Shown here: piece after piece, positions 1 to 64,000 of the stretch
How positions within the stretch are numbered: the stretch's first letter is position 1
Layout: every line of letters starts with the position of its first letter
Assembly: GCF_003610915.1 (NCBI RefSeq)
Contig: NZ_NSDJ01000001.1
Span: forward strand, 3,100,001-3,164,000
Origin: Rahnella variigena
GTDB lineage: Bacteria; Pseudomonadota; Gammaproteobacteria; Enterobacterales; Enterobacteriaceae
Reading direction: 5' to 3'
DNA length: 64,000 bases
Translations under genes and position numbers: made by a program
Notes under the pieces: model-generated
Seen by the model: only the letters and a program-made list of their open reading frames with translations
Databases searched by the model: none
What the model was told of the DNA's origin: nothing

Positions 1-30
1 TGGCGGCGATAAGCCCCCCCTAAGGCCAGT

Positions 31-121
31 GTGGGCGGCGAGCCCACGACCTTGACCTTGACCTTAAGGCCCGTTTGGGCGGCGAACCCAATTCTCTGGC
101 CTGTGTGGGCAGCAAGCCCAC
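31..121. repeat. Three short hairpin repeats, GTGGGC-loop-GCCCAC
   Basis: Three related imperfectly spaced palindromes lie in a row: 31-47 (gtgggc ggcga gcccac), 75-91 (ttggg/cccaa stem) and 105-121 (gtgggc agcaa gcccac). The second has a compensated stem (G:C replaced by T:A on both sides), which suggests selection for the fold. Between the first two is a small tandem repeat of 'ccttga' units. They sit upstream of ydgJ and may be a REP-like family or the terminators of a gene to the left of the window. Confidence 0.6.
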
Positions 122-211
122 GAAAAATTTCTCTTGTCCAGCTTTGTAAGCTGGTGTCAAATCAGATGATTAGCGTCCTGACGGGCAAGACCGTTAAATA
201 AAGGAAATCAT

Positions 212-1258
212 ATGACCCAGACCCTCCGCGTAGGCCTCATCGGCTACGGTTTCGCCAGTAAAACTTTTCATTCCCCGCTGATCGACGGTACGCCCGGTCT
301 GGAACTTGCCGTGGTTTCCAGCAGCGATGCCGGTAAAGTCCATGCCGACTGGCCCAATGTGGCGGTAGTCGATTCGCCGGAAAAGCTGTTTGCTGATGCT
401 TCCATCGATCTGGTGGTGATCCCGACGCCTAATACCACGCATTTCCCTCTGGCTAAGCTGGCGCTGGAAGCCGGTAAACATGTGATCGTGGATAAGCCTT
501 TTACCGTCACGCTGGCAGAAGCCCGCGAGCTGGATGCGCTGGCACGTGAAAAAGGCAAAATACTGTCGGTGTTCCATAACCGTCGCTGGGATTCCGATTT
601 CCTCACGGTTAAAACGCTGATTGAAGAAGGCGCGCTCGGCGAGGTTGTGTATTTCGAATCCCATTACGACCGCTATAAACCACAGGTGCAGGAACGCTGG
701 CGTGAAAGCGATGCACCGGGCAGCGGTATCTGGTTTGATCTGGGTTCGCATCTGCTGGATCAGGCGCTGCAACTGTTCGGTGTGCCGGAAACCTTGCAGG
801 CTGATCTGGCCGTGCTGCGTCCCGGCGGCAAAGCGGTGGATTATTTTAACGCGGTGCTGACGTATCCGCGCCGTCGCGTCGTGCTGCACAGCACCGTGTA
901 TGCAGTGGCAGAAACAGCGCGCTTTATCGTGCAGGGGGAAAAGGGCAGCTACGTGAAATTTGGTCTGGATCCACAGGAGGATCGACTGAAGGCCGGTGAA
1001 CGTTTACCACAAGCTGACTGGGGATTCGACAAACGAGATGGCGTGATTACGCTGAGTCACGATGGCGTGTTGGCTGAGAAATCACTGCAGACCATTCCGG
1101 GCAATTATCCGGCCTATTATGCCGGTGTGCGCGATGCGATTAACGGACAGGGCGATAATCCGGTACCGGCCGCAGATGCTATCCGCGTCATGGAAATGAT
1201 CGAACTGGGGATCCAGTCCTCAGAACAACAGGCGACGCTGAAAGTCATTAAGAACTAA
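212..1258 (+). CDS. ydgJ: Gfo/Idh/MocA family oxidoreductase, YdgJ-like
   Basis: Predicted cytoplasmic NAD(P)-dependent sugar or polyol dehydrogenase of 348 residues, the usual family length. The N-terminus has the Rossmann nucleotide site (VGLIGYGFASKTFH), then 'VVIPTPNTTH' and the family's catalytic-lysine motif 'GKHVIVDKPFT' near residue 94. The C-terminal half is the alpha/beta substrate domain. The ATG is preceded by AAGGAA at good spacing. Position next to yfeH and add/malY/malX/malI matches the Escherichia coli neighbourhood of ydgJ. The substrate is unknown. A terminator hairpin follows at 1278-1305. Family assignment is firm; the ydgJ name rests on recalled similarity and synteny. 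Confidence 0.88.
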   Translation: MTQTLRVGLIGYGFASKTFHSPLIDGTPGLELAVVSSSDAGKVHADWPNVAVVDSPEKLFADASIDLVVIPTPNTTHFPLAKLALEAGKHVIVDKPFTVTLAEARELDALAREKGKILSVFHNRRWDSDFLTVKTLIEEGALGEVVYFESHYDRYKPQVQERWRESDAPGSGIWFDLGSHLLDQALQLFGVPETLQADLAVLRPGGKAVDYFNAVLTYPRRRVVLHSTVYAVAETARFIVQGEKGSYVKFGLDPQEDRLKAGERLPQADWGFDKRDGVITLSHDGVLAEKSLQTIPGNYPAYYAGVRDAINGQGDNPVPAADAIRVMEMIELGIQSSEQQATLKVIKN

Positions 1259-1277
1259 TAAGTCGTCTGCGTTTATG

Positions 1278-1307
1278 AAGTGTCACTTTCGTGGCACTTT
1301 TATTTTT
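1278..1307 (+). terminator. Rho-independent terminator after ydgJ
   Basis: Nine-pair stem 1278-1286/1291-1299 (one G:U pair) with a tttc loop, followed by ttattttt. Confidence 0.7.
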
Positions 1308-1337
1308 CATTTGTTATTCACTTTGCAAGGAAGGTTC

Positions 1338-2357
1338 ATGTCCTGGTTACAACGTCTGAAAATCGACAAATTTTTGCTGATCCTGGTCTGTGTCGTCGTC
1401 ATCGCTTCATTTTTCCCGTGTGAAGGGATTTATAAAACCTTCTTCGGCTACCTGACCACGGCCGCTATCGCGCTGCTGTTCTTTATGCATGGGGCGAAGC
1501 TTTCCCGTGAAGCCATTATGGCGGGGATCAGCCACTGGCGCTTGCATCTGGTGGTGTTCCTCAGCACCTTCGCGCTGTTCCCGCTCCTGGGTCTGGGCAT
1601 GAAATGGCTGGTGCCGGTGGGTATTTTGACGCCGACGTTGTATTACGGTTTCCTGTATCTTTGCGCACTGCCAGCGACCGTGCAGTCGGCGATTGCTTAT
1701 ACCTCAGTGGCGGGCGGTAATATTCCGGCGGCGATTTGCAGCGCGTCGGCATCCAGTATTCTCGGCGTATTCCTCTCGCCGGTGCTGGTTGGCTTGCTGA
1801 TGCACACGCAGGGCGGCACCAGTGACACCTTGCACGCCATCGGATCTATCGTTTTACAGCTGATGGTGCCGTTTATTATCGGGCATCTGTGCCGTCCGCT
1901 GATTGGTGCGTGGGTGCAGCGTCATAAAAAAATCGTCAATATTACTGACCGTTCTTCGATACTGCTGGTGGTTTATGTGGCATTTAGCGCTGCCGTGGTT
2001 GAAGGGATATGGCATCAGATCGACGGATGGTCACTGCTGGCGATCCTCGGTTGTTCAATTGTGCTGCTGACGATTGTGCTGATTATCAACACCTACGTGG
2101 CCCGTCTGTTTGGTTTCAATACCAAAGATGAAATCACTATTGTGTTCTGCGGCTCGAAGAAAAGTCTGGCGAACGGTATTCCGATGGCGAATGTGCTGTT
2201 CCCGGCGGCGGCTGTGGGCGCGATGGTGTTGCCACTGATGATTTTCCATCAGATCCAGCTGATGGTCTGCGCGGTGCTGGCTTCGCGTTATGCCAAACGT
2301 GTGGCGCGTGAAGAAGCTGAAGCGGTAGTGAAGAAAGAAGAAGTTAAGCCGGTTTAA
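1338..2357 (+). CDS. yfeH: Bile acid:sodium symporter family protein, YfeH-like
   Basis: Inner-membrane transporter of the BASS/SBF-like family, 339 residues from the ATG at 1338, which has AAGGAAGG just upstream. An earlier in-frame ATG at 1275 lies inside the ydgJ terminator and is unlikely. About ten hydrophobic segments are visible, starting near residue 12 (FLLILVCVVVIASFF). The conserved 'LPATVQSAIAYTSVAGGNIPAA' region (near residues 110-130) and the late 'FCGSKKSLANGIPMANVLF' block are typical of the YfeH branch. The C-terminus is charged (EEAEAVVKKEE). Its substrate is not known; sodium-coupled organic anion uptake is inferred from the family. It converges on add across a bidirectional terminator. 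Confidence 0.85.
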   Translation: MSWLQRLKIDKFLLILVCVVVIASFFPCEGIYKTFFGYLTTAAIALLFFMHGAKLSREAIMAGISHWRLHLVVFLSTFALFPLLGLGMKWLVPVGILTPTLYYGFLYLCALPATVQSAIAYTSVAGGNIPAAICSASASSILGVFLSPVLVGLLMHTQGGTSDTLHAIGSIVLQLMVPFIIGHLCRPLIGAWVQRHKKIVNITDRSSILLVVYVAFSAAVVEGIWHQIDGWSLLAILGCSIVLLTIVLIINTYVARLFGFNTKDEITIVFCGSKKSLANGIPMANVLFPAAAVGAMVLPLMIFHQIQLMVCAVLASRYAKRVAREEAEAVVKKEEVKPV

Positions 2358-2372
2358 CACTGAATAAAAAAG

Positions 2373-2405
2373 AAAAGGGCGGGAATATGTCCCGCCCTTT
2401 TTATT
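2373..2405. terminator. Bidirectional terminator between yfeH and add
   Basis: Perfect 12-pair stem 2373-2384/2390-2401 with a 5-base loop. It has an A-run before and a T-run after, so it can serve both converging genes. Confidence 0.9.
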
Positions 2406-2418
2406 GCTTAAAAAACAG

Positions 2419-3417
2419 TTACGCGGACACTTTATCGCGAATTGCCTGTTTCTCAGTTTCAGTCAGGAACGCCATAGTCAGGCCATTCTTTTGCGCCTGA
2501 CGGATTTCTTCCTGAGTCAGACCAGCAGCTGGCGCGGCAACGTTATATTCGTTGGCAATCTCAATACCCTGAACCGCCGGGTCATCGGTATTGATAGACG
2601 CCAGCACGCCGTGGCGCAGGAATACTGCCAGCGGGTGGTTTTCGAAAGAGCCGACGGTGCTGGTCTGAATGTTAGAAGTCAGACAGGATTCGATACCAAT
2701 CTGATGCTTCGCCAGGAAGTCCATCAGTTCAGGGTCTTGCGCCGCTTTCACGCCGTGGCCGATACGTTCTGCACCCAGTTCACGGATAGCCTGCCAGATG
2801 CTTTCCGGACCTGCCGCTTCACCGGCATGAACGGTAATGCGCCAGCCCGCGTCACGTGCGCGGTTAAAGTGGCTGAGGAACAAGCTGCCGGGGAAGCCCA
2901 GTTCATCACCGGCCAGATCCAGCGCGGTAATGCTATCGCGGTGCGCCAGCAGACCTTCCAGTTCCTGCAGACAGGCGTCTTCACCAAAAGTACGGCTCAG
3001 AATGCCGATCAGACGCACATCGATATCATGATGTTGCTGACCCTCACGGATCCCTTCAATCACCGCTTCCACCACGCCCGCCACCGGCAGTTTGTGGTTC
3101 ATCGCCATGTAGTAAGGGGAGAAACGCAGTTCGGTGTAATGCAGACCGGCACGCGCGGCATCTTCAACGTTCTCTTTAGCAATACGGCGGCAGGCATCCA
3201 GATCGCCCAGCACTTTGACGCCCCAGTCGAGTTTTTGCAGAAAACTCACCAGATCCGGCTCGGTATGCATCACCTGCACGTGCGGGCGCAGGGCTTCGAG
3301 TTCATTGGCAGGCAAGGTCAGATTAAACTGACGGCCTAAATCAAGAATGGTTTGAGCGCGGATGTTGCCATCAAGGTGGCGGTGAATATCGGTCAGGGGA
3401 AGGCGTGTGTCGATCAT
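2419..3417 (-). CDS. add: Adenosine deaminase
   Basis: Cytoplasmic zinc hydrolase converting adenosine and deoxyadenosine to inosine and deoxyinosine in purine salvage; 332 residues, as expected. Metal and catalytic motifs are all present: '[10 protein letters not shown]' near residue 10, 'VHAGE' (zinc His and nearby residues), 'RIGHG' and 'NTDDP' (zinc Asp). The ATG at 3417 is chosen because [18 protein letters not shown] aligns with the E. coli N-terminus. A GTG three codons upstream is possible. It lies downstream of malX-malY on the same strand, as in E. coli, but a paired palindromic repeat separates it from malY, so it may be transcribed separately. Confidence 0.96.
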
Positions 3418-3501
3418 GGTGTGCACTCATTATTATTGAAATGTGCGGGGTATTATAACTGTAGAATCACCCTGAATGAAATGTTGTTGCGCAACTAAGC
3501 T

Positions 3502-3625
3502 CCTCCCCCTTCGTAGGGGGAGGTCAGGAGGGGGTTTCACAGACCAGACCATTGCCTGTGGGGTCACTTAACCCGTTGTTTCTCTTGTGATACCCCACCC
3601 CAACCCTCCCCTTCGCAGGGGAGGG
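3502..3625. repeat. BIME-like pair of palindromes between malY and add
   Basis: Two facing hairpins: 3502-3510/3515-3523 (loop tcgt) and 3604-3612/3617-3625 (loop tcgc), both 9-pair perfect stems. Their inner flanks are mutually inverted (aggagggggtttcac versus gataccccacccc). The same unit pair recurs at 45290-45412, with single degenerate copies near 61591 and possibly 54136. It lies 10 bp past the malY stop. Confidence 0.85.
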
Positions 3626-3635
3626 AGCTGCACGG

Positions 3636-4823
3636 TTATTGCTGCAAGTTTTTTATTGCGCGGATCAAAGCCTGTACACCGGCTTCCACCTTCGAACGCG
3701 GGCAGCCAACGTTCAGGCGCAGGAAGCCGTTGCCTTCTTCGCCGTAGGTATAACCCGGCATGATCGCGACTTTTTGTTGTTCGATCAGCTCTTTTTGCAG
3801 CTGTTTATCCTCAAGTCCCAGCGGACGTAAATCAATCCACGCCAGATAGGTAGACTGCGGTGGTTGCCAGTTCAGCTGCGGGAATGCGGCATTCAGCTGG
3901 TCTGCGACGTAAAGCAGGTTGGCTTGCAGGTATTCACGTAACGCATCCAGCCAGGGTTCACCGTGGTGATACGCTGCCACGTGGGCGTGAACCGCCAGCA
4001 CCGCCGGAGACGATAACCCGTCGCAGGCTTTCAGCTGATGCAGGTAAGTTTCGCGCTGTGCCTTGTGGCTGATCAGCCCGTAAGCGCCGGTCAGCGCAGG
4101 GATGTTGAAGCTTTTCGAGCCTGACGTCAGTAATGCCCATTCACCGCGCGCAACTTCATTCCACGGCGTATGCTGATTTTCGCCCCAGACCATATCCATG
4201 TGGATTTCATCACTGATCACCCGCACGTTGTGACGTTCACACAGCTCAGCGATCAGCGTCAGTTCTTCGCGCGTCCAGACTTTACCGGTCGGATTGTGCG
4301 GGCTGCACAGTAACAGCAAGGAGCAGGCCGGTTGCGCCAGCAGGCTTTCCAGATGTTCAGCATTCAGCGACCAGTCGTTACCGTTTTTGATCAGCGGACA
4401 GGCCAGCATCTGGCGCTGATTGCCATCCACTACTTTGAAGAATGCGTCATAGGCGGGCGTAAATGTCACCACGCCGTCACCCGGCTGGCTCCACTGGCGG
4501 ATAAGTTGCGCAACCATATAAATCACTGACGGGCCATACACCACCATGTCAGTGTCAATCTGGCTGTTAAAACGCTGCTGATACCAGTGCGCCACCGCGC
4601 CGAGGAAATCGTCATGATGCCAGCGGCTGTAACCGAGAACGCCGTGTTGCAGGCGTTTTTGCAGCGCATCAAGAATGCACGGCGCGGCGGGGAAATCCAT
4701 GTCTGAGATGGTAAAGGGCAACAGGTCGGCGCTGCCAAAACGGTCGGCGACATAATCCCACTGAGTACACCAGGTGCCATGACGATCGGTCACGGTATCG
4801 AAATCAAAAGAAGCTGAGGACAT
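3636..4823 (-). CDS. malY: MalY: PLP-dependent cystathionine beta-lyase and maltose-regulon modulator
   Basis: Fold-type I pyridoxal-phosphate enzyme of 395 residues. E. coli MalY has beta C-S lyase activity and represses the maltose regulon by binding MalT. Visible motifs are 'DRHGTWCTQWDYVADRFG' at the N-terminus, 'CSPHNPTGKVW', 'ISDEIHMDMVWG' and the PLP-lysine motif 'SGSKSFNIPALTGAYG', with 'RLNVGCPRS' near the C-terminus. The ATG at 4823 has GGGAG 8 bases upstream; a GTG at 4832 is also in frame. It follows malX by 61 bp in the same direction and should form the malX-malY operon. Identification is by near-continuous recalled similarity. Confidence 0.95.
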   Translation of the reverse strand: MSSASFDFDTVTDRHGTWCTQWDYVADRFGSADLLPFTISDMDFPAAPCILDALQKRLQHGVLGYSRWHHDDFLGAVAHWYQQRFNSQIDTDMVVYGPSVIYMVAQLIRQWSQPGDGVVTFTPAYDAFFKVVDGNQRQMLACPLIKNGNDWSLNAEHLESLLAQPACSLLLLCSPHNPTGKVWTREELTLIAELCERHNVRVISDEIHMDMVWGENQHTPWNEVARGEWALLTSGSKSFNIPALTGAYGLISHKAQRETYLHQLKACDGLSSPAVLAVHAHVAAYHHGEPWLDALREYLQANLLYVADQLNAAFPQLNWQPPQSTYLAWIDLRPLGLEDKQLQKELIEQQKVAIMPGYTYGEEGNGFLRLNVGCPRSKVEAGVQALIRAIKNLQQ

Positions 4824-4884
4824 TCGTTTCACTCCCTGAATAAAGCAGAAAAGGGCGACATAAGTCGCCCTGTTAATCAGAATT

Positions 4885-6498
4885 TTACGCGGTGACCGGT
4901 TCCGGTGCGCTGTGACTGGCCGCGGTGCGGATCAGGTAATCCAGCTCATCTTTCACCGACTGCACCTGCGGGCCGATAACCACTTGCAGGTTGTGCTCGT
5001 TAAGATGCACGACACCAATCGCACGGTTAGCTTTCAGCGTAGCATCGTCAACCAGTGACATATCCGCAACCGAAAGACGCAGACGCGTGATGCAGTTATC
5101 CAGTGAAACGATGTTACCGGCACCGCCCAGCGCGCTCAGAATAACCGGCACGTTGTAGCCAGATTTGCTGGAAGACGGTACGGCTGCTGCGGCTGGCATA
5201 TTCTCAGATTCACGACCCGGCGTTTTAATGTTAAAGCGCATGATGGAGAAGCGGAAGATTGCGTAGTAAGCCGCGAACCAGATAGCAGCCACCAGCGGCA
5301 CCAGATACCATTTGGTCGCTGTACCGTGCAGGATACCGAAGACCACGAAATCGATGATGTTGCCATCAGTATTACCGATGGTTACACCCAGAACCGACAT
5401 GATCGTGAAGCCCAGACCGGTCAGCAGTGCGTGGATAACATACAGAACCGGTGCCACGAACAGGAACAGGAATTCGATCGGTTCAGTCGTACCGCCAACC
5501 ACACAAGCTACTACGCCGGAAATCAGCAGGCCTTTAATTTTATGACGGTTTTCTGGTTTCGCGCAGTGGTACATCGCCAGTGCCGCACCCGGTAAGCCGC
5601 CGAGGAAGGCTGGCATTTTACCCTGAGACAGGAACTGCGTCGCGCTTTCAGAGAAACCGTGAGTGGTCGGGCAGGAAAGCTGCGCCTGGAAGATAGTCAG
5701 TGCGCCGCTTACTTCGCGACCACAAACATCTAGCGTGCCGCCTGCTTCAGTGAAGCGGATCAGCGCAACCAGAATGTGATGCAGACCGAAAGGTAACAGC
5801 AGACGTTCACCGGAACCGAAGATCATCGGACCAAACACGCCCGCGCCCTGGATCAGACGGCCAAGACCGTTGATCCCTGCGGCGAAGAAAGGCCAAATCA
5901 GCGGGATAATCAAACCAACCAGACCCAGCACCACGGTCGTCACGATAGGGACGAAACGGGTACCGCCGAAGAACGCCAGTGCATCCGGCAGACGGATGGT
6001 GTTGTAACGTTCATGCAGGATGTAAACGATGATACCGACGATGACCGCGCCCAGAATACCGGTGTCGATAGACTGGATCCCGAGGATCATCTGAATGTTG
6101 TTGGCTTTCAGAACCGCCGGATCCACTGTCGGCAACGTGCCGTTAGCAGTGAGGAAGAAGTTGATCGCCAGGTTCAGCACTGCGAAACCGACGAAGCCGG
6201 AGAACGCGGCGACACCTTTGTTTTCACGCGCCATGCCCAGCGGGATAGCGATAGCGAACATCACCGGCAGGAAGCTGAACGCGAACGAACCGACTTTGCT
6301 CATCCAGACGAAAATCAGCTGGAGAATGGGATTACCTAAAGCAGGCAACAACGTAACCACGTCGTGACTGCTTAATGAACTGCCGATACCCAGCATGATG
6401 CCGCAGAAGGACAGCAAGGCGACCGGCAACATGAAGGTTTTCCCTAAGCTTTGGAAAAATTCCCAAAGTGTAATTTTTTGTTTTTTAGTGGCAGGCAT
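4885..6498 (-). CDS. malX: MalX: PTS EIICB, maltose/glucose type
   Basis: Sugar-specific membrane component of the phosphoenolpyruvate phosphotransferase system, 537 residues. The EIIC domain fills roughly residues 15-410 with about ten membrane segments and the conserved 'GTTEPIEFLFLFVAP' motif. A linker follows, then the EIIB domain with its phosphocysteine in 'LDNCITRLRL' near residue 465. No EIIA domain is present, so the glucose EIIA must serve it, as for E. coli MalX, which can move glucose and maltose. It is divergent from malI and preceded by two MalI-type operators and a likely CRP site. Confidence 0.94.
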   Translation of the reverse strand: MPATKKQKITLWEFFQSLGKTFMLPVALLSFCGIMLGIGSSLSSHDVVTLLPALGNPILQLIFVWMSKVGSFAFSFLPVMFAIAIPLGMARENKGVAAFSGFVGFAVLNLAINFFLTANGTLPTVDPAVLKANNIQMILGIQSIDTGILGAVIVGIIVYILHERYNTIRLPDALAFFGGTRFVPIVTTVVLGLVGLIIPLIWPFFAAGINGLGRLIQGAGVFGPMIFGSGERLLLPFGLHHILVALIRFTEAGGTLDVCGREVSGALTIFQAQLSCPTTHGFSESATQFLSQGKMPAFLGGLPGAALAMYHCAKPENRHKIKGLLISGVVACVVGGTTEPIEFLFLFVAPVLYVIHALLTGLGFTIMSVLGVTIGNTDGNIIDFVVFGILHGTATKWYLVPLVAAIWFAAYYAIFRFSIMRFNIKTPGRESENMPAAAAVPSSSKSGYNVPVILSALGGAGNIVSLDNCITRLRLSVADMSLVDDATLKANRAIGVVHLNEHNLQVVIGPQVQSVKDELDYLIRTAASHSAPEPVTA

Positions 6499-6546
6499 AC
6501 CCGCTCCCTGAGTTGTTTTATTAGGCTGTGTGGTGACGGCGGCTAA

Positions 6547-6562
6547 GATAAAACGTTTTACC
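6547..6562. promoter_or_regulatory. MalI operator 1 (gataaaacgttttacc)
   Basis: Palindromic core aaacgttt at 6551-6558 within a site close to the known MalI operator of E. coli. It lies 49 bp upstream of malX and probably mediates repression of malX-malY by the divergently encoded MalI. Confidence 0.8.
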
Positions 6563-6571
6563 TAAATAATA

Positions 6572-6587
6572 CGTGTTGTACCTCACA
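6572..6587. promoter_or_regulatory. Candidate CRP site between malX and malI
   Basis: cgtgt-N6-tcaca matches 8 of the 10 conserved bases of the CRP consensus (tgtga-N6-tcaca). It lies between the two MalI operators, where E. coli also uses CRP to activate malX and malI. Confidence 0.5.
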
Positions 6588-6625
6588 TTATTCGATCATG
6601 CCCGCACAGCGCTGGTAAAGTTGAG

Positions 6626-6641
6626 GTTAAACGTTTTACTC
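6626..6641. promoter_or_regulatory. MalI operator 2 (ggttaaacgttttact)
   Basis: Second copy of the aaacgttt palindrome, core 6629-6636, 78 bp from the first. It lies on the malI side and is a likely autoregulatory site; two sites permit looping. Confidence 0.75.
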
Positions 6642-6736
6642 ATTACGTCAAATTAGGTATAACTGTCTGACCACGCTAATTTTTCCTGCGGTAGAATTCC
6701 GCGGGCAATGCAGCGGACGGGAAAGGATCCCGTTTC

Positions 6737-6766
6737 ATGGAGTTTGATATGAACGACAATGTCTGA
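6737..6766 (+). CDS. Possible 9-residue leader peptide coupled to malI
   Basis: ATG at 6737, ten codons (MEFDMNDNV then TGA). AAGGA lies 9 bases upstream. Its stop codon overlaps the malI start as TGATG. malI itself has no convincing ribosome-binding sequence immediately upstream, so translational coupling is a reasonable inference. Nothing indicates that the peptide itself has a function. Confidence 0.45.
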   Translation: MEFDMNDNV

Positions 6767-7797
6767 TGAATCATAAAAAAATAACCATTATCGATGTGGC
6801 GCAACATGCCGGTGTTTCGGTCACTACCGTTTCGCTGGTGCTCAGCGGAAAAGGGCGGATCTCTCAAACCACGGCAGAGCGGGTGAACCGCGCTGTGGAT
6901 GAACTGGGTTTCGTGCGTAACCGTCAGGCCAGTACGCTGCGGGGCGGTGAATCCGGGGTTGTCGGGCTGATTGTGCGTGATATCTGTGAGCCGTTTTATG
7001 CCGAAATGACCGCGGGTCTGAGCGAAATGTTTGAAGCGCAGGGGAAAGTGTTATTTCTGCTGCAAAGCGGTTCAACCGGCAAAGGGCTGATGCGCTGTTT
7101 TGAAACCTTACTTACGCATGGCGTGGACGGTATTGTGATAGCCGGTGGGGTGAACTCAGTCGCAGGGCTGAAAGAAAGAGCTGAAGAGCAGGGCGTGCCG
7201 CTGGTGTGTGCCGCGCGTTCCGGCGGTATTGAAGGTATCGATGTGGTGCGCCCCGATAATATGCTGGCCGCAAAAATGGCCACCGAATACCTGATCAAAC
7301 ATGGTCACAAACAAATTGCTTATCTTGGCGGCGAAAGCCATTCGTTAACCCGCGCCGAACGTCTCGGCGGTTTCTGTGCCACGTTATTACAGTACGGGCT
7401 GCCGTTTCGCAGTGAATGGATTATCGAGTGCGATTATCAGCAAAAATGTGCGGCCGATGCAGCAGAAACCTTGCTGTCGCACTACCCGAAAATCAGCGCC
7501 ATTGTTTGCCATAAATCGTCTGTTGCTCTGGGCGCCTACTTTGGCGTGTTGCGCACCGGCGCTGAAGTCGGCGGCGGGGCGGTAGACAGTTTTTATCAAC
7601 AGAAAATCGCCCTGATCGGCATGGAAGACGCGCCTGAGTCTGAACTGACCGAACCGCCGCTGACGTCGATTGCCAACTCAGCCCGTGAAATTGGTCATGC
7701 CACGGCAAGGCGTCTGCTGCTGCGGATCGGCGGACAAAATCTTGAAGCACAAAACATCATTGTGCCTCCGGCGCTGGTGGAAAGGGAATCCGCTTAG
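6766..7797 (+). CDS. malI: MalI: LacI-family repressor of malX-malY
   Basis: LacI/GalR-type transcription repressor, 343 residues. The N-terminal helix-turn-helix 'TIIDVAQHAGVSVTTVSLVLSGKGRIS' (cut here by the ligand hinge 'RQASTLRGG' near residue 57) precedes a periplasmic-binding-like effector domain with 'GLIVRDICEPFYAEM'. Similarity to E. coli MalI runs the full length and the gene is divergent from malX with matching operators between. The inducer is unknown. The ATG lacks a nearby ribosome-binding site and overlaps the stop of a short upstream reading frame. It overlaps the tail of the converging LysR gene by 4 bp. Confidence 0.93.
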   Translation: MNHKKITIIDVAQHAGVSVTTVSLVLSGKGRISQTTAERVNRAVDELGFVRNRQASTLRGGESGVVGLIVRDICEPFYAEMTAGLSEMFEAQGKVLFLLQSGSTGKGLMRCFETLLTHGVDGIVIAGGVNSVAGLKERAEEQGVPLVCAARSGGIEGIDVVRPDNMLAAKMATEYLIKHGHKQIAYLGGESHSLTRAERLGGFCATLLQYGLPFRSEWIIECDYQQKCAADAAETLLSHYPKISAIVCHKSSVALGAYFGVLRTGAEVGGGAVDSFYQQKIALIGMEDAPESELTEPPLTSIANSAREIGHATARRLLLRIGGQNLEAQNIIVPPALVERESA

Positions 7798-8708
7798 CAG
7801 GTTGAAGGCTTATGCACGTCTGCCAAATCTAATCCTTCTGCAATCGCTGCCGCAAACGCATCGATTGCAGGGATCTGACTGGCCGGGACATTCGGATAGA
7901 TAAGCCACAGCTGACTGCGCGGGGCGAAATCTTTCAGGGCATACAATTCCAGCTGATCGCGCAGCGCGTGGTGTTCAACCAGAGCGCGGGGCATCAGTCC
8001 CAGTCCGCGACCTTCGGCAATCAGTGATAACTGCAACGTCGTTCCAAACGCTTCGAGATTAATCAGCAGCGGCAACCCTTGCTCGGTCAGCGCACGTTGT
8101 AACGCGGCACGAAAACCACACCCCTGCGGATTCAGGATCCATCCGCGCTGATAGCAATCTTCCAGTCTCTGCGGCAAAGCCTGCGGATCCTTCGGTCCGA
8201 CAACCACCAGATCCACCGCGCCCAGCGGTTGATTTTCCACACCTTCCGGAAACTGTTTACTGAGCGGAAACAGCACGACAGCGGCTTCAAGCTCCTGGCT
8301 CTGCACGCGCAATAACAGCTCCTCGCCCCAGCCGCTCGACAAACGTGGCTGGATCTCCGGAAACTGCGATGAGAGTTTTTTCAGTGCAGGCAGCAGACTG
8401 CTTTCGCTCAGGCTTTGTGGTACCGCAAGACGCAACAGGCCGGACGGCGGGCTGTCGGCGGCAACCAGATCGGTCAGGGCATCCACTTCGCGCAAAATAT
8501 GACGGCATTGCTGATAAACACGGTTGCCCATCAGCGTAGGTTTCAGCGGTTTGGTCTGGCGGTTGAGAAGCGCAATGCCCAGCGATTCTTCGAAATTCTG
8601 TACCCGGCGGGTAATGGCCGGTTGCGTCAGCCCCAGTTCATCGGCAGCGAGGCGGGTGGATTGCAGGCGTATCACTGCCACAAAAGCAGTCAGGTCTTCA
8701 ATTTTCAT
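7794..8708 (-). CDS. LysR-family transcriptional regulator beside cysteine dioxygenase
   Basis: 304-residue LysR-type regulator. Winged helix-turn-helix occupies residues 1-60 ('LAADELGLTQPAITRRVQNFEESLG'), followed by an effector domain starting near residue 90 ('GLLRLAVPQSLSESSLLPAL'). The chosen ATG has AAAGAG upstream; a GTG two codons earlier is possible. It is divergent from the cysteine dioxygenase/rhodanese pair, the common layout for a LysR activator and its target operon, so regulation of that operon is inferred. Its ligand is not evident; a sulfur compound would fit the context. Confidence 0.85.
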   Translation of the reverse strand: MKIEDLTAFVAVIRLQSTRLAADELGLTQPAITRRVQNFEESLGIALLNRQTKPLKPTLMGNRVYQQCRHILREVDALTDLVAADSPPSGLLRLAVPQSLSESSLLPALKKLSSQFPEIQPRLSSGWGEELLLRVQSQELEAAVVLFPLSKQFPEGVENQPLGAVDLVVVGPKDPQALPQRLEDCYQRGWILNPQGCGFRAALQRALTEQGLPLLINLEAFGTTLQLSLIAEGRGLGLMPRALVEHHALRDQLELYALKDFAPRSQLWLIYPNVPASQIPAIDAFAAAIAEGLDLADVHKPSTC

Positions 8709-8852
8709 CAGCACTCTTTATGTAATTGGCTCGCTTAATTGGCCATTTCTACAGGCATTTTCTTGCCCGATATCGTCATTGGTCAGTCAGGCAGAATAAA
8801 TCAATTTTAAGCGGGAAGCTGGATCCTGATGCACAATTTTATGTGTGATTTG

Positions 8853-8880
8853 CATATTAGCTTATCCATAAAATGAATTT
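8853..8880 (+). promoter_or_regulatory. Shared sulfur-gene promoter motif, copy 1
   Basis: catattagcttat, six bases, then aatgaattt, ending 80 bp before the cysteine dioxygenase ATG. The same 13+9 bases with the same gap occur at 61723-61750, 85 bp before the ssuD-like gene; 'atgcaca' also precedes both. It is likely a binding site for a regulator of sulfur supply (CysB or Cbl type), inferred from position only. Confidence 0.65.
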
Positions 8881-8960
8881 TGGTTGTGTTTCGCCGGTGC
8901 TAGCCTGTGGTGATAACGGTGCTGAGTTGTCTCTGATGAGATAAAGAGAAGAGGAAAGCC

Positions 8961-9566
8961 ATGACAACATTACAGGTCGCGCCGCTGCGGCAATTCCTGG
9001 CGGATTTCACGCGGCTGGTGCAGGAACCGCACGGGCAGACAGAAATTCTGGCGCAGGGAAGTCGTCTGCTGGGCGAACTTATCCGCCATGACAGCTGGCT
9101 GCCCGACGAGTTTGCACAACCGCATCCTGAGCATTATCAGCAATATTTGTTGTATGCCGATCCGCTTTCGCGCTTTTCCGTCGTCAGCTTTGTCTGGGGG
9201 CCGGGGCAAAAAACGCCGATTCATGACCATCGGGTCTGGGGACTGATTGGCATGCTGCGGGGCGCGGAAATCAGTCAGAACTACGCGCGTCATCCCGATG
9301 GCTCACTGCAACCGGAGGGCAAACCCGTCACCCTGCAAGCGGGTGATGTCGAGAAAATTGCGCCGGATGTGCTGGATATTCATCAGGTGAGCAATGTCTA
9401 CAGCGACCGGGTATCGGTCAGTATTCATGTTTACGGCGACAATATTGGTGCGGTATCGCGGGCGGTCTATCTGCCTGATGGCACTGAGAAAACCTTTATC
9501 TCCGGCTATTCCGGTTCCTGTCTTCCCAATATATGGGATCTGTCCAAAGAGAAAACTCATGACTGA
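8961..9566 (+). CDS. Cysteine dioxygenase
   Basis: Cupin-fold non-haem iron enzyme oxidising cysteine to cysteine sulfinate; 201 residues, the bacterial CDO length. The two iron histidines are in 'TPIHDHRVWGLIG' and the third in 'DIHQVSNVYSDR'; 'SVSIHVYGDN' closes the cupin. GAGGA lies 6 bases before the ATG. Its last 8 bp overlap the start of the rhodanese gene (ATGACTGA), implying translational coupling. Upstream is a motif shared with the alkanesulfonate operon. Some homologues use 3-mercaptopropionate instead of cysteine, so the substrate is assigned with moderate certainty. Confidence 0.85.
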   Translation: MTTLQVAPLRQFLADFTRLVQEPHGQTEILAQGSRLLGELIRHDSWLPDEFAQPHPEHYQQYLLYADPLSRFSVVSFVWGPGQKTPIHDHRVWGLIGMLRGAEISQNYARHPDGSLQPEGKPVTLQAGDVEKIAPDVLDIHQVSNVYSDRVSVSIHVYGDNIGAVSRAVYLPDGTEKTFISGYSGSCLPNIWDLSKEKTHD

Positions 9567-11184
9567 TTTGCATGCGTGGCCATTGCGCCATTTTTCCGGG
9601 CTGCATGAAGCCCTTCGCGAAGGGCAGGAAGTGGCACTGATTGATGTGCGCGAGGAAGCGGCATTTGCCACCGGACATCCGCTGTTTGCCGCTAATCTTT
9701 CACTGTCGAAGCTGGAACTGGACGTGCTGGATCGTATTCCAAATCGTCGCACAGCGATCACGTTGTACGACAATGGTGAGTTTTACGATGAGGCCCGTGG
9801 TGAGCGTAAAGCGGTGCGTGCTGCTGAATTTCTGAAGTCGCTGGGTTATCAGGATATCGCTTTGCTGGCTGGCGATCTGGCGGGATGGCGCGAAGCTGGC
9901 GGCGAAATCTTTATTGACGTGAATGCGGCAAGTAAAGCCTTTGGCGAATGGGTGGAACATCATTACCAAACGCCATCGCTGACCGCAGAACAGGTGCAGG
10001 CGCTGCAACAGCAGGGCGCAAACATTGTAGTGCTGGATGTCCGCCGCTTTGACGAGTTTCAGGCCATGAGCATTCCCGGTGGCGTCAGCGTTCCGGGCGG
10101 CGAACTGGCGCTGCGTCTGCGCGATGTGGTGCCGGACGAAAAGACACATATCGTGATCAACTGCGCCGGACGCACCCGCAGTATCATCGGCACGCAGTCG
10201 CTGATCAATGCCGGAGTGACCCAGCCGGTGACCGCCTTACGTAACGGGACAATTGGATGGACGCTGGCAGGTCAGTCTCTGGCGCATAATCAGCTGGCGC
10301 ATTTTCCTGAGCTCAGCGAAAGCGCAAGAACTTTTGCCCTGAAAGGTGCGCAGGCTCTGGCTATTCGGGCAGGCGTGCGCTCTGTGACGTTGTCACAAGT
10401 TCATGACTGGCAGCGGGATGATTCACGCACGCTGTATCTGTTTGATGTGCGTACCGCTGAGGAATACCGCGCCGGTCATCTGGCTGGATCACGCCACGTC
10501 CCTGGCGGTCAGCTGGTTCAGGAAACCGATCACACGGCGAGCGTGCGCGGTGCCCGCATCGTGCTGGTAGATAATGACGGTGTACGCGCAAGAATGGCGG
10601 CTTCCTGGCTGGCGCAGATGAACTGGGAAGTGTATGTGGCCGATGTTCAGCCGGATGATCTGAATGAGCAAGGCGACTGGCAGGCACAGGTGGCGCCCGC
10701 TCCGGCGGTTGAGTCGGTTAAACCCGAGCAACTGCTAAACTGGCTGAGTGACGAAAACACCGGCGTGCTTGATCTGACCACCAGTGTCAACTTCCTGAAC
10801 CGCCGTATTCCCGGTGCTGTCTGGACCACACGCGCTAACATCCCGCAGATTATCGCTGCACAGCCTGAAAAACAGCGCTGGGTGATCACCTGCACCAGCG
10901 GGTTACTGGCACGTTACGCTGTCACCGAAGTGGCCGCACTGACGGGTAAAGAAGTTTATCTGCTGGAGAAGGGAACCGTAGGCTGGATTGCAGCCGGGTT
11001 GCCTCTTGAACGCGGTGAATCGGCGTATCTGGACAATGCACAGGATCGCTATAAGCGTCCGTATGAAGGAACGAATGTCAGCCCGCAGGCCATGCAGGAT
11101 TATCTCGACTGGGAATATGGTTTAGTTGCGCAACTGGAGAAGGACGGGACACACGGTTTTACGTTATTAGCAGGTCAGGCTTAA
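9559..11184 (+). CDS. Four-domain rhodanese-homology protein
   Basis: 541-residue cytoplasmic protein made of four rhodanese-like repeats. The start at 9559 overlaps the cysteine dioxygenase stop. Repeat 1 (about 5-130, 'VALIDVREEAAFATGH') has no catalytic cysteine. Repeat 2 (about 145-250, 'IVVLDVRRFDEF') has Cys202 in 'NCAGRTRS'. Repeat 3 (about 270-365, 'YLFDVRTAEEYRAGH') carries Asp in 'VDNDGVRAR' where the cysteine should be. Repeat 4 (about 385-500) has Cys445 in 'TCTSGLLARY'. So active-type and inactive-type repeats alternate. It probably moves sulfane sulfur produced near cysteine oxidation; the acceptor is unknown. A matS site falls within the gene. Confidence 0.85.
   Translation: MTDLHAWPLRHFSGLHEALREGQEVALIDVREEAAFATGHPLFAANLSLSKLELDVLDRIPNRRTAITLYDNGEFYDEARGERKAVRAAEFLKSLGYQDIALLAGDLAGWREAGGEIFIDVNAASKAFGEWVEHHYQTPSLTAEQVQALQQQGANIVVLDVRRFDEFQAMSIPGGVSVPGGELALRLRDVVPDEKTHIVINCAGRTRSIIGTQSLINAGVTQPVTALRNGTIGWTLAGQSLAHNQLAHFPELSESARTFALKGAQALAIRAGVRSVTLSQVHDWQRDDSRTLYLFDVRTAEEYRAGHLAGSRHVPGGQLVQETDHTASVRGARIVLVDNDGVRARMAASWLAQMNWEVYVADVQPDDLNEQGDWQAQVAPAPAVESVKPEQLLNWLSDENTGVLDLTTSVNFLNRRIPGAVWTTRANIPQIIAAQPEKQRWVITCTSGLLARYAVTEVAALTGKEVYLLEKGTVGWIAAGLPLERGESAYLDNAQDRYKRPYEGTNVSPQAMQDYLDWEYGLVAQLEKDGTHGFTLLAGQA
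10384..10396. other. matS site (MatP binding), copy 1
   Basis: gtgacgttgtcac fits the consensus GTGACRNYGTCAC exactly. matS sites mark the Ter macrodomain in Enterobacterales. This one is inside the rhodanese gene. Confidence 0.8.
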
Positions 11185-11191
11185 CGCTGTG

Positions 11192-11216
11192 GCCTCTGCG
11201 TGAGGAACGCAGAGGC
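11192..11216. terminator. Hairpin between rhodanese gene and yjbD
   Basis: Perfect 10-pair stem (11192-11201/11207-11216) with a 5-base loop between converging genes. It lacks a clean T-run, so its strength is uncertain. Confidence 0.55.
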
Positions 11217-11227
11217 TGCATTAATAC

Positions 11228-11494
11228 TTAACGGCGGCCGCGCGGATGGGTGCGGGCTGTCCAGTCATAGGTTGCGGAGGTACTTGGAACGGCTTTATTA
11301 CGACGCTTTTCAGCACGGGCTTTAGCAGCCACTTTTTCTTTTTCTGCCATCAATGTATCGATGTAATCATCTTTAATCCGGTTATTTTCCGAATTCGTCA
11401 GCTCACGGCCCTGTGCTTTACGGGCTTTATCCAGCAGAGTTTTCAGCTCACGCTGCTCGCTTTCCGTCATATCTTGTTGAGTCAGTCTTTTCAT
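11228..11494 (-). CDS. yjbD: DUF3811 protein YjbD
   Basis: Small, highly charged cytoplasmic protein of 88 residues. 'QQDMTESEQRELKTLLDKAR' and 'LTNSENNRIKDDYIDTLM', plus the Arg-rich 'THPRGRR' end, match recalled E. coli YjbD closely. It is predicted helical through the middle, with a basic stretch (KAARAEKRRNK-like). Function is unknown in the family. It converges on the rhodanese gene. Confidence 0.85.
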   Translation of the reverse strand: MKRLTQQDMTESEQRELKTLLDKARKAQGRELTNSENNRIKDDYIDTLMAEKEKVAAKARAEKRRNKAVPSTSATYDWTARTHPRGRR

Positions 11495-11754
11495 GGTTAC
11501 TGCATCCTGTGAGGAAAGTGGCTACCAGTGTAGTCGAATTACGTCCCGGAGTCGCTGCAGGCGCTGACTTTATCTCTGTTACTGTTCTGACGTCGGTGCT
11601 GGCCTGAAAACAAACCCTTCTGATCTGATGGAAATTACGCCGATCAATAAGGGGATCCCGATGATCGGCGCTGATCTTTAGTTTGATCAACGGCGTAAAA
11701 CGATCCCTTGCATGAAGTTACCGGACGACGTTGCTTTCAAAACCCGCTAAACGA

Positions 11755-12126
11755 CTATTCGACAGTGGAATACTTCACATAATGGTTGGAGCAGTTGAAG
11801 TGTGCGACATAACCCAGCGTGCCATTCGGGCCTTTAGCGCTGAAGGGAATGTGGTAAGTCCCTTTGTCTTCTTTCACGTCATCGCTGATAAAGTTCAGAA
11901 CCGGCACGGAAGTGCCCATATTATCTTTATCATTGCCCCAGTTCGGGATGCGGTTTTCCATGTAGTCACGGGTCACCGTATCAATGGCGTTATCTTTGGT
12001 TATCTGAGCACAGGCGCCTTCAGTTGAACGCTGCATCCACCACGGATACACATAGACAGAACCCAGCATCAAAACCATCAATACGAAAATGACTGAAATG
12101 ATCCCGATTAAAACGACTTTACTCAT
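11755..12126 (-). CDS. Hypothetical membrane-anchored small protein
   Basis: 123 residues, not recognised. A single strongly hydrophobic N-terminal segment (residues 4-28, 'VVLIGIISVIFVLMVLMLGS') follows Met-Ser-Lys, so it is either a signal anchor or an uncleaved signal sequence, leaving a roughly 90-residue soluble domain outside the inner membrane. Two cysteines, in 'GACAQI' and 'FNCSNH', could form a disulfide. AGGAG lies 12 bases before the ATG, somewhat far. About 260 bp with no recognisable gene separate it from yjbD. No function is proposed. Confidence 0.7.
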   Translation of the reverse strand: MSKVVLIGIISVIFVLMVLMLGSVYVYPWWMQRSTEGACAQITKDNAIDTVTRDYMENRIPNWGNDKDNMGTSVPVLNFISDDVKEDKGTYHIPFSAKGPNGTLGYVAHFNCSNHYVKYSTVE

Positions 12127-12346
12127 AATGCTTGTTACTCCTGAAAATTATCAGTCAAATCATAAGCTGCCCGGATAAATCCCGGCCACGCCCAGGCATG
12201 AAAGCGCGTATGTTACGCCACTTAGTCAGCATAGGTTAAGTAATATCAGCCTTTCTGTTGCATTCGCTTACAGAACCCCCTATCGCAGCCGAGACCTGTG
12301 ATGTTAGCCTTTTTACATTATTGATTGTTATCACAAGGAGTAAGGC

Positions 12347-13246
12347 ATGAGTCAGCAAACCGATTCGCAACAACCTGTCGTCGCCGTGCTGGGACTGGGT
12401 GCAATGGGGCATGCATTTGCCGCAAACCTGATTAAAAAAGGATTCACCACCCGCGTGTGGAACCGTACCTCTTCCCGTGGTGATGATTTAGTATCAGCTG
12501 GCGCGGTGCGCGGACAAACCCCGCGTGAAGCGGTACTTGGCGCGGATGTGGTGATCACCATGCTGTCTGACGGGGCAACGTCGATGGACGTGTATCAGGG
12601 CGATAATGGTCTGCTTGCCGGTCTTAAACAGGGCGGGATTATTGCCCAGATGGGCACGCTGGGCGTGGAAGGTACCGAATCTCTGATTGCACTGATTAAG
12701 GCGCAGCGTCCGGATGTCATCTTCTTTGACGCGCCGGTTTCTGGTACCAAAGCCCCGGCTGAGCAGGCGCAGATTGTGGTACTGGCCAGCGGCGATCGCG
12801 AGAAGGGCGCTGCGGTTGAGCCGGTCTTTGCCGCTATTTCTAAGGCGACCAAATGGCTGGGCGAAGCAGGGCGCGCCTCGAAAATGAAGCTGGTCGTTAA
12901 TGCCTGGCTGATTGCCATGATGGAAGGGATTGCAGAAAGTACCCAACTGGCAGAAGAACTGGGTTTCACTACCGATGACCTGTGGAACGTGCTGGAAGGC
13001 GGACCTCTGGCGGCGCCGTATATCAAAGGCAAAATGGAAATGTTCAAAAGCGGCGATTATACCCCGCAGATGCAGCTGACCTGGGCGCTGAAAGATATCA
13101 ATCTGGCGATTGAAGCAGGCAGTCAGCTCGAACTGCCGGTGATGAAGCGCATCAGTCAGACCTGGCAAAGCGCTGTTGACGGCGGTTATGGCGATCAGGA
13201 TCTGGCAGTGGTGTATCGCTACCTTGGCAGCAAATCGTCTGCGTAA
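12347..13246 (+). CDS. 3-hydroxyisobutyrate dehydrogenase-family oxidoreductase
   Basis: 299-residue beta-hydroxyacid dehydrogenase. The NAD(P)-binding motif is 'VLGLGAMGHAFAANLIKKG' near residue 12, the substrate motif 'DAPVSGTKAPAEQAQ' near residue 127, and the catalytic lysine region 'ASKMKLVVNAW' near 180. The family includes tartronate semialdehyde reductase and 3-hydroxyisobutyrate dehydrogenase; the motif differs from the GarR type (GGxxGA), so the substrate is left open. The ATG follows AAGGAG at good spacing. The downstream oxygenase gene is in the same direction but separated by 157 bp and a weak terminator. Confidence 0.82.
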   Translation: MSQQTDSQQPVVAVLGLGAMGHAFAANLIKKGFTTRVWNRTSSRGDDLVSAGAVRGQTPREAVLGADVVITMLSDGATSMDVYQGDNGLLAGLKQGGIIAQMGTLGVEGTESLIALIKAQRPDVIFFDAPVSGTKAPAEQAQIVVLASGDREKGAAVEPVFAAISKATKWLGEAGRASKMKLVVNAWLIAMMEGIAESTQLAEELGFTTDDLWNVLEGGPLAAPYIKGKMEMFKSGDYTPQMQLTWALKDINLAIEAGSQLELPVMKRISQTWQSAVDGGYGDQDLAVVYRYLGSKSSA

Positions 13247-13262
13247 ATCCTTACTCTGGCTC

Positions 13263-13292
13263 ACGGAAGAGCTGGTAATTTCCGTATTTTTT
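13263..13292 (+). terminator. Weak terminator after the dehydrogenase gene
   Basis: Six-pair stem acggaa/ttccgt (13263-13268/13280-13285) followed by attttttc. Confidence 0.45.
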
Positions 13293-13403
13293 CGTGATCT
13301 TTTTTCATAACCTCACAATATAAACCAGACCATCTGGCTATTGGTCACCCGTTCTGACGTTGTGATAGCGTTGAATGCTGTTCCTGTCACTGCGGAGTTC
13401 GCA

Positions 13404-14417
13404 ATGAGCCAGACTGTTACCTCTATTCCCCTGATCGACTTCAGCCAGTTTTCGGGTTCACCTGACCAGCGCGACGCGTTTCTTTCACAGTTGCGCTACG
13501 CCGCCCGGGAAATCGGTTTCTTTTATCTTAAAAATCACGGTGTCGATGCGCAGTTGCTCCGTGAGGTGCAACGGGTCTCGCGCGAATTCTTTGCGTTGCC
13601 GGAAGAAGAAAAACTGTCGGTGGCGATGATCCACTCTTCGCATTTTCGCGGCTATAACCGTGCCGCCTCGGAAATCACACGGGGTCAGCCCGACTGGCGT
13701 GAACAGTTTGATCTCGGTGCAGAACGTCAGAAACTGCCGGTCAGTGACAACACCCCGGCGTGGGCGCGATTGCAGGGGCCAAATCAGTGGCCCGCAGCGC
13801 TGCCCGAACTACGGCCGTTGCTGCTGCACTGGCAGCAGGAAATGACAGCGATGTCATTACGACTTCTGCGCGCCTTTGCGCTGGCGCTGAGACTGCCGGA
13901 AGATGCGTTTGATGCACTTTACGGCGAAAAACCTAATGAGCATATCAAGCTGATCCGTTATCCGGGACGTTCAGAAGGCAGCGGAAATCAGGGTGTGGGC
14001 GCGCATAAGGATTCCGGATTTCTCAGCTTTTTACTTCAGGATCAACAACGTGGCTTGCAGGTTGAAGTCGAAAAAAATCAGTGGGTAGATGCGTTACCGG
14101 TGGCAGATACGCTGGTGGTGAATATCGGCGAGTTGCTTGAACTGGCGACTAACGGCTATCTGCGCGCCACCGTACATCGCGTGGTTTCGCCACCCGCCGG
14201 AGCTGAGCGGTTGTCGCTGGCCTTTTTCCTGGGTGCTCAGCTGGACGCCGTGGTGCCGTTGTTTCCGTTGCCTGAGGACCTGGCAAAAGAGGCGCGGGGA
14301 GAGGCCAGCGATCCGCTCAATCCGTTATTCCGCGACGTCGGCTTCGATTATCTGAAAGGGCGGCTGCGCTCACATCCCGACGTAGCGCAGCGATATTATG
14401 CTGATATTTCAGGCTGA
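13404..14417 (+). CDS. 2-oxoglutarate/Fe(II)-dependent dioxygenase, isopenicillin-N-synthase-like
   Basis: 337 residues from the ATG at 13404, which has GGAG 6 bases upstream; an in-frame ATG 21 codons earlier lacks support. The N-terminal DIOX_N-type region 'IPLIDFSQF...AREIGFFYLKNHGVD' is followed by the C-terminal double-stranded beta-helix with the Fe ligands His and Asp in 'GAHKDSGFLSFLLQD' and the distal His in 'ATVHRVVSP', where the Arg-x-Ser for 2-oxoglutarate is replaced by a nearby 'ERLSLAFFL' motif. Such proteins oxidise small molecules in many pathways; no substrate can be named. The next gene is convergent. Confidence 0.85.
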   Translation: MSQTVTSIPLIDFSQFSGSPDQRDAFLSQLRYAAREIGFFYLKNHGVDAQLLREVQRVSREFFALPEEEKLSVAMIHSSHFRGYNRAASEITRGQPDWREQFDLGAERQKLPVSDNTPAWARLQGPNQWPAALPELRPLLLHWQQEMTAMSLRLLRAFALALRLPEDAFDALYGEKPNEHIKLIRYPGRSEGSGNQGVGAHKDSGFLSFLLQDQQRGLQVEVEKNQWVDALPVADTLVVNIGELLELATNGYLRATVHRVVSPPAGAERLSLAFFLGAQLDAVVPLFPLPEDLAKEARGEASDPLNPLFRDVGFDYLKGRLRSHPDVAQRYYADISG

Positions 14418-14428
14418 GCCTGATGCGC

Positions 14429-15478
14429 TCAGCTTTCTGGTGCCTGTGAAGTATCGACGCTGACGACGGTCGACATGCCCGGCCGGAGTTGATCACTTTG
14501 CAGCTGTCCGGGTTCCAGTTCGATACGCACGGCGATGCGTTGAGAAATCTTGGTGAAATTTCCCGTTGCGTTGTCGGCTTTCAGCACGCTGAACTCAGAA
14601 CCCGCTGCGGGAGCAATCCTCACCACATGTCCCTTAAAAGTATGATCGTTAAGGGCATCGACGGTGAATGATGCCGGTGTGCCGACCTGCATGCCCGCGA
14701 GCTGGCGCTCTTTGAAATTGGCGGTCACCCAGACTGTTCTAGGTGTAATCGAGGTTAACTGCGTGCCGGCGCTGACGTATTGTCCCAGCCGCGCACTCAC
14801 TTCACCTAGTTGGCCGTCAGAAGGGGCCACAATCTGCGTATGTTGCAGATTGATTTGTGCGACTTCTACCCTGGCCTGTGCGGCTTTAAATGCGGCGGCC
14901 AGCGACGCTTTATTAGCATCCACCAGCGCCAGACTCTGACGGGCGATATTGACCGATGCGCGGGCTTTGGCCACGTTTGCCTGTGCGGTCAGCAATGCAG
15001 CATGAAGCTCATCGCCAGTGGTTTTGGAAACCAGACCTTTTTCCAGCAGCGGGCCGTTGCGGCCGGTATCTAGTGTCGCTTTGCTTTGTGTCGCCTGCGC
15101 ACTCTGCAGTTCCGCCTCAGCCAGTTGCAGGCTGGCCGCGCCGGAAGCCCGGTTTTGCTCGAAGTTCTGCAACGTCACCTGAGCCTGCGCTGCCGCGGCT
15201 TGTGCCTGCAGAAATTCCTGGCGATAGGTGCTGTCGTCGATAACAAACAGCAGGTCACCTTTTTTCACCGGCATAAAATCCTGTACTTTCACATCGGTGA
15301 TATAGCCGGAAACCTGCGGGCTGAGCAGGGTGACATTGCCGCGTATGTAGGCGTTGTCCGTCGATTCGACCTGAGAATTAAACGGAAATAACTGCCAGCT
15401 GTATAACACAATCATGACCCCGATAATCCCGAGGCATAGCACCACAATAATGGATGGGTAACGAAATATATTTTTCAT
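14429..15478 (-). CDS. HlyD-family membrane fusion protein of an efflux pump (EmrA-like)
   Basis: 349-residue periplasmic adaptor anchored by one N-terminal membrane segment (residues 9-29). After the anchor come the barrel/lipoyl half motif 'VESTDNAYIRGNVTLLSPQVSGYI', a long Ala/Gln-rich coiled-coil hairpin (about 90-200), then the second lipoyl half 'TQIVAPSDGQLGEVSARLGQYV' and the beta-barrel. It is downstream of an MFS pump gene by 48 bp and should pair with it. No outer-membrane channel gene is adjacent, so TolC is the likely partner. Confidence 0.88.
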   Translation of the reverse strand: MKNIFRYPSIIVVLCLGIIGVMIVLYSWQLFPFNSQVESTDNAYIRGNVTLLSPQVSGYITDVKVQDFMPVKKGDLLFVIDDSTYRQEFLQAQAAAAQAQVTLQNFEQNRASGAASLQLAEAELQSAQATQSKATLDTGRNGPLLEKGLVSKTTGDELHAALLTAQANVAKARASVNIARQSLALVDANKASLAAAFKAAQARVEVAQINLQHTQIVAPSDGQLGEVSARLGQYVSAGTQLTSITPRTVWVTANFKERQLAGMQVGTPASFTVDALNDHTFKGHVVRIAPAAGSEFSVLKADNATGNFTKISQRIAVRIELEPGQLQSDQLRPGMSTVVSVDTSQAPES

Positions 15479-15526
15479 CAGTTTTTCCGTTTCACTCTTT
15501 TTGATTCATCAGCAAAAGCCCGTTAT

Positions 15527-17269
15527 TTATGCAACAGCCTCAGCGGCTGCACGTTTTTTTGTCTGGATCCTTCCGACCCAAATATGTGCGCATAGGACGG
15601 CAAAACAGCCCAGCGACATATAAGAAACCACCATGAAAACATCGTTGTAAGCCAGCAGGCCGGCCTGTTGTGTGACTTTCTGGCTAAGAAGGGCCAGACC
15701 TTCGGCGTTGAGCTGGGTTCCGTCATTTAAGACCGGTTTCAGCAGGTGGCTGTATTGCGCAATACGTTCGGCAACCAGCGGATTTTGCAAATTGATATGT
15801 TCCACCAGTGCGGCTGAGTGAAACTTTTCCCGCAGGATCTGAATGGTGCCCAGGAATGCGCTGCCTACCTGCGCCCCGATGTTTTGCGTCGAGAGAAAGA
15901 CCAGCACAAAACTGATGATCTGACTTTGCCCGAACTGCAGCGCGCGGATAAAACCGAGCCACAATGAGGTCGGCAGGAAGATGGCACCGGCAAACGCGAT
16001 CATTCCCTGTGTCAGATAAAACTGTTCTGGGCGGGTGTCCACCGTCGAACTGGCATCCATCAGCGAGGCAATGCCGATCAGTGCAATCGAAAAAAGGTGG
16101 ATATAAACAATCCGGTTGGCTTTATGAATGATGCTGACGACAACCAGCCCGGCAAACGTTGCCGCCAGGATCACCATGAATAAGGTCACCAGCTGATCGT
16201 TAAGCAGTCCAACCAGATTCAGAAATCCCACCATACCGGTGGTTTGCTCTGACAGCAGCATTCGCACGAACAACATGGAGCCGGTAAACAGCAACATCTC
16301 CGGCGTCATCAGCCAGCGCAAATCAATGATCGGATTCTTACGTTTTAACTCGACCATAAAAGAGAGTGTGAGCGCGATAATACCGACCACCAGCACTTCA
16401 CCAATCCAGTCTTTTTCCTGCCACCAGTAATAACGACCCATCGTCAGAACCACTGACATACAGGCCACTGCGGTGGCGATCAGCGGATAACTTATCCAGT
16501 CAGTACGCTCAAATACTTTCACCCGCGGCGGGTGAGTCAGCGGCAAAATCCAGATGATCGCCAGGCAGATCAGCGACAGCCCGGATTCCAGCGTGGTCAG
16601 CTGATGCCAGTGCCCGAGATCAAGCAGATGCGGTGAAATAATGCGGGATACCGGCAGGGCGATCTGGCTTCCCGCCAGACCAAAACACAATCCGGCGGTC
16701 AGTTTTTTGGCCGGGGGGAAGATTTCAAACATATAAAACAACGCCAGCGGGCCGAGCGACGCCATCGCGAAACCCATCACCGCGCGCACGGCCAGCGCGG
16801 TCTGGAAATCATGCGTAAAGGTTTGCGCCATAGACGCCACGGCAAAAAACAGCAGCCCGTATTCCCCGAAGCGGCGAAAACCAAACTGTGTGCGAATTTT
16901 ATAAAGCAGGATCGTGCCGGTCACACTGGTCGCCGTGTAGGCCGCCACCAGCCAGTAACTTTCAACGTTGGAAATACCCAGCGACCCCTGAATTCCAGGC
17001 AGATTTGAACTGACCAGGTTGATACCCAGACCCTGCGTCATACCGATAACCAGGGATGCCAGTGCATAGACCGCAATACGCAGACGCGGATACTGCAAAA
17101 GCCATGTGCTGACCTCAACCGCAAAAGGGTGATGTGTTGACGGCGGAACCGGCGGTGCAGTCTCCGTTTTAGATGAGGCGGTTTCTGGTGGAACTGTTTG
17201 TGGTGATGCATCCCGTGTTGATAATTCACCGGCATCCTGCCGGACATCTGAATCAGAACGCGTCGTCAT
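15527..17269 (-). CDS. MFS drug:proton antiporter, DHA2 (14-segment) family
   Basis: 580-residue inner-membrane transporter with about 14 hydrophobic segments. The first 60 residues are a soluble Ser/Thr/Pro-rich tail, longer than in EmrB. The loop between segments 2 and 3 has 'IRTQFGFRRFGEYG', a degenerate form of the MFS motif A. With the following HlyD adaptor and the upstream MarR gene it forms a typical tripartite efflux locus. Compounds exported are unknown. Adaptor and pump order (pump first) is the reverse of emrAB. Confidence 0.85.
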   Translation of the reverse strand: MTTRSDSDVRQDAGELSTRDASPQTVPPETASSKTETAPPVPPSTHHPFAVEVSTWLLQYPRLRIAVYALASLVIGMTQGLGINLVSSNLPGIQGSLGISNVESYWLVAAYTATSVTGTILLYKIRTQFGFRRFGEYGLLFFAVASMAQTFTHDFQTALAVRAVMGFAMASLGPLALFYMFEIFPPAKKLTAGLCFGLAGSQIALPVSRIISPHLLDLGHWHQLTTLESGLSLICLAIIWILPLTHPPRVKVFERTDWISYPLIATAVACMSVVLTMGRYYWWQEKDWIGEVLVVGIIALTLSFMVELKRKNPIIDLRWLMTPEMLLFTGSMLFVRMLLSEQTTGMVGFLNLVGLLNDQLVTLFMVILAATFAGLVVVSIIHKANRIVYIHLFSIALIGIASLMDASSTVDTRPEQFYLTQGMIAFAGAIFLPTSLWLGFIRALQFGQSQIISFVLVFLSTQNIGAQVGSAFLGTIQILREKFHSAALVEHINLQNPLVAERIAQYSHLLKPVLNDGTQLNAEGLALLSQKVTQQAGLLAYNDVFMVVSYMSLGCFAVLCAHIWVGRIQTKKRAAAEAVA

Positions 17270-17302
17270 CGTTATGCCTTGTAAGTCATTACCTAACTAG
17301 TT

Positions 17303-17316
17303 TGTAGCTTGCTACA
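17303..17316. promoter_or_regulatory. Palindrome tgtagc-tt-gctaca, candidate MarR operator
   Basis: Perfect 6-base arms around a 2-base centre, 33 bp upstream of the MFS start, within a stretch containing several interrupted repeats (aactag ... ctagtt). Position suits repression by the adjacent MarR-type protein. Confidence 0.55.
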
Positions 17317-17458
17317 TAATGTAATAAGACGTGTCATACGTGTCTAGTTCAATTATTCATATCGGTGATATTTACAAATTCAAATAGCGAATAACTAATC
17401 AGTAACGAAAGTAATTAATTAAAAAGGAGGGAGATAACGGGAAGGAGTAAAACGCCAC

Positions 17459-17917
17459 TTACAATGCGGCGATATTGGCAGTGATACAGGCGAGAACGCC
17501 GCGGGCGATATCTACGTTTTCAGGCGGAATGCCTTCCATCACGCTGATAAGAATATCATCGGTCATGCTGCGAACCTGATTGGCAAGTTCTGTGCCGGCT
17601 TCTGTCAGCTTAATGTCTTTGGAACGACGGTCGGTTTCACCGGGGCAACGTTCCAGCAAGCCAAGCTCAGCCAGACTGTCGAACAGGCGGATAGCGGTGG
17701 GGTGTTCGACTTCCAGCAGCGAGGTGAGTTCGCCCTGAGGCAGGCGGCCATTGGCGGCTTCCAGATGTAATAACACCTGACCGCGGGCCAGAGTCAGGCC
17801 AATAGTTTTGAAGCGGGCATCACAATAGGTACGCAACTGGCGACCAATATGAATGGTCTCCGGTAAAAAACGAACGGCGGGAGAGGTTGCTTCCGGGCGG
17901 CGGCGTAATGTGGTCAA
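17459..17917 (-). CDS. MarR-family regulator of the efflux locus
   Basis: 152-residue winged-helix regulator. The DNA-recognition region 'LPQGELTSLLEVEHPTAIRLFDSLAELGLL' and the wing 'ETDRRSKDIKLTEAG' are clear. The start is a TTG at 17917 with GAGGA 4 bases upstream; no in-frame ATG lies near enough to give a full domain. It precedes the MFS gene in the same direction with 189 bp between, including a palindrome that may be its operator. Ligand unknown. Confidence 0.85.
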   Translation of the reverse strand: MTTLRRRPEATSPAVRFLPETIHIGRQLRTYCDARFKTIGLTLARGQVLLHLEAANGRLPQGELTSLLEVEHPTAIRLFDSLAELGLLERCPGETDRRSKDIKLTEAGTELANQVRSMTDDILISVMEGIPPENVDIARGVLACITANIAAL

Positions 17918-18117
17918 AGGTTCCTCACTGTCGGAGCGTAAGCAGGTTTTAGTCGCGTCAGAGTAGCACGATGGGCAACATTTACCAGAAAAGGGAGGTC
18001 GCTGTTAACATTTTGAGACAAGTGGAAGCAGGATCTAAGCAAAGTATTCAAAAAGTATTTATTCTGTCAGCAAGGTTTTTTTCATGATTATTTTCATCCC
18101 TATGACGGAGAATTACG

Positions 18118-18531
18118 ATGCAACCAGTCATCAATATGATCACCCTGGGCGTTAAAGATTTAGCCATCGCCACCGAGTTTTATCAGCACGGACTTGGCTT
18201 CCCTAAAGTGGTCATTGATTCTGACGGTGTCAGCTTCTTTGAGTTAGCCGGTGCCTGGTTGTCGTTATTCCCCTGGGAAGAACTGGCAAAGGATGCGCAG
18301 GTCAGCGCTGAAGGACAGGGTTTTCGCGGTATGGCACTGGCACAAACTGTCGCCAGTGAGGCTAAAGTGGACGCGGTATTAGCGCAGGCAGTGAAAGCGG
18401 GCGGCAAACTGATCAAACCCGGACAAAAAGTCTTCTGGGGCGGATATTCGGGGTATTTCGCCGATCCGGACGGACATCTGTGGGAAATTGCTTATAACCC
18501 GTTTATGCAGATAGGGCCGCAGGAAGAATGA
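18118..18531 (+). CDS. VOC (glyoxalase/bleomycin-resistance) family protein
   Basis: 137-residue vicinal-oxygen-chelate protein, one beta-alpha-beta-beta-beta pair per half: first half 'INMITLGVKDLAIATEFYQHGLGF', second half ending in 'WGGYSGYFADPDGHLWEIAYNP', the family's metal-ligand region. GGAG precedes the ATG. The gene is monocistronic, with a hairpin (18543-18564) after the stop. Function cannot be predicted beyond the fold. Confidence 0.82.
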   Translation: MQPVINMITLGVKDLAIATEFYQHGLGFPKVVIDSDGVSFFELAGAWLSLFPWEELAKDAQVSAEGQGFRGMALAQTVASEAKVDAVLAQAVKAGGKLIKPGQKVFWGGYSGYFADPDGHLWEIAYNPFMQIGPQEE

Positions 18532-18542
18532 TTTCTTGTTTT

Positions 18543-18564
18543 CCCGGCGCTGACAAGCGCCGGG
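18543..18564 (+). terminator. Hairpin after the VOC gene
   Basis: Eight-pair GC-rich stem cccggcgc/gcgccggg with loop tgacaa; no T-run follows, so termination is uncertain. Confidence 0.5.
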
Positions 18565-18715
18565 TAGCGTTGCAGTGGATTGCGATCCTGCTTCCAACTT
18601 TATAATTTAATGTTTTTTTTGCCACTCCTCTTTTGTTTATGGCCTTCACGCAAAGGTTCACGGTCATCTCTCTCCTTAGACTCCTCCTCAACGTGTTATC
18701 AGCTGAGGAAAAACT

Positions 18716-20149
18716 ATGCGCAATTCACGACCGCTTAACGCAGCCTTATTCGGGATAGGGCTTAATACGTACTGGCCACAATTCACCGGTCTGGAAGCAC
18801 GGCTGACAGGCTATCTCGGGCAAATCGAGCAGCAACTTACTTCGCCGGAGATCCTCATTCATAACGGCGGGCTGGTCGACAGTGTGGAAAAAAGCGACAC
18901 GCTTGCCGCTGAACTGAAACAGGTTTCTCCGGACGTCATTATTATCGCCATCAGCACTTACGCTCTGAGTTCAACAGTGTTACCGCTGGTGCAGCAATTT
19001 CAGGTTCCGGTGCTGATCCTGGCTCTTCAGCCTGAACGTCATCTTCCGTATCAGGTTATCAGTGAAATGACCGATCGCGGGGCACGGACCGGTGAATGGC
19101 TGGCACATTGCCAGGCATGCAGCGCGCCGGAACTGGCCAATGTGTTTAACCGTGCGGGCATTGCATACGAGATGATTGTCGGCGCGCTGAATAATGACCC
19201 GTATGTCTGGCAGCAAACACAGCAATGGCTGACCGCGATTGGCGTAAAAATCCGGCTGGGCAAAAGTACGGTGGGAGTACTGGGGCATTATTACAACGGC
19301 ATGGTGGATGTGTATTCCAACATGACCAATCTTTCAGCCAAATTAGGTGTCCGCTTTAAACCCCTCGAGATGTGCGAGCTGAACAGTTTGCGTGAGCAGG
19401 TCAGTGATGCGCAACGTGAGGCTAAACAGAAGGAAGTCGGGAGAAGTCTCCGCACAGATACCAGTTGCGATAAAGCCGAGCTCGAAAGGGCAGTGACGAC
19501 CGCCGTCGCGCTTGAGCAACTGGTTGATAATAACGGGCTGGATGCACTGGCCTATTATTATGAAGGGGCGCCGGGCAATGCTTACGAGAACATCGTGACG
19601 TCGGTGATCCTCGGCAATACGCTGCTGACGGGGCGCAATATTCCCGTTGCTGGTGAATATGAAATCAAGAATGTTATCGCCATGAAAATCATGTCGCTGC
19701 TCGGAGCGGGGGGATCGTTCTCTGAACCTTATGGCATTGATTTTGATGATGATGTTGTGCTTTGGGGACACGACGGGCCAGCTCATCCGCTGATGGCAGA
19801 AGGTGAAGTGCGTCTGGTGCCGTTACCTGTCTATCACGGCAAACCGGGGAAGGGCATTTCTATTCAGATGAGCGTGCGTAAAGGCCCGGTAACGTTCCTT
19901 TCTGTCATCGAAGACATCAATAACCGTGTGATTTTACAATATGCCGAAGGGGAGTCGGTCGAAGGAGAAATCCTGGATATCGGGAATACTAACAGCCGTT
20001 ACCGTTTCCCATTGTCAGCGCGGGAATTTACGAAAGACTGGTCATGCGGAGGAGCAGCACATCATTGCGCGATAGGGATCGGACATCAGGGCGAAACAAT
20101 TGAAAAACTGGCGACGTTACTGGGCGTGGTAACACAGAGGATTTGTTGA
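18716..20149 (+). CDS. Sugar isomerase-like protein of the AraA/FucI superfamily
   Basis: 477 residues. N-terminal Rossmann-like half contains '[18 protein letters not shown]' and '[14 protein letters not shown]'. The C-terminal half has the arabinose/fucose isomerase-type blocks '[20 protein letters not shown]', '[18 protein letters not shown]' and '[25 protein letters not shown]', ending in '[10 protein letters not shown]', which supply the expected acidic and histidine metal ligands. It is not araA itself and no kinase, epimerase or transporter accompanies it, so the substrate is unknown. It reads towards the Ter site at 20168-20190 and converges on the GAPDH gene. Family call is from recalled motifs. 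Confidence 0.65.
19847..19854 (+). other. KOPS octamer pointing towards dif (left arm)
   Basis: gggaaggg fits GGGNAGGG, the FtsK-orienting sequence, on the plus strand to the left of dif as expected. Confidence 0.5.
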
Positions 20150-20167
20150 AACATTAACAGGAATAGG

Positions 20168-20190
20168 TATTTTAGTTACAACATACAATA
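20168..20190 (-). other. Ter site, minus orientation (Ter-left)
   Basis: On the minus strand the site reads GTATGTTGTAACTAAAA (20186 down to 20170), identical over 16 bases to the core of E. coli TerB, including the G whose partner C is flipped in the locked Tus-Ter complex. In this orientation the blocking face looks to the right, so leftward-moving forks would be stopped. Confidence 0.92.
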
Positions 20191-20225
20191 TATTGCTTTT
20201 AATAACGGTGCCCGCCTGTTAGCCA

Positions 20226-20252
20226 TAAAAAAACACCGCCATACGGCGGTGT
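20226..20252 (-). terminator. Terminator of the GAPDH gene
   Basis: Perfect 8-pair stem acaccgcc/ggcggtgt with loop atac (20233-20252); on the minus strand it is followed by seven T residues. Confidence 0.85.
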
Positions 20253-20282
20253 CTGTCATTGTTCTTACAGGAAAAGAGGGAA

Positions 20283-21293
20283 TTATAGACCCCGTTCTTC
20301 CATCAAAAGAGCCAAATCGACCAGACGGTTTGAGAAGCCCCATTCGTTATCATACCAGGCGAGGATCTTCACCAGTTTGCCGCCAATCACCAGCGTAGAA
20401 AGCCCGTCGACGATAGAAGAGCGCGGGTCGCCGCGATAATCGCTGGAAACCAAAGGTTCTTCGCTGTACCCCAGAATTCCTTTCAGAGGGCCAGATTCAG
20501 CCGCCTTACGGAATGCTGCGTTGATTTCCTCAACAGTGGCTTCACGTTTCAGATTGACCGTCAAATCAACGATGGAAACTACAGGGACCGGCACACGCAG
20601 TGAATAACCGGTCATACGGCCATCCAGTTCAGGAATGACTTTACCGATAGCTTTTGCCGCGCCGCTGGAATAAGGAACAATAGATACGGCCGCCGCACGG
20701 GCGCCGCGCAAATCTTTTTCCGGCTGGTCATGCAATGCCTGACTGTTGGTATAGGCATGTGTGGTATTCATCAGGCCATGTTCAATGCCGAATGTCTGAT
20801 GCAAAACTTGCGCCGCAGGAGCCAGGCCATTAGTGGTACAGCTACCGTTACTGACAACTTTATGTTTGGCCGGGTCATACTGACCATCGTTTACACCCAT
20901 CACAATCGTGATGTCATCATTTTTGGCCGGTGCGGAAATGATGACGCGTTTAGCACCACCTTGGGTGATGTGAACTTCCGCTTTTTCTTTTTCAGTGAAG
21001 AAACCGGTGGCCTCAATGACGATGTCAACGCCCACACTGCTCCATGGAATAGCCGCAGGATCTCTTTCAGAAAATACGCGGACAGTTTTGCCATCAACCA
21101 GCAACTGACCTTCGTCAGCTTTTACGTCTGCCTGTAAGGTACCGGAGAGAGAATCATATTTGAGAAGGTGAGCGAGGGTTTTGCTGTCAGTCAGGTCGTT
21201 TATGGCGACAACCTGAAAATCATTGCGACCGAGCGCAGCACGCAATACGTTACGTCCAATCCTGCCGAATCCGTTAATACCAACTTTGACCAT
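20283..21293 (-). CDS. Type I glyceraldehyde-3-phosphate dehydrogenase
   Basis: 336-residue NAD-dependent GAPDH catalysing the phosphorylating oxidation of glyceraldehyde 3-phosphate. Motifs: 'KVGINGFGRIGRNVLRAAL', Asp33 (NAD preference), catalytic Cys152 and His179 ('TTHAYTNSQ'). The active-site block reads SNGSCTTNGLAP instead of the usual SNASCTTNCLAP, so Ala and the second Cys are both Gly. This suggests a paralogue or alternative GAPDH, not the main glycolytic gapA. AAGGAG precedes the ATG at 21293. It follows a GlxA-type regulator in the same direction by 78 bp, so the regulator may control it or be co-transcribed with it. Confidence 0.9.
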   Translation of the reverse strand: MVKVGINGFGRIGRNVLRAALGRNDFQVVAINDLTDSKTLAHLLKYDSLSGTLQADVKADEGQLLVDGKTVRVFSERDPAAIPWSSVGVDIVIEATGFFTEKEKAEVHITQGGAKRVIISAPAKNDDITIVMGVNDGQYDPAKHKVVSNGSCTTNGLAPAAQVLHQTFGIEHGLMNTTHAYTNSQALHDQPEKDLRGARAAAVSIVPYSSGAAKAIGKVIPELDGRMTGYSLRVPVPVVSIVDLTVNLKREATVEEINAAFRKAAESGPLKGILGYSEEPLVSSDYRGDPRSSIVDGLSTLVIGGKLVKILAWYDNEWGFSNRLVDLALLMEERGL

Positions 21294-21371
21294 GATGAAC
21301 TCCTTAGTTATCTGACTTAGGGTTAATCTAATCTGAAGAAGGGATGGCGTAAATGACAACAATAGATCTAT

Positions 21372-22349
21372 TTACGCCAACACGCGTGAGCAAAAACGTT
21401 CTCTGTATTCTGTAGGAGTCAGTTGTAAGTTTCTCTCAAAGACACGACGCAGATTAAGGCCGCCACCAAATCCCGTTGTGAGTGCAATTTGCTCTACGCC
21501 TTGTGTGGTTTGTTCAAGAAGCTGTCTTGCAGCATTGAGGCGAACTTCTTCGACATACTTCGCCGGTGTGATACCGGTTTCACGAGTGAATACCCGCGTA
21601 AAATTACGCGGACTCATTGCCACGCGCCCGGCCAGTCCTTCAACAGATAAATCGCCGGTAAGATTTTCAGGCAACCAGGCCTGAAGCTCGCGGATAGGGC
21701 CATCGCTGGCCTGATTCAAAAGATAGCGGCTATATTGCGCTTGTCCACCAGGCCGGCGGAGAAACATCACCAGATTTTGTGCGACGTTTATGGCAACGCT
21801 GAAGCCGTGATCATCCTCTACCAGAGCCAGGGTGAGATCGAAACCTGAACTGACACCGCCGGATGTCCAGATTTCACCGTCCTGAACGTACATCGGTCCG
21901 CGTTCGACTTTTACCTGCGGAAATTTCGCCTGCAGGGTATCAAGCAGCCGCCAGTGTGTGGTGGCATGACGGCCATTGAGCAGGCCAGCATGAGCCAGCA
22001 ACATAGCACCGCCACAAATTGACACCACACGCCGCGCGTGGGGTGCCGCGTTTTTCAGCCAGTTAACAACGCTTGAGCTTTCTTCTTCAGTCAGACCTTT
22101 GCCGGTGATAATAATCGTGTCACGGGGTTCTGTCGGATCGAGATCACACAGCCGGTGGTCGGCCAGCAGGTTCAGACCTGAAATACCATGAACGACACGG
22201 TGCGATTGCGTGGTAGCCACGGCGACCTGATAAGGCGAACTTTGGGGATTACCGGGCAGCAGCTGATTGGCCTGCATCAGGATATCGACGATGCCTGCCG
22301 CTTCAAATAACATGCCACCGTCAGGAACGATAACCAGAATGGTTGTCAT
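21372..22349 (-). CDS. GlxA-family AraC-type regulator with DJ-1/PfpI domain
   Basis: 325 residues from the ATG at 22349 (an ATG at 22370 is equally in frame; neither has a strong ribosome-binding site). The N-terminal DJ-1/PfpI-like domain (about 1-170) includes 'VPDGGMLFEAAGIVDIL' and 'RRVVSICGGAMLLAHAG', where the Cys sits at the nucleophile elbow. The C-terminal AraC/XylS DNA-binding domain has two helix-turn-helices: 'VEGLAGRVAMSPRNFTRVF' and 'VEQIALTTGFGGGLNLRRVF'. Members act as transcription activators responding to metabolites. It sits directly upstream of the GAPDH gene and divergent from emtA. Confidence 0.87.
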   Translation of the reverse strand: MTTILVIVPDGGMLFEAAGIVDILMQANQLLPGNPQSSPYQVAVATTQSHRVVHGISGLNLLADHRLCDLDPTEPRDTIIITGKGLTEEESSSVVNWLKNAAPHARRVVSICGGAMLLAHAGLLNGRHATTHWRLLDTLQAKFPQVKVERGPMYVQDGEIWTSGGVSSGFDLTLALVEDDHGFSVAINVAQNLVMFLRRPGGQAQYSRYLLNQASDGPIRELQAWLPENLTGDLSVEGLAGRVAMSPRNFTRVFTRETGITPAKYVEEVRLNAARQLLEQTTQGVEQIALTTGFGGGLNLRRVFERNLQLTPTEYRERFCSRVLA

Positions 22350-22567
22350 GGCGTTAAATATACCTTTCATACAAAATGAGTCAGATTTGAGTTTAGCAAA
22401 TAACAACGTTTTACGGCAGTTAAAAGCGAAAGCAGGGTGCAGATACCAATTCTTCCATGTCTGTCACAGGTTTTCGGGTAAAAAAAAACAGATTTATGCA
22501 TGATCCTGAGGGATGATATCGGTATCTTGTCAGCGTTGAGACTCACTTATTTAAACCGTGGAAATTC

Positions 22568-23173
22568 ATGATTTCTCTACTAAAAAAACCTTTCAGACTC
22601 AGTATGATTATCATGCTGATGATTTTGGCTGGCTGCTCGAGTAAGCCGAAATATAAGAAATACGATACGCATGCCTATGATGATGAAATTGAAGATGCTG
22701 CTGACCAATATAAGGTCGACAGAAAACTCGTTAAGGCTATCATCCAGGTCGAATCAGGTTTTAATCCCGAAGCCGTAAGTCGTTCAAATGCCATTGGTTT
22801 GATGCAACTTAAAGCATCAACCAGTGGCTGTGATGCTTATCGCTATAAAGGCAAACGCGGCTGCCCTGATGACGATGATTTGCTGGATCCGGAAACCAAC
22901 ATTGACCTCGGAACCGCATACATCAGCGCATTGCAGCGTCAGCAACTAAACTGGATCAACGATCCGCTGACACGCCGTTATGCAACCGAAGTGGCTTATG
23001 CAAATGGTGCGGGCGCATTATTGCGAACATTCTCTGCTAATCGCCAGACCGCGATTCAGATGATCAATCAGCTGACACCCGAAGCGTTTAACTGGCATGT
23101 CCGGCAGTATCATCCGGCGCCTCAGGCACCGAGATACATGGCCAAAGTCGAGAAGGCTTATGCAGGTTTATAG
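22568..23173 (+). CDS. emtA: Membrane-bound lytic murein transglycosylase E
   Basis: 201-residue outer-membrane lipoprotein that cleaves the glycan strands of peptidoglycan endolytically. Signal peptide with lipobox 'LAGC' (lipidated Cys23); the transglycosylase SLT fold begins near residue 40, with catalytic Glu62 in 'IIQVESGFNP', the 'AIGLMQLKAST' motif and 'VAYANGAGAL'. Length and sequence match E. coli EmtA (MltE), including 'CDAYRYKGKRGCP'. Divergent from the GlxA-type regulator. A long imperfect hairpin follows at 23199-23255. Confidence 0.93.
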   Translation: MISLLKKPFRLSMIIMLMILAGCSSKPKYKKYDTHAYDDEIEDAADQYKVDRKLVKAIIQVESGFNPEAVSRSNAIGLMQLKASTSGCDAYRYKGKRGCPDDDDLLDPETNIDLGTAYISALQRQQLNWINDPLTRRYATEVAYANGAGALLRTFSANRQTAIQMINQLTPEAFNWHVRQYHPAPQAPRYMAKVEKAYAGL

Positions 23174-23198
23174 CATTTAGACATGCTGAAAATGGGTA

Positions 23199-23255
23199 CG
23201 CTACGTGAAATCTGCAGGATTAGGGTACTGATCTAATTCCAGAAATCACGTAGCG
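23199..23255. repeat. Long imperfect hairpin downstream of emtA
   Basis: Outer arms cgctacgtga (23199-23208) and tcacgtagcg (23246-23255) are perfect complements, and inner ggattag/ctaattcc arms add further pairs with a short bulge. No T-run follows. It could be a terminator-like structure, a small RNA hairpin or an operator. Confidence 0.5.
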
Positions 23256-23301
23256 CGATCAGTTCAAAGTGCGATTTCTGATGTCAAAAAGTGGAAATGA
23301 G

Positions 23302-23661
23302 ATGGTGACGAATCTGTTTAAGGATTTTCCTGTAAATGCACAGGAGGGAAATGAAGAAACGTTCGAGTCATTATTGATGAAGCCAGATATGCGTATCGAG
23401 AGAATTATTTCAACTGGTCAGGCGAGTCCACCGGGATTCTGGTACAGCCAGCCGCAAAGTGAATGGGTTACAGTGCTTCAGGGCTCGGCAGGTTTAAAAT
23501 TTGAAAACGAGAAGGAAGTGCGCGTGATGAATGCCGGTGACTTCGTAAATATCCCGGCGTTGTGCAGACATCGTGTGGAATGGACAAGTACTGAAGAGCC
23601 AACGGTTTGGTTAGCCATTTATTATGCTGAAGAAACCCAGGACAAAGCAGGTGAGGTATGA
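23302..23661 (+). CDS. Small cupin-domain protein
   Basis: 119 residues from the ATG at 23302, with GGA 8 bases upstream; ATG 23281 and GTG 23269 are in-frame alternatives. A single cupin barrel is seen: 'GFWYSQPQSEWVTVLQGSAGL' (motif 1, Gln/Glu-bearing in place of the His pair) and 'AGDFVNIPALCRHRVEWTS' (motif 2). Metal ligands look incomplete, with His in 'CRHRVEW' as the clearest. It is the last gene before dif and is read towards it. Role unknown. Confidence 0.7.
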   Translation: MVTNLFKDFPVNAQEGNEETFESLLMKPDMRIERIISTGQASPPGFWYSQPQSEWVTVLQGSAGLKFENEKEVRVMNAGDFVNIPALCRHRVEWTSTEEPTVWLAIYYAEETQDKAGEV

Positions 23662-23703
23662 ACGGCGTTGGATATCGAGGTGCTGGTACGTAGCTGATAT
23701 CTC

Positions 23704-23731
23704 ATTTAACATAATATACATTATGCGCACC
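23704..23731 (-). other. dif: dif chromosome dimer resolution site
   Basis: All 28 bases are the reverse complement of the recalled E. coli dif sequence. On the plus strand the XerD arm (atttaacataa) is 23704-23714, the 6-base centre 23715-23720, and the XerC arm (ttatgcgcacc) 23721-23731. XerCD recombine here under FtsK control at cell division. The site lies 3.5 kb from Ter-left and 4.1 kb from Ter-right. Confidence 0.96.
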
Positions 23732-23736
23732 TAATC

Positions 23737-25269
23737 TGTAAGTCCCATTTGATAATGTCACTTTTTAGCTAGTTTATAATGTCACCCAGATACGGCGCAT
23801 TTTCCACCTTTCTGGGAGATCTCTTCTGATGCTGGTAACCATGTCCAATAAAGAACTTCACCGCTTGCCGGTGATCCAGGCCGTTGTTGAAAAGCGTCTG
23901 CGTCGCCGTGATGCCGCCTCTCAGCTGGATCTCACTGAACGTCAGGTACAGCGTCTGATGAACCGCTTCCGGGAGTCCGGTGCTGCCGGGCTGACGAACA
24001 CTCGTCGCGGTATGCCCGGAACTCATCACATTGATATTGCACTGCGTCATCGGATACTGACGCTGCTACGTGAAAATTACGTCGGTTTCGGGCCCACACT
24101 TGCCGCAGAAAAGCTTCAGGAGCGCCATGGGATTTCCGTTTCTGTCGAGACGTTGCGCTGCTGGATGACTGCCGACGGTCTCTGGGTGCCGCATGCCCAT
24201 CGGCGACCGCGAGTTTATCAGCCCCGTTATCGACGCGACTGTTTGGGTGAACTCATTCAAATCGACGGTTCACACCACGACTGGTTTGAAGGACGTGCCT
24301 CCAAGTGCTGCCTGTTGGTTTACATCGATGATGCCACCGGTCGCCTGATGCATCTGCGGTTTTGTCAGAGCGAATCAACCTTCGACTACATGCTGGCAAC
24401 GCGCGAGTACATGGATAAACACGGCAAGCCGGTGGCCTTTTACAGCGACAAGCATGCTGTGTTCAGAGTCAGCCAGGCTGAGACTCGTCGGACCGGCATG
24501 ACTCAGTTCGGACGTGCGTTGCATGATCTCAATATTGAACTGATATGTGCTAACAGCAGCCAGGCTAAGGGGCGCGTCGAGCGTGCCAACCTGACCCTGC
24601 AGGATCGGCTGATTAAGGAGATGCGGCTGGAAAACATCAGTGGCATTGACGCGGCCAATGCGTGGCTGGACGTTTTTATTCGCGACTTTAATTGTCGATT
24701 CGCCAGACCCGCAACCTACCCGAAAGACCTCCATCGACCCGTCAGCGAGAACCGCTCAGAGCTGGATGATATTTTTGCCTGGCAGACGCTGCGCACGCTC
24801 TCAAAATCGTTGACCTTTCAATATGATAAGATGCTTTATCTTGTTGAACCCTCGGAGGAAAATGCGCATATTGCGGGTGAGAAAATCCTGGCTTTTGACT
24901 ATCCGGACGGCACGCTGGCGTTCCGCTATGGCAACAGAACGCTGAAGTATCAGGTATTCGACAAGCTGGCCTGTATCGACCAGGGCCGCATTGTGGACAA
25001 TAAGCGACTGGGGGCAGTTCTGAAATTGGCGCAGGAAAAGCAGGACGAACTCGAGACAGCGGGGAAAAGAAATCGCAGCCAACATATGCCTAAAAGGCGT
25101 GCTCAGGTTCAGGAACAACTGAGGGCAATGAACCCGGTACTTGCCGACCCGACCCTGTTCAAACCTAGTCTGAAAAGATGACCTGACTGCCCTTTTCTCT
25201 TCAGAATTTGGATAAAAAGTGACATTCAAAAATGGGAAATCAGGGTGACATTTCAAACTGGGATAGACA
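23737..25269 (+). mobile_element. ISNCY/IS1202-type insertion sequence beside dif
   Basis: 1533 bp with imperfect terminal inverted repeats: left TGTAAGTCCCATTTGATAAT and right (complement) TGTCTATCCCAGTTTGAAAT, each continuing with GTCAC. The 'aatgtcac' octamer occurs twice near each end (23754, 23779; complement at 25219, 25245), probably transposase-binding sites. Flanks are taatc (23732-23736) and aaatc (25270-25274), a 5-bp duplication with one mismatch. The left end is exactly 5 bp from the XerC arm of dif. One full-length transposase gene occupies it. Confidence 0.88.
23829..25181 (+). CDS. ISNCY-family (IS1202-like) DDE transposase
   Basis: 450-residue, apparently intact transposase. 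N-terminal helix-turn-helix region 'RRRDAASQLDLTERQVQRLMNRF' (about 25-50), a second DNA-binding module with 'GFGPTLAAEKLQERHGISVS', then the catalytic rve-type core: Asp in 'ELIQIDGSHHDWFEG', Asp in 'PVAFYSDKHAVF', Glu in 'AKGRVERANLTLQDR'. GGGAG lies 10 bases before the ATG; ATG 23841 is an alternative. No frameshift or internal stop is seen, so the element may be active. Confidence 0.92.
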   Translation: MLVTMSNKELHRLPVIQAVVEKRLRRRDAASQLDLTERQVQRLMNRFRESGAAGLTNTRRGMPGTHHIDIALRHRILTLLRENYVGFGPTLAAEKLQERHGISVSVETLRCWMTADGLWVPHAHRRPRVYQPRYRRDCLGELIQIDGSHHDWFEGRASKCCLLVYIDDATGRLMHLRFCQSESTFDYMLATREYMDKHGKPVAFYSDKHAVFRVSQAETRRTGMTQFGRALHDLNIELICANSSQAKGRVERANLTLQDRLIKEMRLENISGIDAANAWLDVFIRDFNCRFARPATYPKDLHRPVSENRSELDDIFAWQTLRTLSKSLTFQYDKMLYLVEPSEENAHIAGEKILAFDYPDGTLAFRYGNRTLKYQVFDKLACIDQGRIVDNKRLGAVLKLAQEKQDELETAGKRNRSQHMPKRRAQVQEQLRAMNPVLADPTLFKPSLKR

Positions 25270-25328
25270 AAATCGCGGATTATACGATCCTTGATTAAAC
25301 GGCATTACCGATACCTTTCAGACTCACA

Positions 25329-25359
25329 CGGTATCCGGAAGTTCTTGCCCCGGATACCG
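25329..25359. repeat. Ten-pair hairpin near the IS right flank
   Basis: cggtatccgg (25329-25338) and ccggataccg (25350-25359) are perfect complements around an 11-base loop. No T-run on either side; it lies between the IS and the VOC remnant. Confidence 0.5.
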
Positions 25360-25381
25360 CTCAACTCAATTGCTTGCGGAT

Positions 25382-25462
25382 CTACTCACGGATAATCTGA
25401 CCGACGTCTATGCGGTTGCCATCGGGATCAGCAAAAACAAAAGCACGGATACCGTACTTTCC
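25382..25462 (-). pseudogene. C-terminal remnant of a VOC-family gene
   Basis: On the minus strand 26 codons read GKYGIRAFVFADPDGNRI, then DVGQIIRE and a stop. This is the metal-binding C-terminal motif of glyoxalase/VOC proteins. A stop codon (25463-25465) precedes it in frame and no start is present, so it is a decayed fragment. It points towards dif and the IS; the rest of the gene is absent on either side. Confidence 0.7.
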
Positions 25463-25468
25463 CTACCC
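25461..25468 (-). other. KOPS octamer pointing towards dif (right arm)
   Basis: ccctaccc is GGGTAGGG on the minus strand, the orientation expected to the right of dif. Confidence 0.5.
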
Positions 25469-25491
25469 CGTAAATCAAGAACGAATACTAC

Positions 25492-25552
25492 GAGCCGTTT
25501 ACAATCTTTATTCGGCTCGTATAATGAGCCGAATAAGATCACTAATCGGCTC
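25492..25552 (+). promoter_or_regulatory. fic promoter with two 27-bp palindromic operators
   Basis: Promoter elements tttaca (25498-25503) and tataat (25520-25525) are 16 bp apart. Four half-sites frame them: gagccg 25492-25497, cggctc 25513-25518, gagccg 25526-25531, cggctc 25547-25552. They form two inverted repeats, each gagccg-N15-cggctc and 27 bp long, one over the -35 box and one just past the -10. The two inner half-sites also form a perfect 9-base palindrome around the -10. This suggests tight repression, possibly by the HTH of the Fic protein itself. Confidence 0.8.
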
Positions 25553-25564
25553 ACAGGACACTAA

Positions 25565-27013
25565 ATGGATAACCGGCAATGGATTTGGCAATCACCCGAG
25601 TGGCCTCAGTTCAACTGGGATGACGATATCATTCAGCCCCAACTGCGTCAGACACGCCTGAAAATAGGTAAACTGGTCGGTAAAGCCGAATCACGGCCCG
25701 GCCATGATGCTGCCGAATATTCTCTCGATGCGATGCTAAGTAATATTCTTTCATCATTCGCTATCGAGAATGAGCGGCTTGATGCTCATTCTGTCCGTTC
25801 ATCGCTGGCCAAACGTCTTGGTCTAACCTGGCATCTTCCTGGAACCACCACAGAACACTCGGAAGGCTTAGCCAAAATGATGATGGATGTTTTCAATCCT
25901 CAGGCGGGTGATCTGACTAAATCCCTTATTTTTCAATGGCATTGCTGGTTATTTCCGGATCCAGCGCCGGCTTTTTTACGACGTGGAGAATGGCGCGGGG
26001 ATGCAACAATGCGTGTCGTATCAGGCCGGACTGGAAAGGAAAAAGTGCATTATCAGGCACCGCCACGCGAACAACTTTGTGCTGAGCTCACCGCTTTTAT
26101 GCAATGGTATAATCAGTCACGCTATCGGGCGGCGCTGGATCCTCTCCTTCGTGCGGGGCTGGCACATTTCTGGTTTATCACACTTCATCCTTTTGAAGAC
26201 GGGAACGGTCGGATTACTCGTGCCCTCACTGATATGGCGTTATTTCAGGCCGACGATCAAAGCGTACGTTTATACGCTGTTTCAGAAGCCATTCTCAATC
26301 ACCGGAAAGATTATTATAACGTGCTGGAGGCCACACAGCGCGGAACGATGGATTTAACGGCCTGGCTCAGCTGGTTTCTTAAAATGCTCGAAACCAGCGT
26401 AGATACTGCGACCAGACGTATCGATCAGACTTTGGCAAAAACGCTTTTCTGGCAAGTGCACCACAACAACGCACTCCCTGCTGAACAAGTTAAGGTGCTG
26501 AATCGTTTGCTGGACGGAGGCAATAACGGATTTGCCGAAGGGATCAGCGCGGGACAGTATCAGAAAGTGGCGAAAGTCAGTAAGGCGACCGCTACCCGTC
26601 ATCTCGCTGATCTGGTCGCCCGGGGCTGTCTGACCAAAACCGCAGCGGGCGGACGCAGCAGCCGTTATATAATCAACAACACCTTTTCCCCTTTTATTGG
26701 AAACTTTATGAAAGACATCACTTTTTATGGCAGATTTGAAGATGATATTCTTGCCGGTCGTAAAACAATCACCCTGCGCGAAGCCAGTGACGCAAATTTT
26801 TCTGCCGGTGATAAGGTGCGAGTCAGCCGTTATGAGGATGACGTATTTTTCTGCAATATCGAGGTAATTTCGGTAACGCCAGTGATGTTCGATGATCTGA
26901 ATGAAAAACATGCCGTGCAGGAAAATATGACACTGGAACAGTTAAAGGATGTCATTAGTGAAATTTATCCGGGCCTGAAAGAGCTGTTTATGATTGAATT
27001 CCGGCTTATCTGA
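25565..27013 (+). CDS. Fic-domain protein fused to HTH and YqfB-like ASCH domain
   Basis: 482 residues. Residues 1-80 are a DUF4172-type N-terminus ('WQSPEWPQFNWDDD') holding a class II inhibitory motif S64-F-A-I-E68-N69. The Fic core bears HPFEDGNGRITR at 208-219, the full AMP-transfer signature with catalytic His208. A winged helix-turn-helix follows near 330-365 ('KVSKATATRHLADLVARG'). From Met382 the chain continues in frame into a 101-residue ASCH domain almost the length of YqfB: 'DDILAGRKTIT' includes Lys400 and Thr403, corresponding to the Lys21/Thr24 reported as catalytic in E. coli N4-acetylcytidine amidohydrolase, and 'EKHAVQENMTL' is kept. An internal ATG at 26708 could also give ASCH alone. 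AGGA lies 7 bases before the ATG. Confidence 0.88.
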   Translation: MDNRQWIWQSPEWPQFNWDDDIIQPQLRQTRLKIGKLVGKAESRPGHDAAEYSLDAMLSNILSSFAIENERLDAHSVRSSLAKRLGLTWHLPGTTTEHSEGLAKMMMDVFNPQAGDLTKSLIFQWHCWLFPDPAPAFLRRGEWRGDATMRVVSGRTGKEKVHYQAPPREQLCAELTAFMQWYNQSRYRAALDPLLRAGLAHFWFITLHPFEDGNGRITRALTDMALFQADDQSVRLYAVSEAILNHRKDYYNVLEATQRGTMDLTAWLSWFLKMLETSVDTATRRIDQTLAKTLFWQVHHNNALPAEQVKVLNRLLDGGNNGFAEGISAGQYQKVAKVSKATATRHLADLVARGCLTKTAAGGRSSRYIINNTFSPFIGNFMKDITFYGRFEDDILAGRKTITLREASDANFSAGDKVRVSRYEDDVFFCNIEVISVTPVMFDDLNEKHAVQENMTLEQLKDVISEIYPGLKELFMIEFRLI

Positions 27014-27032
27014 GGTCATTTCGACACAGCTT

Positions 27033-27072
27033 AAAAGGCGCGCTATGGATCAAATCCGCGCGCCCTTTTCTA
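27033..27072. terminator. Terminator between fic-ASCH and tag
   Basis: aaaaggcgcgc (27033-27043) pairs with gcgcgccctttt (27058-27069) with one bulged C and a 14-base loop; A-run and T-run on the two sides serve both converging genes. Confidence 0.7.
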
Positions 27073-27110
27073 CTTATTCGTTAAGTTTTTTTCATAAAAA
27101 GTTATTAAAA

Positions 27111-27677
27111 TCAGGCTTCTTTCGCCACCTGCGTACGACGAAAACACTCCGGATGGTGAGTGTTGATCAGGCCGGTAGCTTCCAGCCAGGCATACACAAT
27201 TGTTGGTCCCACAAACTTAAAGCCACGCTTTTTGAGATCCTTTGAAATACGCTCGGAAAGCGCATCTTTCGTCGGAACCGGACCCACGTGCTGAATGGCC
27301 TTTCCGCCGATTTGTGCCCAAATCCACTCACCGAAATCAACGCCAGCCTGCTGCATCGCAAGATACGCGCGGGCGTTATTAATGACCGCCGTAATCTTGA
27401 TGCGCGAGCGGATAATATCGGCGTTATTCACCAGCCTTTCGATGTCATCTTCAGTGAATTCAGCCACTTTCTCCGGTTCGAAATGGCTAAATGCCAGCCG
27501 CAATGCATCGCGTTTTTTCAACACAATTCGCCAGGATAATCCGGCCTGAAAACCGTCGAGCATCAGTTTTTCCCAAAGTGCCCGGCTGTCACGTACAGGT
27601 TTCCCCCATTCTTTGTCGTGATACTCAAGCATCATCGGGTCAGTTGTGCCCCACGGACAACGGATAAGGTCAGTCAT
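27111..27677 (-). CDS. tag: DNA-3-methyladenine glycosylase I
   Basis: 188-residue base-excision repair enzyme removing 3-methyladenine from alkylated DNA. N-terminal 'MTDLIRCPWGTTDPMMLEYHDKEWG' (shown by its first 10 residues: zinc Cys in RCPWG) and C-terminal zinc residues His and Cys in 'THHPECFRR' are kept, as are 'FQAGLSWRIVLKKRDALR' and 'FKFVGPTIVYAWLEATG'. The ATG at 27677 has AGGAG 6 bases upstream. Converges on fic-ASCH and is divergent from tus. Confidence 0.95.
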   Translation of the reverse strand: MTDLIRCPWGTTDPMMLEYHDKEWGKPVRDSRALWEKLMLDGFQAGLSWRIVLKKRDALRLAFSHFEPEKVAEFTEDDIERLVNNADIIRSRIKITAVINNARAYLAMQQAGVDFGEWIWAQIGGKAIQHVGPVPTKDALSERISKDLKKRGFKFVGPTIVYAWLEATGLINTHHPECFRRTQVAKEA

Positions 27678-27828
27678 AGCGAACTCCTGCAACGGATACA
27701 TCCTTTATTCTAACCTGACAGGTATCAGGACGTGATAAACTTTGTTCCCGCCCTGCTAAGCGACTAAAACTCCGAAACTGATGATTTCCCTGAAGTTCAT
27801 GTGTGCACGTTTTATCATTATACCCTAC

Positions 27829-27848
27829 ACTGTATGTTGTAACTAACT
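27829..27848 (+). other. Ter site, plus orientation (Ter-right), at the tus promoter
   Basis: GTATGTTGTAACTAA at 27832-27846 is identical to the E. coli TerB core and ends 11 bp before the tus ATG. Its blocking face looks left, so rightward-moving forks would stop here. Overlap with the tus promoter implies that Tus represses its own gene, as known in E. coli. Confidence 0.95.
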
Positions 27849-27857
27849 GGAGGGTTT

Positions 27858-28793
27858 ATGGCGGATTATGATTTAATTGCCCGGATGAACGGTTGTTTTA
27901 ACGAACTGGAACTGGCGTTGCAGGATCTGGGGCATTTCCTGAGTCAGCTGGAATTATTGCAGGCGCGGGTCTTTGCGCTTCCTGAAGTTGTCAAAGGTGA
28001 AGAACATAACCCCGCAGACAAAATCATCGTGACACCCCACACCGGCGAAGCCGCGCAGCAACTGGCGTTACAGCATTTTCAGCGCCTGTTTATCCATCAT
28101 AATAATGAGAATGTCAGCAGTAAATCCGCCGTACGTTTGCCCGGTGTGCTGTGTTATGCCGTTGATCCCGCAGAGCATCAGTCTGCCCTGCTCCTGATTG
28201 AAGAAGTGAACAAGCTGAAAGCCGAACTGGAACATATTGTGACGGTGGAGTCCGGCCTTGCACGCGAACAGCGTTTCGAGTTTGTGCATACACACCTTCG
28301 CGGGCTGATTACGCTCAACGCCTACCGCTCGGTGACGTATCTGACTGACCCGGATTCAGTGCGTTTTGGCTGGGCAAATAAGCACATTATTAAGAATGTC
28401 ACCCGTGATGAAGTGCTGGCACAGCTGGAAAAAAGCCTGAATGCAGGACGTGCCGTTTCGCCTTATACGCGTGAACAATGGATGGAAAATATTAATCGTG
28501 AGATGAGCGATGTGAAACGTCTGCCGGAACACGCTGCGCTGAAATTTAAACGTCCGGTGAAAGTGCAACCTATCGCCCGCGTGTGGTATCGCAACAGCCA
28601 GAAACAGGTTCAACATCCCTGCCCGTTGCCGCTGATTGCTTTATGCCTGCGCTCTCCGATGATGCAGGTGCCGAAGTTAGGTGAACTGCATGATTACGAT
28701 GTCACAACCATTAAGCATAAATACAAGCCGCAGTCACAGCCGCTGAGTCTGCTGATTAAGCGCCTGCATCTGTACACCGACTATCCGCTGTAA
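27858..28793 (+). CDS. tus: Tus, DNA replication terminus site-binding protein
   Basis: 311-residue monomeric protein that binds Ter sites and arrests replication forks from one side. Clear full-length match to E. coli Tus (309 residues), including 'LPGVLCYAVD', 'EHIVTVESGLAREQRFE', 'HLRGLITLNAYRSVTYL', 'VRFGWANKHIIKNVTRDEVL', 'KFKRPVKVQPIARVWY' and 'HKYKPQSQPLSLLIKRLHLY'. The interdomain basic strand region is retained. GGAGGG precedes the ATG. A Ter site sits in its promoter. The order tus-fumC-manA-ydgA follows E. coli, except that fumA is absent here. Confidence 0.97.
   Translation: MADYDLIARMNGCFNELELALQDLGHFLSQLELLQARVFALPEVVKGEEHNPADKIIVTPHTGEAAQQLALQHFQRLFIHHNNENVSSKSAVRLPGVLCYAVDPAEHQSALLLIEEVNKLKAELEHIVTVESGLAREQRFEFVHTHLRGLITLNAYRSVTYLTDPDSVRFGWANKHIIKNVTRDEVLAQLEKSLNAGRAVSPYTREQWMENINREMSDVKRLPEHAALKFKRPVKVQPIARVWYRNSQKQVQHPCPLPLIALCLRSPMMQVPKLGELHDYDVTTIKHKYKPQSQPLSLLIKRLHLYTDYPL
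28617..28624 (-). other. KOPS octamer pointing towards dif (right arm)
   Basis: ccctgccc is GGGCAGGG on the minus strand, consistent with the right arm; it lies inside tus. Confidence 0.45.
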
Positions 28794-28811
28794 ACTTCAG
28801 AATGCCGCCAT

Positions 28812-28840
28812 AAAAAAGGTCCGGTTTCCCGGACCTTATT
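28812..28840. terminator. Terminator between tus and fumC
   Basis: Nine-pair stem aaggtccgg/ccggacctt (28816-28824/28829-28837), loop tttc. The A-run at 28812-28817 becomes a T-run for fumC on the minus strand. Confidence 0.85.
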
Positions 28841-28862
28841 CACTATGCTTTGATGAAAAACC

Positions 28863-30260
28863 TTAAGCTTTCATACTGCCAACCATGGCTTCCGGACGCA
28901 CCCATTCATCAAACTGTTCTTCAGTCAGATAACCGAGTTTCAGTGCAGAACCCTTGAGCGTCAGCCCTTCTTTATGTGCTTTCTTGGCAATTTCAGCGGC
29001 TTTGTCATAGCCGATATGCGTATTCAGTGCCGTCACCAGCATCAGCGATTCATTCAGCAACTGAGTGATCCGGTCGCGGTTCGGTTCAATACCCACAGCG
29101 CAATGCTCATTGAAACCACGCATTCCGTCGGCCAGCAGACGCACCGATTGCAGGAAGTTATGGATCACCAGCGGACGGAAGACATTCAGCTCAAAGTTAC
29201 CGGAAGCCCCGCCAATATTCACCGCGACATCGTTACCCAGCACCTGCGCGCACAGCATGGTCATGGCTTCGCACTGCGTCGGGTTCACTTTACCTGGCAT
29301 GATGGAACTGCCTGGCTCGTTTTCGGGGATAGAAATTTCGCCAATACCACAACGCGGGCCGGAAGATAACCAGCGTACATCGTTGGCGATTTTCATCAGC
29401 GAGGCGGCCAGACCTTTCAGCGCCCCGTGTCCGTGAACCAGCGCATCGCAGGTGGCCAGCGCTTCGAATTTATTCGGCGACGTGACAAACGGTTGATTGG
29501 TCAGTTCCGCCAATGCTTTCGCCACGCGCACCGCATATTCCGGGTGCGTATTCAGGCCGGTTCCCACTGCGGTACCGCCCAGCGCCAGCTCGGCAATGTG
29601 CGGAATGCTGTTTTCAATGTGGGTTAAATTATGCGCCAGCATCGCCACCCAACCGGAAATTTCCTGACCCAGCGTCAGCGGCGTGGCGTCCTGTAAATGC
29701 GTGCGGCCAATTTTGACGATATCGCGATACGCATCCGCTTTTGCTGCCAGCGTTTTGTGCAGCACTTTCAGCTCAGGGATCAGCGTCTCACGCAGTTCAA
29801 TCACCGCGGCGACGTGCATCGCGGTCGGAAACACATCGTTGGAACTCTGACTCTTGTTGACGTCATCGTTCGGGTGAACTTTACGCGCTTCGCCCCGCTC
29901 GCCGCCGAGAATTTCACTGGCGCGGTTTGCCAGCACTTCATTCATGTTCATATTGGTCTGGGTGCCGGAGCCGGTCTGCCAAATAGCCAGCGGGAATTCT
30001 GCCGGATGCTGCCCGGCAAGCACTTCATCAGCGGCGGCAATAATGGCGTTTCCGCGCTCTGCCGGCAGCAACCCCAAATCCATGTTCACACTGGCGGCCG
30101 CACGTTTGGTCAGAGCCAGCGCGTGGATCAGCGCTTCAGGCATTTTTTCAGAAGAAATACGAAAATGCTCCAGGGAACGTTGCGTCTGTGCGCCCCAAAG
30201 CTTATCTGTCGGAACATCAATTGGCCCCATTGAGTCTTTTTCAATGCGTGTTGCTGCCAT
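28863..30260 (-). CDS. fumC: Fumarate hydratase class II
   Basis: 465-residue iron-independent fumarase, interconverting fumarate and malate in the TCA cycle; a homotetramer in the cytoplasm. The family signature '[15 protein letters not shown]' near residue 318, '[19 protein letters not shown]', 'TAMHVAA' and '[20 protein letters not shown]' are all present. AAGGAG precedes the ATG. It reads towards tus. The fumA gene that accompanies fumC in E. coli is missing; instead fumC is directly divergent from manA. Confidence 0.97.
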
Positions 30261-30507
30261 TACTGTCTCCTTAGATGCTTATTACGATGATAAATCAGGT
30301 TTTTTTGCAGGTTTTTGAATGCCGCTCGCGCTCCCACGCATCCGTTGGCGACCGTTCAATTATAGTGACTTATAAGGCTGGCGTATAATTCGATTCGATC
30401 TCCATACTGAAATTACGCGCTCATGGCACTTTTTGGGGCTTCGCAGTTGTAATGCCTGCTTTGGCATTGTTTACTAGGCGGCAATATTTTCTATTCAGGA
30501 TGAAGCA

Positions 30508-31689
30508 ATGCAAAAGATGCATAACGGTGTACAGAATTACGCCTGGGGCAGCAAAGACGCGCTGACCAAACTCTACGGAATTACCGACCCGCAAGACCGT
30601 CCGATGGCCGAATTATGGATGGGCGCTCATCCTAAAAGCAGTTCTCAGGTTGAGAATGCCAGCGGTCAGACCGTCTCTCTGCGTGATCAAATCAGCGCTG
30701 ACCTTAACGGTCAGTTAGGGACTAAAGTCGCTAAACGTTTTGGCGAGTTGCCATTCCTGTTCAAAGTGCTTTGCGCCGATCAGCCACTTTCTATTCAGGT
30801 TCACCCAAGCAAAGGTGCCGCTGAAATTGGTTTTGCGAAGGAAAATGCTGCCGGGATCCCTCTGGACGCCGCCGAGCGTAATTATAAAGATCCGAACCAC
30901 AAGCCTGAGCTGGTTTATGCCCTGACGCCTTTCCAGGCAATGAACGGTTTTCGTGAGTTGCGCGACATCGTTTCTTTACTGCAACCTGTCGCAGGCGCGC
31001 ATCAGCTGATCGCCAGCTTCCTGAACTTCCCGGATGTTGACCATCTGCGTACCCTGTTTGCCGGTCTGCTGAGCCTCGAAGGTGAAGAAAAATCCCGTGC
31101 GCTGGACGTTCTGAAATCCGTGCTCGATGATCAACACGGCGAGCCGTGGGACACCATCCGCAGCATTTCTGAATTTTATCCAGATGACAGCGGCCTGTTC
31201 TCTCCGCTGCTGCTGAACGTGATTACCTTGCAGCCGGGCGAAGGCATGTTCCTGTATGCTGAAACCCCGCACGCTTACCTGAAAGGCGTTTCACTGGAAG
31301 TGATGGCGAATTCCGATAACGTGCTGCGCGCCGGTCTGACGCCAAAATACATCGATATTCCTGAATTACTGGCCAACCTGAAATTCAATGCGAAACCGGC
31401 CGCTGAATTACTCACTACGCCGGTCGTAAAAGGCGCAGAACTCAACTTCCCGATCCCTGTCGAAGATTTTGCATTTTCAATTCACAGCCTTGCTGCAGAA
31501 CCGCAAACGCTGGCACAGGATAGCGCTGCTATTGTCTTCTGTATTGAAGGCCAGAGCGTTCTGGCAAAAAATGATGAAACGCTGGTGCTCAGCCCTGGCG
31601 AATCATGTTTCTTGTCTGCCGGTGAGTCTCCGGTCACGGTCAGCGGTAACGGTCGCATTGCACGGGTGTTCAATACGCTGGTGAAATGA
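30508..31689 (+). CDS. manA: Mannose-6-phosphate isomerase
   Basis: 393-residue zinc enzyme interconverting mannose 6-phosphate and fructose 6-phosphate for mannose use and sugar-nucleotide synthesis. Start 'MQKMHNGVQNYAWGSKDALT' is typical; zinc ligands Gln and His are in 'IQVHPSK', Glu in 'HKPELVYAL' and His in 'ETPHAYLKG'. AGGA precedes the ATG. A strong terminator follows. Divergent from fumC over 247 bp that show no further gene. Confidence 0.96.
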   Translation: MQKMHNGVQNYAWGSKDALTKLYGITDPQDRPMAELWMGAHPKSSSQVENASGQTVSLRDQISADLNGQLGTKVAKRFGELPFLFKVLCADQPLSIQVHPSKGAAEIGFAKENAAGIPLDAAERNYKDPNHKPELVYALTPFQAMNGFRELRDIVSLLQPVAGAHQLIASFLNFPDVDHLRTLFAGLLSLEGEEKSRALDVLKSVLDDQHGEPWDTIRSISEFYPDDSGLFSPLLLNVITLQPGEGMFLYAETPHAYLKGVSLEVMANSDNVLRAGLTPKYIDIPELLANLKFNAKPAAELLTTPVVKGAELNFPIPVEDFAFSIHSLAAEPQTLAQDSAAIVFCIEGQSVLAKNDETLVLSPGESCFLSAGESPVTVSGNGRIARVFNTLVK

Positions 31690-31703
31690 TCTGAAGCCTA
31701 AAC

Positions 31704-31741
31704 AAAATGGGGCTAACTGCCCCATTTTGATGATTTTTTTG
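31704..31741 (+). terminator. Terminator after manA
   Basis: Ten-pair stem aaaatggggc/gccccatttt with a 5-base loop (31704-31728), then a T-run to 31741. Confidence 0.85.
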
Positions 31742-31823
31742 CTGATTCAGCTACACTCTGAAGACTAATAACGCCGTAAGGCGTTTTTTATTTTCGGGAT
31801 ATTTCATAAGGATAAACAGAGAT

Positions 31824-33353
31824 ATGAAGAAGTCACTAGTCGCTGTAAGCGTCATTGTAGTCCTTGGCGCGGCCTGGACAGGCGTCTCCTGGTACACGGG
31901 AAAACTGATTGAGCAGCATATGGACGAGCAGGTCGCCAATGCCAACAGCCAGCTGCAAAGCGCTTATCCGAAAGCCGGTCTCAAAGTCAGCTATGAAGAT
32001 TACCAGCGCGGATTGTTCAGCAGCAAAATGCGCATCGTTCTGCGTCCGGATGCTGCCGCTGCCACCGCAGGCAGCAGTGTGCTGAAAACTGGTGACGAAA
32101 TTGCCTTTATCGAAACCATCGACCACGGTCCGTTCCCTGCCGCTCAGTTGAAAAAATTCAACCTGATCCCAAGCATGGCCTCTGTTCATTCCGAACTGCA
32201 AAACACGCCGACCGTTAAAGGCTTGTTTGATGTGACCAAAGGGAAATCCCTGGTTACCGTCGATACCCGCGTTTCTTATAGTGGCGCGAGTGCATCGGCG
32301 ATTGACATCATTCCTCTGACGTACCAGAAAGACGAAAGCCAGCTGGCCTTCTCCGGCGGTACCATCAATGTGGATGTTGATAAAGACCTGACCGCCATGA
32401 AGCTCGATGCTAATACCGACAGCATCGCGCTGACGTCTAAAAACCAGTGGGGGCAACTAGAGAAAGTAACTCTGGCAGGTTTTAGCATGGACAGTGATAC
32501 CCGTCAGGGTAAATTCCAGGTGGGCGTGGGCGATCAGAACCTGACCGTGAAGCAGATCCTGGTGAACGTTGATGGCAAAGACGCCGGTTCTCTGGACAAC
32601 TTCAAGCTGGTCAGCAAATTCTCAGAAAACGGCAATAACATTGGCGGACAGCAAGATTACACCATCGATGCACTGAAAGTTCAGGGTCAGGATTTCGGTT
32701 CTGCAAAACTGACCCTGAAGCTGGATAAGCTTGATGGCGCAGCCCTGAAACAGTTTGCCGACAACTACAATCAGCAGTCACGTGAGTTGCTGATGAAGCA
32801 AGGTGAACTGGATCCTGCGGCTTATCAGCAGCAGGCCGCGGATTTACTGCTGGCAAATCTGCCGTTACTGCTTAAGGGTAATCCGACCATCAGCATTGCT
32901 CCGCTGAGCTGGAAAAACAGCAAAGGCGAAAGCAGCTTCAATCTGCTGCTGGATCTGAAAGACCCGGCTGCCACCCCGGCACAAACGCAAGATCAGATGC
33001 TGTCTCAGCTGGTGAATAAAGTGGACGCCAAACTGACGATCCCTCTGCCAATGGCGACTCAGGTGACCACTCAGGTTGCGCAGATCGAAGGCTATAATGC
33101 TGACGACGCCACTAAACTGGCTCAGCAGCAGGTTCAGGGGCTGGCGGCGATGGGTCAGATGTTTAAACTGACCACAGTGAAAGACGACACTATCACCAGC
33201 AGTTTCCATTACGCTGACAATCAGGTTGACCTGAATGGCCAGAAAATGACGTTGCAGGAATTCGCCGGGCTGTTCGGTATTCTGGGTGGGCCAGCAGCGC
33301 CAGCCCCGACGCCTGAGCAGGAAACCCCGGTAGCACCCGTTCCGGCTCAGTAA
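31824..33353 (+). CDS. ydgA: YdgA-family (DUF945) protein
   Basis: 509 residues. A signal anchor lies at residues 4-22 ('SLVAVSVIVVLGAAWTGVSW'), followed by the family motif 'VSYEDYQRGLFSSKMRIVL' and a long beta-rich region with several 'GxxDNFKLVSKF'-like repeats; the C-terminus is Pro/Ala-rich. In E. coli YdgA is an inner-membrane-associated protein of uncertain function. Synteny with manA supports the name. Ends in a strong terminator. Confidence 0.9.
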   Translation: MKKSLVAVSVIVVLGAAWTGVSWYTGKLIEQHMDEQVANANSQLQSAYPKAGLKVSYEDYQRGLFSSKMRIVLRPDAAAATAGSSVLKTGDEIAFIETIDHGPFPAAQLKKFNLIPSMASVHSELQNTPTVKGLFDVTKGKSLVTVDTRVSYSGASASAIDIIPLTYQKDESQLAFSGGTINVDVDKDLTAMKLDANTDSIALTSKNQWGQLEKVTLAGFSMDSDTRQGKFQVGVGDQNLTVKQILVNVDGKDAGSLDNFKLVSKFSENGNNIGGQQDYTIDALKVQGQDFGSAKLTLKLDKLDGAALKQFADNYNQQSRELLMKQGELDPAAYQQQAADLLLANLPLLLKGNPTISIAPLSWKNSKGESSFNLLLDLKDPAATPAQTQDQMLSQLVNKVDAKLTIPLPMATQVTTQVAQIEGYNADDATKLAQQQVQGLAAMGQMFKLTTVKDDTITSSFHYADNQVDLNGQKMTLQEFAGLFGILGGPAAPAPTPEQETPVAPVPAQ

Positions 33354-33389
33354 TCTGTAACGACAGAGCTCATATTACTGGAACTGATC

Positions 33390-33417
33390 AAAGCCCGTTG
33401 AAAAACGGGCTTTTTTT
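33390..33417 (+). terminator. Terminator after ydgA
   Basis: Ten-pair stem aaagcccgtt/aacgggcttt with loop gaaa and a run of seven or more T residues. Confidence 0.92.
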
Positions 33418-33508
33418 ATGCGTCATAAGCCTACAACCCCCTGCGTTTTATCCGGTAAAAGAGTGATATGATTCACACAATCAATTTTTTACCATAGGAT
33501 TTTCAGGC

Positions 33509-34180
33509 GTGACCACTCCTACTGACCTCCTTCGTCTGCAAGACGTCTCTTTTACACTCAACAATATTCCGCTTCTTGAACCTGTTTCCCTCACCCTCAA
33601 TCCGGGTGAATTCACCTTACTGACCGGCCCTTCGGGCAGCGGTAAAAGTACGTTGCTGAAGATCGTTGCTGCGTTGCAAACGCCGACCGGCGGGAAGCTC
33701 TGGTTTAAAGGTGAAGATATCGCGCAAATTAAGCCCGAAACCTACCGCCAGCGGGTGTCCTATTGCTTCCAGACACCATCGCTGTTTGGCGAAACAGTGT
33801 ATGACAACCTCGCCCTGCCTTATCAGATCCGCAATAAAAAGCCTGATGACGCGCAACTTCGCGACTGGCTGAAACGGGTGAATATATCGGAGGATATGCT
33901 GACCAAGCGAACACAGGAGCTTTCCGGCGGAGAAAAGCAGCGTGTCGCCCTGCTGCGTAATCTGCAATTTATGCCGGACGTATTGCTGCTTGATGAGATC
34001 ACCAGCGCACTCGATGAAGAAAATAAGAAAAACATCAACGAGATCATCGCGGATCTGGCTGACAAAGAGCGGATCGCCGTATTGTGGGTAAGCCATGATC
34101 AGAATGAAATCCGCCACGCGAAACATGTCGTCACTTTGACCCGTCATTCACAAGGAAGCGCGGCTCATGAATCAGCATAA
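33509..34180 (+). CDS. fetA: FetA: ATP-binding subunit of the FetAB iron exporter
   Basis: 223-residue ABC ATPase. Walker A 'GPSGSGKSTLLK' near residue 38, Q-loop 'CFQTPSLFGETV', signature 'LSGGEKQRVAL' and Walker B 'VLLLDEITSALD' are intact. The start is GTG at 33509 with AGGA some 10 bases upstream. It overlaps fetB by 14 bp. In E. coli FetAB lowers cellular iron and helps resist oxidative stress; the same job is inferred. Confidence 0.9.
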   Translation: MTTPTDLLRLQDVSFTLNNIPLLEPVSLTLNPGEFTLLTGPSGSGKSTLLKIVAALQTPTGGKLWFKGEDIAQIKPETYRQRVSYCFQTPSLFGETVYDNLALPYQIRNKKPDDAQLRDWLKRVNISEDMLTKRTQELSGGEKQRVALLRNLQFMPDVLLLDEITSALDEENKKNINEIIADLADKERIAVLWVSHDQNEIRHAKHVVTLTRHSQGSAAHESA

Positions 34181-34940
34181 TATTACTAACCAGTCGCTGG
34201 CTCTCGCACTGATCCTTGTGGTCGTCGCCCTGCTGGTCAGCAAAAAAGAAAAACTCGGTCTCGAAAAAGACATTATCTGGAGCGTCGCCCGCGCCGTCGT
34301 GCAGTTAGTGATTGTCGGCTATGTGCTCAAATACATTTTCGATATCAATAACAGTCTGTTAACGGTACTGATGGTTTTGTTCATCTGCGTGAATGCCGCA
34401 CTGAACGCCAAAAAACGCAGCCGCAACATTGATAACGGTTTTATTATTTCGTTTATCGCGATCACGACTGGCACCGCGCTGACCCTGTCCATTCTGATCC
34501 TGAGCGGCTCGATTGAGTTTCTGCCCATGCAGGTTATCCCGATTTCAGGAATGATTGCCGGTAACGCGATGGTGGCGGTAGGGTTGTGTTACAGCAATCT
34601 GAATCAGCGCTTTCTCGATAATCAGCAAAAAATCCTCGAGATGCTGAGTCTGGGTGCACCGGTAAAAATGGCTTCAGGGCAGATTATCCGTGACAGTATT
34701 CGTGCTGCGATGATCCCGACGGTCGATGCCGCCAAAACGGTGGGGATTGTGAGTTTACCGGGGATGATGTCAGGGCTGATTTTTGCGGGTATCGATCCGG
34801 TGAAAGCGATCAAGTATCAGATTATGGTGACATTTATGCTGCTGGCGACCGCCAGTTTATCGACAATTATTGCCGGTTATCTGTCTTATAAACGTTTCTA
34901 CAATGACCGTGCTCAACTGCGCGATTTGCAATCATCATAA
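34167..34940 (+). CDS. fetB: FetB: membrane subunit of the FetAB iron exporter
   Basis: 257-residue inner-membrane protein with about seven hydrophobic segments. Family blocks 'ARAVVQLVIVGYVLKYIF', 'PISGMIAGNAMVAVGLCYS', 'RAAMIPTVDAAKTVGIVSLP' and 'GMMSGLIFAGIDPVKAIKYQ' match the UPF0014/FetB family. Its start lies inside fetA, so the two are translationally coupled. A hairpin follows before the convergent GntR gene. Confidence 0.92.
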   Translation: MNQHNITNQSLALALILVVVALLVSKKEKLGLEKDIIWSVARAVVQLVIVGYVLKYIFDINNSLLTVLMVLFICVNAALNAKKRSRNIDNGFIISFIAITTGTALTLSILILSGSIEFLPMQVIPISGMIAGNAMVAVGLCYSNLNQRFLDNQQKILEMLSLGAPVKMASGQIIRDSIRAAMIPTVDAAKTVGIVSLPGMMSGLIFAGIDPVKAIKYQIMVTFMLLATASLSTIIAGYLSYKRFYNDRAQLRDLQSS

Positions 34941-34948
34941 TATTTTCT

Positions 34949-34976
34949 TGCCCGTCAGCGATTTCACTGACGGGCA
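34949..34976. terminator. Hairpin between fetB and the GntR gene
   Basis: Perfect 10-pair stem tgcccgtcag/ctgacgggca with an 8-base loop between converging genes; T-run weak. Confidence 0.6.
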
Positions 34977-34992
34977 CTCTGCCTTTACGGCG

Positions 34993-35688
34993 TTATAAAT
35001 CCGATAACGCCTGACGCAAATTCACTTCCCCGGCTGCCTCATCGTCAAGATCCAACACCCCTTCCAGATCGTCGAGATGTTCCTGCATGATTTCTGCCGC
35101 CAGTGTGTTGTCACCGGCTTCCAGCGCATCAATGATCGCCTGATGCTCATCACACTGGCATGAAGGAACTTCATTACGCTGATACAGCGCGACAATCAGG
35201 GAGCTGCGCACCATCAGATTCGACAGAATTTCACTGAGCACATCGTTACCTGAAATTTCGCCCAGTATCAGATGGAACTCACTTAATTCCCGCACGACGG
35301 CACGGCGGTCTTCAGACGATACCGCTTCTCGCTCACCGCGCAAATGGGCAGTGATCCGCTGACGATGACGACGAATAACATCCTGTCCGATGCATTCCAC
35401 AATGGCGCGTTCAATAGCACGGCGGGCAATAAAGACTTCGCGCGCCTCTTTCGCCGTGGGCTGAGCCACCATCGCGCCGCGGTTAGGTTCGATGGTGACA
35501 ATACGCTGTAAAGCCAGACGTTGTAACGCCACCTGAACATGATTGCGGTTAGCGCTGAGTGCCTCAACGAGTTGAGATTCGACCAGACGTGTGCCGGGAC
35601 GCAGGCGTTGCTGGGCGATGGCTTTTGATAAAACGTCGACAATGCGCTGAACTTCCAGCTGCTTGGCGGTTGTAGTTGGATTACTCAT
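34993..35688 (-). CDS. GntR-family regulator, FadR/FCD subfamily
   Basis: 231 residues. N-terminal winged helix 'GTRLVESQLVEALSANRNHVQVALQRLALQRIVTIEPNRGAMV' (quoted in part: LVESQLVEALSANRN) followed by an all-helical FCD effector domain with candidate metal ligands Asp/His in 'ELSEFHLILGEISGN' and the late 'CDEHQAIIDALEAGD'. The C-terminus is acidic. No catabolic operon is directly divergent; the neighbour upstream is a membrane protein gene. Target and ligand unknown. Confidence 0.85.
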   Translation of the reverse strand: MSNPTTTAKQLEVQRIVDVLSKAIAQQRLRPGTRLVESQLVEALSANRNHVQVALQRLALQRIVTIEPNRGAMVAQPTAKEAREVFIARRAIERAIVECIGQDVIRRHRQRITAHLRGEREAVSSEDRRAVVRELSEFHLILGEISGNDVLSEILSNLMVRSSLIVALYQRNEVPSCQCDEHQAIIDALEAGDNTLAAEIMQEHLDDLEGVLDLDDEAAGEVNLRQALSDL

Positions 35689-35953
35689 GGAATGCTAAAT
35701 GGCCTCTTTCTGGCAGTTTCCCTGCACGCTAACATCAACCGTTTGCTTTCGTCATTAGTAAATGACGTGCAGTCCCAAATCATGCAAAAAATCCTAGGAA
35801 ATAGCACTTAACATTCATAGTAATTATCATTCCAGCACACATTCCCAATATCCCCGCGATGACCTTCCGTATCCTTGCTGTACCTCACGCTATGCAGATA
35901 AATGTTCAGAACATGTAAAGTAAGCGCACCAACGTATTGAAAACAGGACAATA

Positions 35954-36562
35954 ATGAAACACACACTTTTGAAACATTTACTCAATTTTATCGTATTAGC
36001 ACTGGGAGCCGTCTTCACTGCATTGGTCATCTGGCTGGATGTGGCTGTATTCAAAGACGGTGTGCAGGAAATTTCCGCCACTGAAATCCTGCAGGAACTG
36101 ACACTGCTGGCCATCAGCGCACTGTTTTTCCTGCAGGCCAAAAAACATCCGGCCTTGCGCGGCGGCATGATCCTGATTGGCGGGTTCTTCTTCTGTATGC
36201 TTATCCGCGAACTCGACGCCTTATTTGATCAGATCCACTACGGTTCATGGGTCTATTTTGCCAGCCTGATCGCGGTCTATTGTATTGTCTGGGCATGTAT
36301 CACACCGAAAACCAGCCTGCGCGGATTGTCCGCTTTTCTGGCCCATCCGGCCTGCCATTATATGGTTTGCGGTCTGGTGCTGATCCTGGTCTTTTCCCGC
36401 GTCTTCGGAATGAACCTTATCTGGAAAGCCGTGATGCAGGGCGACTATGTCCGGGAAGTGAAAAATATTGTCGAAGAAGGCACCGAAATGATGGGTTACC
36501 TGTTGTGCCTGGGTTCTGCCATTGCTTTCTGGAAACGCAGTGAGCCGCTTAAAACGCTGTAA
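35954..36562 (+). CDS. Multi-pass membrane protein of unknown function
   Basis: 202 residues, not recognised. About five or six membrane segments: roughly 10-30, 48-62, 68-88, 95-115, 130-152 and 180-195. Acidic and polar residues occur between segments ('DVAVFKDGVQEISATEILQE', 'IREL', 'IVEEGTEMMGYL'). AGGACAATA precedes the ATG. Monocistronic with a terminator behind it. Upstream, 265 bp hold no other gene that could be recognised. Confidence 0.75.
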   Translation: MKHTLLKHLLNFIVLALGAVFTALVIWLDVAVFKDGVQEISATEILQELTLLAISALFFLQAKKHPALRGGMILIGGFFFCMLIRELDALFDQIHYGSWVYFASLIAVYCIVWACITPKTSLRGLSAFLAHPACHYMVCGLVLILVFSRVFGMNLIWKAVMQGDYVREVKNIVEEGTEMMGYLLCLGSAIAFWKRSEPLKTL

Positions 36563-36594
36563 ACCGCTATCTGCTAAAAACGATAACTGTTAAA

Positions 36595-36630
36595 AAAAAG
36601 CCTGATGCGAGTTTATGCAGCAGGCTTTTT
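36595..36630. terminator. Terminator between the membrane gene and the ABC permease gene
   Basis: Ten-pair stem aaaaagcctg/caggcttttt with a 16-base partly structured loop. It has A- and T-runs on either side and serves both converging genes. Confidence 0.8.
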
Positions 36631-36633
36631 CAT

Positions 36634-38364
36634 TCATATCCGCCAAGGCAAGACGCCTTCAGGAAGACGACGCGCGAACAGCGAGGCGAGCAGCATAATT
36701 CCCAGCACGACGACAATCATCAGACATCCCACTGCAGCGGCCAGGGTTGATGAACCGCCTTCATCCAGAAAGACAATCATCGGCCCGAGGGTTTGAGTGC
36801 CGGACGTCACCAGCAAAATCGACACCTGAATTTCATTGAGTGCGGTCAGGAAGACCAGAATAGTTCCGGCCATCGCCGAAGGCGCGGCCAGCGGCATCAG
36901 AATATCGCGCATTCTTCGCAGGAATCCCGCACCAAAGATTTGCGCGGCTTCATCCAGCGAGCGTTCGATCTGGGCGAATCCGGCCAGTGTCGGGCGCAGC
37001 ACCAGCGCCATGAAATTCGAAAGATATGCCGCCAGAATGATCCAGACGGTGCCGTAAAGGCTGATGTGCAGCAGCGGCAATGGCCTGAGGAAAAACAGGA
37101 TCGCCGCAATGCCCGTGACAATCCCCGGCAATGCGTACGCCAGTTCGGTGGACAGCTGCAAAATCCGCACCAGACGCGTACGTTGCCAGCTGAGAAAATA
37201 GGCCAGAAACAGCGAAACAAGGGTCAGTATCAGCGCGGTCATCACGGTCAGCCCCAGACTGGTGATAAATGCGTGTCGTATAGCCGGATAGCCAAACAAC
37301 GCATTAGCGTAATTGCTCAGCGTCAGGCTTTGTACCGTCAGCGCCTGACCAAAGCCGGTTGTCAGCGAGGTGGTCAGCAACGCGGACATTGGCAGTATGA
37401 GCGTCAGCACCATCCATCCCCACACGGCTACCTCAACCGGCAAACGCCAGCGACCGAGTGTCTGATGCAACGCCCGCGGCGTACCGGTGACCCGCACATC
37501 CTGTCGGCCGCCCAGCCAGCGGCTGAACATCAGTCCGGCCAGCGTAATCGCGGCAATCAGCAATGAAAGCACGGCCATATCCGCCAGAGCCGATGCGCCC
37601 ACGCTGTTGAGCTGCTGATAAACCAGCGTGATAAGCGTCGGGATCCGCCCCGGAATACCGAGCATCGCCTGAATACCAAAATTGCCCGCGGAGGTGACAA
37701 AAGAGAGTGCCGCACCCGCAAAAATGGCCGGACGTACCAGCGGCAAAATCACTGTAAACAGCACCCGCCAGGGTTTAGCTCCGCCGCTGCGTGCCGCTTC
37801 CACCAGTTCAGCCGGAAGCCTGCGTAATCCTGCACGCACCATAAGAAACACCAGCGGCGCGTTATGCAGCCCCAGCAAAACGATAATGCCGGTCAGCGAA
37901 TACAACGGTGAAGGTGAACCGGCGGGTAAACTGAGCCCCAGGAATTGCAAAACCGGGCTCGACGGTGAAAGTGCCTGCACCCACGCCAGTGCCGTAACCT
38001 GCGGCGGGATCATCAGTGGCAGAATAAAGGTAAATACCCATGCCTGCTTACCGCGCAGATTGGTCAGCGCAATCAGCAGCGCCGCCACCGTACCCAGCAA
38101 CATCGCCAGAAGTGTTGAGATAATGGCAATCGTCAGCGTATTCACCGTGGCGGACACCACTTTGCGGGTACCCAGCAGATGCATAAATCGTGTGACGTCC
38201 GGCACGCCATCGGGGGCAATTGCCGCCCATACCAGCCGTGTGAGAGGCGCTATCGATAATATGCCTATCAACAGCGTCAGTCCCCAGAGCACCACTTTCT
38301 CACTGCCCGGCCACCCACGACGCGAAGGGGTTACCCGGCGCTGGATTTCACTCATCACGCTCAT
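36634..38364 (-). CDS. Fused two-domain ABC permease, Fe(III)-type (FbpB/SfuB-like)
   Basis: 576-residue inner-membrane protein with about twelve membrane segments arranged as two homologous BPD_transp_1 halves. Each has an EAA loop: 'ELVEAARSGGAKPWRVLF' in the first half and 'SLDEAAQIFGAGFLRRM' in the second. Such fused permeases serve ferric iron or phosphonate importers. It starts 19 bp past the stop of the binding-protein gene and is the last gene of the operon ATPase, binding protein, permease. Confidence 0.88.
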   Translation of the reverse strand: MSVMSEIQRRVTPSRRGWPGSEKVVLWGLTLLIGILSIAPLTRLVWAAIAPDGVPDVTRFMHLLGTRKVVSATVNTLTIAIISTLLAMLLGTVAALLIALTNLRGKQAWVFTFILPLMIPPQVTALAWVQALSPSSPVLQFLGLSLPAGSPSPLYSLTGIIVLLGLHNAPLVFLMVRAGLRRLPAELVEAARSGGAKPWRVLFTVILPLVRPAIFAGAALSFVTSAGNFGIQAMLGIPGRIPTLITLVYQQLNSVGASALADMAVLSLLIAAITLAGLMFSRWLGGRQDVRVTGTPRALHQTLGRWRLPVEVAVWGWMVLTLILPMSALLTTSLTTGFGQALTVQSLTLSNYANALFGYPAIRHAFITSLGLTVMTALILTLVSLFLAYFLSWQRTRLVRILQLSTELAYALPGIVTGIAAILFFLRPLPLLHISLYGTVWIILAAYLSNFMALVLRPTLAGFAQIERSLDEAAQIFGAGFLRRMRDILMPLAAPSAMAGTILVFLTALNEIQVSILLVTSGTQTLGPMIVFLDEGGSSTLAAAVGCLMIVVVLGIMLLASLFARRLPEGVLPWRI

Positions 38365-38383
38365 TTATCTGCCCTTTGTGCTG

Positions 38384-39379
38384 TCAGCCACCAAAGATTT
38401 CAGTGAATTTTGCGCGGACTTCTTTGTCGTCTGCGACTGCTTTATCTGAATCGAGGGTCAGCAGTTTGAACGAATCCATCGGAGCAAATCCTTCCGGCGC
38501 CGCAACGCCGGCATCAATCGGACGGTTGCCCTGCTTCGCCACGAGTTGCTGACCCTGTGGCGACAGCATGAAATCGACAAACGCTTTTGCTGCCGGCACG
38601 TTATGCGCTCCGGACAGTATCGCGACCGGTTCCGTCACGAAAGAAGCCCCTTCTTTCGGATAAACCAGATCTATCGGTGAGCCCTGTTTTTTGGCACGGA
38701 TAATATCGGCGTCAGTGATCACACCGTATTTCGCCATTCCGCTGGCGACCGCCTTCAGCGCTGGACCATTACCCCCTTCCGGTGTAATACCGTTTGCCGC
38801 CAGTTTCTGATAGAACGCCCAGCCAATATCAGGCGTATTAATCGCCGTATGCAGATGATATAACGCCGCCCCGGAATACAGAGGACTTGGCACTGCCACC
38901 TGACCTTTGTTTTGTGGATCGGTCAGCGCCATCCAGCTGTCTGCGGGTTTGGCATTTTTAGTGTTATAGGCAATGACCGTGGCAATGATTTTGGTGCCAA
39001 ACCATGTTTTATCTTTGTCATAGAAATTCGGGCTGATATTCCCCACCGGTGCATCGGCATAAGCCATCAGCTTGCCGTCTTTTTTCAGCGCACCCAGATT
39101 GATGGAATCCGCGACCAGCAGCACATCAGCTTTCACATCACCGGCCATCATTTCCGTCTGCAACACATTCATTAACTGCGTGGTGCCATTACGCGTCCAT
39201 TCCACCTGTACATTCGGATATGACGCCTTAAAGGCATCGATGGTCTGTTGCGCGATTTCAGGTGCCTGCGAGGTATAAACCACCAGTTTGCCTGAAGCAG
39301 CATCTGCGGCGTATGCCGGAGCTGACAGCACCACTGCCAAAGTCAAAGCGGAAGACGTAAGTTTTATTTTATTAAACAT
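38384..39379 (-). CDS. ABC transporter periplasmic binding protein (Fe(III)/phosphonate type)
   Basis: 331 residues. Signal peptide of about 24 residues ending 'SAPAYAADA'. Mature protein begins 'GKLVVYTSQAPEIAQQTIDAF', typical of family-1 binding proteins for ferric iron or 2-aminoethylphosphonate, with 'DVLLVADSINLGALKKDGKL' and 'NKGQVAVPSPLYSGAALYHL'. The C-lobe tyrosine pair that binds ferric iron in FbpA is not obvious, so a non-iron ligand is quite possible. It lies between the ATPase and permease genes. Confidence 0.85.
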   Translation of the reverse strand: MFNKIKLTSSALTLAVVLSAPAYAADAASGKLVVYTSQAPEIAQQTIDAFKASYPNVQVEWTRNGTTQLMNVLQTEMMAGDVKADVLLVADSINLGALKKDGKLMAYADAPVGNISPNFYDKDKTWFGTKIIATVIAYNTKNAKPADSWMALTDPQNKGQVAVPSPLYSGAALYHLHTAINTPDIGWAFYQKLAANGITPEGGNGPALKAVASGMAKYGVITDADIIRAKKQGSPIDLVYPKEGASFVTEPVAILSGAHNVPAAKAFVDFMLSPQGQQLVAKQGNRPIDAGVAAPEGFAPMDSFKLLTLDSDKAVADDKEVRAKFTEIFGG

Positions 39380-39409
39380 GTTCGTAGCCCTGTGCTTAAG
39401 AAATGAAAA

Positions 39410-40477
39410 TTACTGAGGAATGATCCAGCCGTCAGTGATGACAAAAGTGACATTGTCACCAATACACCAAAGTCTGCCGGCAGATGAATGCAGTGAAAGC
39501 CGAAGTTCGGGGGCGCTTAAAGGTTCAACGTCATACTGATGATATCCCCCGCGATAAATCACCCGGGTGATACGGGCAGCGATACCCTGTTCACCGGCCT
39601 GAGCAAAGCGTAAATCATCGGCGTGAACACAAACTTGTGCGCTGACAACCGGAGTCTGGTCAGGTGATGCCCGCAAGCGGACTCGCCTCCCCAGAATCTC
39701 AGCCAGAGCACTGCCACTTTCTGTTGGCAGGATGTTCTGTGCCGGAATAACGCGACCGTCGTCGATAAAGGACGCAACCATGGCGTTAGCCGGTTCCCGG
39801 TATAACGTTTGCGGTGTCGCGAACTGCATGACCTTACCTTCATTCATCACCACGACGCGGTCAGCAATCGCCATCGCTTCCTGCTGATCGTGCGTGATAT
39901 ACAGCAACGTCGCGCCGGTATGCTGATGAAAACGGCTGAACTCCTCCTCCATCGCTGCACGCAAATGCACATCGAGATTCGCCAGCGGCTCATCCAGCAG
40001 CACCACACCGGGGCGTGTCACCAGGCAACGCGCGAGTGCCACACGCTGCCGCTGACCACCGGACAGATCCGCAGGACGACGCGTCGCATAATCACCTAAA
40101 CCGACCAGCGCCAGCGCATCCTGCGTTCTGGTGCTGCGTTCATTACGATCCATTCCCGCCACTTTCAGGCTGTACGCCACGTTCTCCTCAACAGACATGT
40201 GCGGCCACAGCGCGTAATTCTGAAACACGATGCCCAGGTCACGTTTCTCCGGCGCCACATGAAAGTCAGATGATGAAAACAGACGATCTCCCACGGTGAT
40301 CGTACCGCTGCTGACCGGCTCAAAACCGGCAATAGTGCGCAGTAAAGTCGTTTTTCCGCAGCCGGAAGGCCCGAGCACGGCCACGAACTCGCCGTGCCGG
40401 ATATTCAACGAAACATCATTTAACACCGGCTGGGTGGTGAAGGATTTGCTCAGGTGGGAGATCTGGATAGCAGACAT
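39410..40477 (-). CDS. ABC transporter ATP-binding protein (FbpC/PotA type)
   Basis: 355 residues. Walker A 'GPSGCGKTTLLR', Q-loop 'FQNYALWPHMSVEENV', signature 'LSGGQRQRVALARCL', Walker B 'VVLLDEPLANLD' and switch 'THDQQEAMAIAD' are intact, followed by a TOBE-like regulatory domain from about residue 240. First gene of the operon with the binding protein and permease. A matS site overlaps its 3' end. The ribosome-binding site is weak (GAGG 12 bases upstream). Confidence 0.9.
   Translation of the reverse strand: MSAIQISHLSKSFTTQPVLNDVSLNIRHGEFVAVLGPSGCGKTTLLRTIAGFEPVSSGTITVGDRLFSSSDFHVAPEKRDLGIVFQNYALWPHMSVEENVAYSLKVAGMDRNERSTRTQDALALVGLGDYATRRPADLSGGQRQRVALARCLVTRPGVVLLDEPLANLDVHLRAAMEEEFSRFHQHTGATLLYITHDQQEAMAIADRVVVMNEGKVMQFATPQTLYREPANAMVASFIDDGRVIPAQNILPTESGSALAEILGRRVRLRASPDQTPVVSAQVCVHADDLRFAQAGEQGIAARITRVIYRGGYHQYDVEPLSAPELRLSLHSSAGRLWCIGDNVTFVITDGWIIPQ
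39447..39459. other. matS site, copy 2
   Basis: gtgacattgtcac fits GTGACRNYGTCAC exactly; inside the ABC ATPase gene. Confidence 0.8.
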
Positions 40478-40545
40478 GCGTCGGAGGTTTCCTCAGTGCG
40501 CCAATGGCCTGTTCGATGAGGAAACAAATTACTGCGGTTTTGTGA

Positions 40546-40671
40546 CTGTTTTATGAACCGGTGGCGAAGATTAGTCGCCTGGAAAACGGTGTCGCGTCCC
40601 CAACTCTGACCACCATCAGCCGTTACGCCGTCGCACTCGGCGGCACCTTCGAGTTCAAAAAACTCAGCTGA
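40546..40671 (+). pseudogene. C-terminal fragment of an XRE/HigA-type helix-turn-helix gene
   Basis: Following a stop at 40543, 41 codons end in TGA and include 'KISRLENGVASPTLTTIS' and 'RYAVALGGTFEFKKLS', the recognition helix and tail of HigA-like antitoxins. The first helices and any start codon are missing. No toxin gene remains nearby. It is antisense to, and overlaps, the last codons of xdhC by 8 bp. Confidence 0.65.
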
Positions 40672-41452
40672 CCACCTGACTGTGCGCGCCATACGCGGCA
40701 ATAAACTCTCCGGCAATGGCTATGGCGATTTCTGCGGGGAGTTTGCCGCGTACATCAGGCAGCCCGACCGGGCAGCGCATTCTCGCCAGCTGCTCATCCG
40801 AAATCCCTTTCCCCGATAACCGGTAGTCAAAGCGTTTACGCTTAGTCTCCGAGCCAATCAGTCCGAAATAGCGGAAATCTCCACGTTTGAGGATCCGCTC
40901 GCTCAGGGCGAAATCCAGCTGATGGTCGTGCGTCAGCACCATGAAATAACTGCCAGCGGGCATCTGCGCCACGGTACCTTCAGGTTCTTCATCGACGATG
41001 CAGGTAATTTGTGGATCCACTACCACGGGAAATTCACTGGCACGGGCATCTACCCAGGTAATACGGCACGGCAACGTGCTGAGAATATTCACCAGTGCCC
41101 GTCCGACATGCCCCGCGCCATAGACCACCACGTGCGGCTGCGGTTGCCCGAGCGGTTCGAGCAACACCGACGCCATGCCGCCGCAACATTGCCCGAGGCG
41201 GGCTCCTAAGGAAAAGTGTTCGAAACGGGAGATTTTCGCTCCAGATGCAAGCATTTCACGGGCAATGCTGGTCACCTGAAATTCCAGATTACCGCCGCCA
41301 AGCGTATAAAATATCTGGTCAGCGGTGATCAACATTTTACTGCCAGCATCACGTGGCGTGGAGCCCTGATTCTCGACCAGCGTCGCCACCACACACGGCT
41401 CGCCACGCCGTTGCAAATCATGCAGACGGGTTATCCAGTCATCAGTACGCAT
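40664..41452 (-). CDS. xdhC: XdhC: xanthine dehydrogenase accessory protein
   Basis: 262 residues. XdhC chaperones bind molybdenum cofactor, aid its sulfuration and insert it into xanthine dehydrogenase. N-terminal domain has 'VVATLVENQGSTPRDAGSKM' and the Mo-cofactor-related 'LGQCCGGMASVLLEPL'; the C-terminal Rossmann domain has 'VVVYGAGHVGRALVNIL' and 'FGLIGSETKRKRF'. Starts 11 bp after xdhB and ends the guaD-to-xdhC cluster. Confidence 0.93.
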   Translation of the reverse strand: MRTDDWITRLHDLQRRGEPCVVATLVENQGSTPRDAGSKMLITADQIFYTLGGGNLEFQVTSIAREMLASGAKISRFEHFSLGARLGQCCGGMASVLLEPLGQPQPHVVVYGAGHVGRALVNILSTLPCRITWVDARASEFPVVVDPQITCIVDEEPEGTVAQMPAGSYFMVLTHDHQLDFALSERILKRGDFRYFGLIGSETKRKRFDYRLSGKGISDEQLARMRCPVGLPDVRGKLPAEIAIAIAGEFIAAYGAHSQVVS

Positions 41453-41463
41453 GAAAACCTCCG

Positions 41464-43863
41464 TTAGCCGGTAACGTTGACGCGTTCGGCAGAATCAAAA
41501 GTGACAACGTCACCTGAAAAATGTAACTGATTCACGCCATTAAGCACTCTTTCGGGCGTGGCGGGCGCATCGATATGCGGATGCACGCGGTAATCAGCAA
41601 GACTGGCAACGGCGTCTTTAATTGCACACCAGACCGAAATCCCGAGCATAAACGGCGGTTCACCGACGGCTTTGGAATGGAAAACCGTGTCTTCCGGGTT
41701 CTTGCGGTTTTCCACCAGTTTCACCCGCAGATCTTGCGGGATATCACCAATAGCCGGAATTTTGTAGGCTGCCGGACCACTGGTCATTAACCGCCCTTTG
41801 TCGTTCCACACCAGTTCTTCCGTCGTCAGCCAGCCCATGCCCTGCACAAACCCGCCTTCCACCTGACCGATATCAATCGCCGGATTGAGCGAATCGCCAA
41901 CGTCATGCAGGATATCCGCCCTGAGCAGTTTGTATTCTCCGGTCAGCGTATCGACCAGCACTTCCGCGCAGGCTGCGCCGTAGGAGAAATAATAGAAAGG
42001 ATGTCCGGCGGCTTTGCTGCGGTCGTAAAAAATCTTCGGCGTTTTGTAATAGCCGGTGCTGGAGAGCGGCACCTGATTCAGCCAGCACTGGGTGGCAACC
42101 TGTTCAAAACTGAAATACTGATCGTTAACCCGCACCTGACCGTTACTGAAAGTGATGTCCGTTTCCTGCGCATCATGCACACGCATCAGCATCTCAACCA
42201 TGCGCCCTTTGATAATTTCCGCCGCATTTTGCGCGGCCTTACCATTCAGGTCAGCGCCGGATGACGCTGCGGTTGGCGACGTATTAGGCACTTTGCCGGT
42301 ATCAGTGGCGGTGATCTGAATACGGCTGATATCGACCTGAAACACCTCGGCTACTACCTGCGCAACTTTGGTGTTCAGCCCCTGTCCCATTTCGGTGCCG
42401 CCGTGGTTGAGCTGAATACTGCCGTCGGTATACACCAGTACCAGCGCGCCGGCCTGATTGAGGAAACTGGCGGTAAATGAAATACCAAATTTTACCGGCG
42501 TCAGCGCCAGACCTTTTTTCAGATAACGGTTGTGGCGGTTAAATTCTGTGACAGCGTCACGTCTTGCCGTATAGTCTGCACTCTTTTCCAGTTGCGCCGT
42601 CATCTCATGCAACAAGTTTTGCCCGACCGGCTGGTGATAATGGGTAACGTTGCGGCTTTCCTGACCATAGTAATTATTTTTACGCACGGACAGCGGATCC
42701 AGCCCCAGTTCACGGGCGATGTGATCGACAATGTGCTCAATCGCCACAATACCCTGCGGCCCGCCAAATCCGCGATAAGCGGTATTCGACGCCATATTGG
42801 TTTTGCAGCGATAACCGGTGATCAGCGCATCGCCGAGGTAATAGGCGTTATCAGAATGAAACATCGCGCGATCGACAATAGAACCGGAGAGATCCAGCGA
42901 ATAACCGCAGTTAGCCGCCAGTTTAATGTCAATGCCGTGAATGACGCCCTCATCAGTAAACCCGACGTCATAACTGACGTGGAACGGATGACGTTTACCG
43001 GTGATCAGCATGTCATCCTGACGCGTCAGACGCATTTTCGCCGGACGTCCGGTCAGATGCGCCGCCAGCGCCGCAAGGCACGCCGTCCCCGCCGCCTGCG
43101 TCTCTTTGCCACCAAAACCACCGCCCATGCGACGCATATCAACCACCACTTTGTGCATCGGCAAATCAAGCACCGAGGCCACCAGCTTTTGCACTTCGGT
43201 CGGATGTTGTGTCGAGCTGTACACCAGCATCGCACCGTCTTCACCAGGCATCACCGAAGCAATCTGCGTTTCGAGATAAAAATGCTCCTGGCCGCCTATT
43301 TCCAGTTCACCTTGCAAACGGTGAGGCGCGCAGGCCAGCGCCATTTCAGCGTCCCCGCGTTTATGCTGATGCGGCTCCTCCACGTAATGTTCCAGCGCCA
43401 GCGCCTGTTTCACGGTCAGTACGGCGTCTCGCGGCTGATATTCCACTTTCGCCCGCGCGACTGCGGCACGGGCGGCCTCCATTGAGGTTGCTGCCACCAC
43501 CAGCACAATCTGGCCGACATAATGCACGATGCCCTGCGCCATCAGCGGATCACCAAAAGTAAGCGGCGCAATGTCCGGATCCCCTGGTACATCTTCGGCG
43601 GTCATCACCCGCACCACACCGGGCACGGCGTAACAAGGTTCGGTATCGATATGCAAAATGTCGGCGTGCGCATGCGGGCTGAGCAGCGGCACCAGATGCA
43701 GCTGATGAGGGAATTCCAACCGGTCATCGACATACACTGCTTCGCCGCTGACGTGTTTATCCGCGCTTTCATGCTTCTGGCTTTTGCCGACGCCGCTCTG
43801 CAATCCTGAGCGGAACAGCGTCTCCAATTCCTGTTGCGAAAGAGCCGGTTTAGATTCAGACAT
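41464..43863 (-). CDS. xdhB: Xanthine dehydrogenase, molybdenum-binding subunit
   Basis: 799 residues. Catalytic large subunit oxidising hypoxanthine and xanthine to urate. Mo-cofactor motifs include 'RRMGGGFGGKETQAAG', 'YRGFGGPQG', 'GGTEMGQGLNTKVAQV' and the catalytic Glu in 'VGEPPFMLGISVW'; substrate-binding Glu/Arg positions appear retained. It overlaps xdhA by 8 bp, so the two are co-translated. Two matS sites lie in its sequence. By the bacterial two-subunit convention, the small subunit (FeS+FAD) is xdhA and this is xdhB. Confidence 0.95.
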   Translation of the reverse strand: MSESKPALSQQELETLFRSGLQSGVGKSQKHESADKHVSGEAVYVDDRLEFPHQLHLVPLLSPHAHADILHIDTEPCYAVPGVVRVMTAEDVPGDPDIAPLTFGDPLMAQGIVHYVGQIVLVVAATSMEAARAAVARAKVEYQPRDAVLTVKQALALEHYVEEPHQHKRGDAEMALACAPHRLQGELEIGGQEHFYLETQIASVMPGEDGAMLVYSSTQHPTEVQKLVASVLDLPMHKVVVDMRRMGGGFGGKETQAAGTACLAALAAHLTGRPAKMRLTRQDDMLITGKRHPFHVSYDVGFTDEGVIHGIDIKLAANCGYSLDLSGSIVDRAMFHSDNAYYLGDALITGYRCKTNMASNTAYRGFGGPQGIVAIEHIVDHIARELGLDPLSVRKNNYYGQESRNVTHYHQPVGQNLLHEMTAQLEKSADYTARRDAVTEFNRHNRYLKKGLALTPVKFGISFTASFLNQAGALVLVYTDGSIQLNHGGTEMGQGLNTKVAQVVAEVFQVDISRIQITATDTGKVPNTSPTAASSGADLNGKAAQNAAEIIKGRMVEMLMRVHDAQETDITFSNGQVRVNDQYFSFEQVATQCWLNQVPLSSTGYYKTPKIFYDRSKAAGHPFYYFSYGAACAEVLVDTLTGEYKLLRADILHDVGDSLNPAIDIGQVEGGFVQGMGWLTTEELVWNDKGRLMTSGPAAYKIPAIGDIPQDLRVKLVENRKNPEDTVFHSKAVGEPPFMLGISVWCAIKDAVASLADYRVHPHIDAPATPERVLNGVNQLHFSGDVVTFDSAERVNVTG
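41501..41513. other. matS site, copy 3
   Basis: gtgacaacgtcac fits the MatP consensus exactly; near the 3' end of xdhB. Confidence 0.8.
42548..42560. other. matS site, copy 4
   Basis: gtgacagcgtcac fits the MatP consensus exactly; central part of xdhB. Copies 2 to 4 lie within 3.1 kb. Confidence 0.8.
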
Positions 43864-45259
43864 AGTGAGTTACCCGCATCAGGGTTTCAGGAGAAGTCAT
43901 TTCGATATGACAGCGGCGCAGCAGGTTTTTCGCCACCTGCATACGGTATTCGCGACTGGCACGGAAATCGCTGATAGGCGTGTAATCCAGCTCCAGCGCC
44001 TGACAGGCACGCTCGATAGTCGCCGTCTGCCAGGGTTGACCGAGCAGTTGTGCCTCGCAGGAAATAGCGCGCTTCGCCACTTCCGCCATGCCGCCGAACG
44101 CCACGCGGGCATGTATCACCACGCCTTTTTGCACTTCGATGTGTAAAGCCGCACAGACGGCCGAAATATCATCCTCCAGCCGTTTCGACACTTTATAAAT
44201 CCGCAACTGACGCGCCACGCCAGAGTTGCGCGGGATACGAATTTGTTCGATAAATTCGCCGGGCTGTAACGCCGTTTTGCGATAACCGAGGAAAAACTTA
44301 TCGAGCGGCAATTCACGTTGTTCCGCGCCCCGCCGCAATAACAACGAAGCACCCAGCGCCAGCAGCACCGGTCCGCCGTCACCAATGGGCGAACCGTTGG
44401 CAATATTGCCCCCAAAGGTGCCCTGATTACGGATTTGCTGTGAGGCAAAGCGTTCCAGCAACTCGCCGAATTCAGGGAATTCATCGTATAAGACCGGCAT
44501 ACAGTCGCTCAGCGATGCCGCCGCACCAATGTGAATAGTCTGACCGGTCAGCGTAATAACTTTGAGTTCGGGAATATGGCTCAGCGAAATCAGTTCAGGC
44601 AGACGCTGATAGCGTTGAGTGACCTCCAGCGCCAGATCCGTCCCCCCGGCCACCAGTCGGGCATCAGGTTGAGCAAAATAACGGTCGGCCAGTTCATCGA
44701 TACTGACCGGTTCTCCGGTGGCTGAAATCGCACGGAGTTTGTCCAGCGTTAGCCGGGCATCGGCATCAAACTGATCCGGTTGCGGCGCGTCGCAAATGGC
44801 TTTCGCCGCATCCATGATCGGCCGGTAACCGGTACAGCGACAAAGATTGCCGGAAAGCGCGTGCTGAGTCTGTGCGACGCTGAAACTTTGCTGCTGTTTT
44901 TCCAGTGCAAACAGAGACATCACAAACCCCGGCGTGCAGAAACCGCACTGTGAGGCATGGTTATCCACCATCGCCTGCTGCACGTGATGCAGTTCGCCAC
45001 GGTGTTTGAGATCTTCCACGGTGATCAGTTGTTTACCATGCACCGCGGGCATAAATGTCAGACAGGCATTGACGGTCCGGTAGGACAACGCATCACCTTG
45101 CGGTTCAGCCAGCACCACCGTACAGGCGCCGCAATCACCGGAAGCACACCCTTCTTTGGTACCGCAACGCCCTGCATCGCGGCGCAGATATTGTAATACC
45201 GTCGTGTCAGCGGGCAGATTTTCCGTGTGGATCCTGCCGTTCATCAGAAATTGGATCAT
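43856..45259 (-). CDS. xdhA: Xanthine dehydrogenase small subunit, FeS and FAD domains
   Basis: 467 residues from the ATG at 45259, which has AAGGA 7 bases upstream; longer in-frame starts run into a palindromic repeat. N-terminal plant-type [2Fe-2S] site 'GCASGDCGACTVVL', then the second cluster 'SQCGFCTPGFVM' and 'GNLCRCTGYRPI'. From about 190 the FAD domain has 'RLVAGGTDLALEV' and 'FGGNIANGSPIGDGGPVLLALGA' (part). It is the electron-transfer partner of xdhB. Follows the RutR-like gene after a BIME. Confidence 0.94.
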   Translation of the reverse strand: MIQFLMNGRIHTENLPADTTVLQYLRRDAGRCGTKEGCASGDCGACTVVLAEPQGDALSYRTVNACLTFMPAVHGKQLITVEDLKHRGELHHVQQAMVDNHASQCGFCTPGFVMSLFALEKQQQSFSVAQTQHALSGNLCRCTGYRPIMDAAKAICDAPQPDQFDADARLTLDKLRAISATGEPVSIDELADRYFAQPDARLVAGGTDLALEVTQRYQRLPELISLSHIPELKVITLTGQTIHIGAAASLSDCMPVLYDEFPEFGELLERFASQQIRNQGTFGGNIANGSPIGDGGPVLLALGASLLLRRGAEQRELPLDKFFLGYRKTALQPGEFIEQIRIPRNSGVARQLRIYKVSKRLEDDISAVCAALHIEVQKGVVIHARVAFGGMAEVAKRAISCEAQLLGQPWQTATIERACQALELDYTPISDFRASREYRMQVAKNLLRRCHIEMTSPETLMRVTHYV

Positions 45260-45289
45260 GATCATATCCTTCAAAATCACTGGTTTGCT

Positions 45290-45412
45290 CCCTCCCCTGC
45301 GAAGGGGAGGGTCGGGGTGGGGTTTCAAAGCAAAATCAAAGCGTTGATGTGTGCTTTGACCGGGTGTCAGCCCTTAATACCCCCTCCCGTCCTCCCCCTT
45401 CGCAGGGGGAGG
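45290..45412. repeat. BIME-like palindrome pair inside the guaD-xdh cluster
   Basis: Hairpins 45290-45298/45303-45311 (loop gcga) and 45391-45399/45404-45412 (loop tcgc), inverted to each other and of the same family as 3502-3625. The second hairpin lies within the last codons of the RutR-like gene; the first is 31 bp upstream of the xdhA start. Confidence 0.85.
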
Positions 45413-46042
45413 AGCAAAGGCTTTACAGCCGTTCAGAATCAGTGTCGTCACTTCATCGATAATGTGTTCACGCGCCTGTTCATCGCCTTCAAAATTGCCG
45501 TACATATGCTTCACCTGAACCGCAAAATCGGCGTAATACTGCGTCACTGCCCAGATATGCATGATGAAAAGACGGGCATCCAGCGCGCGGATTTTGCCCT
45601 GTTCAATCCACTGATGGATCAGGTTCTCTTTGCCGGTGATATTCTGCGTGGCCTGCGGCCAGTATTTGTGAAGATAATGACCGCCTCCAAGCACTTCGCT
45701 GGTGAAAATGCGCGACAGTTCCGGCTGGTCAAAACTGAAATTGAGTTTGTTACGGATATAGCGACTCAGCACCGCTTGCGGCTCGCTGAGCGACGGGTCA
45801 AACTGGATGATGTCGCCCCAGACTTTCAGTACTTTCTGCAAGAGTTCTTCGTACAACTCTTCTTTCCCGGCGATGTAATAGTGCAGCTGGGCTTTTTTGA
45901 TCCCCGCACGCCGGGCAATGGCCTGGGTCGTCGCGCCCTGAAAGCCCTTTTCACTGAATTCCGCAATCGCGGCAGCGTGGATATTTTCCAGCGTGCGCTC
46001 GCGTGCAACACGGACTTTGCCACCGGTTTCGTTGTTCATCAT
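45374..46042 (-). CDS. TetR-family regulator, RutR-like, with repeat-encoded tail
   Basis: 222 residues from the ATG at 46042, which overlaps the guaD stop as ATGA and has GGGGGA upstream. Helix-turn-helix 'GATTQAIARRAGIKKAQLHYY' (part) and a RutR-type C-terminal domain with 'WAVTQYYADFAVQVKHMYG' resemble E. coli RutR, which senses pyrimidines and also controls purine genes. The chain should end near 'LILNGCKA'; the last dozen residues (FAPPPAKGEDGRGY) are encoded by a palindromic repeat. A perfect TetR-type palindrome upstream of guaD is the probable operator, so it likely governs guanine/xanthine breakdown. Confidence 0.88.
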   Translation of the reverse strand: MMNNETGGKVRVARERTLENIHAAAIAEFSEKGFQGATTQAIARRAGIKKAQLHYYIAGKEELYEELLQKVLKVWGDIIQFDPSLSEPQAVLSRYIRNKLNFSFDQPELSRIFTSEVLGGGHYLHKYWPQATQNITGKENLIHQWIEQGKIRALDARLFIMHIWAVTQYYADFAVQVKHMYGNFEGDEQAREHIIDEVTTLILNGCKAFAPPPAKGEDGRGY

Positions 46043-47391
46043 GCGCAACATTCCCCCTGCAAAGCATTCCGCGCATAGACCTGTTCGCCATCGACATACG
46101 TGCAGTAAACATTGCGGTCGTCACCCAGCGTCATCAGCACAAACAGCTTTTCGGCCAGCGTTTTGCTGTTGGAGGCGCGCAATTTTTGTAATGCACTGAC
46201 ACCCGGTTCGAGCACTACGAAATCGGCCTCTTTACCGGCGTTGAAATTGCCAATCTTGTCGTCGAGATGCAGTGCCCGCGCGCCGCCGAGTGTGGCGTGA
46301 TAGAAGGCTTCGAAGGCGGATAAACGATAGCGCTGAAGTTGTCCGACTTTATAAGCTTCCGACAGTGTTTCCAGCATATTGAATGTGGTACCCGCACCGA
46401 CGTCCGTGCCCATCCCGACGCGCACCTGCTTCTGCCAGGATTTCTGCAAATTAAACAGGCCGCTGCCCAGAAACAGGTTGGACGTTGGACAAAAAGCAAT
46501 AGCCGAATCGGTGTCGTGCAGGCAATCCCATTCGCTGTCATCCAGATGCAGACAGTGCGCAAACACACAGCGTTCGCCGGTCAGACCGTACTGATGATAA
46601 ACGTCGAGATAATGCTGATGTTCCGGGTGCATCTCTTTCACCCACGACAGCTCGGCAACGTTTTCGCTCAGATGGGTATGCATGTAGACATCGGGGAATT
46701 CTTGTTTCAGCAGTCGAACTTTTTGCAACAGCTCCGGCGAAGAAGTCGGCGCAAAACGCGGCGTCAGCGCGTAGCTCAGGCGCTGACGGTTGTGCCAGCG
46801 CGCAATCAATTCGCGCGTATCACGCTCGCTTTCTTCAGGGGTTTCCAGCAAGGCATCTGGGGCGTTTTTGTCCATCATCACTTTGCCTGCCACCAGGCGC
46901 ATATTGATGTCGGATGCCTCTTTAAACAGTGCGTCGACCGACTGCGGATGCACGGTGCCAAACACCAGCGCCGTGGTGGTGCCGTTGAGTAAAAGCTGAT
47001 CGAGGAAGAATTTCGACATGCGCTTTGAATAATCCGCGCAGTGATATTGCTGTTCGGTCGGGAAGGTATATCGGGTCAGCCACTCAAGCAGTTGCTCGCC
47101 GTAAGCGCCGATCATTTCAGTTTGCGGATAGTGGATATGCGTATCGACAAAACCTGGCACGATCAGTTTGTCGCGATAATCATCGATTTCCAGGCCTGCG
47201 GTTTTTTGTGCCAGCGCCAGCCTGCCTTCACCCTCCTGCCAGCTGCCCAGCCAGACGATGTGACCGCCGCTGAGCAACATCAGGCCGTCTTCGATATAGC
47301 GCACCTGCGCTTCAAAATCTTCCGGCCGCAACACCGGCTCGCGGATATCGAAGAAATTGCCGCGTACAGCGCGGGTGATGATCTGACTCAT
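46039..47391 (-). CDS. guaD: Guanine deaminase
   Basis: 450 residues from the ATG at 47391 (GAAGG upstream); a more distal ATG 11 codons earlier is unneeded. Zinc amidohydrolase converting guanine to xanthine. Motifs: 'VPGFVDTHIHYPQTEMIG', 'NGTTTALVFGTVHPQSVDAL' , 'VYMHTHLSEN', 'FAHCLHLDD' and 'VGMGTDVGAGTTFNML', with the late 'ADFVVLEP'. Full-length match to E. coli GuaD. First gene of guaD-tetR-xdhABC, supplying the xanthine that XdhAB oxidises. Confidence 0.96.
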   Translation of the reverse strand: MSQIITRAVRGNFFDIREPVLRPEDFEAQVRYIEDGLMLLSGGHIVWLGSWQEGEGRLALAQKTAGLEIDDYRDKLIVPGFVDTHIHYPQTEMIGAYGEQLLEWLTRYTFPTEQQYHCADYSKRMSKFFLDQLLLNGTTTALVFGTVHPQSVDALFKEASDINMRLVAGKVMMDKNAPDALLETPEESERDTRELIARWHNRQRLSYALTPRFAPTSSPELLQKVRLLKQEFPDVYMHTHLSENVAELSWVKEMHPEHQHYLDVYHQYGLTGERCVFAHCLHLDDSEWDCLHDTDSAIAFCPTSNLFLGSGLFNLQKSWQKQVRVGMGTDVGAGTTFNMLETLSEAYKVGQLQRYRLSAFEAFYHATLGGARALHLDDKIGNFNAGKEADFVVLEPGVSALQKLRASNSKTLAEKLFVLMTLGDDRNVYCTYVDGEQVYARNALQGECCA

Positions 47392-47460
47392 GGCATTTAC
47401 CTTCTCTGCAACATTCACGTTCATGATTGATAACAGAACATGTGCAAAGCGTATGCCAAA

Positions 47461-47478
47461 TCTGACCGATCGGTCAGA
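47461..47478. promoter_or_regulatory. Perfect 18-bp palindrome upstream of guaD
   Basis: tctgaccgatcggtcaga is fully self-complementary and lies 70 bp before the guaD ATG. Size and symmetry suit a TetR-family dimer, and the RutR-like gene is in the operon. No second copy was found in the window. Confidence 0.75.
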
Positions 47479-47511
47479 CCGTGTGGATGTTTTTTAGGGT
47501 TAGAGGAAACT

Positions 47512-48687
47512 CTACTTCAGTAACACCTCATATTGCGGATTGAATTCGTCGAAGATCGGCAGTGCCGCCGCTCCCAATGCTGCCGTGTCACTGCCGGACA
47601 TGCCGAGACGGATGCGGGCACTTTGTGCGTAGCGGCTGCGGACCGAACTGTAGAGTGGTGTCAGACGCCGGATCAGCTTCTCCACCAGAGGCTTAGGCAT
47701 CGTTCCGCCGATAACCACGCTCTGCGCATCGAACACGCATTCCATAATATTGATGGCCTGCAACGCCGGTTCGGCAGCGGTATCCAGCCATTGATCAAAC
47801 AGCTTTTCGTCCACTTTAAGCAGGTCTTCCGGCATCGCAGACATCGGATCCAGACCGCAGGCTTCGTACGCGGCCTGCAAAGAAACATAGCGTTCCAGAC
47901 AACCTTTGTTGCCGCAATAGCATTCCCGACCGCCCGGTTGCACCACTATGTGGCCGACCTCGCCCGCATTGTGTGCATGACCGGTGTAAATCCGCCCGTC
48001 GGTGAAGATACCTGCGCCGAGTCCGGTGCCGATATACAGATACACAAACGACGATAATTGCTTAGCCACACCGTGAAAACGCTCACCAATGGCGGCGACG
48101 GTGGCATCGTTTTCCAGCGTCACCGGCCAGCCGGTCGCGGCGCTTAAACGGGCTTCAATATCAATGTGATCCCAGCCGTGCAGTGTGGTCGGCCCCTGTG
48201 ACGAAATCCCTTCTACGCCAAACGGCCCCGGCATCACCACACCCATACCCAGGATTTTTCGCCAGTCAATTTTCACCTGTTGGCGCATTTCTTGCAGAAC
48301 CTGATCGATAAGAGCCAGCGTGGGCTCTGGCTGAGGTTTCTGTACATGGATCAGTTTGCGAAAGCGGACGGTTCCCGTCAGATCCACCAGCACAATCAGC
48401 AGCGACTGATGATCAAGATGGATGCCGATAGAATAGGCGCTGTCAGGATTGAGTGTCAGTGGCGTTGCTGGTTGACCACGCCCTCCCGCACGGCGCGGCA
48501 GGTGGGATGACAAAATCCCCGCCTGCTCGAGTTCGGTAGCGATGTTAGAAACGGTTTGCGGAGTCAGTGACGTCAGCCGGGCAATTTCGGCACGGGTGAG
48601 TTCACCGTTAAGGCGAATGGCTTCAATCACCACCCGACGATTGTGAGCACGGGCGTGCTCAAGATTGGTGCCAGAAGTTGTTATCAC
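47512..48687 (-). CDS. ROK-family (NagC/Mlc-like) transcriptional repressor
   Basis: 391 residues from the GTG at 48687, with GGGG 8 bases upstream; a GTG at 48729 is a longer option. N-terminal winged helix 'LTRAEIARLTSLTPQTVSNI', followed by a ROK sugar-kinase-like domain with 'GWPVTLENDATVAAIGE' and the zinc motif 'ECYCGNKGCLERYVS'. It is divergent from a sugar ABC/kinase operon, with an identical 17-base operator-like sequence at each end of the 303-bp gap, so it very likely represses that operon and itself. Inducer unknown. Confidence 0.9.
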   Translation of the reverse strand: MITTSGTNLEHARAHNRRVVIEAIRLNGELTRAEIARLTSLTPQTVSNIATELEQAGILSSHLPRRAGGRGQPATPLTLNPDSAYSIGIHLDHQSLLIVLVDLTGTVRFRKLIHVQKPQPEPTLALIDQVLQEMRQQVKIDWRKILGMGVVMPGPFGVEGISSQGPTTLHGWDHIDIEARLSAATGWPVTLENDATVAAIGERFHGVAKQLSSFVYLYIGTGLGAGIFTDGRIYTGHAHNAGEVGHIVVQPGGRECYCGNKGCLERYVSLQAAYEACGLDPMSAMPEDLLKVDEKLFDQWLDTAAEPALQAINIMECVFDAQSVVIGGTMPKPLVEKLIRRLTPLYSSVRSRYAQSARIRLGMSGSDTAALGAAALPIFDEFNPQYEVLLK

Positions 48688-48739
48688 GGCTTGTACCCCA
48701 CAGGAGACCTGCGGGCAGTATGCTGTCACTGATTACAGC

Positions 48740-48752
48740 AATCAAATTGATT
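48740..48752. promoter_or_regulatory. ROK operator candidate 1, aatcaaattgatt
   Basis: Palindrome with a central A, flanked by agc and tttataaa; copied at 48946-48958. Lies on the regulator side of the gap. Confidence 0.7.
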
Positions 48753-48945
48753 TTATAAATAACAGAATATGAATATGACGGTGCCATCACAGCTTTGAAT
48801 GTTATTGCCATGTTAATAATAATCGCCAGTCACTATTCGCTTTCCAATGTTTTTATGATTCACCTTCAGATCCAGTAGCACAATCCGGCAGGGACGCAGG
48901 GACTGGCAGAAATATGCCTTCCCATTTTTTTTAGCCGATTAAAGC

Positions 48946-48958
48946 AATCAAATTGATT
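48946..48958. promoter_or_regulatory. ROK operator candidate 2, aatcaaattgatt
   Basis: Same 13-base palindrome, within the 17 identical bases agcaatcaaattgattt, 33 bp before the binding-protein ATG. The 206-bp spacing from copy 1 would allow looping. Confidence 0.72.
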
Positions 48959-48990
48959 TAATAAACTTAACCCTGTTTCGGAGAATGACG

Positions 48991-50241
48991 ATGAGCCTAC
49001 GACTTTCCCCTGCGGCCACCCTGTGTGCCCTCTCTGCTCTCACCCTGGGATATTCCGTCAATGCGCTGGCGGACACCACGCTCAGTGCCCTGTTCATGAC
49101 GCAGGCGGCGTACAGCGAAGCGGATATCCGTGCCATGACCGCAGATTTCACTAAGCAGCATCCGGATATCAAAGTGAATCTCGAATTTGTGCCTTACGAA
49201 GCGCTGCATGACAAAATCGTTGCCGCACGCGGTGCCGGAGACAAAGGCTACGACGTGGTGTTATTCGATGCCATCTGGCCTGCTGAATTCAACAAATACG
49301 GCCTGTTGCAGGACGTGACGGCGCGTATTCCTGCGGACGAAAGCAACAAGATTTTTGACGGCGCGATTTCTACCGTGACCTACAAAGACAAACGCTGGGG
49401 AATGCCGTGGATCCTCGACACCAAATATCTGTATTACAACAAAGCCATGCTGGCTAAAGCCGGGATCACCACCCCGCCTGCCACCTGGGCTGACGTTGAG
49501 AAGCAGTCTGAGATCCTCAAAGAAAAAGGCATCGTGAAATATCCGCTGGTCTGGAGCTGGTCACAGTCCGAAGCGCTGCTGTGCGACTACACCACGCTGG
49601 TTTCCGCGTTTAAGGGCGATTTCTATAAAGACGGCAAACTGAATTTCACCAATTCCGGCGCGATGAAAGCCATCAATTATATGAAAGAGACGCTGGATAA
49701 AGGGCTGACCAACCCGAACTCCCGCGAGTATCTGGAAGAAGATGTGCGTAAGTCATTCTCTAACGGCGATGCCGCTTTCGCACTGAACTGGACGTACATG
49801 TACAACATGGCCAACGACCCGAAACAGAGCAAAGTCGCGGGTGACGTCGGCGTGATCCCGGCGCCGGGTGAAGCCGCAGGTGGCGCTTCAGGCGTTAACG
49901 GTTCGATGGGTCTGGGCATCGCCAAAGCCAGCGCGCATCCGGATCAGGCGTGGGAATACATCAGCTATATGACCTCGCAACCGGTACAAAATAAATACGC
50001 CAAACTGAGCCTGCCAATCTGGAAATCTTCTTATGAAGATCCGGCTGTACAGAAAGATCAGGAGCAGTTGATCGCCGCGGCGAAAACCTCGCTGAACGTG
50101 ATGTTATCGCGTCCTGTGACGGCGGATTACTCACGTCTGTCGAACATTTTGCAGCAAAACATTCAGGCGGTATTGCAGGGTAAAACCCCGGCAAAAGACG
50201 GTATGGAAGCCGCAACAACCGCCGCTGACCGTTTACGTTGA
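48991..50241 (+). CDS. Sugar ABC transporter periplasmic binding protein
   Basis: 416 residues from the ATG at 48991 (GGAG 7 bases upstream; the ATG at 48985 is too close). Signal peptide of about 25 residues ending 'VNALADTT'. Family-1 sugar-binding fold with 'AMTADFTKQHPDIKVNLEFV', 'YDVVLFDAIWPAEFNKYGLL', 'YYNKAMLAKAGITTPPATWADV' and 'AGGASGVNGSMGLGIAKASAHP'. First gene of the operon with two permeases, a PfkB kinase and an ATPase. Ligand not identifiable by eye; an oligosaccharide or sugar alcohol is expected. Confidence 0.87.
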   Translation: MSLRLSPAATLCALSALTLGYSVNALADTTLSALFMTQAAYSEADIRAMTADFTKQHPDIKVNLEFVPYEALHDKIVAARGAGDKGYDVVLFDAIWPAEFNKYGLLQDVTARIPADESNKIFDGAISTVTYKDKRWGMPWILDTKYLYYNKAMLAKAGITTPPATWADVEKQSEILKEKGIVKYPLVWSWSQSEALLCDYTTLVSAFKGDFYKDGKLNFTNSGAMKAINYMKETLDKGLTNPNSREYLEEDVRKSFSNGDAAFALNWTYMYNMANDPKQSKVAGDVGVIPAPGEAAGGASGVNGSMGLGIAKASAHPDQAWEYISYMTSQPVQNKYAKLSLPIWKSSYEDPAVQKDQEQLIAAAKTSLNVMLSRPVTADYSRLSNILQQNIQAVLQGKTPAKDGMEAATTAADRLR

Positions 50242-50312
50242 GTTTTTAAAAGCCAACACAACGCCCTGAAGGTTCAGACCTGACGGGCGCACCAACACCA
50301 CGGAAATTCATT

Positions 50313-51215
50313 ATGTTGACTTTACCGCAACGCGAGCGCCGTCAGGCCTGGCTGCTTCTGGCACCCATGCTGCTGATGATGTTTCTGCTGACTGCCTGGC
50401 CGCTGGCCCGCACGCTGTGGCTCAGTTTTACCGATGCCGGCCTGATTGGTGACGGTTCTGCGCCCAACTGGGTGGGCAGTGATAATTTTATCTATGCCCT
50501 GACGGATCCTGATTTTCGCGCTGCACTCTGGCGCACACTCTATTTCACCGTGGTTTCAGTGATTATTGAAGGCATTATCGGCGTGCTGGTGGCGCTGTTG
50601 CTGAACCAGCAATTTTGGGGACGAAGCGCCCTGCGCGTGCTGGTTATTTTGCCATGGGCTCTGCCAACTATCGTCAACGCGACGATGTGGCGGCTGAATT
50701 TCAATCCGGATTACGGCAGCATCAACGCCCTGCTTTCCCAGCTCGGGCTGATTGATACTTACCGCAGCTGGCTGGGTGACCCGTCTTCCGCCATTAATGC
50801 CGTGATGTTCGCTGATATCTGGAAGAACTATCCGCTGATCACCCTGCTGGTGCTGGCGGCGCTGCAAACCATTCCGGAAGATTTGTTCGAGGCCGCGCGA
50901 CTTGACGGCGCATCAGCTTTCCGTCGTTTCCGTAAAATCACCTTACCGGCGATTGCCGCCCCGCTGGCCGTGGCGCTTATCCTGCGCACCATCGATGCGT
51001 TTAAAATCTTCGACATCATTTATGTCATGACACGAGGCGGCCCGCTCGACAGCACAAAAACCGTCAGTTTCTTTGTCTATCAGGAATCATTCAGCTATCT
51101 GCGTGCAGGCAGCGGCGCGGCTTACGCCATTCTCATGACGCTGATCTGCGCCCTGCTTATTCTGATTTATATGGTGATGTTATTGCGCCAGCGTCGTTCA
51201 GGGAGCGCCGAATGA
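50313..51215 (+). CDS. Sugar ABC permease, MalF type
   Basis: 300 residues with six membrane segments. The EAA loop 'IPEDLFEAARLDGASAFRRF' near 190-210 is canonical. N-terminal 'RERRQAWLLLAPMLLMMFLL' starts the first segment. Its stop overlaps the next gene's start as ATGA. A GC-rich interrupted repeat (cgccc ... gggcg) lies in the 71-bp gap after the binding-protein gene and may lower downstream expression. Confidence 0.9.
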   Translation: MLTLPQRERRQAWLLLAPMLLMMFLLTAWPLARTLWLSFTDAGLIGDGSAPNWVGSDNFIYALTDPDFRAALWRTLYFTVVSVIIEGIIGVLVALLLNQQFWGRSALRVLVILPWALPTIVNATMWRLNFNPDYGSINALLSQLGLIDTYRSWLGDPSSAINAVMFADIWKNYPLITLLVLAALQTIPEDLFEAARLDGASAFRRFRKITLPAIAAPLAVALILRTIDAFKIFDIIYVMTRGGPLDSTKTVSFFVYQESFSYLRAGSGAAYAILMTLICALLILIYMVMLLRQRRSGSAE

Positions 51216-52051
51216 AACAGAAAATCCGGCTCGTTTTACGCTATTTCGCCGCACTGGTGCTGGCGGTGTCGATTATTGCGCCGCTGTTATGGATGTTCCT
51301 GATGAGCGTCAGCTCGGCGGAAGACCTGACCCGTATTCCGCTTGAATGGCTGCCGCGCCACTGGGATTTCAGTCGTTACGCCAGCCTGCTGACCTTGCAG
51401 GCCGGTCAGCCCGGTGCATTGTTCTTACACGCGCTCGGTAACAGTTTGCTGGTCGCCTGTGGCGCAACGGTGATTTCCCTGCTGCTGGCCATTCCTGCCG
51501 CCTACAGTTTTTCCCGTTATCCCGGTCGCGACGGCTGGCTGTTTGGCAGTCTGGCAATTTACATGGTGCCGCCGGTGGCCTTCGTGCTGCCGCTGTACTT
51601 TATCCTGGAAAAGCTGACTCTGCTGAACACGCATATCGGGCTGATCCTGGTGTATTGCTCAATGATTTTACCGTTCCTGACCTGGATGCTGAAAAACCAG
51701 TTTGATGCGTTGCCGGTGGATATCGAACAGGCATCACGCCTCGACGGGCTTCGTTACTGGCAGGTGTTGTTACGCATCACATTACCGCTGGCAAAACCGG
51801 CGCTGGGTGCTTCGGCGATGTTCGGCTGGCTGCTGGCGTGGGATGAGTTTTTCTACGCATTGCTGTTTACCAACAATATCAACGCTCAGACGCTGCCGGT
51901 AACCATCGCTGGTTTCACTGCCGGGCGCGCCACCGATGACGGGCTGATTGCCGCCGTCGGCATTCTTGCGGCCATTCCGCCGCTCTTTATTGCACTCTGG
52001 CTGCAAAAAACGCTGGTCAGCGGGTTAACCGCCGGCGGCAGCAAGGGCTGA
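51212..52051 (+). CDS. Sugar ABC permease, MalG type
   Basis: 279 residues, six membrane segments; EAA loop 'LPVDIEQASRLDGLRYWQVL' and 'LTRIPLEWLPRHWDFSRYASLL' near the N-terminus are typical of the MalG/LacG half. Coupled to the MalF-type gene through ATGA and followed 2 bp later by the kinase gene. Confidence 0.9.
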   Translation: MKQKIRLVLRYFAALVLAVSIIAPLLWMFLMSVSSAEDLTRIPLEWLPRHWDFSRYASLLTLQAGQPGALFLHALGNSLLVACGATVISLLLAIPAAYSFSRYPGRDGWLFGSLAIYMVPPVAFVLPLYFILEKLTLLNTHIGLILVYCSMILPFLTWMLKNQFDALPVDIEQASRLDGLRYWQVLLRITLPLAKPALGASAMFGWLLAWDEFFYALLFTNNINAQTLPVTIAGFTAGRATDDGLIAAVGILAAIPPLFIALWLQKTLVSGLTAGGSKG

Positions 52052-52053
52052 TT

Positions 52054-53031
52054 ATGAACATCAGGGAAACCTCATCAATGACTACCCGACCGGACACCCG
52101 CGCCACGCTGTACGTGGCGGGCAATATCAACGTGGATTTGATCATGAGCACGCTGCATGAATGGCCGAAAAAAGGCACCGAAGCGATGCTCGAAAGCAGC
52201 TCACTACGCCCAGGCGGTTCTGCGGGAAACTGCGCACTGGCGCTCTCGGCGCTGGGAGCGCCCTTTCGTCTGGTGGCGAATCAGGGCAATGACCAGTTCA
52301 GCGACTGGCTGGCGGCTATGTTCCCGGAGAGCGCACCGCTCTGGCCGACCTACGATTGCGAAACCTCGCTGACCTTTGGCGTGACGCATCCGGATCACGA
52401 GCGCACGTTTTTCAGCAATCAGGGACATATTGTTCGTTTATCCATGCAGGACGTACTGGCACAAATCCCGCAAACCGCCCGGTCCGGTGACTGGGTATTG
52501 CTGTGCGGCACCTGGCTGTGTACAGCGCTTTACGCTGACTATCCGCAACTGCTGGCAGCGCTGAAACAGCGTGGTTATCAGGTGGCTGTCGACAGTGGCT
52601 GGCCGCCGGAAGACTGGAGCGACGCGTTACGTGAACAGGCGGCAAACTGGCTGCCATTCTGCGATGCGCTGCTGCTCAATGAAGTCGAAACACTCGGACT
52701 GGCGGACGCTGAAACGCTGGATCCTGCGGCGCTGAGGTTACTGTCGCAGATGGCTGAGAATGCTTTTTGCGTCGCGAAATGCGGGCCGGAGGGTGCGCGT
52801 TTATGGGCGAAAAACCTGACGTTGCATCAGCACGCTGAACCGGTCGATGTGGTCGATACCATCGGTGCCGGAGACAGTTTTAACGCCGGATTTTTATCCG
52901 CGCTGATTTATGGCCTGCCGCCTGCCACGGCACTGAAATGGGGGGTGCGCGTCGCCGGTTGTGCGATCAGCAGTTCCCCGCGCCGTTATCCTGACTGGCA
53001 ATCGCTTTTTGGCCTTGTGGAGAAAATCTAA
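52054..53031 (+). CDS. PfkB-family carbohydrate kinase
   Basis: 325 residues; ATG 52054 has AAGGG 6 bases upstream, ATG 52078 is an alternative. Ribokinase fold: N-terminal 'VAGNINVDLIMS' and 'SSLRPGGSAGNCALALSALG', C-terminal catalytic/anion-hole motif 'VVDTIGAGDSFNAGF' with the base Asp. Being inside an ABC sugar operon, it probably phosphorylates the imported sugar. The exact sugar (ribose, fructose, deoxysugar and others are all possible) is not shown by the sequence. Confidence 0.88.
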   Translation: MNIRETSSMTTRPDTRATLYVAGNINVDLIMSTLHEWPKKGTEAMLESSSLRPGGSAGNCALALSALGAPFRLVANQGNDQFSDWLAAMFPESAPLWPTYDCETSLTFGVTHPDHERTFFSNQGHIVRLSMQDVLAQIPQTARSGDWVLLCGTWLCTALYADYPQLLAALKQRGYQVAVDSGWPPEDWSDALREQAANWLPFCDALLLNEVETLGLADAETLDPAALRLLSQMAENAFCVAKCGPEGARLWAKNLTLHQHAEPVDVVDTIGAGDSFNAGFLSALIYGLPPATALKWGVRVAGCAISSSPRRYPDWQSLFGLVEKI

Positions 53032-54120
53032 ATGGCTCTGGTTGAACTGGTAAAAGTCGCCAAACATTATGGCAAAGTGCAGGTCCTCAAACCGCTGGAT
53101 CTGACCATTCCTGACGGCAGTTTCACCGTACTGGTCGGCCCGTCTGGTTGCGGAAAATCCACGTTGCTGCGCCTGCTGGCAGGGCTGGAATCACTGTCTG
53201 ACGGCGACATTCTGCTCGATAAACAGCAGATCAATAATTTTGACCCTGCGGATCGTGATATTGCGATGGTGTTCCAGAGTTACGCGCTGTACCCGCATCT
53301 GACAGTGGCTGAGAATATGGCGTTTCACATGCAGGTGAAAAAAGTGCCAAAGGCTGAACAGCAAGCCAAAGTACAACAGGCCGCGAAAGTGCTGGGGATT
53401 GATCATCTGCTGAAACGTCTGCCAAAAGATTTGTCCGGCGGTCAGCGTCAGCGCGTGGCGATGGGCCGTGCGCTGGTGCGTAATCCGAAAGTGTTTTTGT
53501 TCGATGAGCCTCTTTCCAACCTCGATGCCCAGTTACGCATGGAATTGCGTGCAGAAATCAAATCCCTGCATCAGCAGTTCCGTACCACTACGGTGTACGT
53601 GACGCACGATCAGATAGAGGCGATGACGCTGGCCGATAATATCGTGGTGATGAAAGACGGTTTTATCGTACAGCAAGGCGACCCGCTGTCGATTTACGAC
53701 AAACCGGTGAATACCTTTGTGGCACGTTTTATCGGCTCGCCACCAATGAATCTGCTCGATGGCGTATTCCAGAATATCGACGGGCAGCCGGGCGTGACCT
53801 GCAATCAGCTGTGGTTCGCACTGCCGGAAAAGTGGGCGTTGCAGGCACGGCATTCCGAAGGACAGCCGGTTACCCTCGGCCTGCGACCGCACGATATCAG
53901 ACCGGTGCAGCACAGCGTACAACCGGCAGCCACGCTGCGCTTGCTTGAAGTCACCGGTGAAAGCAGTCTGCTGCATATCGACTGGAGCGGTTTCCCGCTG
54001 CATGTTCAGTTTGCCGGACGCGCCCGCGTCAGCGCCGATCAGCCGTTGTATCTGGAAGCCAACAGCGAAGCGATCCATCTGTTCGATGCGGCGACGGGTG
54101 AAAGGCTGGCGGAAGTCTGA
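53032..54120 (+). CDS. Sugar ABC ATP-binding protein, MalK/UgpC type
   Basis: 362 residues starting right after the kinase stop (TAAATG). Walker A 'GPSGCGKSTLLR', Q-loop 'FQSYALYPHLTVAENM', signature 'LSGGQRQRVAMGRAL', Walker B 'VFLFDEPLSNLD', switch His in 'THDQIEAMTLAD'; then the C-terminal OB/TOBE domain with 'IGSPPMNLLDG' and 'VTLGLRPHDI'. Last gene of the operon; a hairpin follows at 54136-54157. Confidence 0.92.
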   Translation: MALVELVKVAKHYGKVQVLKPLDLTIPDGSFTVLVGPSGCGKSTLLRLLAGLESLSDGDILLDKQQINNFDPADRDIAMVFQSYALYPHLTVAENMAFHMQVKKVPKAEQQAKVQQAAKVLGIDHLLKRLPKDLSGGQRQRVAMGRALVRNPKVFLFDEPLSNLDAQLRMELRAEIKSLHQQFRTTTVYVTHDQIEAMTLADNIVVMKDGFIVQQGDPLSIYDKPVNTFVARFIGSPPMNLLDGVFQNIDGQPGVTCNQLWFALPEKWALQARHSEGQPVTLGLRPHDIRPVQHSVQPAATLRLLEVTGESSLLHIDWSGFPLHVQFAGRARVSADQPLYLEANSEAIHLFDAATGERLAEV

Positions 54121-54135
54121 GTCTTACTCCTTTGT

Positions 54136-54157
54136 TCTCCCCCTCATCCGGGGGAGA
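54136..54157. terminator. Hairpin after the sugar operon
   Basis: Eight-pair stem tctccccc/gggggaga with a 6-base loop. It may be a terminator or a degenerate single copy of the BIME palindrome; no T-run follows. Confidence 0.5.
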
Positions 54158-54231
54158 CGCTAAATCATTGACGCTATCCTGCGATGCGCTATGCTCAGAC
54201 CTTGCCTGATTCATTAGCGCGCTTACCTTCT

Positions 54232-55677
54232 ATGAGCTTCTTCTCAAACAAAAAATTTTCACTTCCGCCAGGTTCTGCGTTACCGCTGCTGGTCGCCGGG
54301 GCTTTCTTTATGGAAAACCTCGATGCCACGGTGATTGTCACCGCGCTGCCGCAAATGGCGAAAGATTTCGGCGTGCATCCGGTGGATATGAACATCGGCG
54401 TTTCGGCCTATATTCTGACGCTGACCGTTTTTATTCCCGCCAGTGGCTGGATTGCTAACCGCTTCGGCACGCGCAATGTGTTCTCGATGGCGCTTGTTCT
54501 GTTTACTCTCGCCTCCGTGCTATGTTCCGCCAGCGTCAGTCTCGGCACGTTTACGGCGGCGCGCATGTTGCAGGGATTCGCAGGTGCGCTGATGGTGCCG
54601 GTCGGGCGTTTAGTGGTACTGAAAAATACGCAAAAATCGGATTTGATCCGCGCTATCGCCACCATCACCTGGCCGGGACTGGTGGCGCCAATCCTCGGGC
54701 CACCGCTCGGCGGTTTCATTACCACTTACGCTTCCTGGCACTGGATTTTTATCCTCAATGTTCCGCTGGGCGTAGTCGCATTGCTGTTTGCGCGCAGGCT
54801 TATCCCGCAGATCCCGGGCGAAAAAGGCGTGCCCTTTGATGTTACTGGTTTCGTACTGACCGGCATTGTCTGCCTCGGGCTGATCTTCGGGCTGGATAAA
54901 TTCAACGAGGGGAATATTGACTGGAAACCGTTCGCCATGATCGGCGCTGCACTGATGACTGGCGCACTTGCAATATGGCATTCAAAACGTGCCGCGTATC
55001 CGCTGTTACCGCTGGTGGCGCTGAACATTAAAAGTTACGCCGTCACAATTTATGGTGGATCGCTGTTTCGCGTGGCCATCGGCGCCCTGCCTTTCCTGCT
55101 GCCGCTGATGTTCCAGCTGGCCTACGGCATGAGCGCCTTTGATGCGGGTTTGCTGGTACTGTCGGTCTTCGCCGGAAATCTGGCGATGAAGCCTTTTACC
55201 TCGGCGATTTTGCATCGTTTCCGCTTTAAGTCGATTATGCTGGTTAACGGCCTGCTGAATTCAGTGACTATTTTTGCCTGTGCGTTGCTCACGCCTCAGG
55301 TCCCGACCGCACTGACACTGTTACTGTTGTTCGCCAGTGGCATGACCCGCTCCATGCAGTTCACGGCACTCAATACACTGGCTTTTTCGCAGGTTCCGGC
55401 CGGGCAAATGAGCGGCGCGAATACGTTGTTTAATACGGCTCAGCAGCTTTCCACCGGCCTCGGAATTGCCATCGGCGCGCTTTCCCTGCGTATTGCCGGA
55501 CACTTCTTACCGGCCAGCGAGACATTGCAGATCGACACGTTTCACATTGCCTTTATCATCATTGGTCTGTTTTCGCTGGCGGGCACACTCGACAGCCTGA
55601 CTCTCGATAAAACCGCAGGCGATGAAATAAGGCGTAAAAAAGAATCTGTAACCCGACCGGCTGTGCCGGAAAAATAA
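54232..55677 (+). CDS. MFS transporter, DHA2 drug-efflux type
   Basis: 481 residues from the ATG at 54232 (54184 is an alternative; neither has a good ribosome-binding site). About 14 membrane segments. First segment carries 'ENLDATVIVTALPQMAKDF', the hallmark of EmrB/HsrA-type pumps, and motif A is 'SGWIANRFGTRNVF'; 'GGFITTYASWHWIFILNVPLG' fits motif C-like regions. No adaptor gene is adjacent. The gene is followed by an aldo-keto reductase 47 bp on. Substrate unknown. Confidence 0.85.
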   Translation: MSFFSNKKFSLPPGSALPLLVAGAFFMENLDATVIVTALPQMAKDFGVHPVDMNIGVSAYILTLTVFIPASGWIANRFGTRNVFSMALVLFTLASVLCSASVSLGTFTAARMLQGFAGALMVPVGRLVVLKNTQKSDLIRAIATITWPGLVAPILGPPLGGFITTYASWHWIFILNVPLGVVALLFARRLIPQIPGEKGVPFDVTGFVLTGIVCLGLIFGLDKFNEGNIDWKPFAMIGAALMTGALAIWHSKRAAYPLLPLVALNIKSYAVTIYGGSLFRVAIGALPFLLPLMFQLAYGMSAFDAGLLVLSVFAGNLAMKPFTSAILHRFRFKSIMLVNGLLNSVTIFACALLTPQVPTALTLLLLFASGMTRSMQFTALNTLAFSQVPAGQMSGANTLFNTAQQLSTGLGIAIGALSLRIAGHFLPASETLQIDTFHIAFIIIGLFSLAGTLDSLTLDKTAGDEIRRKKESVTRPAVPEK

Positions 55678-55724
55678 AGGCGCAGTCAGACTGAAATCAC
55701 GTTTCCGAAAAATGGAGAAATACC

Positions 55725-56780
55725 ATGGAATACCGTTTGTTAGGCCATTCTGGTCTGAAAGTTTCAGTTCTCAGCCTGGGCACCATGACGTTTGGTGGTC
55801 AGGGCAAATTTGCCAAAACCGGACAAACTGACGTCGGTACCGCCCAGCGCCAGATTGGATTGTGCCTCGATGCCGGCGTTAACCTGTTCGATACCGCGGA
55901 TGTCTATTCAGGCGGTGAATCAGAGGTGATTTTAGGCAAGGCGCTGGGCAGCAAACGCCACGACGTGCTGGTCGCCAGTAAAGCCCGCTTCCCGATGGGC
56001 GAAGGCCCGAACGATCGCGGCTCATCCCGCCACCATATTCTGCGTGCCTGTGAAGCCAGCCTGAAGCGTCTTAACACCGATTATCTGGATTTGTATCAGT
56101 TGCATGAATGGGATGGCCTGACGCCGCTGGAAGAGACGCTGCGCGCGCTGGACGATCTGGTTTCCAGCGGCAAAGTACGTTACGTCGGCGTATCGAACTT
56201 TTCCGCCTGGCACATTATGAAAACACTGGGCGTAGCGCAGGCGAATCATTATATCCGCCCCGTCAGCCAGCAGATTCATTACACCCTGCAGGCGCGTGAA
56301 GCTGAGTATGAACTGCTGCCGGTGGCGCAAGATCAGGGACTTGGCGTACTGGTATGGAGTCCGCTGGCGGGCGGTCTGCTTTCCGGTAAATATCGCCGTA
56401 ATCAGGCGGCACCTGAAGGCACGCGCCATCTGGCTGACTGGGGCGAACCGCCGGTGCGCGATGAAAGCGCACTGTACGATGTGGTCGATGTGCTGGTGGA
56501 AATCGCTGAAGCCCGCGGTGTGTCTGCGGCGCAGATTGCGCTGGCGTGGCTGATTGCCCGTCCGCAAGTCACGTCTGTCATTGTCGGCGCACGTACTGAC
56601 GCACAGCTGCAGGACAACCTGCTCGCCGCTGACTTAACCCTCAATAACGAAGAAATTGAAAGACTTAATAAAGTCAGCCAGTTGCCTTTGTTGTATCCTT
56701 ACTGGCATCAGGCGCAAACCGCACCCGACCGCCTTTCTGCGGCGGACTTATCGCTGATCGCGCCGTATCTGAAAAAGTAA
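55725..56780 (+). CDS. Aldo/keto reductase
   Basis: 351-residue NADPH-dependent TIM-barrel oxidoreductase. Catalytic tetrad: Asp and Tyr in 'LFDTADVYSGGESE', Lys in 'VLVASKARF', His in 'DLYQLHEWDG'. Cofactor region 'SVIVGARTDAQLQDNL' near the end. Resembles the YajO/YghZ branch (AKR with 'YRLLGHSGLKVSVLSLGTMT'). GGAGAAATACC lies before the ATG. Terminator follows. Physiological substrate unknown. Confidence 0.9.
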   Translation: MEYRLLGHSGLKVSVLSLGTMTFGGQGKFAKTGQTDVGTAQRQIGLCLDAGVNLFDTADVYSGGESEVILGKALGSKRHDVLVASKARFPMGEGPNDRGSSRHHILRACEASLKRLNTDYLDLYQLHEWDGLTPLEETLRALDDLVSSGKVRYVGVSNFSAWHIMKTLGVAQANHYIRPVSQQIHYTLQAREAEYELLPVAQDQGLGVLVWSPLAGGLLSGKYRRNQAAPEGTRHLADWGEPPVRDESALYDVVDVLVEIAEARGVSAAQIALAWLIARPQVTSVIVGARTDAQLQDNLLAADLTLNNEEIERLNKVSQLPLLYPYWHQAQTAPDRLSAADLSLIAPYLKK

Positions 56781-56802
56781 CCGCAACAAAATGATACGCA
56801 CT

Positions 56803-56836
56803 GAGACCGGTTGATGATGCCGGTCTCGTTATTTTT
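56803..56836 (+). terminator. Terminator after the aldo/keto reductase
   Basis: Eight-pair stem gagaccgg/ccggtctc with a 9-base loop, then gttattttt. Confidence 0.85.
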
Positions 56837-56905
56837 GTGTTAATACTTACAGAGTTTCTTTTGTGCGCCTCAAGCGCACCTTGCTTAAAACAGAGGAATA
56901 CCGGG

Positions 56906-57655
56906 ATGATTATTTTTGTTACCGGCGCTACCGCCGGATTTGGTGCAGAAATCGCACGTCGATTTGTTAAAGAAGGCCACAAAGTGATTGCAACCGGTCG
57001 CCGTAAAGAGCGCCTGGATGATCTGAAAGCCGAGCTGGGAGACGCACTTTACGCAGTAGAACTGGACGTGACTAACCGCGCTTCCATTCAGGACGCTATC
57101 GACAGCCTGCCTGCTGACTGGCGTAACATCGACGTGCTGGTGAACAACGCCGGTCTGGCGCTGGGTCTTGAAAAAGCCGATAAAGCGTCGCTGGAAGACT
57201 GGGACAAGATGATCGACACCAATACCAAAGGTCTGGTGTACATGACCCGCGCAGTTCTGCCGGGCATGGTAGAGCGTGATATCGGTCATGTGATCAACAT
57301 CGGTTCTACCGCAGGTAACTGGCCTTATGCTGGCGGTAACGTCTACGGCGCAACCAAAGCGTTTGTCCGTCAGTTCAGCCTGAATCTGCGCTCCGATTTG
57401 CATGGCACCCATGTGCGCGTCACCAACATCGAACCGGGCCTGTGCGGCGGAACTGAATTCTCTAACGTGCGTTTCAAAGGCGACGATGAGAAAGTCAGCA
57501 AGACCTATGACAACACCAACCCGCTCACCGCTGTAGATATCGCGGAATCGGTATTCTGGGTTTCAACCCTGCCTGCGCACGTCAACATCAACAGCATTGA
57601 AATGATGCCAGTCAGCCAGTCTCTGGCAGGCTTGCAGGTACATCGCGAAGCGTGA
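56906..57655 (+). CDS. ydfG: YdfG: NADP-dependent 3-hydroxy acid dehydrogenase
   Basis: 249-residue short-chain dehydrogenase. AGAGGA lies 8 bases before the ATG at 56906; an in-frame ATG at 56837 is not needed. Cofactor motif 'VTGATAGFGAEIARRF', 'NNAGLALG', catalytic Ser in 'INIGSTAGNWPYAGG' and Tyr/Lys in 'VYGATKAF'. Near-identical in layout to E. coli YdfG, which oxidises L-allo-threonine and 3-hydroxypropionate and reduces malonic semialdehyde. Strong terminator follows. Confidence 0.95.
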   Translation: MIIFVTGATAGFGAEIARRFVKEGHKVIATGRRKERLDDLKAELGDALYAVELDVTNRASIQDAIDSLPADWRNIDVLVNNAGLALGLEKADKASLEDWDKMIDTNTKGLVYMTRAVLPGMVERDIGHVINIGSTAGNWPYAGGNVYGATKAFVRQFSLNLRSDLHGTHVRVTNIEPGLCGGTEFSNVRFKGDDEKVSKTYDNTNPLTAVDIAESVFWVSTLPAHVNINSIEMMPVSQSLAGLQVHREA

Positions 57656-57676
57656 TACTGCTTCCTGATTTAAAAC

Positions 57677-57700
57677 AAAAGCAGCTTCGGCTGCTTTTTT
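57677..57700 (+). terminator. Terminator after ydfG
   Basis: Nine-pair stem aaaagcagc/gctgctttt with the stable tetraloop ttcg and a T-run. Confidence 0.93.
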
Positions 57701-57737
57701 ATTACCTGTTTTATTTCCTGCATTTTCTCAGGCCAAC

Positions 57738-57769
57738 AAAAAAGGCGCGGCAAACGTGCCCGCGCCTTT
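57738..57769 (-). terminator. Terminator of the purine permease gene
   Basis: Ten-pair stem aaaggcgcgg/ccgcgccttt with a 9-base loop; six A on the plus strand give the T-run for the minus-strand transcript. Confidence 0.85.
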
Positions 57770-57787
57770 CTGATAACTGAATACGTA

Positions 57788-59083
57788 TTACGCGCTCAGC
57801 CAGCCCAGTTTAATCACGAACAGAATGGACAGCACAATCAGCGCTGCATTCAGTTCACGCGCACGACCGGTCAGCAGTTTTGCCAGCGTCCAGGTGATGA
57901 AACCAAACGCGATACCGTTAGCAATGGAGTACGTAAATGGCATGGTCAGCGCAGTCACGGTGACCGGTGCAGCAACGGTAATATCTTTCCAGTCGATTTC
58001 TGCCAGACCGGAGGTCATCAGAACCGCGATGAACAGCAGCGCCGGTGCGGTTGCGAATGCCGGAACACTGCCCGCCAGCGGAGCGAAGAACAGGCTCAGC
58101 AGGAACAGAATTGCGACCACTATAGCTGTCAGACCGGTACGTCCACCGGCACTCACGCCCGCGGCGGATTCGATATAACTGGTGGTTGTCGACGTCCCCA
58201 GCAGAGAACCAAACAACGCAGCGGCGCTGTCAGCCACCAGCGCACGGCCCATTTTAGGGATATTGCCGTCTTCATCCGCCAGCCCTGCACGTTTGGTCAC
58301 GCCAATCAGGGTTCCGGAGTTATCGAACACATCCACGAACAGGAACGCGAACACCACGCTTATCAGCGAAACGTTGAATGCGCCCTTGATGTCCAGCTGC
58401 ATGAAGGTTGGCGCAATCGACGGAGGCATAGACATCACGCCACCGAACGGAGAATACCCCAGGGCAATCGCCAGCACAGTCACGGCCAGCACGCCGATCA
58501 GCACCGCACCGGTGATTTTACGCGCTTCCAGCACCACAATCAGAATGAAGCCGAGCATCGCGAACAGCGGGCCAGGCTTGGTCAGGTCGCCCAGACCGAC
58601 CAGCGTTGCCGGGTTAGCAATGACGATACCGGCGTTTTCCAGCGCAATCAGCGCCAGGAATAAGCCGATACCCGCCGCAATCGCCGAACGCAATGGCAAC
58701 GGAATACTGCGGATAATCCATTCGCGGATTTTAAAAATAGATAACGCGAAGAAAATACAAGCCGAGAGGAAAACTGCACCCAATGCGATCTGCCAGGTGT
58801 AACCCATGTGCAACACGACGGTATAGGTAAAGAAGGCGTTCAAACCCATCCCCGGCGCCAGTGCGATCGGGTAATTGGCGATAAAGCCCATCAGTGCGGA
58901 ACCGATTGCGGCAGCAAGACAAGTTGCCACAAATACAGAGCCTTTATCCATCCCCGTCGCGCCCAAAATAGACGGGTTAACAAACAGAATATAGGCCATT
59001 GCTAAAAATGTAGTCAGTCCTGCCACAATCTCAGTCCGCACGTTGGTACGGTGAGCTTTTAACTTAAATAGTTTTTCTAACAT
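57788..59083 (-). CDS. NCS2-family purine permease (AzgA-like)
   Basis: 431 residues from the ATG at 59083; an ATG 17 codons upstream is in frame but the family N-terminus is 'MLEKLFKLKAHRTNVRTEIV'. About 12-14 membrane segments. Family motifs: 'GLTTFLAMAYILFVNPSILG', 'ALAPGMGLNAFFTYTVV', 'FLFVDVFDNSGTLIGVTKRAGL' (part) and 'TSTTTSYIESAAGVSAGGRTG'. It resembles adenine permeases AdeP/AdeQ more than the guanine/hypoxanthine permeases GhxP/GhxQ, judged by recalled sequences. Proton symport is inferred. Divergent from a LysR gene. Confidence 0.85.
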   Translation of the reverse strand: MLEKLFKLKAHRTNVRTEIVAGLTTFLAMAYILFVNPSILGATGMDKGSVFVATCLAAAIGSALMGFIANYPIALAPGMGLNAFFTYTVVLHMGYTWQIALGAVFLSACIFFALSIFKIREWIIRSIPLPLRSAIAAGIGLFLALIALENAGIVIANPATLVGLGDLTKPGPLFAMLGFILIVVLEARKITGAVLIGVLAVTVLAIALGYSPFGGVMSMPPSIAPTFMQLDIKGAFNVSLISVVFAFLFVDVFDNSGTLIGVTKRAGLADEDGNIPKMGRALVADSAAALFGSLLGTSTTTSYIESAAGVSAGGRTGLTAIVVAILFLLSLFFAPLAGSVPAFATAPALLFIAVLMTSGLAEIDWKDITVAAPVTVTALTMPFTYSIANGIAFGFITWTLAKLLTGRARELNAALIVLSILFVIKLGWLSA

Positions 59084-59393
59084 GAGAAGGTATCTCTTGG
59101 TCGCATGATCACGTTGAGTCTGGTTTTCAAACATGCACGCTTGTTATTAGTGTTGTTTTTCAAAACACGATCATGTGCCAGCGGTGCAAATGCCACCGTT
59201 CGCCCCGCTTTCCATCACTGATTGCGGCACACGAGCTAAAACGTGTTTTGACGAACCCTGTCATTTGCCCATTTTGACTGTAAAACAACCTGAGGTGATT
59301 GTTTTACAAAGGGGCATCGCACAATCTAGGAAAATTGAGTGATGCAGTCCATAATAGATATCTCACTTATTCACTGCATAAATTAGTACACCC
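59084..59393. other. Divergent promoter region, purine permease and LysR gene
   Basis: 310 bp without a gene. Contains the 30-bp inverted repeat described separately and several short A/T tracts. No riboswitch-like fold or PurR operator was recognised. Confidence 0.6.
59279..59308. promoter_or_regulatory. Inverted repeat tgtaaaacaa-N10-ttgttttaca
   Basis: Perfect 10-base arms, 10-base spacer, 86 bp before the LysR start and between divergent genes. Contains the T-N(11)-A style symmetry of LysR sites and could be the operator of the adjacent regulator. Confidence 0.65.
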
Positions 59394-60299
59394 ATGTCCC
59401 CATTCTCCCGTTTTTCGCAATATTTTACTGAAGTCGCCCGAACAGGAAGTTTGCGCAAAGCGGCAGAAGTGCTGCATGTCTCCGCCTCGGCCATAAACCG
59501 GCAGATATTGCAGGCCGAACAGACGCTGGAAACCCCATTATTCGAACGCCTGCCCACCGGCCTGAAACTGACCTCTGCGGGCGAAATTTTGTTTGATGAC
59601 ATCCGACGCTGGCGAAAAGAATTTTCCCGCACAAAGGAACGGTTCGATGAGATCCAGGGATTGCGGCGCGGACACGTCACTATTTCGATGATCGCAGCAC
59701 TCAGCGAAGGCATGGTGGCGGAGCTGATTGCGGAAGTGGGCGCAGAACATCCTTATCTGACATTTGATATTCGTATAGAAGACAGCCGGAATATAAGCGA
59801 ACAGGTAAGTTCGGCGGAGGTTGATTTCGGATTGTTACTGGATCCGGTGGAGCATACCGGGCTTGAAGTGCGGGCTTTCGCAGAATTACCCATCGGCATT
59901 GCCATGCCGGTAGGACACGAACTTTCACAACAGGAATCGCTGTCTTTCAGCGATATCGCCTCCTACCGGCAGATCATTCCCTCGGAACCGCTGATGGTGA
60001 ATGCCCGCGCCAGATTGCTGTACAACCGCTATCAGCTGCTGGAAACACCATCGATCGTCTGTAATGACGTGCGCATGATGCGCGAACTCATTCGTAAAGG
60101 TGCCGGTGTTGGCGTGCTCAGCCTGCTGGATGTTTTGCCTGATTTACAGGAAAAGCGGCTGACGTTTGTGCCGCTGCAGGGACGGACAGCCAAACCGCTG
60201 ACGCTGGCTCTGTGCGTTGCGCCCCGCCGTCAGCTGTCCCGCGCTGCGCAAATCGTGATTCAGAAAGTCATTGTGCTGATGGAAAGGTTGTCGCAGTAA
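59394..60299 (+). CDS. LysR-family regulator divergent from purine permease
   Basis: 301 residues. HTH 'SLRKAAEVLHVSASAINRQI' (residues 18-37), linker helix, and effector domain starting 'GHVTISMIAALSEGMVAEL' near 92. Probable target is the divergent NCS2 permease and/or itself. Ends 4 bp from the converging ynfA stop. No effector can be named. Confidence 0.85.
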   Translation: MSPFSRFSQYFTEVARTGSLRKAAEVLHVSASAINRQILQAEQTLETPLFERLPTGLKLTSAGEILFDDIRRWRKEFSRTKERFDEIQGLRRGHVTISMIAALSEGMVAELIAEVGAEHPYLTFDIRIEDSRNISEQVSSAEVDFGLLLDPVEHTGLEVRAFAELPIGIAMPVGHELSQQESLSFSDIASYRQIIPSEPLMVNARARLLYNRYQLLETPSIVCNDVRMMRELIRKGAGVGVLSLLDVLPDLQEKRLTFVPLQGRTAKPLTLALCVAPRRQLSRAAQIVIQKVIVLMERLSQ

Positions 60300-60303
60300 T
60301 CGC

Positions 60304-60630
60304 TTATGACGCTTTCCAGCCTGAAATGATGATCAGCATCCCCGCCAGCGCGACGCACGCGCCCAGCCAGTCGGTGGTGCTGAGTTTTACGCCATCGATA
60401 AACCGCAGCCACAACATCGCGGTCATGACATACACACCGCCGTAAGCCGCGTATACCCTGCCGCTCGCCGCCGGATGCAGGGTCAGCAGCCAGACAAACG
60501 CCGCCAGACTGAGAGCCGCCGGAAGCAGCAGCAATATACTGCCCCCTTTGCGCAGCCAGAGATAAGGTAAAAAGCAGCCTATGATTTCCGCCAGCGCCGT
60601 GGCAAAGAAGAGTAAAGATGTTTTGAGCAT
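60304..60630 (-). CDS. ynfA: YnfA family small multidrug-resistance-like protein
   Basis: 108 residues, four membrane segments; '[20 protein letters not shown]' and '[18 protein letters not shown]' match E. coli YnfA (108 residues). The family resembles small multidrug-resistance pumps; exported compounds in this organism are unknown. Next to ynfB as in E. coli, though divergent. Confidence 0.94.
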
Positions 60631-60762
60631 AGTTGAGCCAGGTTTACAGTGCGGACTTCAATAAGATATCAACCAGTTTACAGGCAAAGGGTGACGCCAT
60701 TCAGGTGGGTGTTATAATTCAATGATTCGCCTGAGCGATGTGTAAATTAAAAGGATTAGCTA

Positions 60763-61131
60763 ATGAATACAACGTTTATAACCCGACTGACGCGCGCCAT
60801 GCTTCCTGTTGCTTTGCTGGCCATGACCGCCGGCTGGCAGGTTCCTGTGCAAGCTGCCACCAACTGTGCGGGGGGAACCTGTGTCTTTGGCGGTACCGGC
60901 AATGATGCCATGACCAACGAAGAAGCACGTCAGAGCAAAGAACAGTGGAATGAAACCCAGCGTCTGCGTGCGATGAAAAATCAGCGCAACGAGAAGGATT
61001 TCTCCAAATATGACAACGCCATAGATCTGCGCGATAAATGTGAAGCCAGCCAAAACATCAATGCGTACTGGGAACCGAACACTGAACGCTGCCTCGACCG
61101 CCGTACAGGCCGTCAGCTGATGGCGCCGTAA
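60763..61131 (+). CDS. ynfB: YnfB, DUF1283 periplasmic protein
   Basis: 122 residues. Signal peptide of about 31 residues ending 'VPVQAATN'. The mature part ends with the family motif '[20 protein letters not shown]' and 'RRTGRQL', as in E. coli YnfB. Four cysteines in the mature part could form disulfides. Function unknown. Divergent from ynfA. Confidence 0.9.
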
Positions 61132-61266
61132 TAATTTCCTTCCAGATTGTCTCTCACCCGTGGCGGTAAATCTTACCGCCACGGCATATCTGCTAAACTT
61201 ATTCTTTAGATAATTATTTTCTTCTCATAATAAGTAATTCGCCGGTTCTCATAAAAGGAATGAATG

Positions 61267-61560
61267 ATGAAAAAGACACTCTTAGCTGGTCTCGCTGTCG
61301 TGATGTTTGCACCTCTGATGGCACAGGCATCCTGTGAAAGCGTCAAAGCAGACATTACCCAAAAAATTGTGGCAAACGGTTTGCCTGAATCCGGGTTCAA
61401 ACTGGACATCGTTCCTAACGATCAGGCTGACCAGAGCGGTGGTCAGGTCGTCGGCCATTGCGGTAATGACAGCCAGAAAATTGTTTACACCAAAACTGCG
61501 GATGCGGGAGACACCTCTGCTGCCAGCCCGAAAACCGGCACCAGCCAGGATTCCCAGTAA
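61267..61560 (+). CDS. ynfD: YnfD-like DUF1161 periplasmic protein
   Basis: 97 residues from the ATG at 61267 (7 bases after AGGA; ATG 61264 is adjacent). Signal peptide 'KKTLLAGLAVVMFAPLMAQA' then 'SCESVKADITQKIVANGLPE' and 'VVGHCGNDSQKIVYTKT', the two-cysteine DUF1161 core. The C-terminal 25 residues are Ser/Thr-rich. ynfB-ynfD order follows E. coli with speG and ynfC missing from between. Confidence 0.85.
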   Translation: MKKTLLAGLAVVMFAPLMAQASCESVKADITQKIVANGLPESGFKLDIVPNDQADQSGGQVVGHCGNDSQKIVYTKTADAGDTSAASPKTGTSQDSQ

Positions 61561-61590
61561 CATAGCAATCACGGAATCGTTTTGCTCCGC

Positions 61591-61613
61591 CCCTTCCTCT
61601 TTCAGAGGGAGGG
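61591..61613. repeat. Degenerate single BIME-type palindrome
   Basis: cccttcctct/agagggaggg stem (one G:U) with loop ttc, followed by 'gatacccccc'-like flank as in the other copies. Confidence 0.6.
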
Positions 61614-61722
61614 TTAATCTCTGATACCCCCCTTTTACACCCTTCTCCCGAAAATAATTCACCCGTGCGATCCCGCTGGTTAACTCCGTTTATTTCTCTC
61701 GCATCCTGTAATGCACATTTTT

Positions 61723-61750
61723 CATATTAGCTTATGAAGATAATGAATTT
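61723..61750 (+). promoter_or_regulatory. Shared sulfur-gene promoter motif, copy 2
   Basis: catattagcttat, six bases, aatgaattt; identical to 8853-8880 in both blocks and in spacing. 85 bp before the ssuD-like ATG. Confidence 0.7.
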
Positions 61751-61835
61751 CTCACATAGTAGGTTGCCGTTTAAGGTGATATCTCCTGCCAGCGCAGACC
61801 TTCATTCGCTGGCCTCATCTGAGGAGTGACAGCTT

Positions 61836-62933
61836 ATGAGCGTGCAATTTATTGGTATGATCGGCCATCGTCTGGCTTCTGAAATCATCCCGCCGACAGG
61901 TCCGATTTTCGATAAAAAATACATCGCCGATTTCGCCAGAGCGCATGAAGATGCCGGTTTTGACCGCATTCTGGTGGCTTACGCCTCCGATCAGCCTGAC
62001 GCATTTCTGGTCGCGGCGCACGCCGGTGCCAGCACTTCCCGTATCCATTTTCTGCTGGCACATCGTCCGGGCTTTGTCGCCCCGACACTGGCAGCGCGCA
62101 AACTTGCCACGCTGGATCACCTGCTGGAAGGACGCGTCGCCGTGCATATCATCAGCGGCGGCAGTGACGCCGAACAGCGTCGTGACGGTGATTTCGAACC
62201 GAAATCTGGCCGCTATCAGCGCACGGACGAATATATCGATGTGCTGAAACAGAGCTGGTATTCGGAAACGGGCTTTGATCATCAGGGTGAGTTTTATCAG
62301 GCGGAAAACGCCTTCTCCGCCATTAAGCCATATCAGAAAAAGCTGCCGGTATTTTTCGGCGGATCTTCTGATGACGCCATTCGCGTTGCCGGAAAACAGG
62401 CAGATGTGTTCGCGCTTTGGGGCGAGCCGCTGGAAAGTGCTGCGGAAACGGTCGCAGCGGTGAAAGCGTCTGCGGCAAAACATCAGCGGGAGATCGATTT
62501 TAGTATTTCATTCCGCCCGATCCTCGGTAAAACCGAGGAAGAAGCCTGGGCCAAAGCCGACGAAATCCTCGCGAAAGCCACCGCACAACAGGCTGAAAAA
62601 GGTCAGGCGCTGGCGGCTAAACCGCAAAGTGTCGGCGCACAGCGTTTACTGAAGGCAGTAGCACAAGGCGACCGTCTGGATTCCTGCCTGTGGACCGGCA
62701 TTGCCGGACTGATTGGCGGCGGTTCAAACTCCACCGCGCTGGTCGGCACGCCGGAACAAGTCTCCGATGCCCTGCTGAAATATTACGAACTGGGGATCAC
62801 CACGTTCCTGATCCGCGGTTTTGATCCGCTCAATGACGCCACCGAATACGGTAAAAGTCTGATCCCGCTGACTAAGCAGAAAATCGCTGCACGTCAGGCA
62901 CAAAATAAAACCGCCGCCACCACGCTGGTATAA
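61836..62933 (+). CDS. SsuD-like FMNH2-dependent alkanesulfonate monooxygenase
   Basis: 365-residue luciferase-like monooxygenase that would cleave the C-S bond of alkanesulfonates, releasing sulfite and an aldehyde. 'HRPGFVAPTLAARKLATLDH' and 'GRVAVHIISGGSDAEQRRDG' are the SsuD hallmarks, with 'PVFFGGSSDDAIRVAGKQADV' further on. GAGGAG precedes the ATG. An FMN reductase (SsuE) is not in the window. A shared promoter motif links it to cysteine dioxygenase. Other LLM family substrates are possible, so no gene symbol is given. Confidence 0.82.
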   Translation: MSVQFIGMIGHRLASEIIPPTGPIFDKKYIADFARAHEDAGFDRILVAYASDQPDAFLVAAHAGASTSRIHFLLAHRPGFVAPTLAARKLATLDHLLEGRVAVHIISGGSDAEQRRDGDFEPKSGRYQRTDEYIDVLKQSWYSETGFDHQGEFYQAENAFSAIKPYQKKLPVFFGGSSDDAIRVAGKQADVFALWGEPLESAAETVAAVKASAAKHQREIDFSISFRPILGKTEEEAWAKADEILAKATAQQAEKGQALAAKPQSVGAQRLLKAVAQGDRLDSCLWTGIAGLIGGGSNSTALVGTPEQVSDALLKYYELGITTFLIRGFDPLNDATEYGKSLIPLTKQKIAARQAQNKTAATTLV

Positions 62934-62942
62934 GGAACCCTG

Positions 62943-63881
62943 ATGCGAGTGAATGTGAAAAATCTTCTGCTGCTGGTTTCGCTGATTGGCAGCGCCTTTG
63001 CGGTCAATGCCGAACAAATCACCCTGCGGGTGGCCGACCAGAAAGGCAATATGCGCGCGCAACTGGAGGCGGCCAATAAACTGGATAATCTGCCGTACAA
63101 AATTGAGTGGTCAGAATTTCCTGCCGCCGCACCGCTGGCTGAAGCGCTGAATGCGCAGGCGGTGGACGTCGGTATTATCGGTGATGCCCCCCTGTTATTT
63201 GCCGAAGCCGCAGGCGCGCAAGTGAAAGCCATTGCCGTGGATAAATCGGATGCTTATGGCACCGCGCTGCTGGTAAAACCGGACAGCCCGATTAAAAGTG
63301 CGGCAGATTTAAAAGGTAAAAGTATTGCCACGAACCGCGGTTCCATCGGGCATTTCGTGGCGCTAAAAGCGCTGGCATCTGCCGGACTGACGGCCAAAGA
63401 CGTGACCTTCCGTTTCCTGCCGCCTAGCGATGCCAAACTGGCGCTGACCCAGGGTTCTGTGGATGTCTGGGCTACGTGGGAACCCTACACCGCTTTCGCC
63501 GAAACACAGGATCATCTGCGGGTTCTGGTGAATGGCCGTGGTTTGTGGTCAGGCAACAGTTTCCTGGCGGCAACAGATACCGCGCTTAAAGATAAAGCCA
63601 AACGTGAGGCGATTGCCGACTACCTGCAACGTCTGAGCGATGCGCAAATCTGGGCATATAAGAATCTGGATGCTTATAGCGAGAAGCTGGCGAAAATCAT
63701 CGGCTTCCCGCTGGATGCGGCGAAACTCGGGTTTGAGCGACGTAAATCCTACTGGCAACCGATTGATGCCGCGACTGAAACGCAGCAACAGCAAACGGCG
63801 GATTTCTATCATGAGCAGGGATTGTTGCCCGTCGCTCTGAATGTCACCGGTACGTTTGATCACTCGTTCCTGCTGAAATAG
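62943..63881 (+). CDS. Aliphatic sulfonate ABC binding protein, SsuA-like
   Basis: 312 residues. Signal peptide of about 24 residues ending 'AVNAEQ'. 'AEALNAQAVDVGIIGDAPLL' and 'SVDVWATWEPYTAFAE' are typical of SsuA/TauA-type proteins that bind sulfonates. It begins 9 bp after the monooxygenase gene and should be followed by permease and ATPase genes beyond the window. The last 119 bp of the window hold only a hairpin. Confidence 0.85.
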   Translation: MRVNVKNLLLLVSLIGSAFAVNAEQITLRVADQKGNMRAQLEAANKLDNLPYKIEWSEFPAAAPLAEALNAQAVDVGIIGDAPLLFAEAAGAQVKAIAVDKSDAYGTALLVKPDSPIKSAADLKGKSIATNRGSIGHFVALKALASAGLTAKDVTFRFLPPSDAKLALTQGSVDVWATWEPYTAFAETQDHLRVLVNGRGLWSGNSFLAATDTALKDKAKREAIADYLQRLSDAQIWAYKNLDAYSEKLAKIIGFPLDAAKLGFERRKSYWQPIDAATETQQQQTADFYHEQGLLPVALNVTGTFDHSFLLK

Positions 63882-63895
63882 CCGCATCAAAACGA

Positions 63896-63920
63896 CGGCA
63901 CCGGCAATCAGCAGGTGCCG
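63896..63920 (+). terminator. Hairpin after the SsuA-like gene
   Basis: Seven-pair stem cggcacc/ggtgccg with an 11-base loop. No T-run, so it may only reduce read-through. Confidence 0.4.
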
Positions 63921-64000
63921 GTTCACCTCGCTATTTCTGCCGCCCGCCATTCATTACGCCAATCATCCTGACTTAACGTGCTGATAATGTGAACTATCAC

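Follow-up and report, generated by a model that had tools for sequence, protein, structure and literature searches.

Among the described Tus-Ter systems, the type I fork traps include that of E. tarda with 56 kb, where the skew flips between the sites, and that of D. paradisiaca, given as 18 kb in the main text of PMC8707476. In E. coli, terA and terC are located at 1.34 and 1.61 Mb, about 270 kb apart (PMC10331603). An initial annotation of the present DNA had noted that the innermost pair of E. coli is separated by hundreds of kilobases. Such a wide trap cannot answer whether replication must end near dif, or whether a trap without close backups is sufficient. Neither Tus-Ter in Rahnella nor a Ter pair on a megaplasmid was found in any title or start of an abstract among the literature matches listed.

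The stretch of DNA analysed here, referred to as the window, comprises 64,000 nucleotides of Rahnella variigena. The genome consists of two contigs (C1 and C2) with a total of 5,499,108 b, and the window corresponds to C1:3100001-3164000. In all likelihood the window contains a Tus-dependent type I chromosomal fork trap of 7.7 kb around dif, near the point opposite oriC. The case for this trap rests on the Ter sites, on the tus gene and on conservation within the genus.

Ter sites, dif and tus

A scan of the window with up to 3 mismatches allowed gives two exact GTATGTTGTAACTAA cores, at 20172-20186 (-) and 27832-27846 (+), on opposite sides of dif (Table 1). The third match is a single site with 3 mismatches at 48718, where 0.67 such sites are expected by chance, and no further core is present in the window at fewer than 3 mismatches. 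The chance expectation for an exact 15-mer is about 0.0001 per window. The core is presumably the same as that of the E. coli sites. The 28-bp dif, detected with a query that we take to be the E. coli-type sequence, is the sole match in the genome at up to 2 mismatches and is situated 3.5 kb from the left core and 4.1 kb from the right core. The initial annotation had described two exact opposed cores at these distances from dif and no other core in the window, and this description is correct, the nearest further site being at chance level. The limits it gave for the two Ter sites (20168-20190 and 27829-27848) are displaced by 1-2 bases from the 23-mers.

Table 1. Location of Ter sites, dif-type sites and tus in the window (positions of the window) and on the megaplasmid (positions of C2)
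Feature	Location	Strand	Basis or remark
Left Ter, 23-mer ATATTGTATGTTGTAACTAAAAT	20169..20191	-	Motif scan; 15-bp core invariant across 10 Rahnella genomes
Right Ter, ACACTGTATGTTGTAACTAACTG	27827..27849	+	Motif scan; vicinal to tus
dif (XerCD site)	23704..23731	-	Exact 28-bp match
Trap interval, 7.7 kb	20169..27849	.	Cumulative GC-skew maximum at window position 25125
tus, 311 aa, replication terminator protein	27858..28793	+	TIGR02648, 498.6 bits; PDB 1ecr/2i06 match
C2 Ter-type site	464944	-	One change, outside the core
C2 Ter-type site	652175	+	Genome scan
C2 XerCD-type site	379289		Both arms as in dif; spacer TCATGA, not TGTATA

Both sites have G6 and the A8-A19 core of Ter, and they are opposed around the terminus with the permissive faces outward. 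The G6 end, which constitutes the non-permissive face of Ter (PMC8707476, Figure 1 legend), is directed toward dif at both sites. From these orientations the left Ter is predicted to block leftward forks and to be permissive to rightward forks, and the right Ter to block rightward forks. Because the non-permissive faces are turned toward dif, a fork would be able to enter the interval from either side and unable to leave it at the far side, and the argument on fork polarity in the initial annotation was therefore correct. The left Ter sits between converging gene ends.

The right Ter core ends 11 bp before the ATG and is thus the leader Ter of a full-length tus gene, a feature on which the initial annotation was silent. 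The gene is an intact tus orthologue according to matches with TIGR02648, PF05472 and PDB 1ecr/2i06, and it accounts for the single PF05472 match in the whole genome. Alignment with E. coli Tus shows 59% identity over 307 residues without gaps. Among 22 residues that we assume to be related to DNA binding or the lock, 20 are identical, including F140, H144, I79, K89 and R198, and the other two differ (T136R and R288K). Tus is 99% identical to that of Rahnella ecdela, R. bonaserana and R. woolbedingensis. The gene adjoining tus is fumC, presumably as in E. coli.

Exact Ter cores are present in all 14 Rahnella genomes searched, the source genome included. In ten of them dif and both Ter sites are found on one contig, 5.2-13.2 kb apart, with core-to-core distances of 7.66 kb in the source genome and 7.10, 7.54, 5.24, 6.79, 6.54, 6.54, 7.33, 13.23 and 8.41 kb in the others; tblastn places tus next to the right Ter in eight of the ten. 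Three drafts have a contig end near dif, with the left Ter still about 3.5 kb from dif, and one genome has dif and the plus (right) Ter on the same contig with 2.5 kb between them. When the ten genomes are aligned around the left Ter, the core forms an invariant run of 15 bp, the next longest run being 5 bp, and invariant columns make up 17.5% of the left-flank alignment overall. The aligned genomes were gathered by their exact core, and no genome with a resolved left side was without it.

The trap was also compared in a family sample of 119 genomes representing 118 genera. The exact core was found in 70 of these, dif within one mismatch in 66, and dif with flanking opposed cores on the same contig in 42 (compiled by hand). 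Trap sizes in the 42 resolvable genomes begin with 7.7 kb in the source genome, the smallest, followed by 9.6, 14.3, 18.0, 22.3, 22.4 and 25.0 kb and upward, with a median of 154 kb, where the sizes in the other genomes are upper limits because the exact 14-mer alone was counted. This series places the narrow Rahnella trap at the low end of a continuum. The trap of 9.6 kb belongs to another genus.

Searches for tus gave 250 loci, of which 80 named loci were kept (9 from Rahnella and 71 from other genera). Their flanks were scanned for dif with a flexible spacer, by which the dif of R. rivi was recovered that had been missed with a fixed spacer. A dif was present in the fetched flank of six loci, all of them among the nine from Rahnella. 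Two of the remaining three Rahnella loci have at most 6.4 kb of contig sequence upstream of tus. The third is R. woolbedingensis with no dif within 10 kb upstream of tus, so that either the trap is larger in this species or the draft is misjoined or broken. No dif was found in the fetched flank of any of the 71 non-Rahnella loci, 66 of which had the full 10 kb upstream, and this includes those nearest by Tus identity (Ewingella, Rouxiella, Hafnia psychrotolerans, Serratia sp. M24T3 and Chimaeribacter). The initial annotation had mentioned a proposal that narrow traps of this kind are ancestral; these 71 loci lend it no support and rather speak against an ancestral status of the extreme form. 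In the compared set extreme narrowness looks specific to Rahnella, notwithstanding the 9.6-kb trap of the other genus. The remainder of that earlier reading, a trap for both forks defined by its sites, polarity and narrowness, is retained.

Chromosomal position and proposed use of the sites

C1 has a length of 4,756,373 b, and a segment of 22.8 kb is present at both of its ends with 99.7% identity, which gives a circular chromosome of about 4,733,590 b. Motifs of oriC type and clustering of GATC are found at about C1:744.8-745.3 kb beside mnmG (C1:742849-744696, -). From there the arms to dif are about 2379 kb rightward and about 2355 kb leftward, a difference of about 24 kb. The distance between dif and the midpoint opposite oriC is 11.6-12.1 kb, and forks of equal speed would meet at 3,111.6-3,112.1 kb, which is outside the interval and some 8 kb from the left Ter. 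With C1 taken at full length dif appeared to be exactly opposite oriC (0.2-0.7 kb off), a placement that the overlap of the ends corrects to an offset of about 12 kb.

In the 404 kb around dif, the cumulative GC skew has its maximum at C1:3,125,125, inside the trap, and the ratio of forward to reverse KOPS is 10/3 to the left of dif and 5/19 to the right. The two-mean change point of the skew is at 3,127,000 with a bootstrap 95% range of 3,112,975-3,139,000, and 64% of the replicates are inside the trap; the midpoint opposite oriC falls only just outside this range. The change point is consistent with the position of the trap. Its range exceeds the width of the trap, and skew alone is thus no demonstration of termination within just 7.7 kb; as proof of such a zone it was rejected because the resolution is too coarse.

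In the proposed mechanism, Tus from the gene adjoining the right Ter would bind both sites. The fork arriving first would pass the near Ter on its permissive side and copy dif, and would then be locked at the far Ter, at most 4.1 kb beyond dif, until the second fork arrives. With a lock of this kind, replication would in practically all cycles be completed no farther than about 4 kb from dif. As the arm of the leftward fork is the shorter one, by about 24 kb, this fork would usually be first and the left Ter the more used of the two. Being located in the tus leader, the right Ter probably allows Tus to repress its own gene as well. With a trap that extends about 4 kb from dif on each side and a meeting point about 8 kb outside it, nearly every cycle should make use of a Ter. 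Rahnella would thus be a setting in which a requirement to end at dif could be told apart from a tendency to end opposite oriC.

A different explanation is that the narrow pair is real and rarely used, since the forks meet near dif anyway, and that the Ter at tus is mainly the operator of an autorepressor. The small difference between the arms, only about 24 kb, would agree with rare use, and a leader Ter core within one mismatch at 80 of 80 tus loci (73 exact), regardless of the position of dif, would agree with an operator. However, the left Ter between its converging gene ends is not the operator of any neighbour, and yet its core is invariant in ten genomes. Forks of equal speed would also meet outside the interval, about 8 kb away, so that most leftward forks would run into the left Ter if Tus is bound there, and this explanation is considered unlikely.

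The trap around dif is not the only place with Ter sites on the chromosome. The search of the whole chromosome that the initial annotation had called for gives two more exact 14-mer cores, C1:1754383 (-) and C1:2825477 (-), both on the rightward arm, and one site with 1 mismatch, C1:4601881 (-), in which the core AAC is changed to AAG. In the 404 kb around dif, the 14-mer has no further match at up to 2 mismatches. The two exact cores might suggest that the inner pair is part of a larger set in which outer sites do the work, a role formerly ascribed to redundant Ter clusters in E. coli. That is very improbable, as both are oriented so that the rightward fork from oriC would pass, and only a leftward fork already past the left Ter could be caught by them. 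Judged by orientation they are backups and not earlier barriers, and outer sites that stop forks first, which the initial annotation had named among the findings that could overturn the trap, are on this ground rejected as the working barriers. The other arm has no exact Ter past the right one; C1:4601881 is the only candidate there, its orientation opposes the leftward fork from oriC, and owing to the changed core base it is treated as a probable pseudo-site.

That the Ter pair represents decayed relics or chance matches is scarcely credible when the cores are exact, tus is intact and the arrangement is whole in 10 and partial in 4 of 14 genomes, and a chance origin was rejected in view of the exact cores and the invariant 15-bp run.

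Ter sites on the megaplasmid

C2 is 742,735 b with ends that are identical in sequence over at least 12 kb, corresponding to a circle of about 720.6 kb. This megaplasmid has one exact Ter and one with 1 mismatch (Table 1), and no tus was found on it by PF05472 search of the genome or by tblastn. The site with a TCATGA spacer, exact or with up to 2 changes in the arms, is present in 14 of 14 Rahnella genomes. The replicon that carries it was assigned in a minority of the drafts; in G009 it is chromosomal.

Thirteen plasmid records, chosen by matching DNA beside the C2 Ter sites, were searched: 11 Rahnella megaplasmids of rep_cluster_1067, one further Rahnella plasmid and one Ewingella plasmid. 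A twelfth megaplasmid match, CP034839, which equals one of the searched records in length and match positions, was left out, and so was one Burkholderia match. All 13 records, which share ancestry, have exactly one minus and at least one plus Ter within one mismatch, where about 0.2 per record is expected by chance. A dif-type site is found in nine of the 13, with the TCATGA spacer in seven.

Four replicons (C2, NC_015062, CP034837 and CP042358) were analysed in full and rotated to the rep gene before positions were compared; NC_015062 and CP034837 are identical in Rep and not independent. None of the four encodes Tus according to tblastn. Given in the same order, the KOPS switch is located at 379, 328, 273 and 251 kb, the skew change point at 452, 388, 332 and 304 kb and the minus Ter at 471, 437, 360 and 329 kb. 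The change point thus follows the KOPS switch by 53-73 kb and precedes the minus Ter by 19-49 kb, and in 95-98% of the bootstrap replicates its distance past dif2 or the KOPS switch exceeds 20 kb. The 5-95% bootstrap range takes in the minus Ter in C2 alone and ends before it in the remaining three replicons; from dif2 (or the KOPS switch) to the minus Ter the skew is near zero (0.003, -0.008, 0.005 and 0.011). Both observations count against a sharp stop at the minus Ter. The pattern fits a leftward fork that is often stopped there, not always or not for long, and unequal fork timing alone would also fit.

A tentative interpretation, perhaps somewhat less probable than its alternatives taken together, is that one chromosomal Tus serves barriers on two replicons. 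The chromosome would have a trap of less than 10 kb around dif and the conserved megaplasmid an offset trap of 90-187 kb, whose minus Ter would stop the leftward fork before the dif region of that replicon and thereby shift termination about 50-75 kb past the KOPS switch, in the direction of this Ter. If this is true, the same Tus ties termination to dif on the chromosome and keeps termination off dif on the megaplasmid. The megaplasmid, with Ter and dif apart, would then be a natural counter-case in the same cell.

Comparison with known fork traps

The Rahnella locus is, as judged from its sequence, a type I fork trap in the sense of Toft, extreme in size and conserved in the genus. The innermost Ter is vicinal to tus, and there is no exact Ter between that site and dif. 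The type II order, with another Ter closer to dif on the tus side, is not present. The form with only two Ter sites, which is prototypical for E. tarda and not required of type I, is not matched, as there are two further exact permissive sites. The likeness to the type I traps of PMC8707476 consists of an innermost Ter vicinal to tus, an opposed Ter across dif and a flip of the skew between them. Unlike the type I traps printed there, the Rahnella traps are 5.2-13.2 kb, and the one described here is, with 7.7 kb, less than half of the 18 kb in the main text. Also additional to what is printed for type I in that paper are the Ter pair of the megaplasmid and the two permissive sites farther out on the chromosome.

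The type II trap of E. coli is similar in having an orthologous Tus and tus beside fumC. The difference is that the tus-vicinal TerB is not innermost in E. coli, whereas the tus-vicinal Ter is innermost in Rahnella.

The unexpected part is that Ter sites are spread over two replicons. Sites of dif type and a KOPS bias are already known from large enterobacterial plasmids (PMC11724359), and on large replicons the terminus may be located elsewhere than at dif (PMC13342612); the words Tus and Rahnella are absent from the main texts of both papers. Ter sites have been described on plasmid R1 and tus on a Pseudoalteromonas chromid (PMC10331603; PMC7858055). The Rahnella megaplasmid resembles these, R1 for Ter and Pseudoalteromonas for tus, as an extrachromosomal replicon, in this case with Ter sites. 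In contrast to the chromid as described in PMC7858055, the sole tus of the Rahnella genome is chromosomal, and four megaplasmids with a Ter pair have no tus. The Rahnella megaplasmids also differ from both cases, as these are presented in PMC10331603 and PMC7858055, in their size of 0.5-0.7 Mb and in that some have a dif-type site of their own.

Gene content at the fork trap borders

Gene content among the compared Rahnella changes at the left Ter site. A gene distantly like sugar isomerases lies immediately outside it, and R. bonaserana, R. victoriana, R. laticis and R. inusitata show no alignment to this gene at the corresponding position. Inside the trap, a fused ORF pairs a Fic-like part, which falls below the curated cut-off, with one for N(4)-acetylcytidine aminohydrolase, which exceeds it. 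About 100 bp separates dif from the start of an ISNCY-family transposase gene. The alignment of R. bonaserana (L013) with the window ends exactly at the end of dif, and several Rahnella drafts have contig breaks nearby, for which repeats such as the transposase gene are perhaps responsible.

Features of the trap region, the megaplasmid and the compared genomes (window positions unless a contig is named; C2, megaplasmid contig)
Feature	Position	Strand	Remark
Sugar isomerase-like gene	18716-20149		within stretch 18556-20172; matches far below curated cut-offs
ISNCY-family transposase gene	23829-25181		within stretch 23732-25490
Fused ORF	25565-27013		inside trap
Ter-type site	C2:464944	-	
Ter-type site	C2:652175	+	
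dif-type site	C2:379289		spacer TCATGA
R. rivi dif (G009)	L196:7822		spacer TCATGA; inside chromosomal trap
R. rivi site	G009:C2:49303		
Opposed Ter pair around dif, another genus	G110:C22:293915-303552		9.6 kb apart

Megaplasmid sites and the R. rivi dif region

Rahnella megaplasmids also carry an opposed Ter pair (C2 and plasmid records W01-W13), and no tus was found in the full sequences of four such replicons. In all four fully read megaplasmids, the KOPS switch lies on one side of the skew switch and the minus Ter on the other. The dif-type site with spacer TCATGA is present in C2 and in 7 of the 13 plasmid records searched. Both C2 and the chromosome contig C1 end in an untrimmed circular overlap of roughly 22 kb, and the stated genome size and midpoints computed from it are therefore off.

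In the R. rivi draft the dif within the chromosomal trap carries this megaplasmid-type spacer and adjoins a stretch 81% like megaplasmid DNA located 3.7 kb from the megaplasmid's own dif-type site (dif2), while a separate contig holds a dif with spacer TGTATA. This arrangement suggests an exchange between both dif regions, or an error in the draft.

A narrow trap in another genus

A genome of another genus in the family sample (G110) has an opposed Ter pair 9.6 kb apart around dif, which indicates that very narrow traps have arisen or persisted outside Rahnella too.
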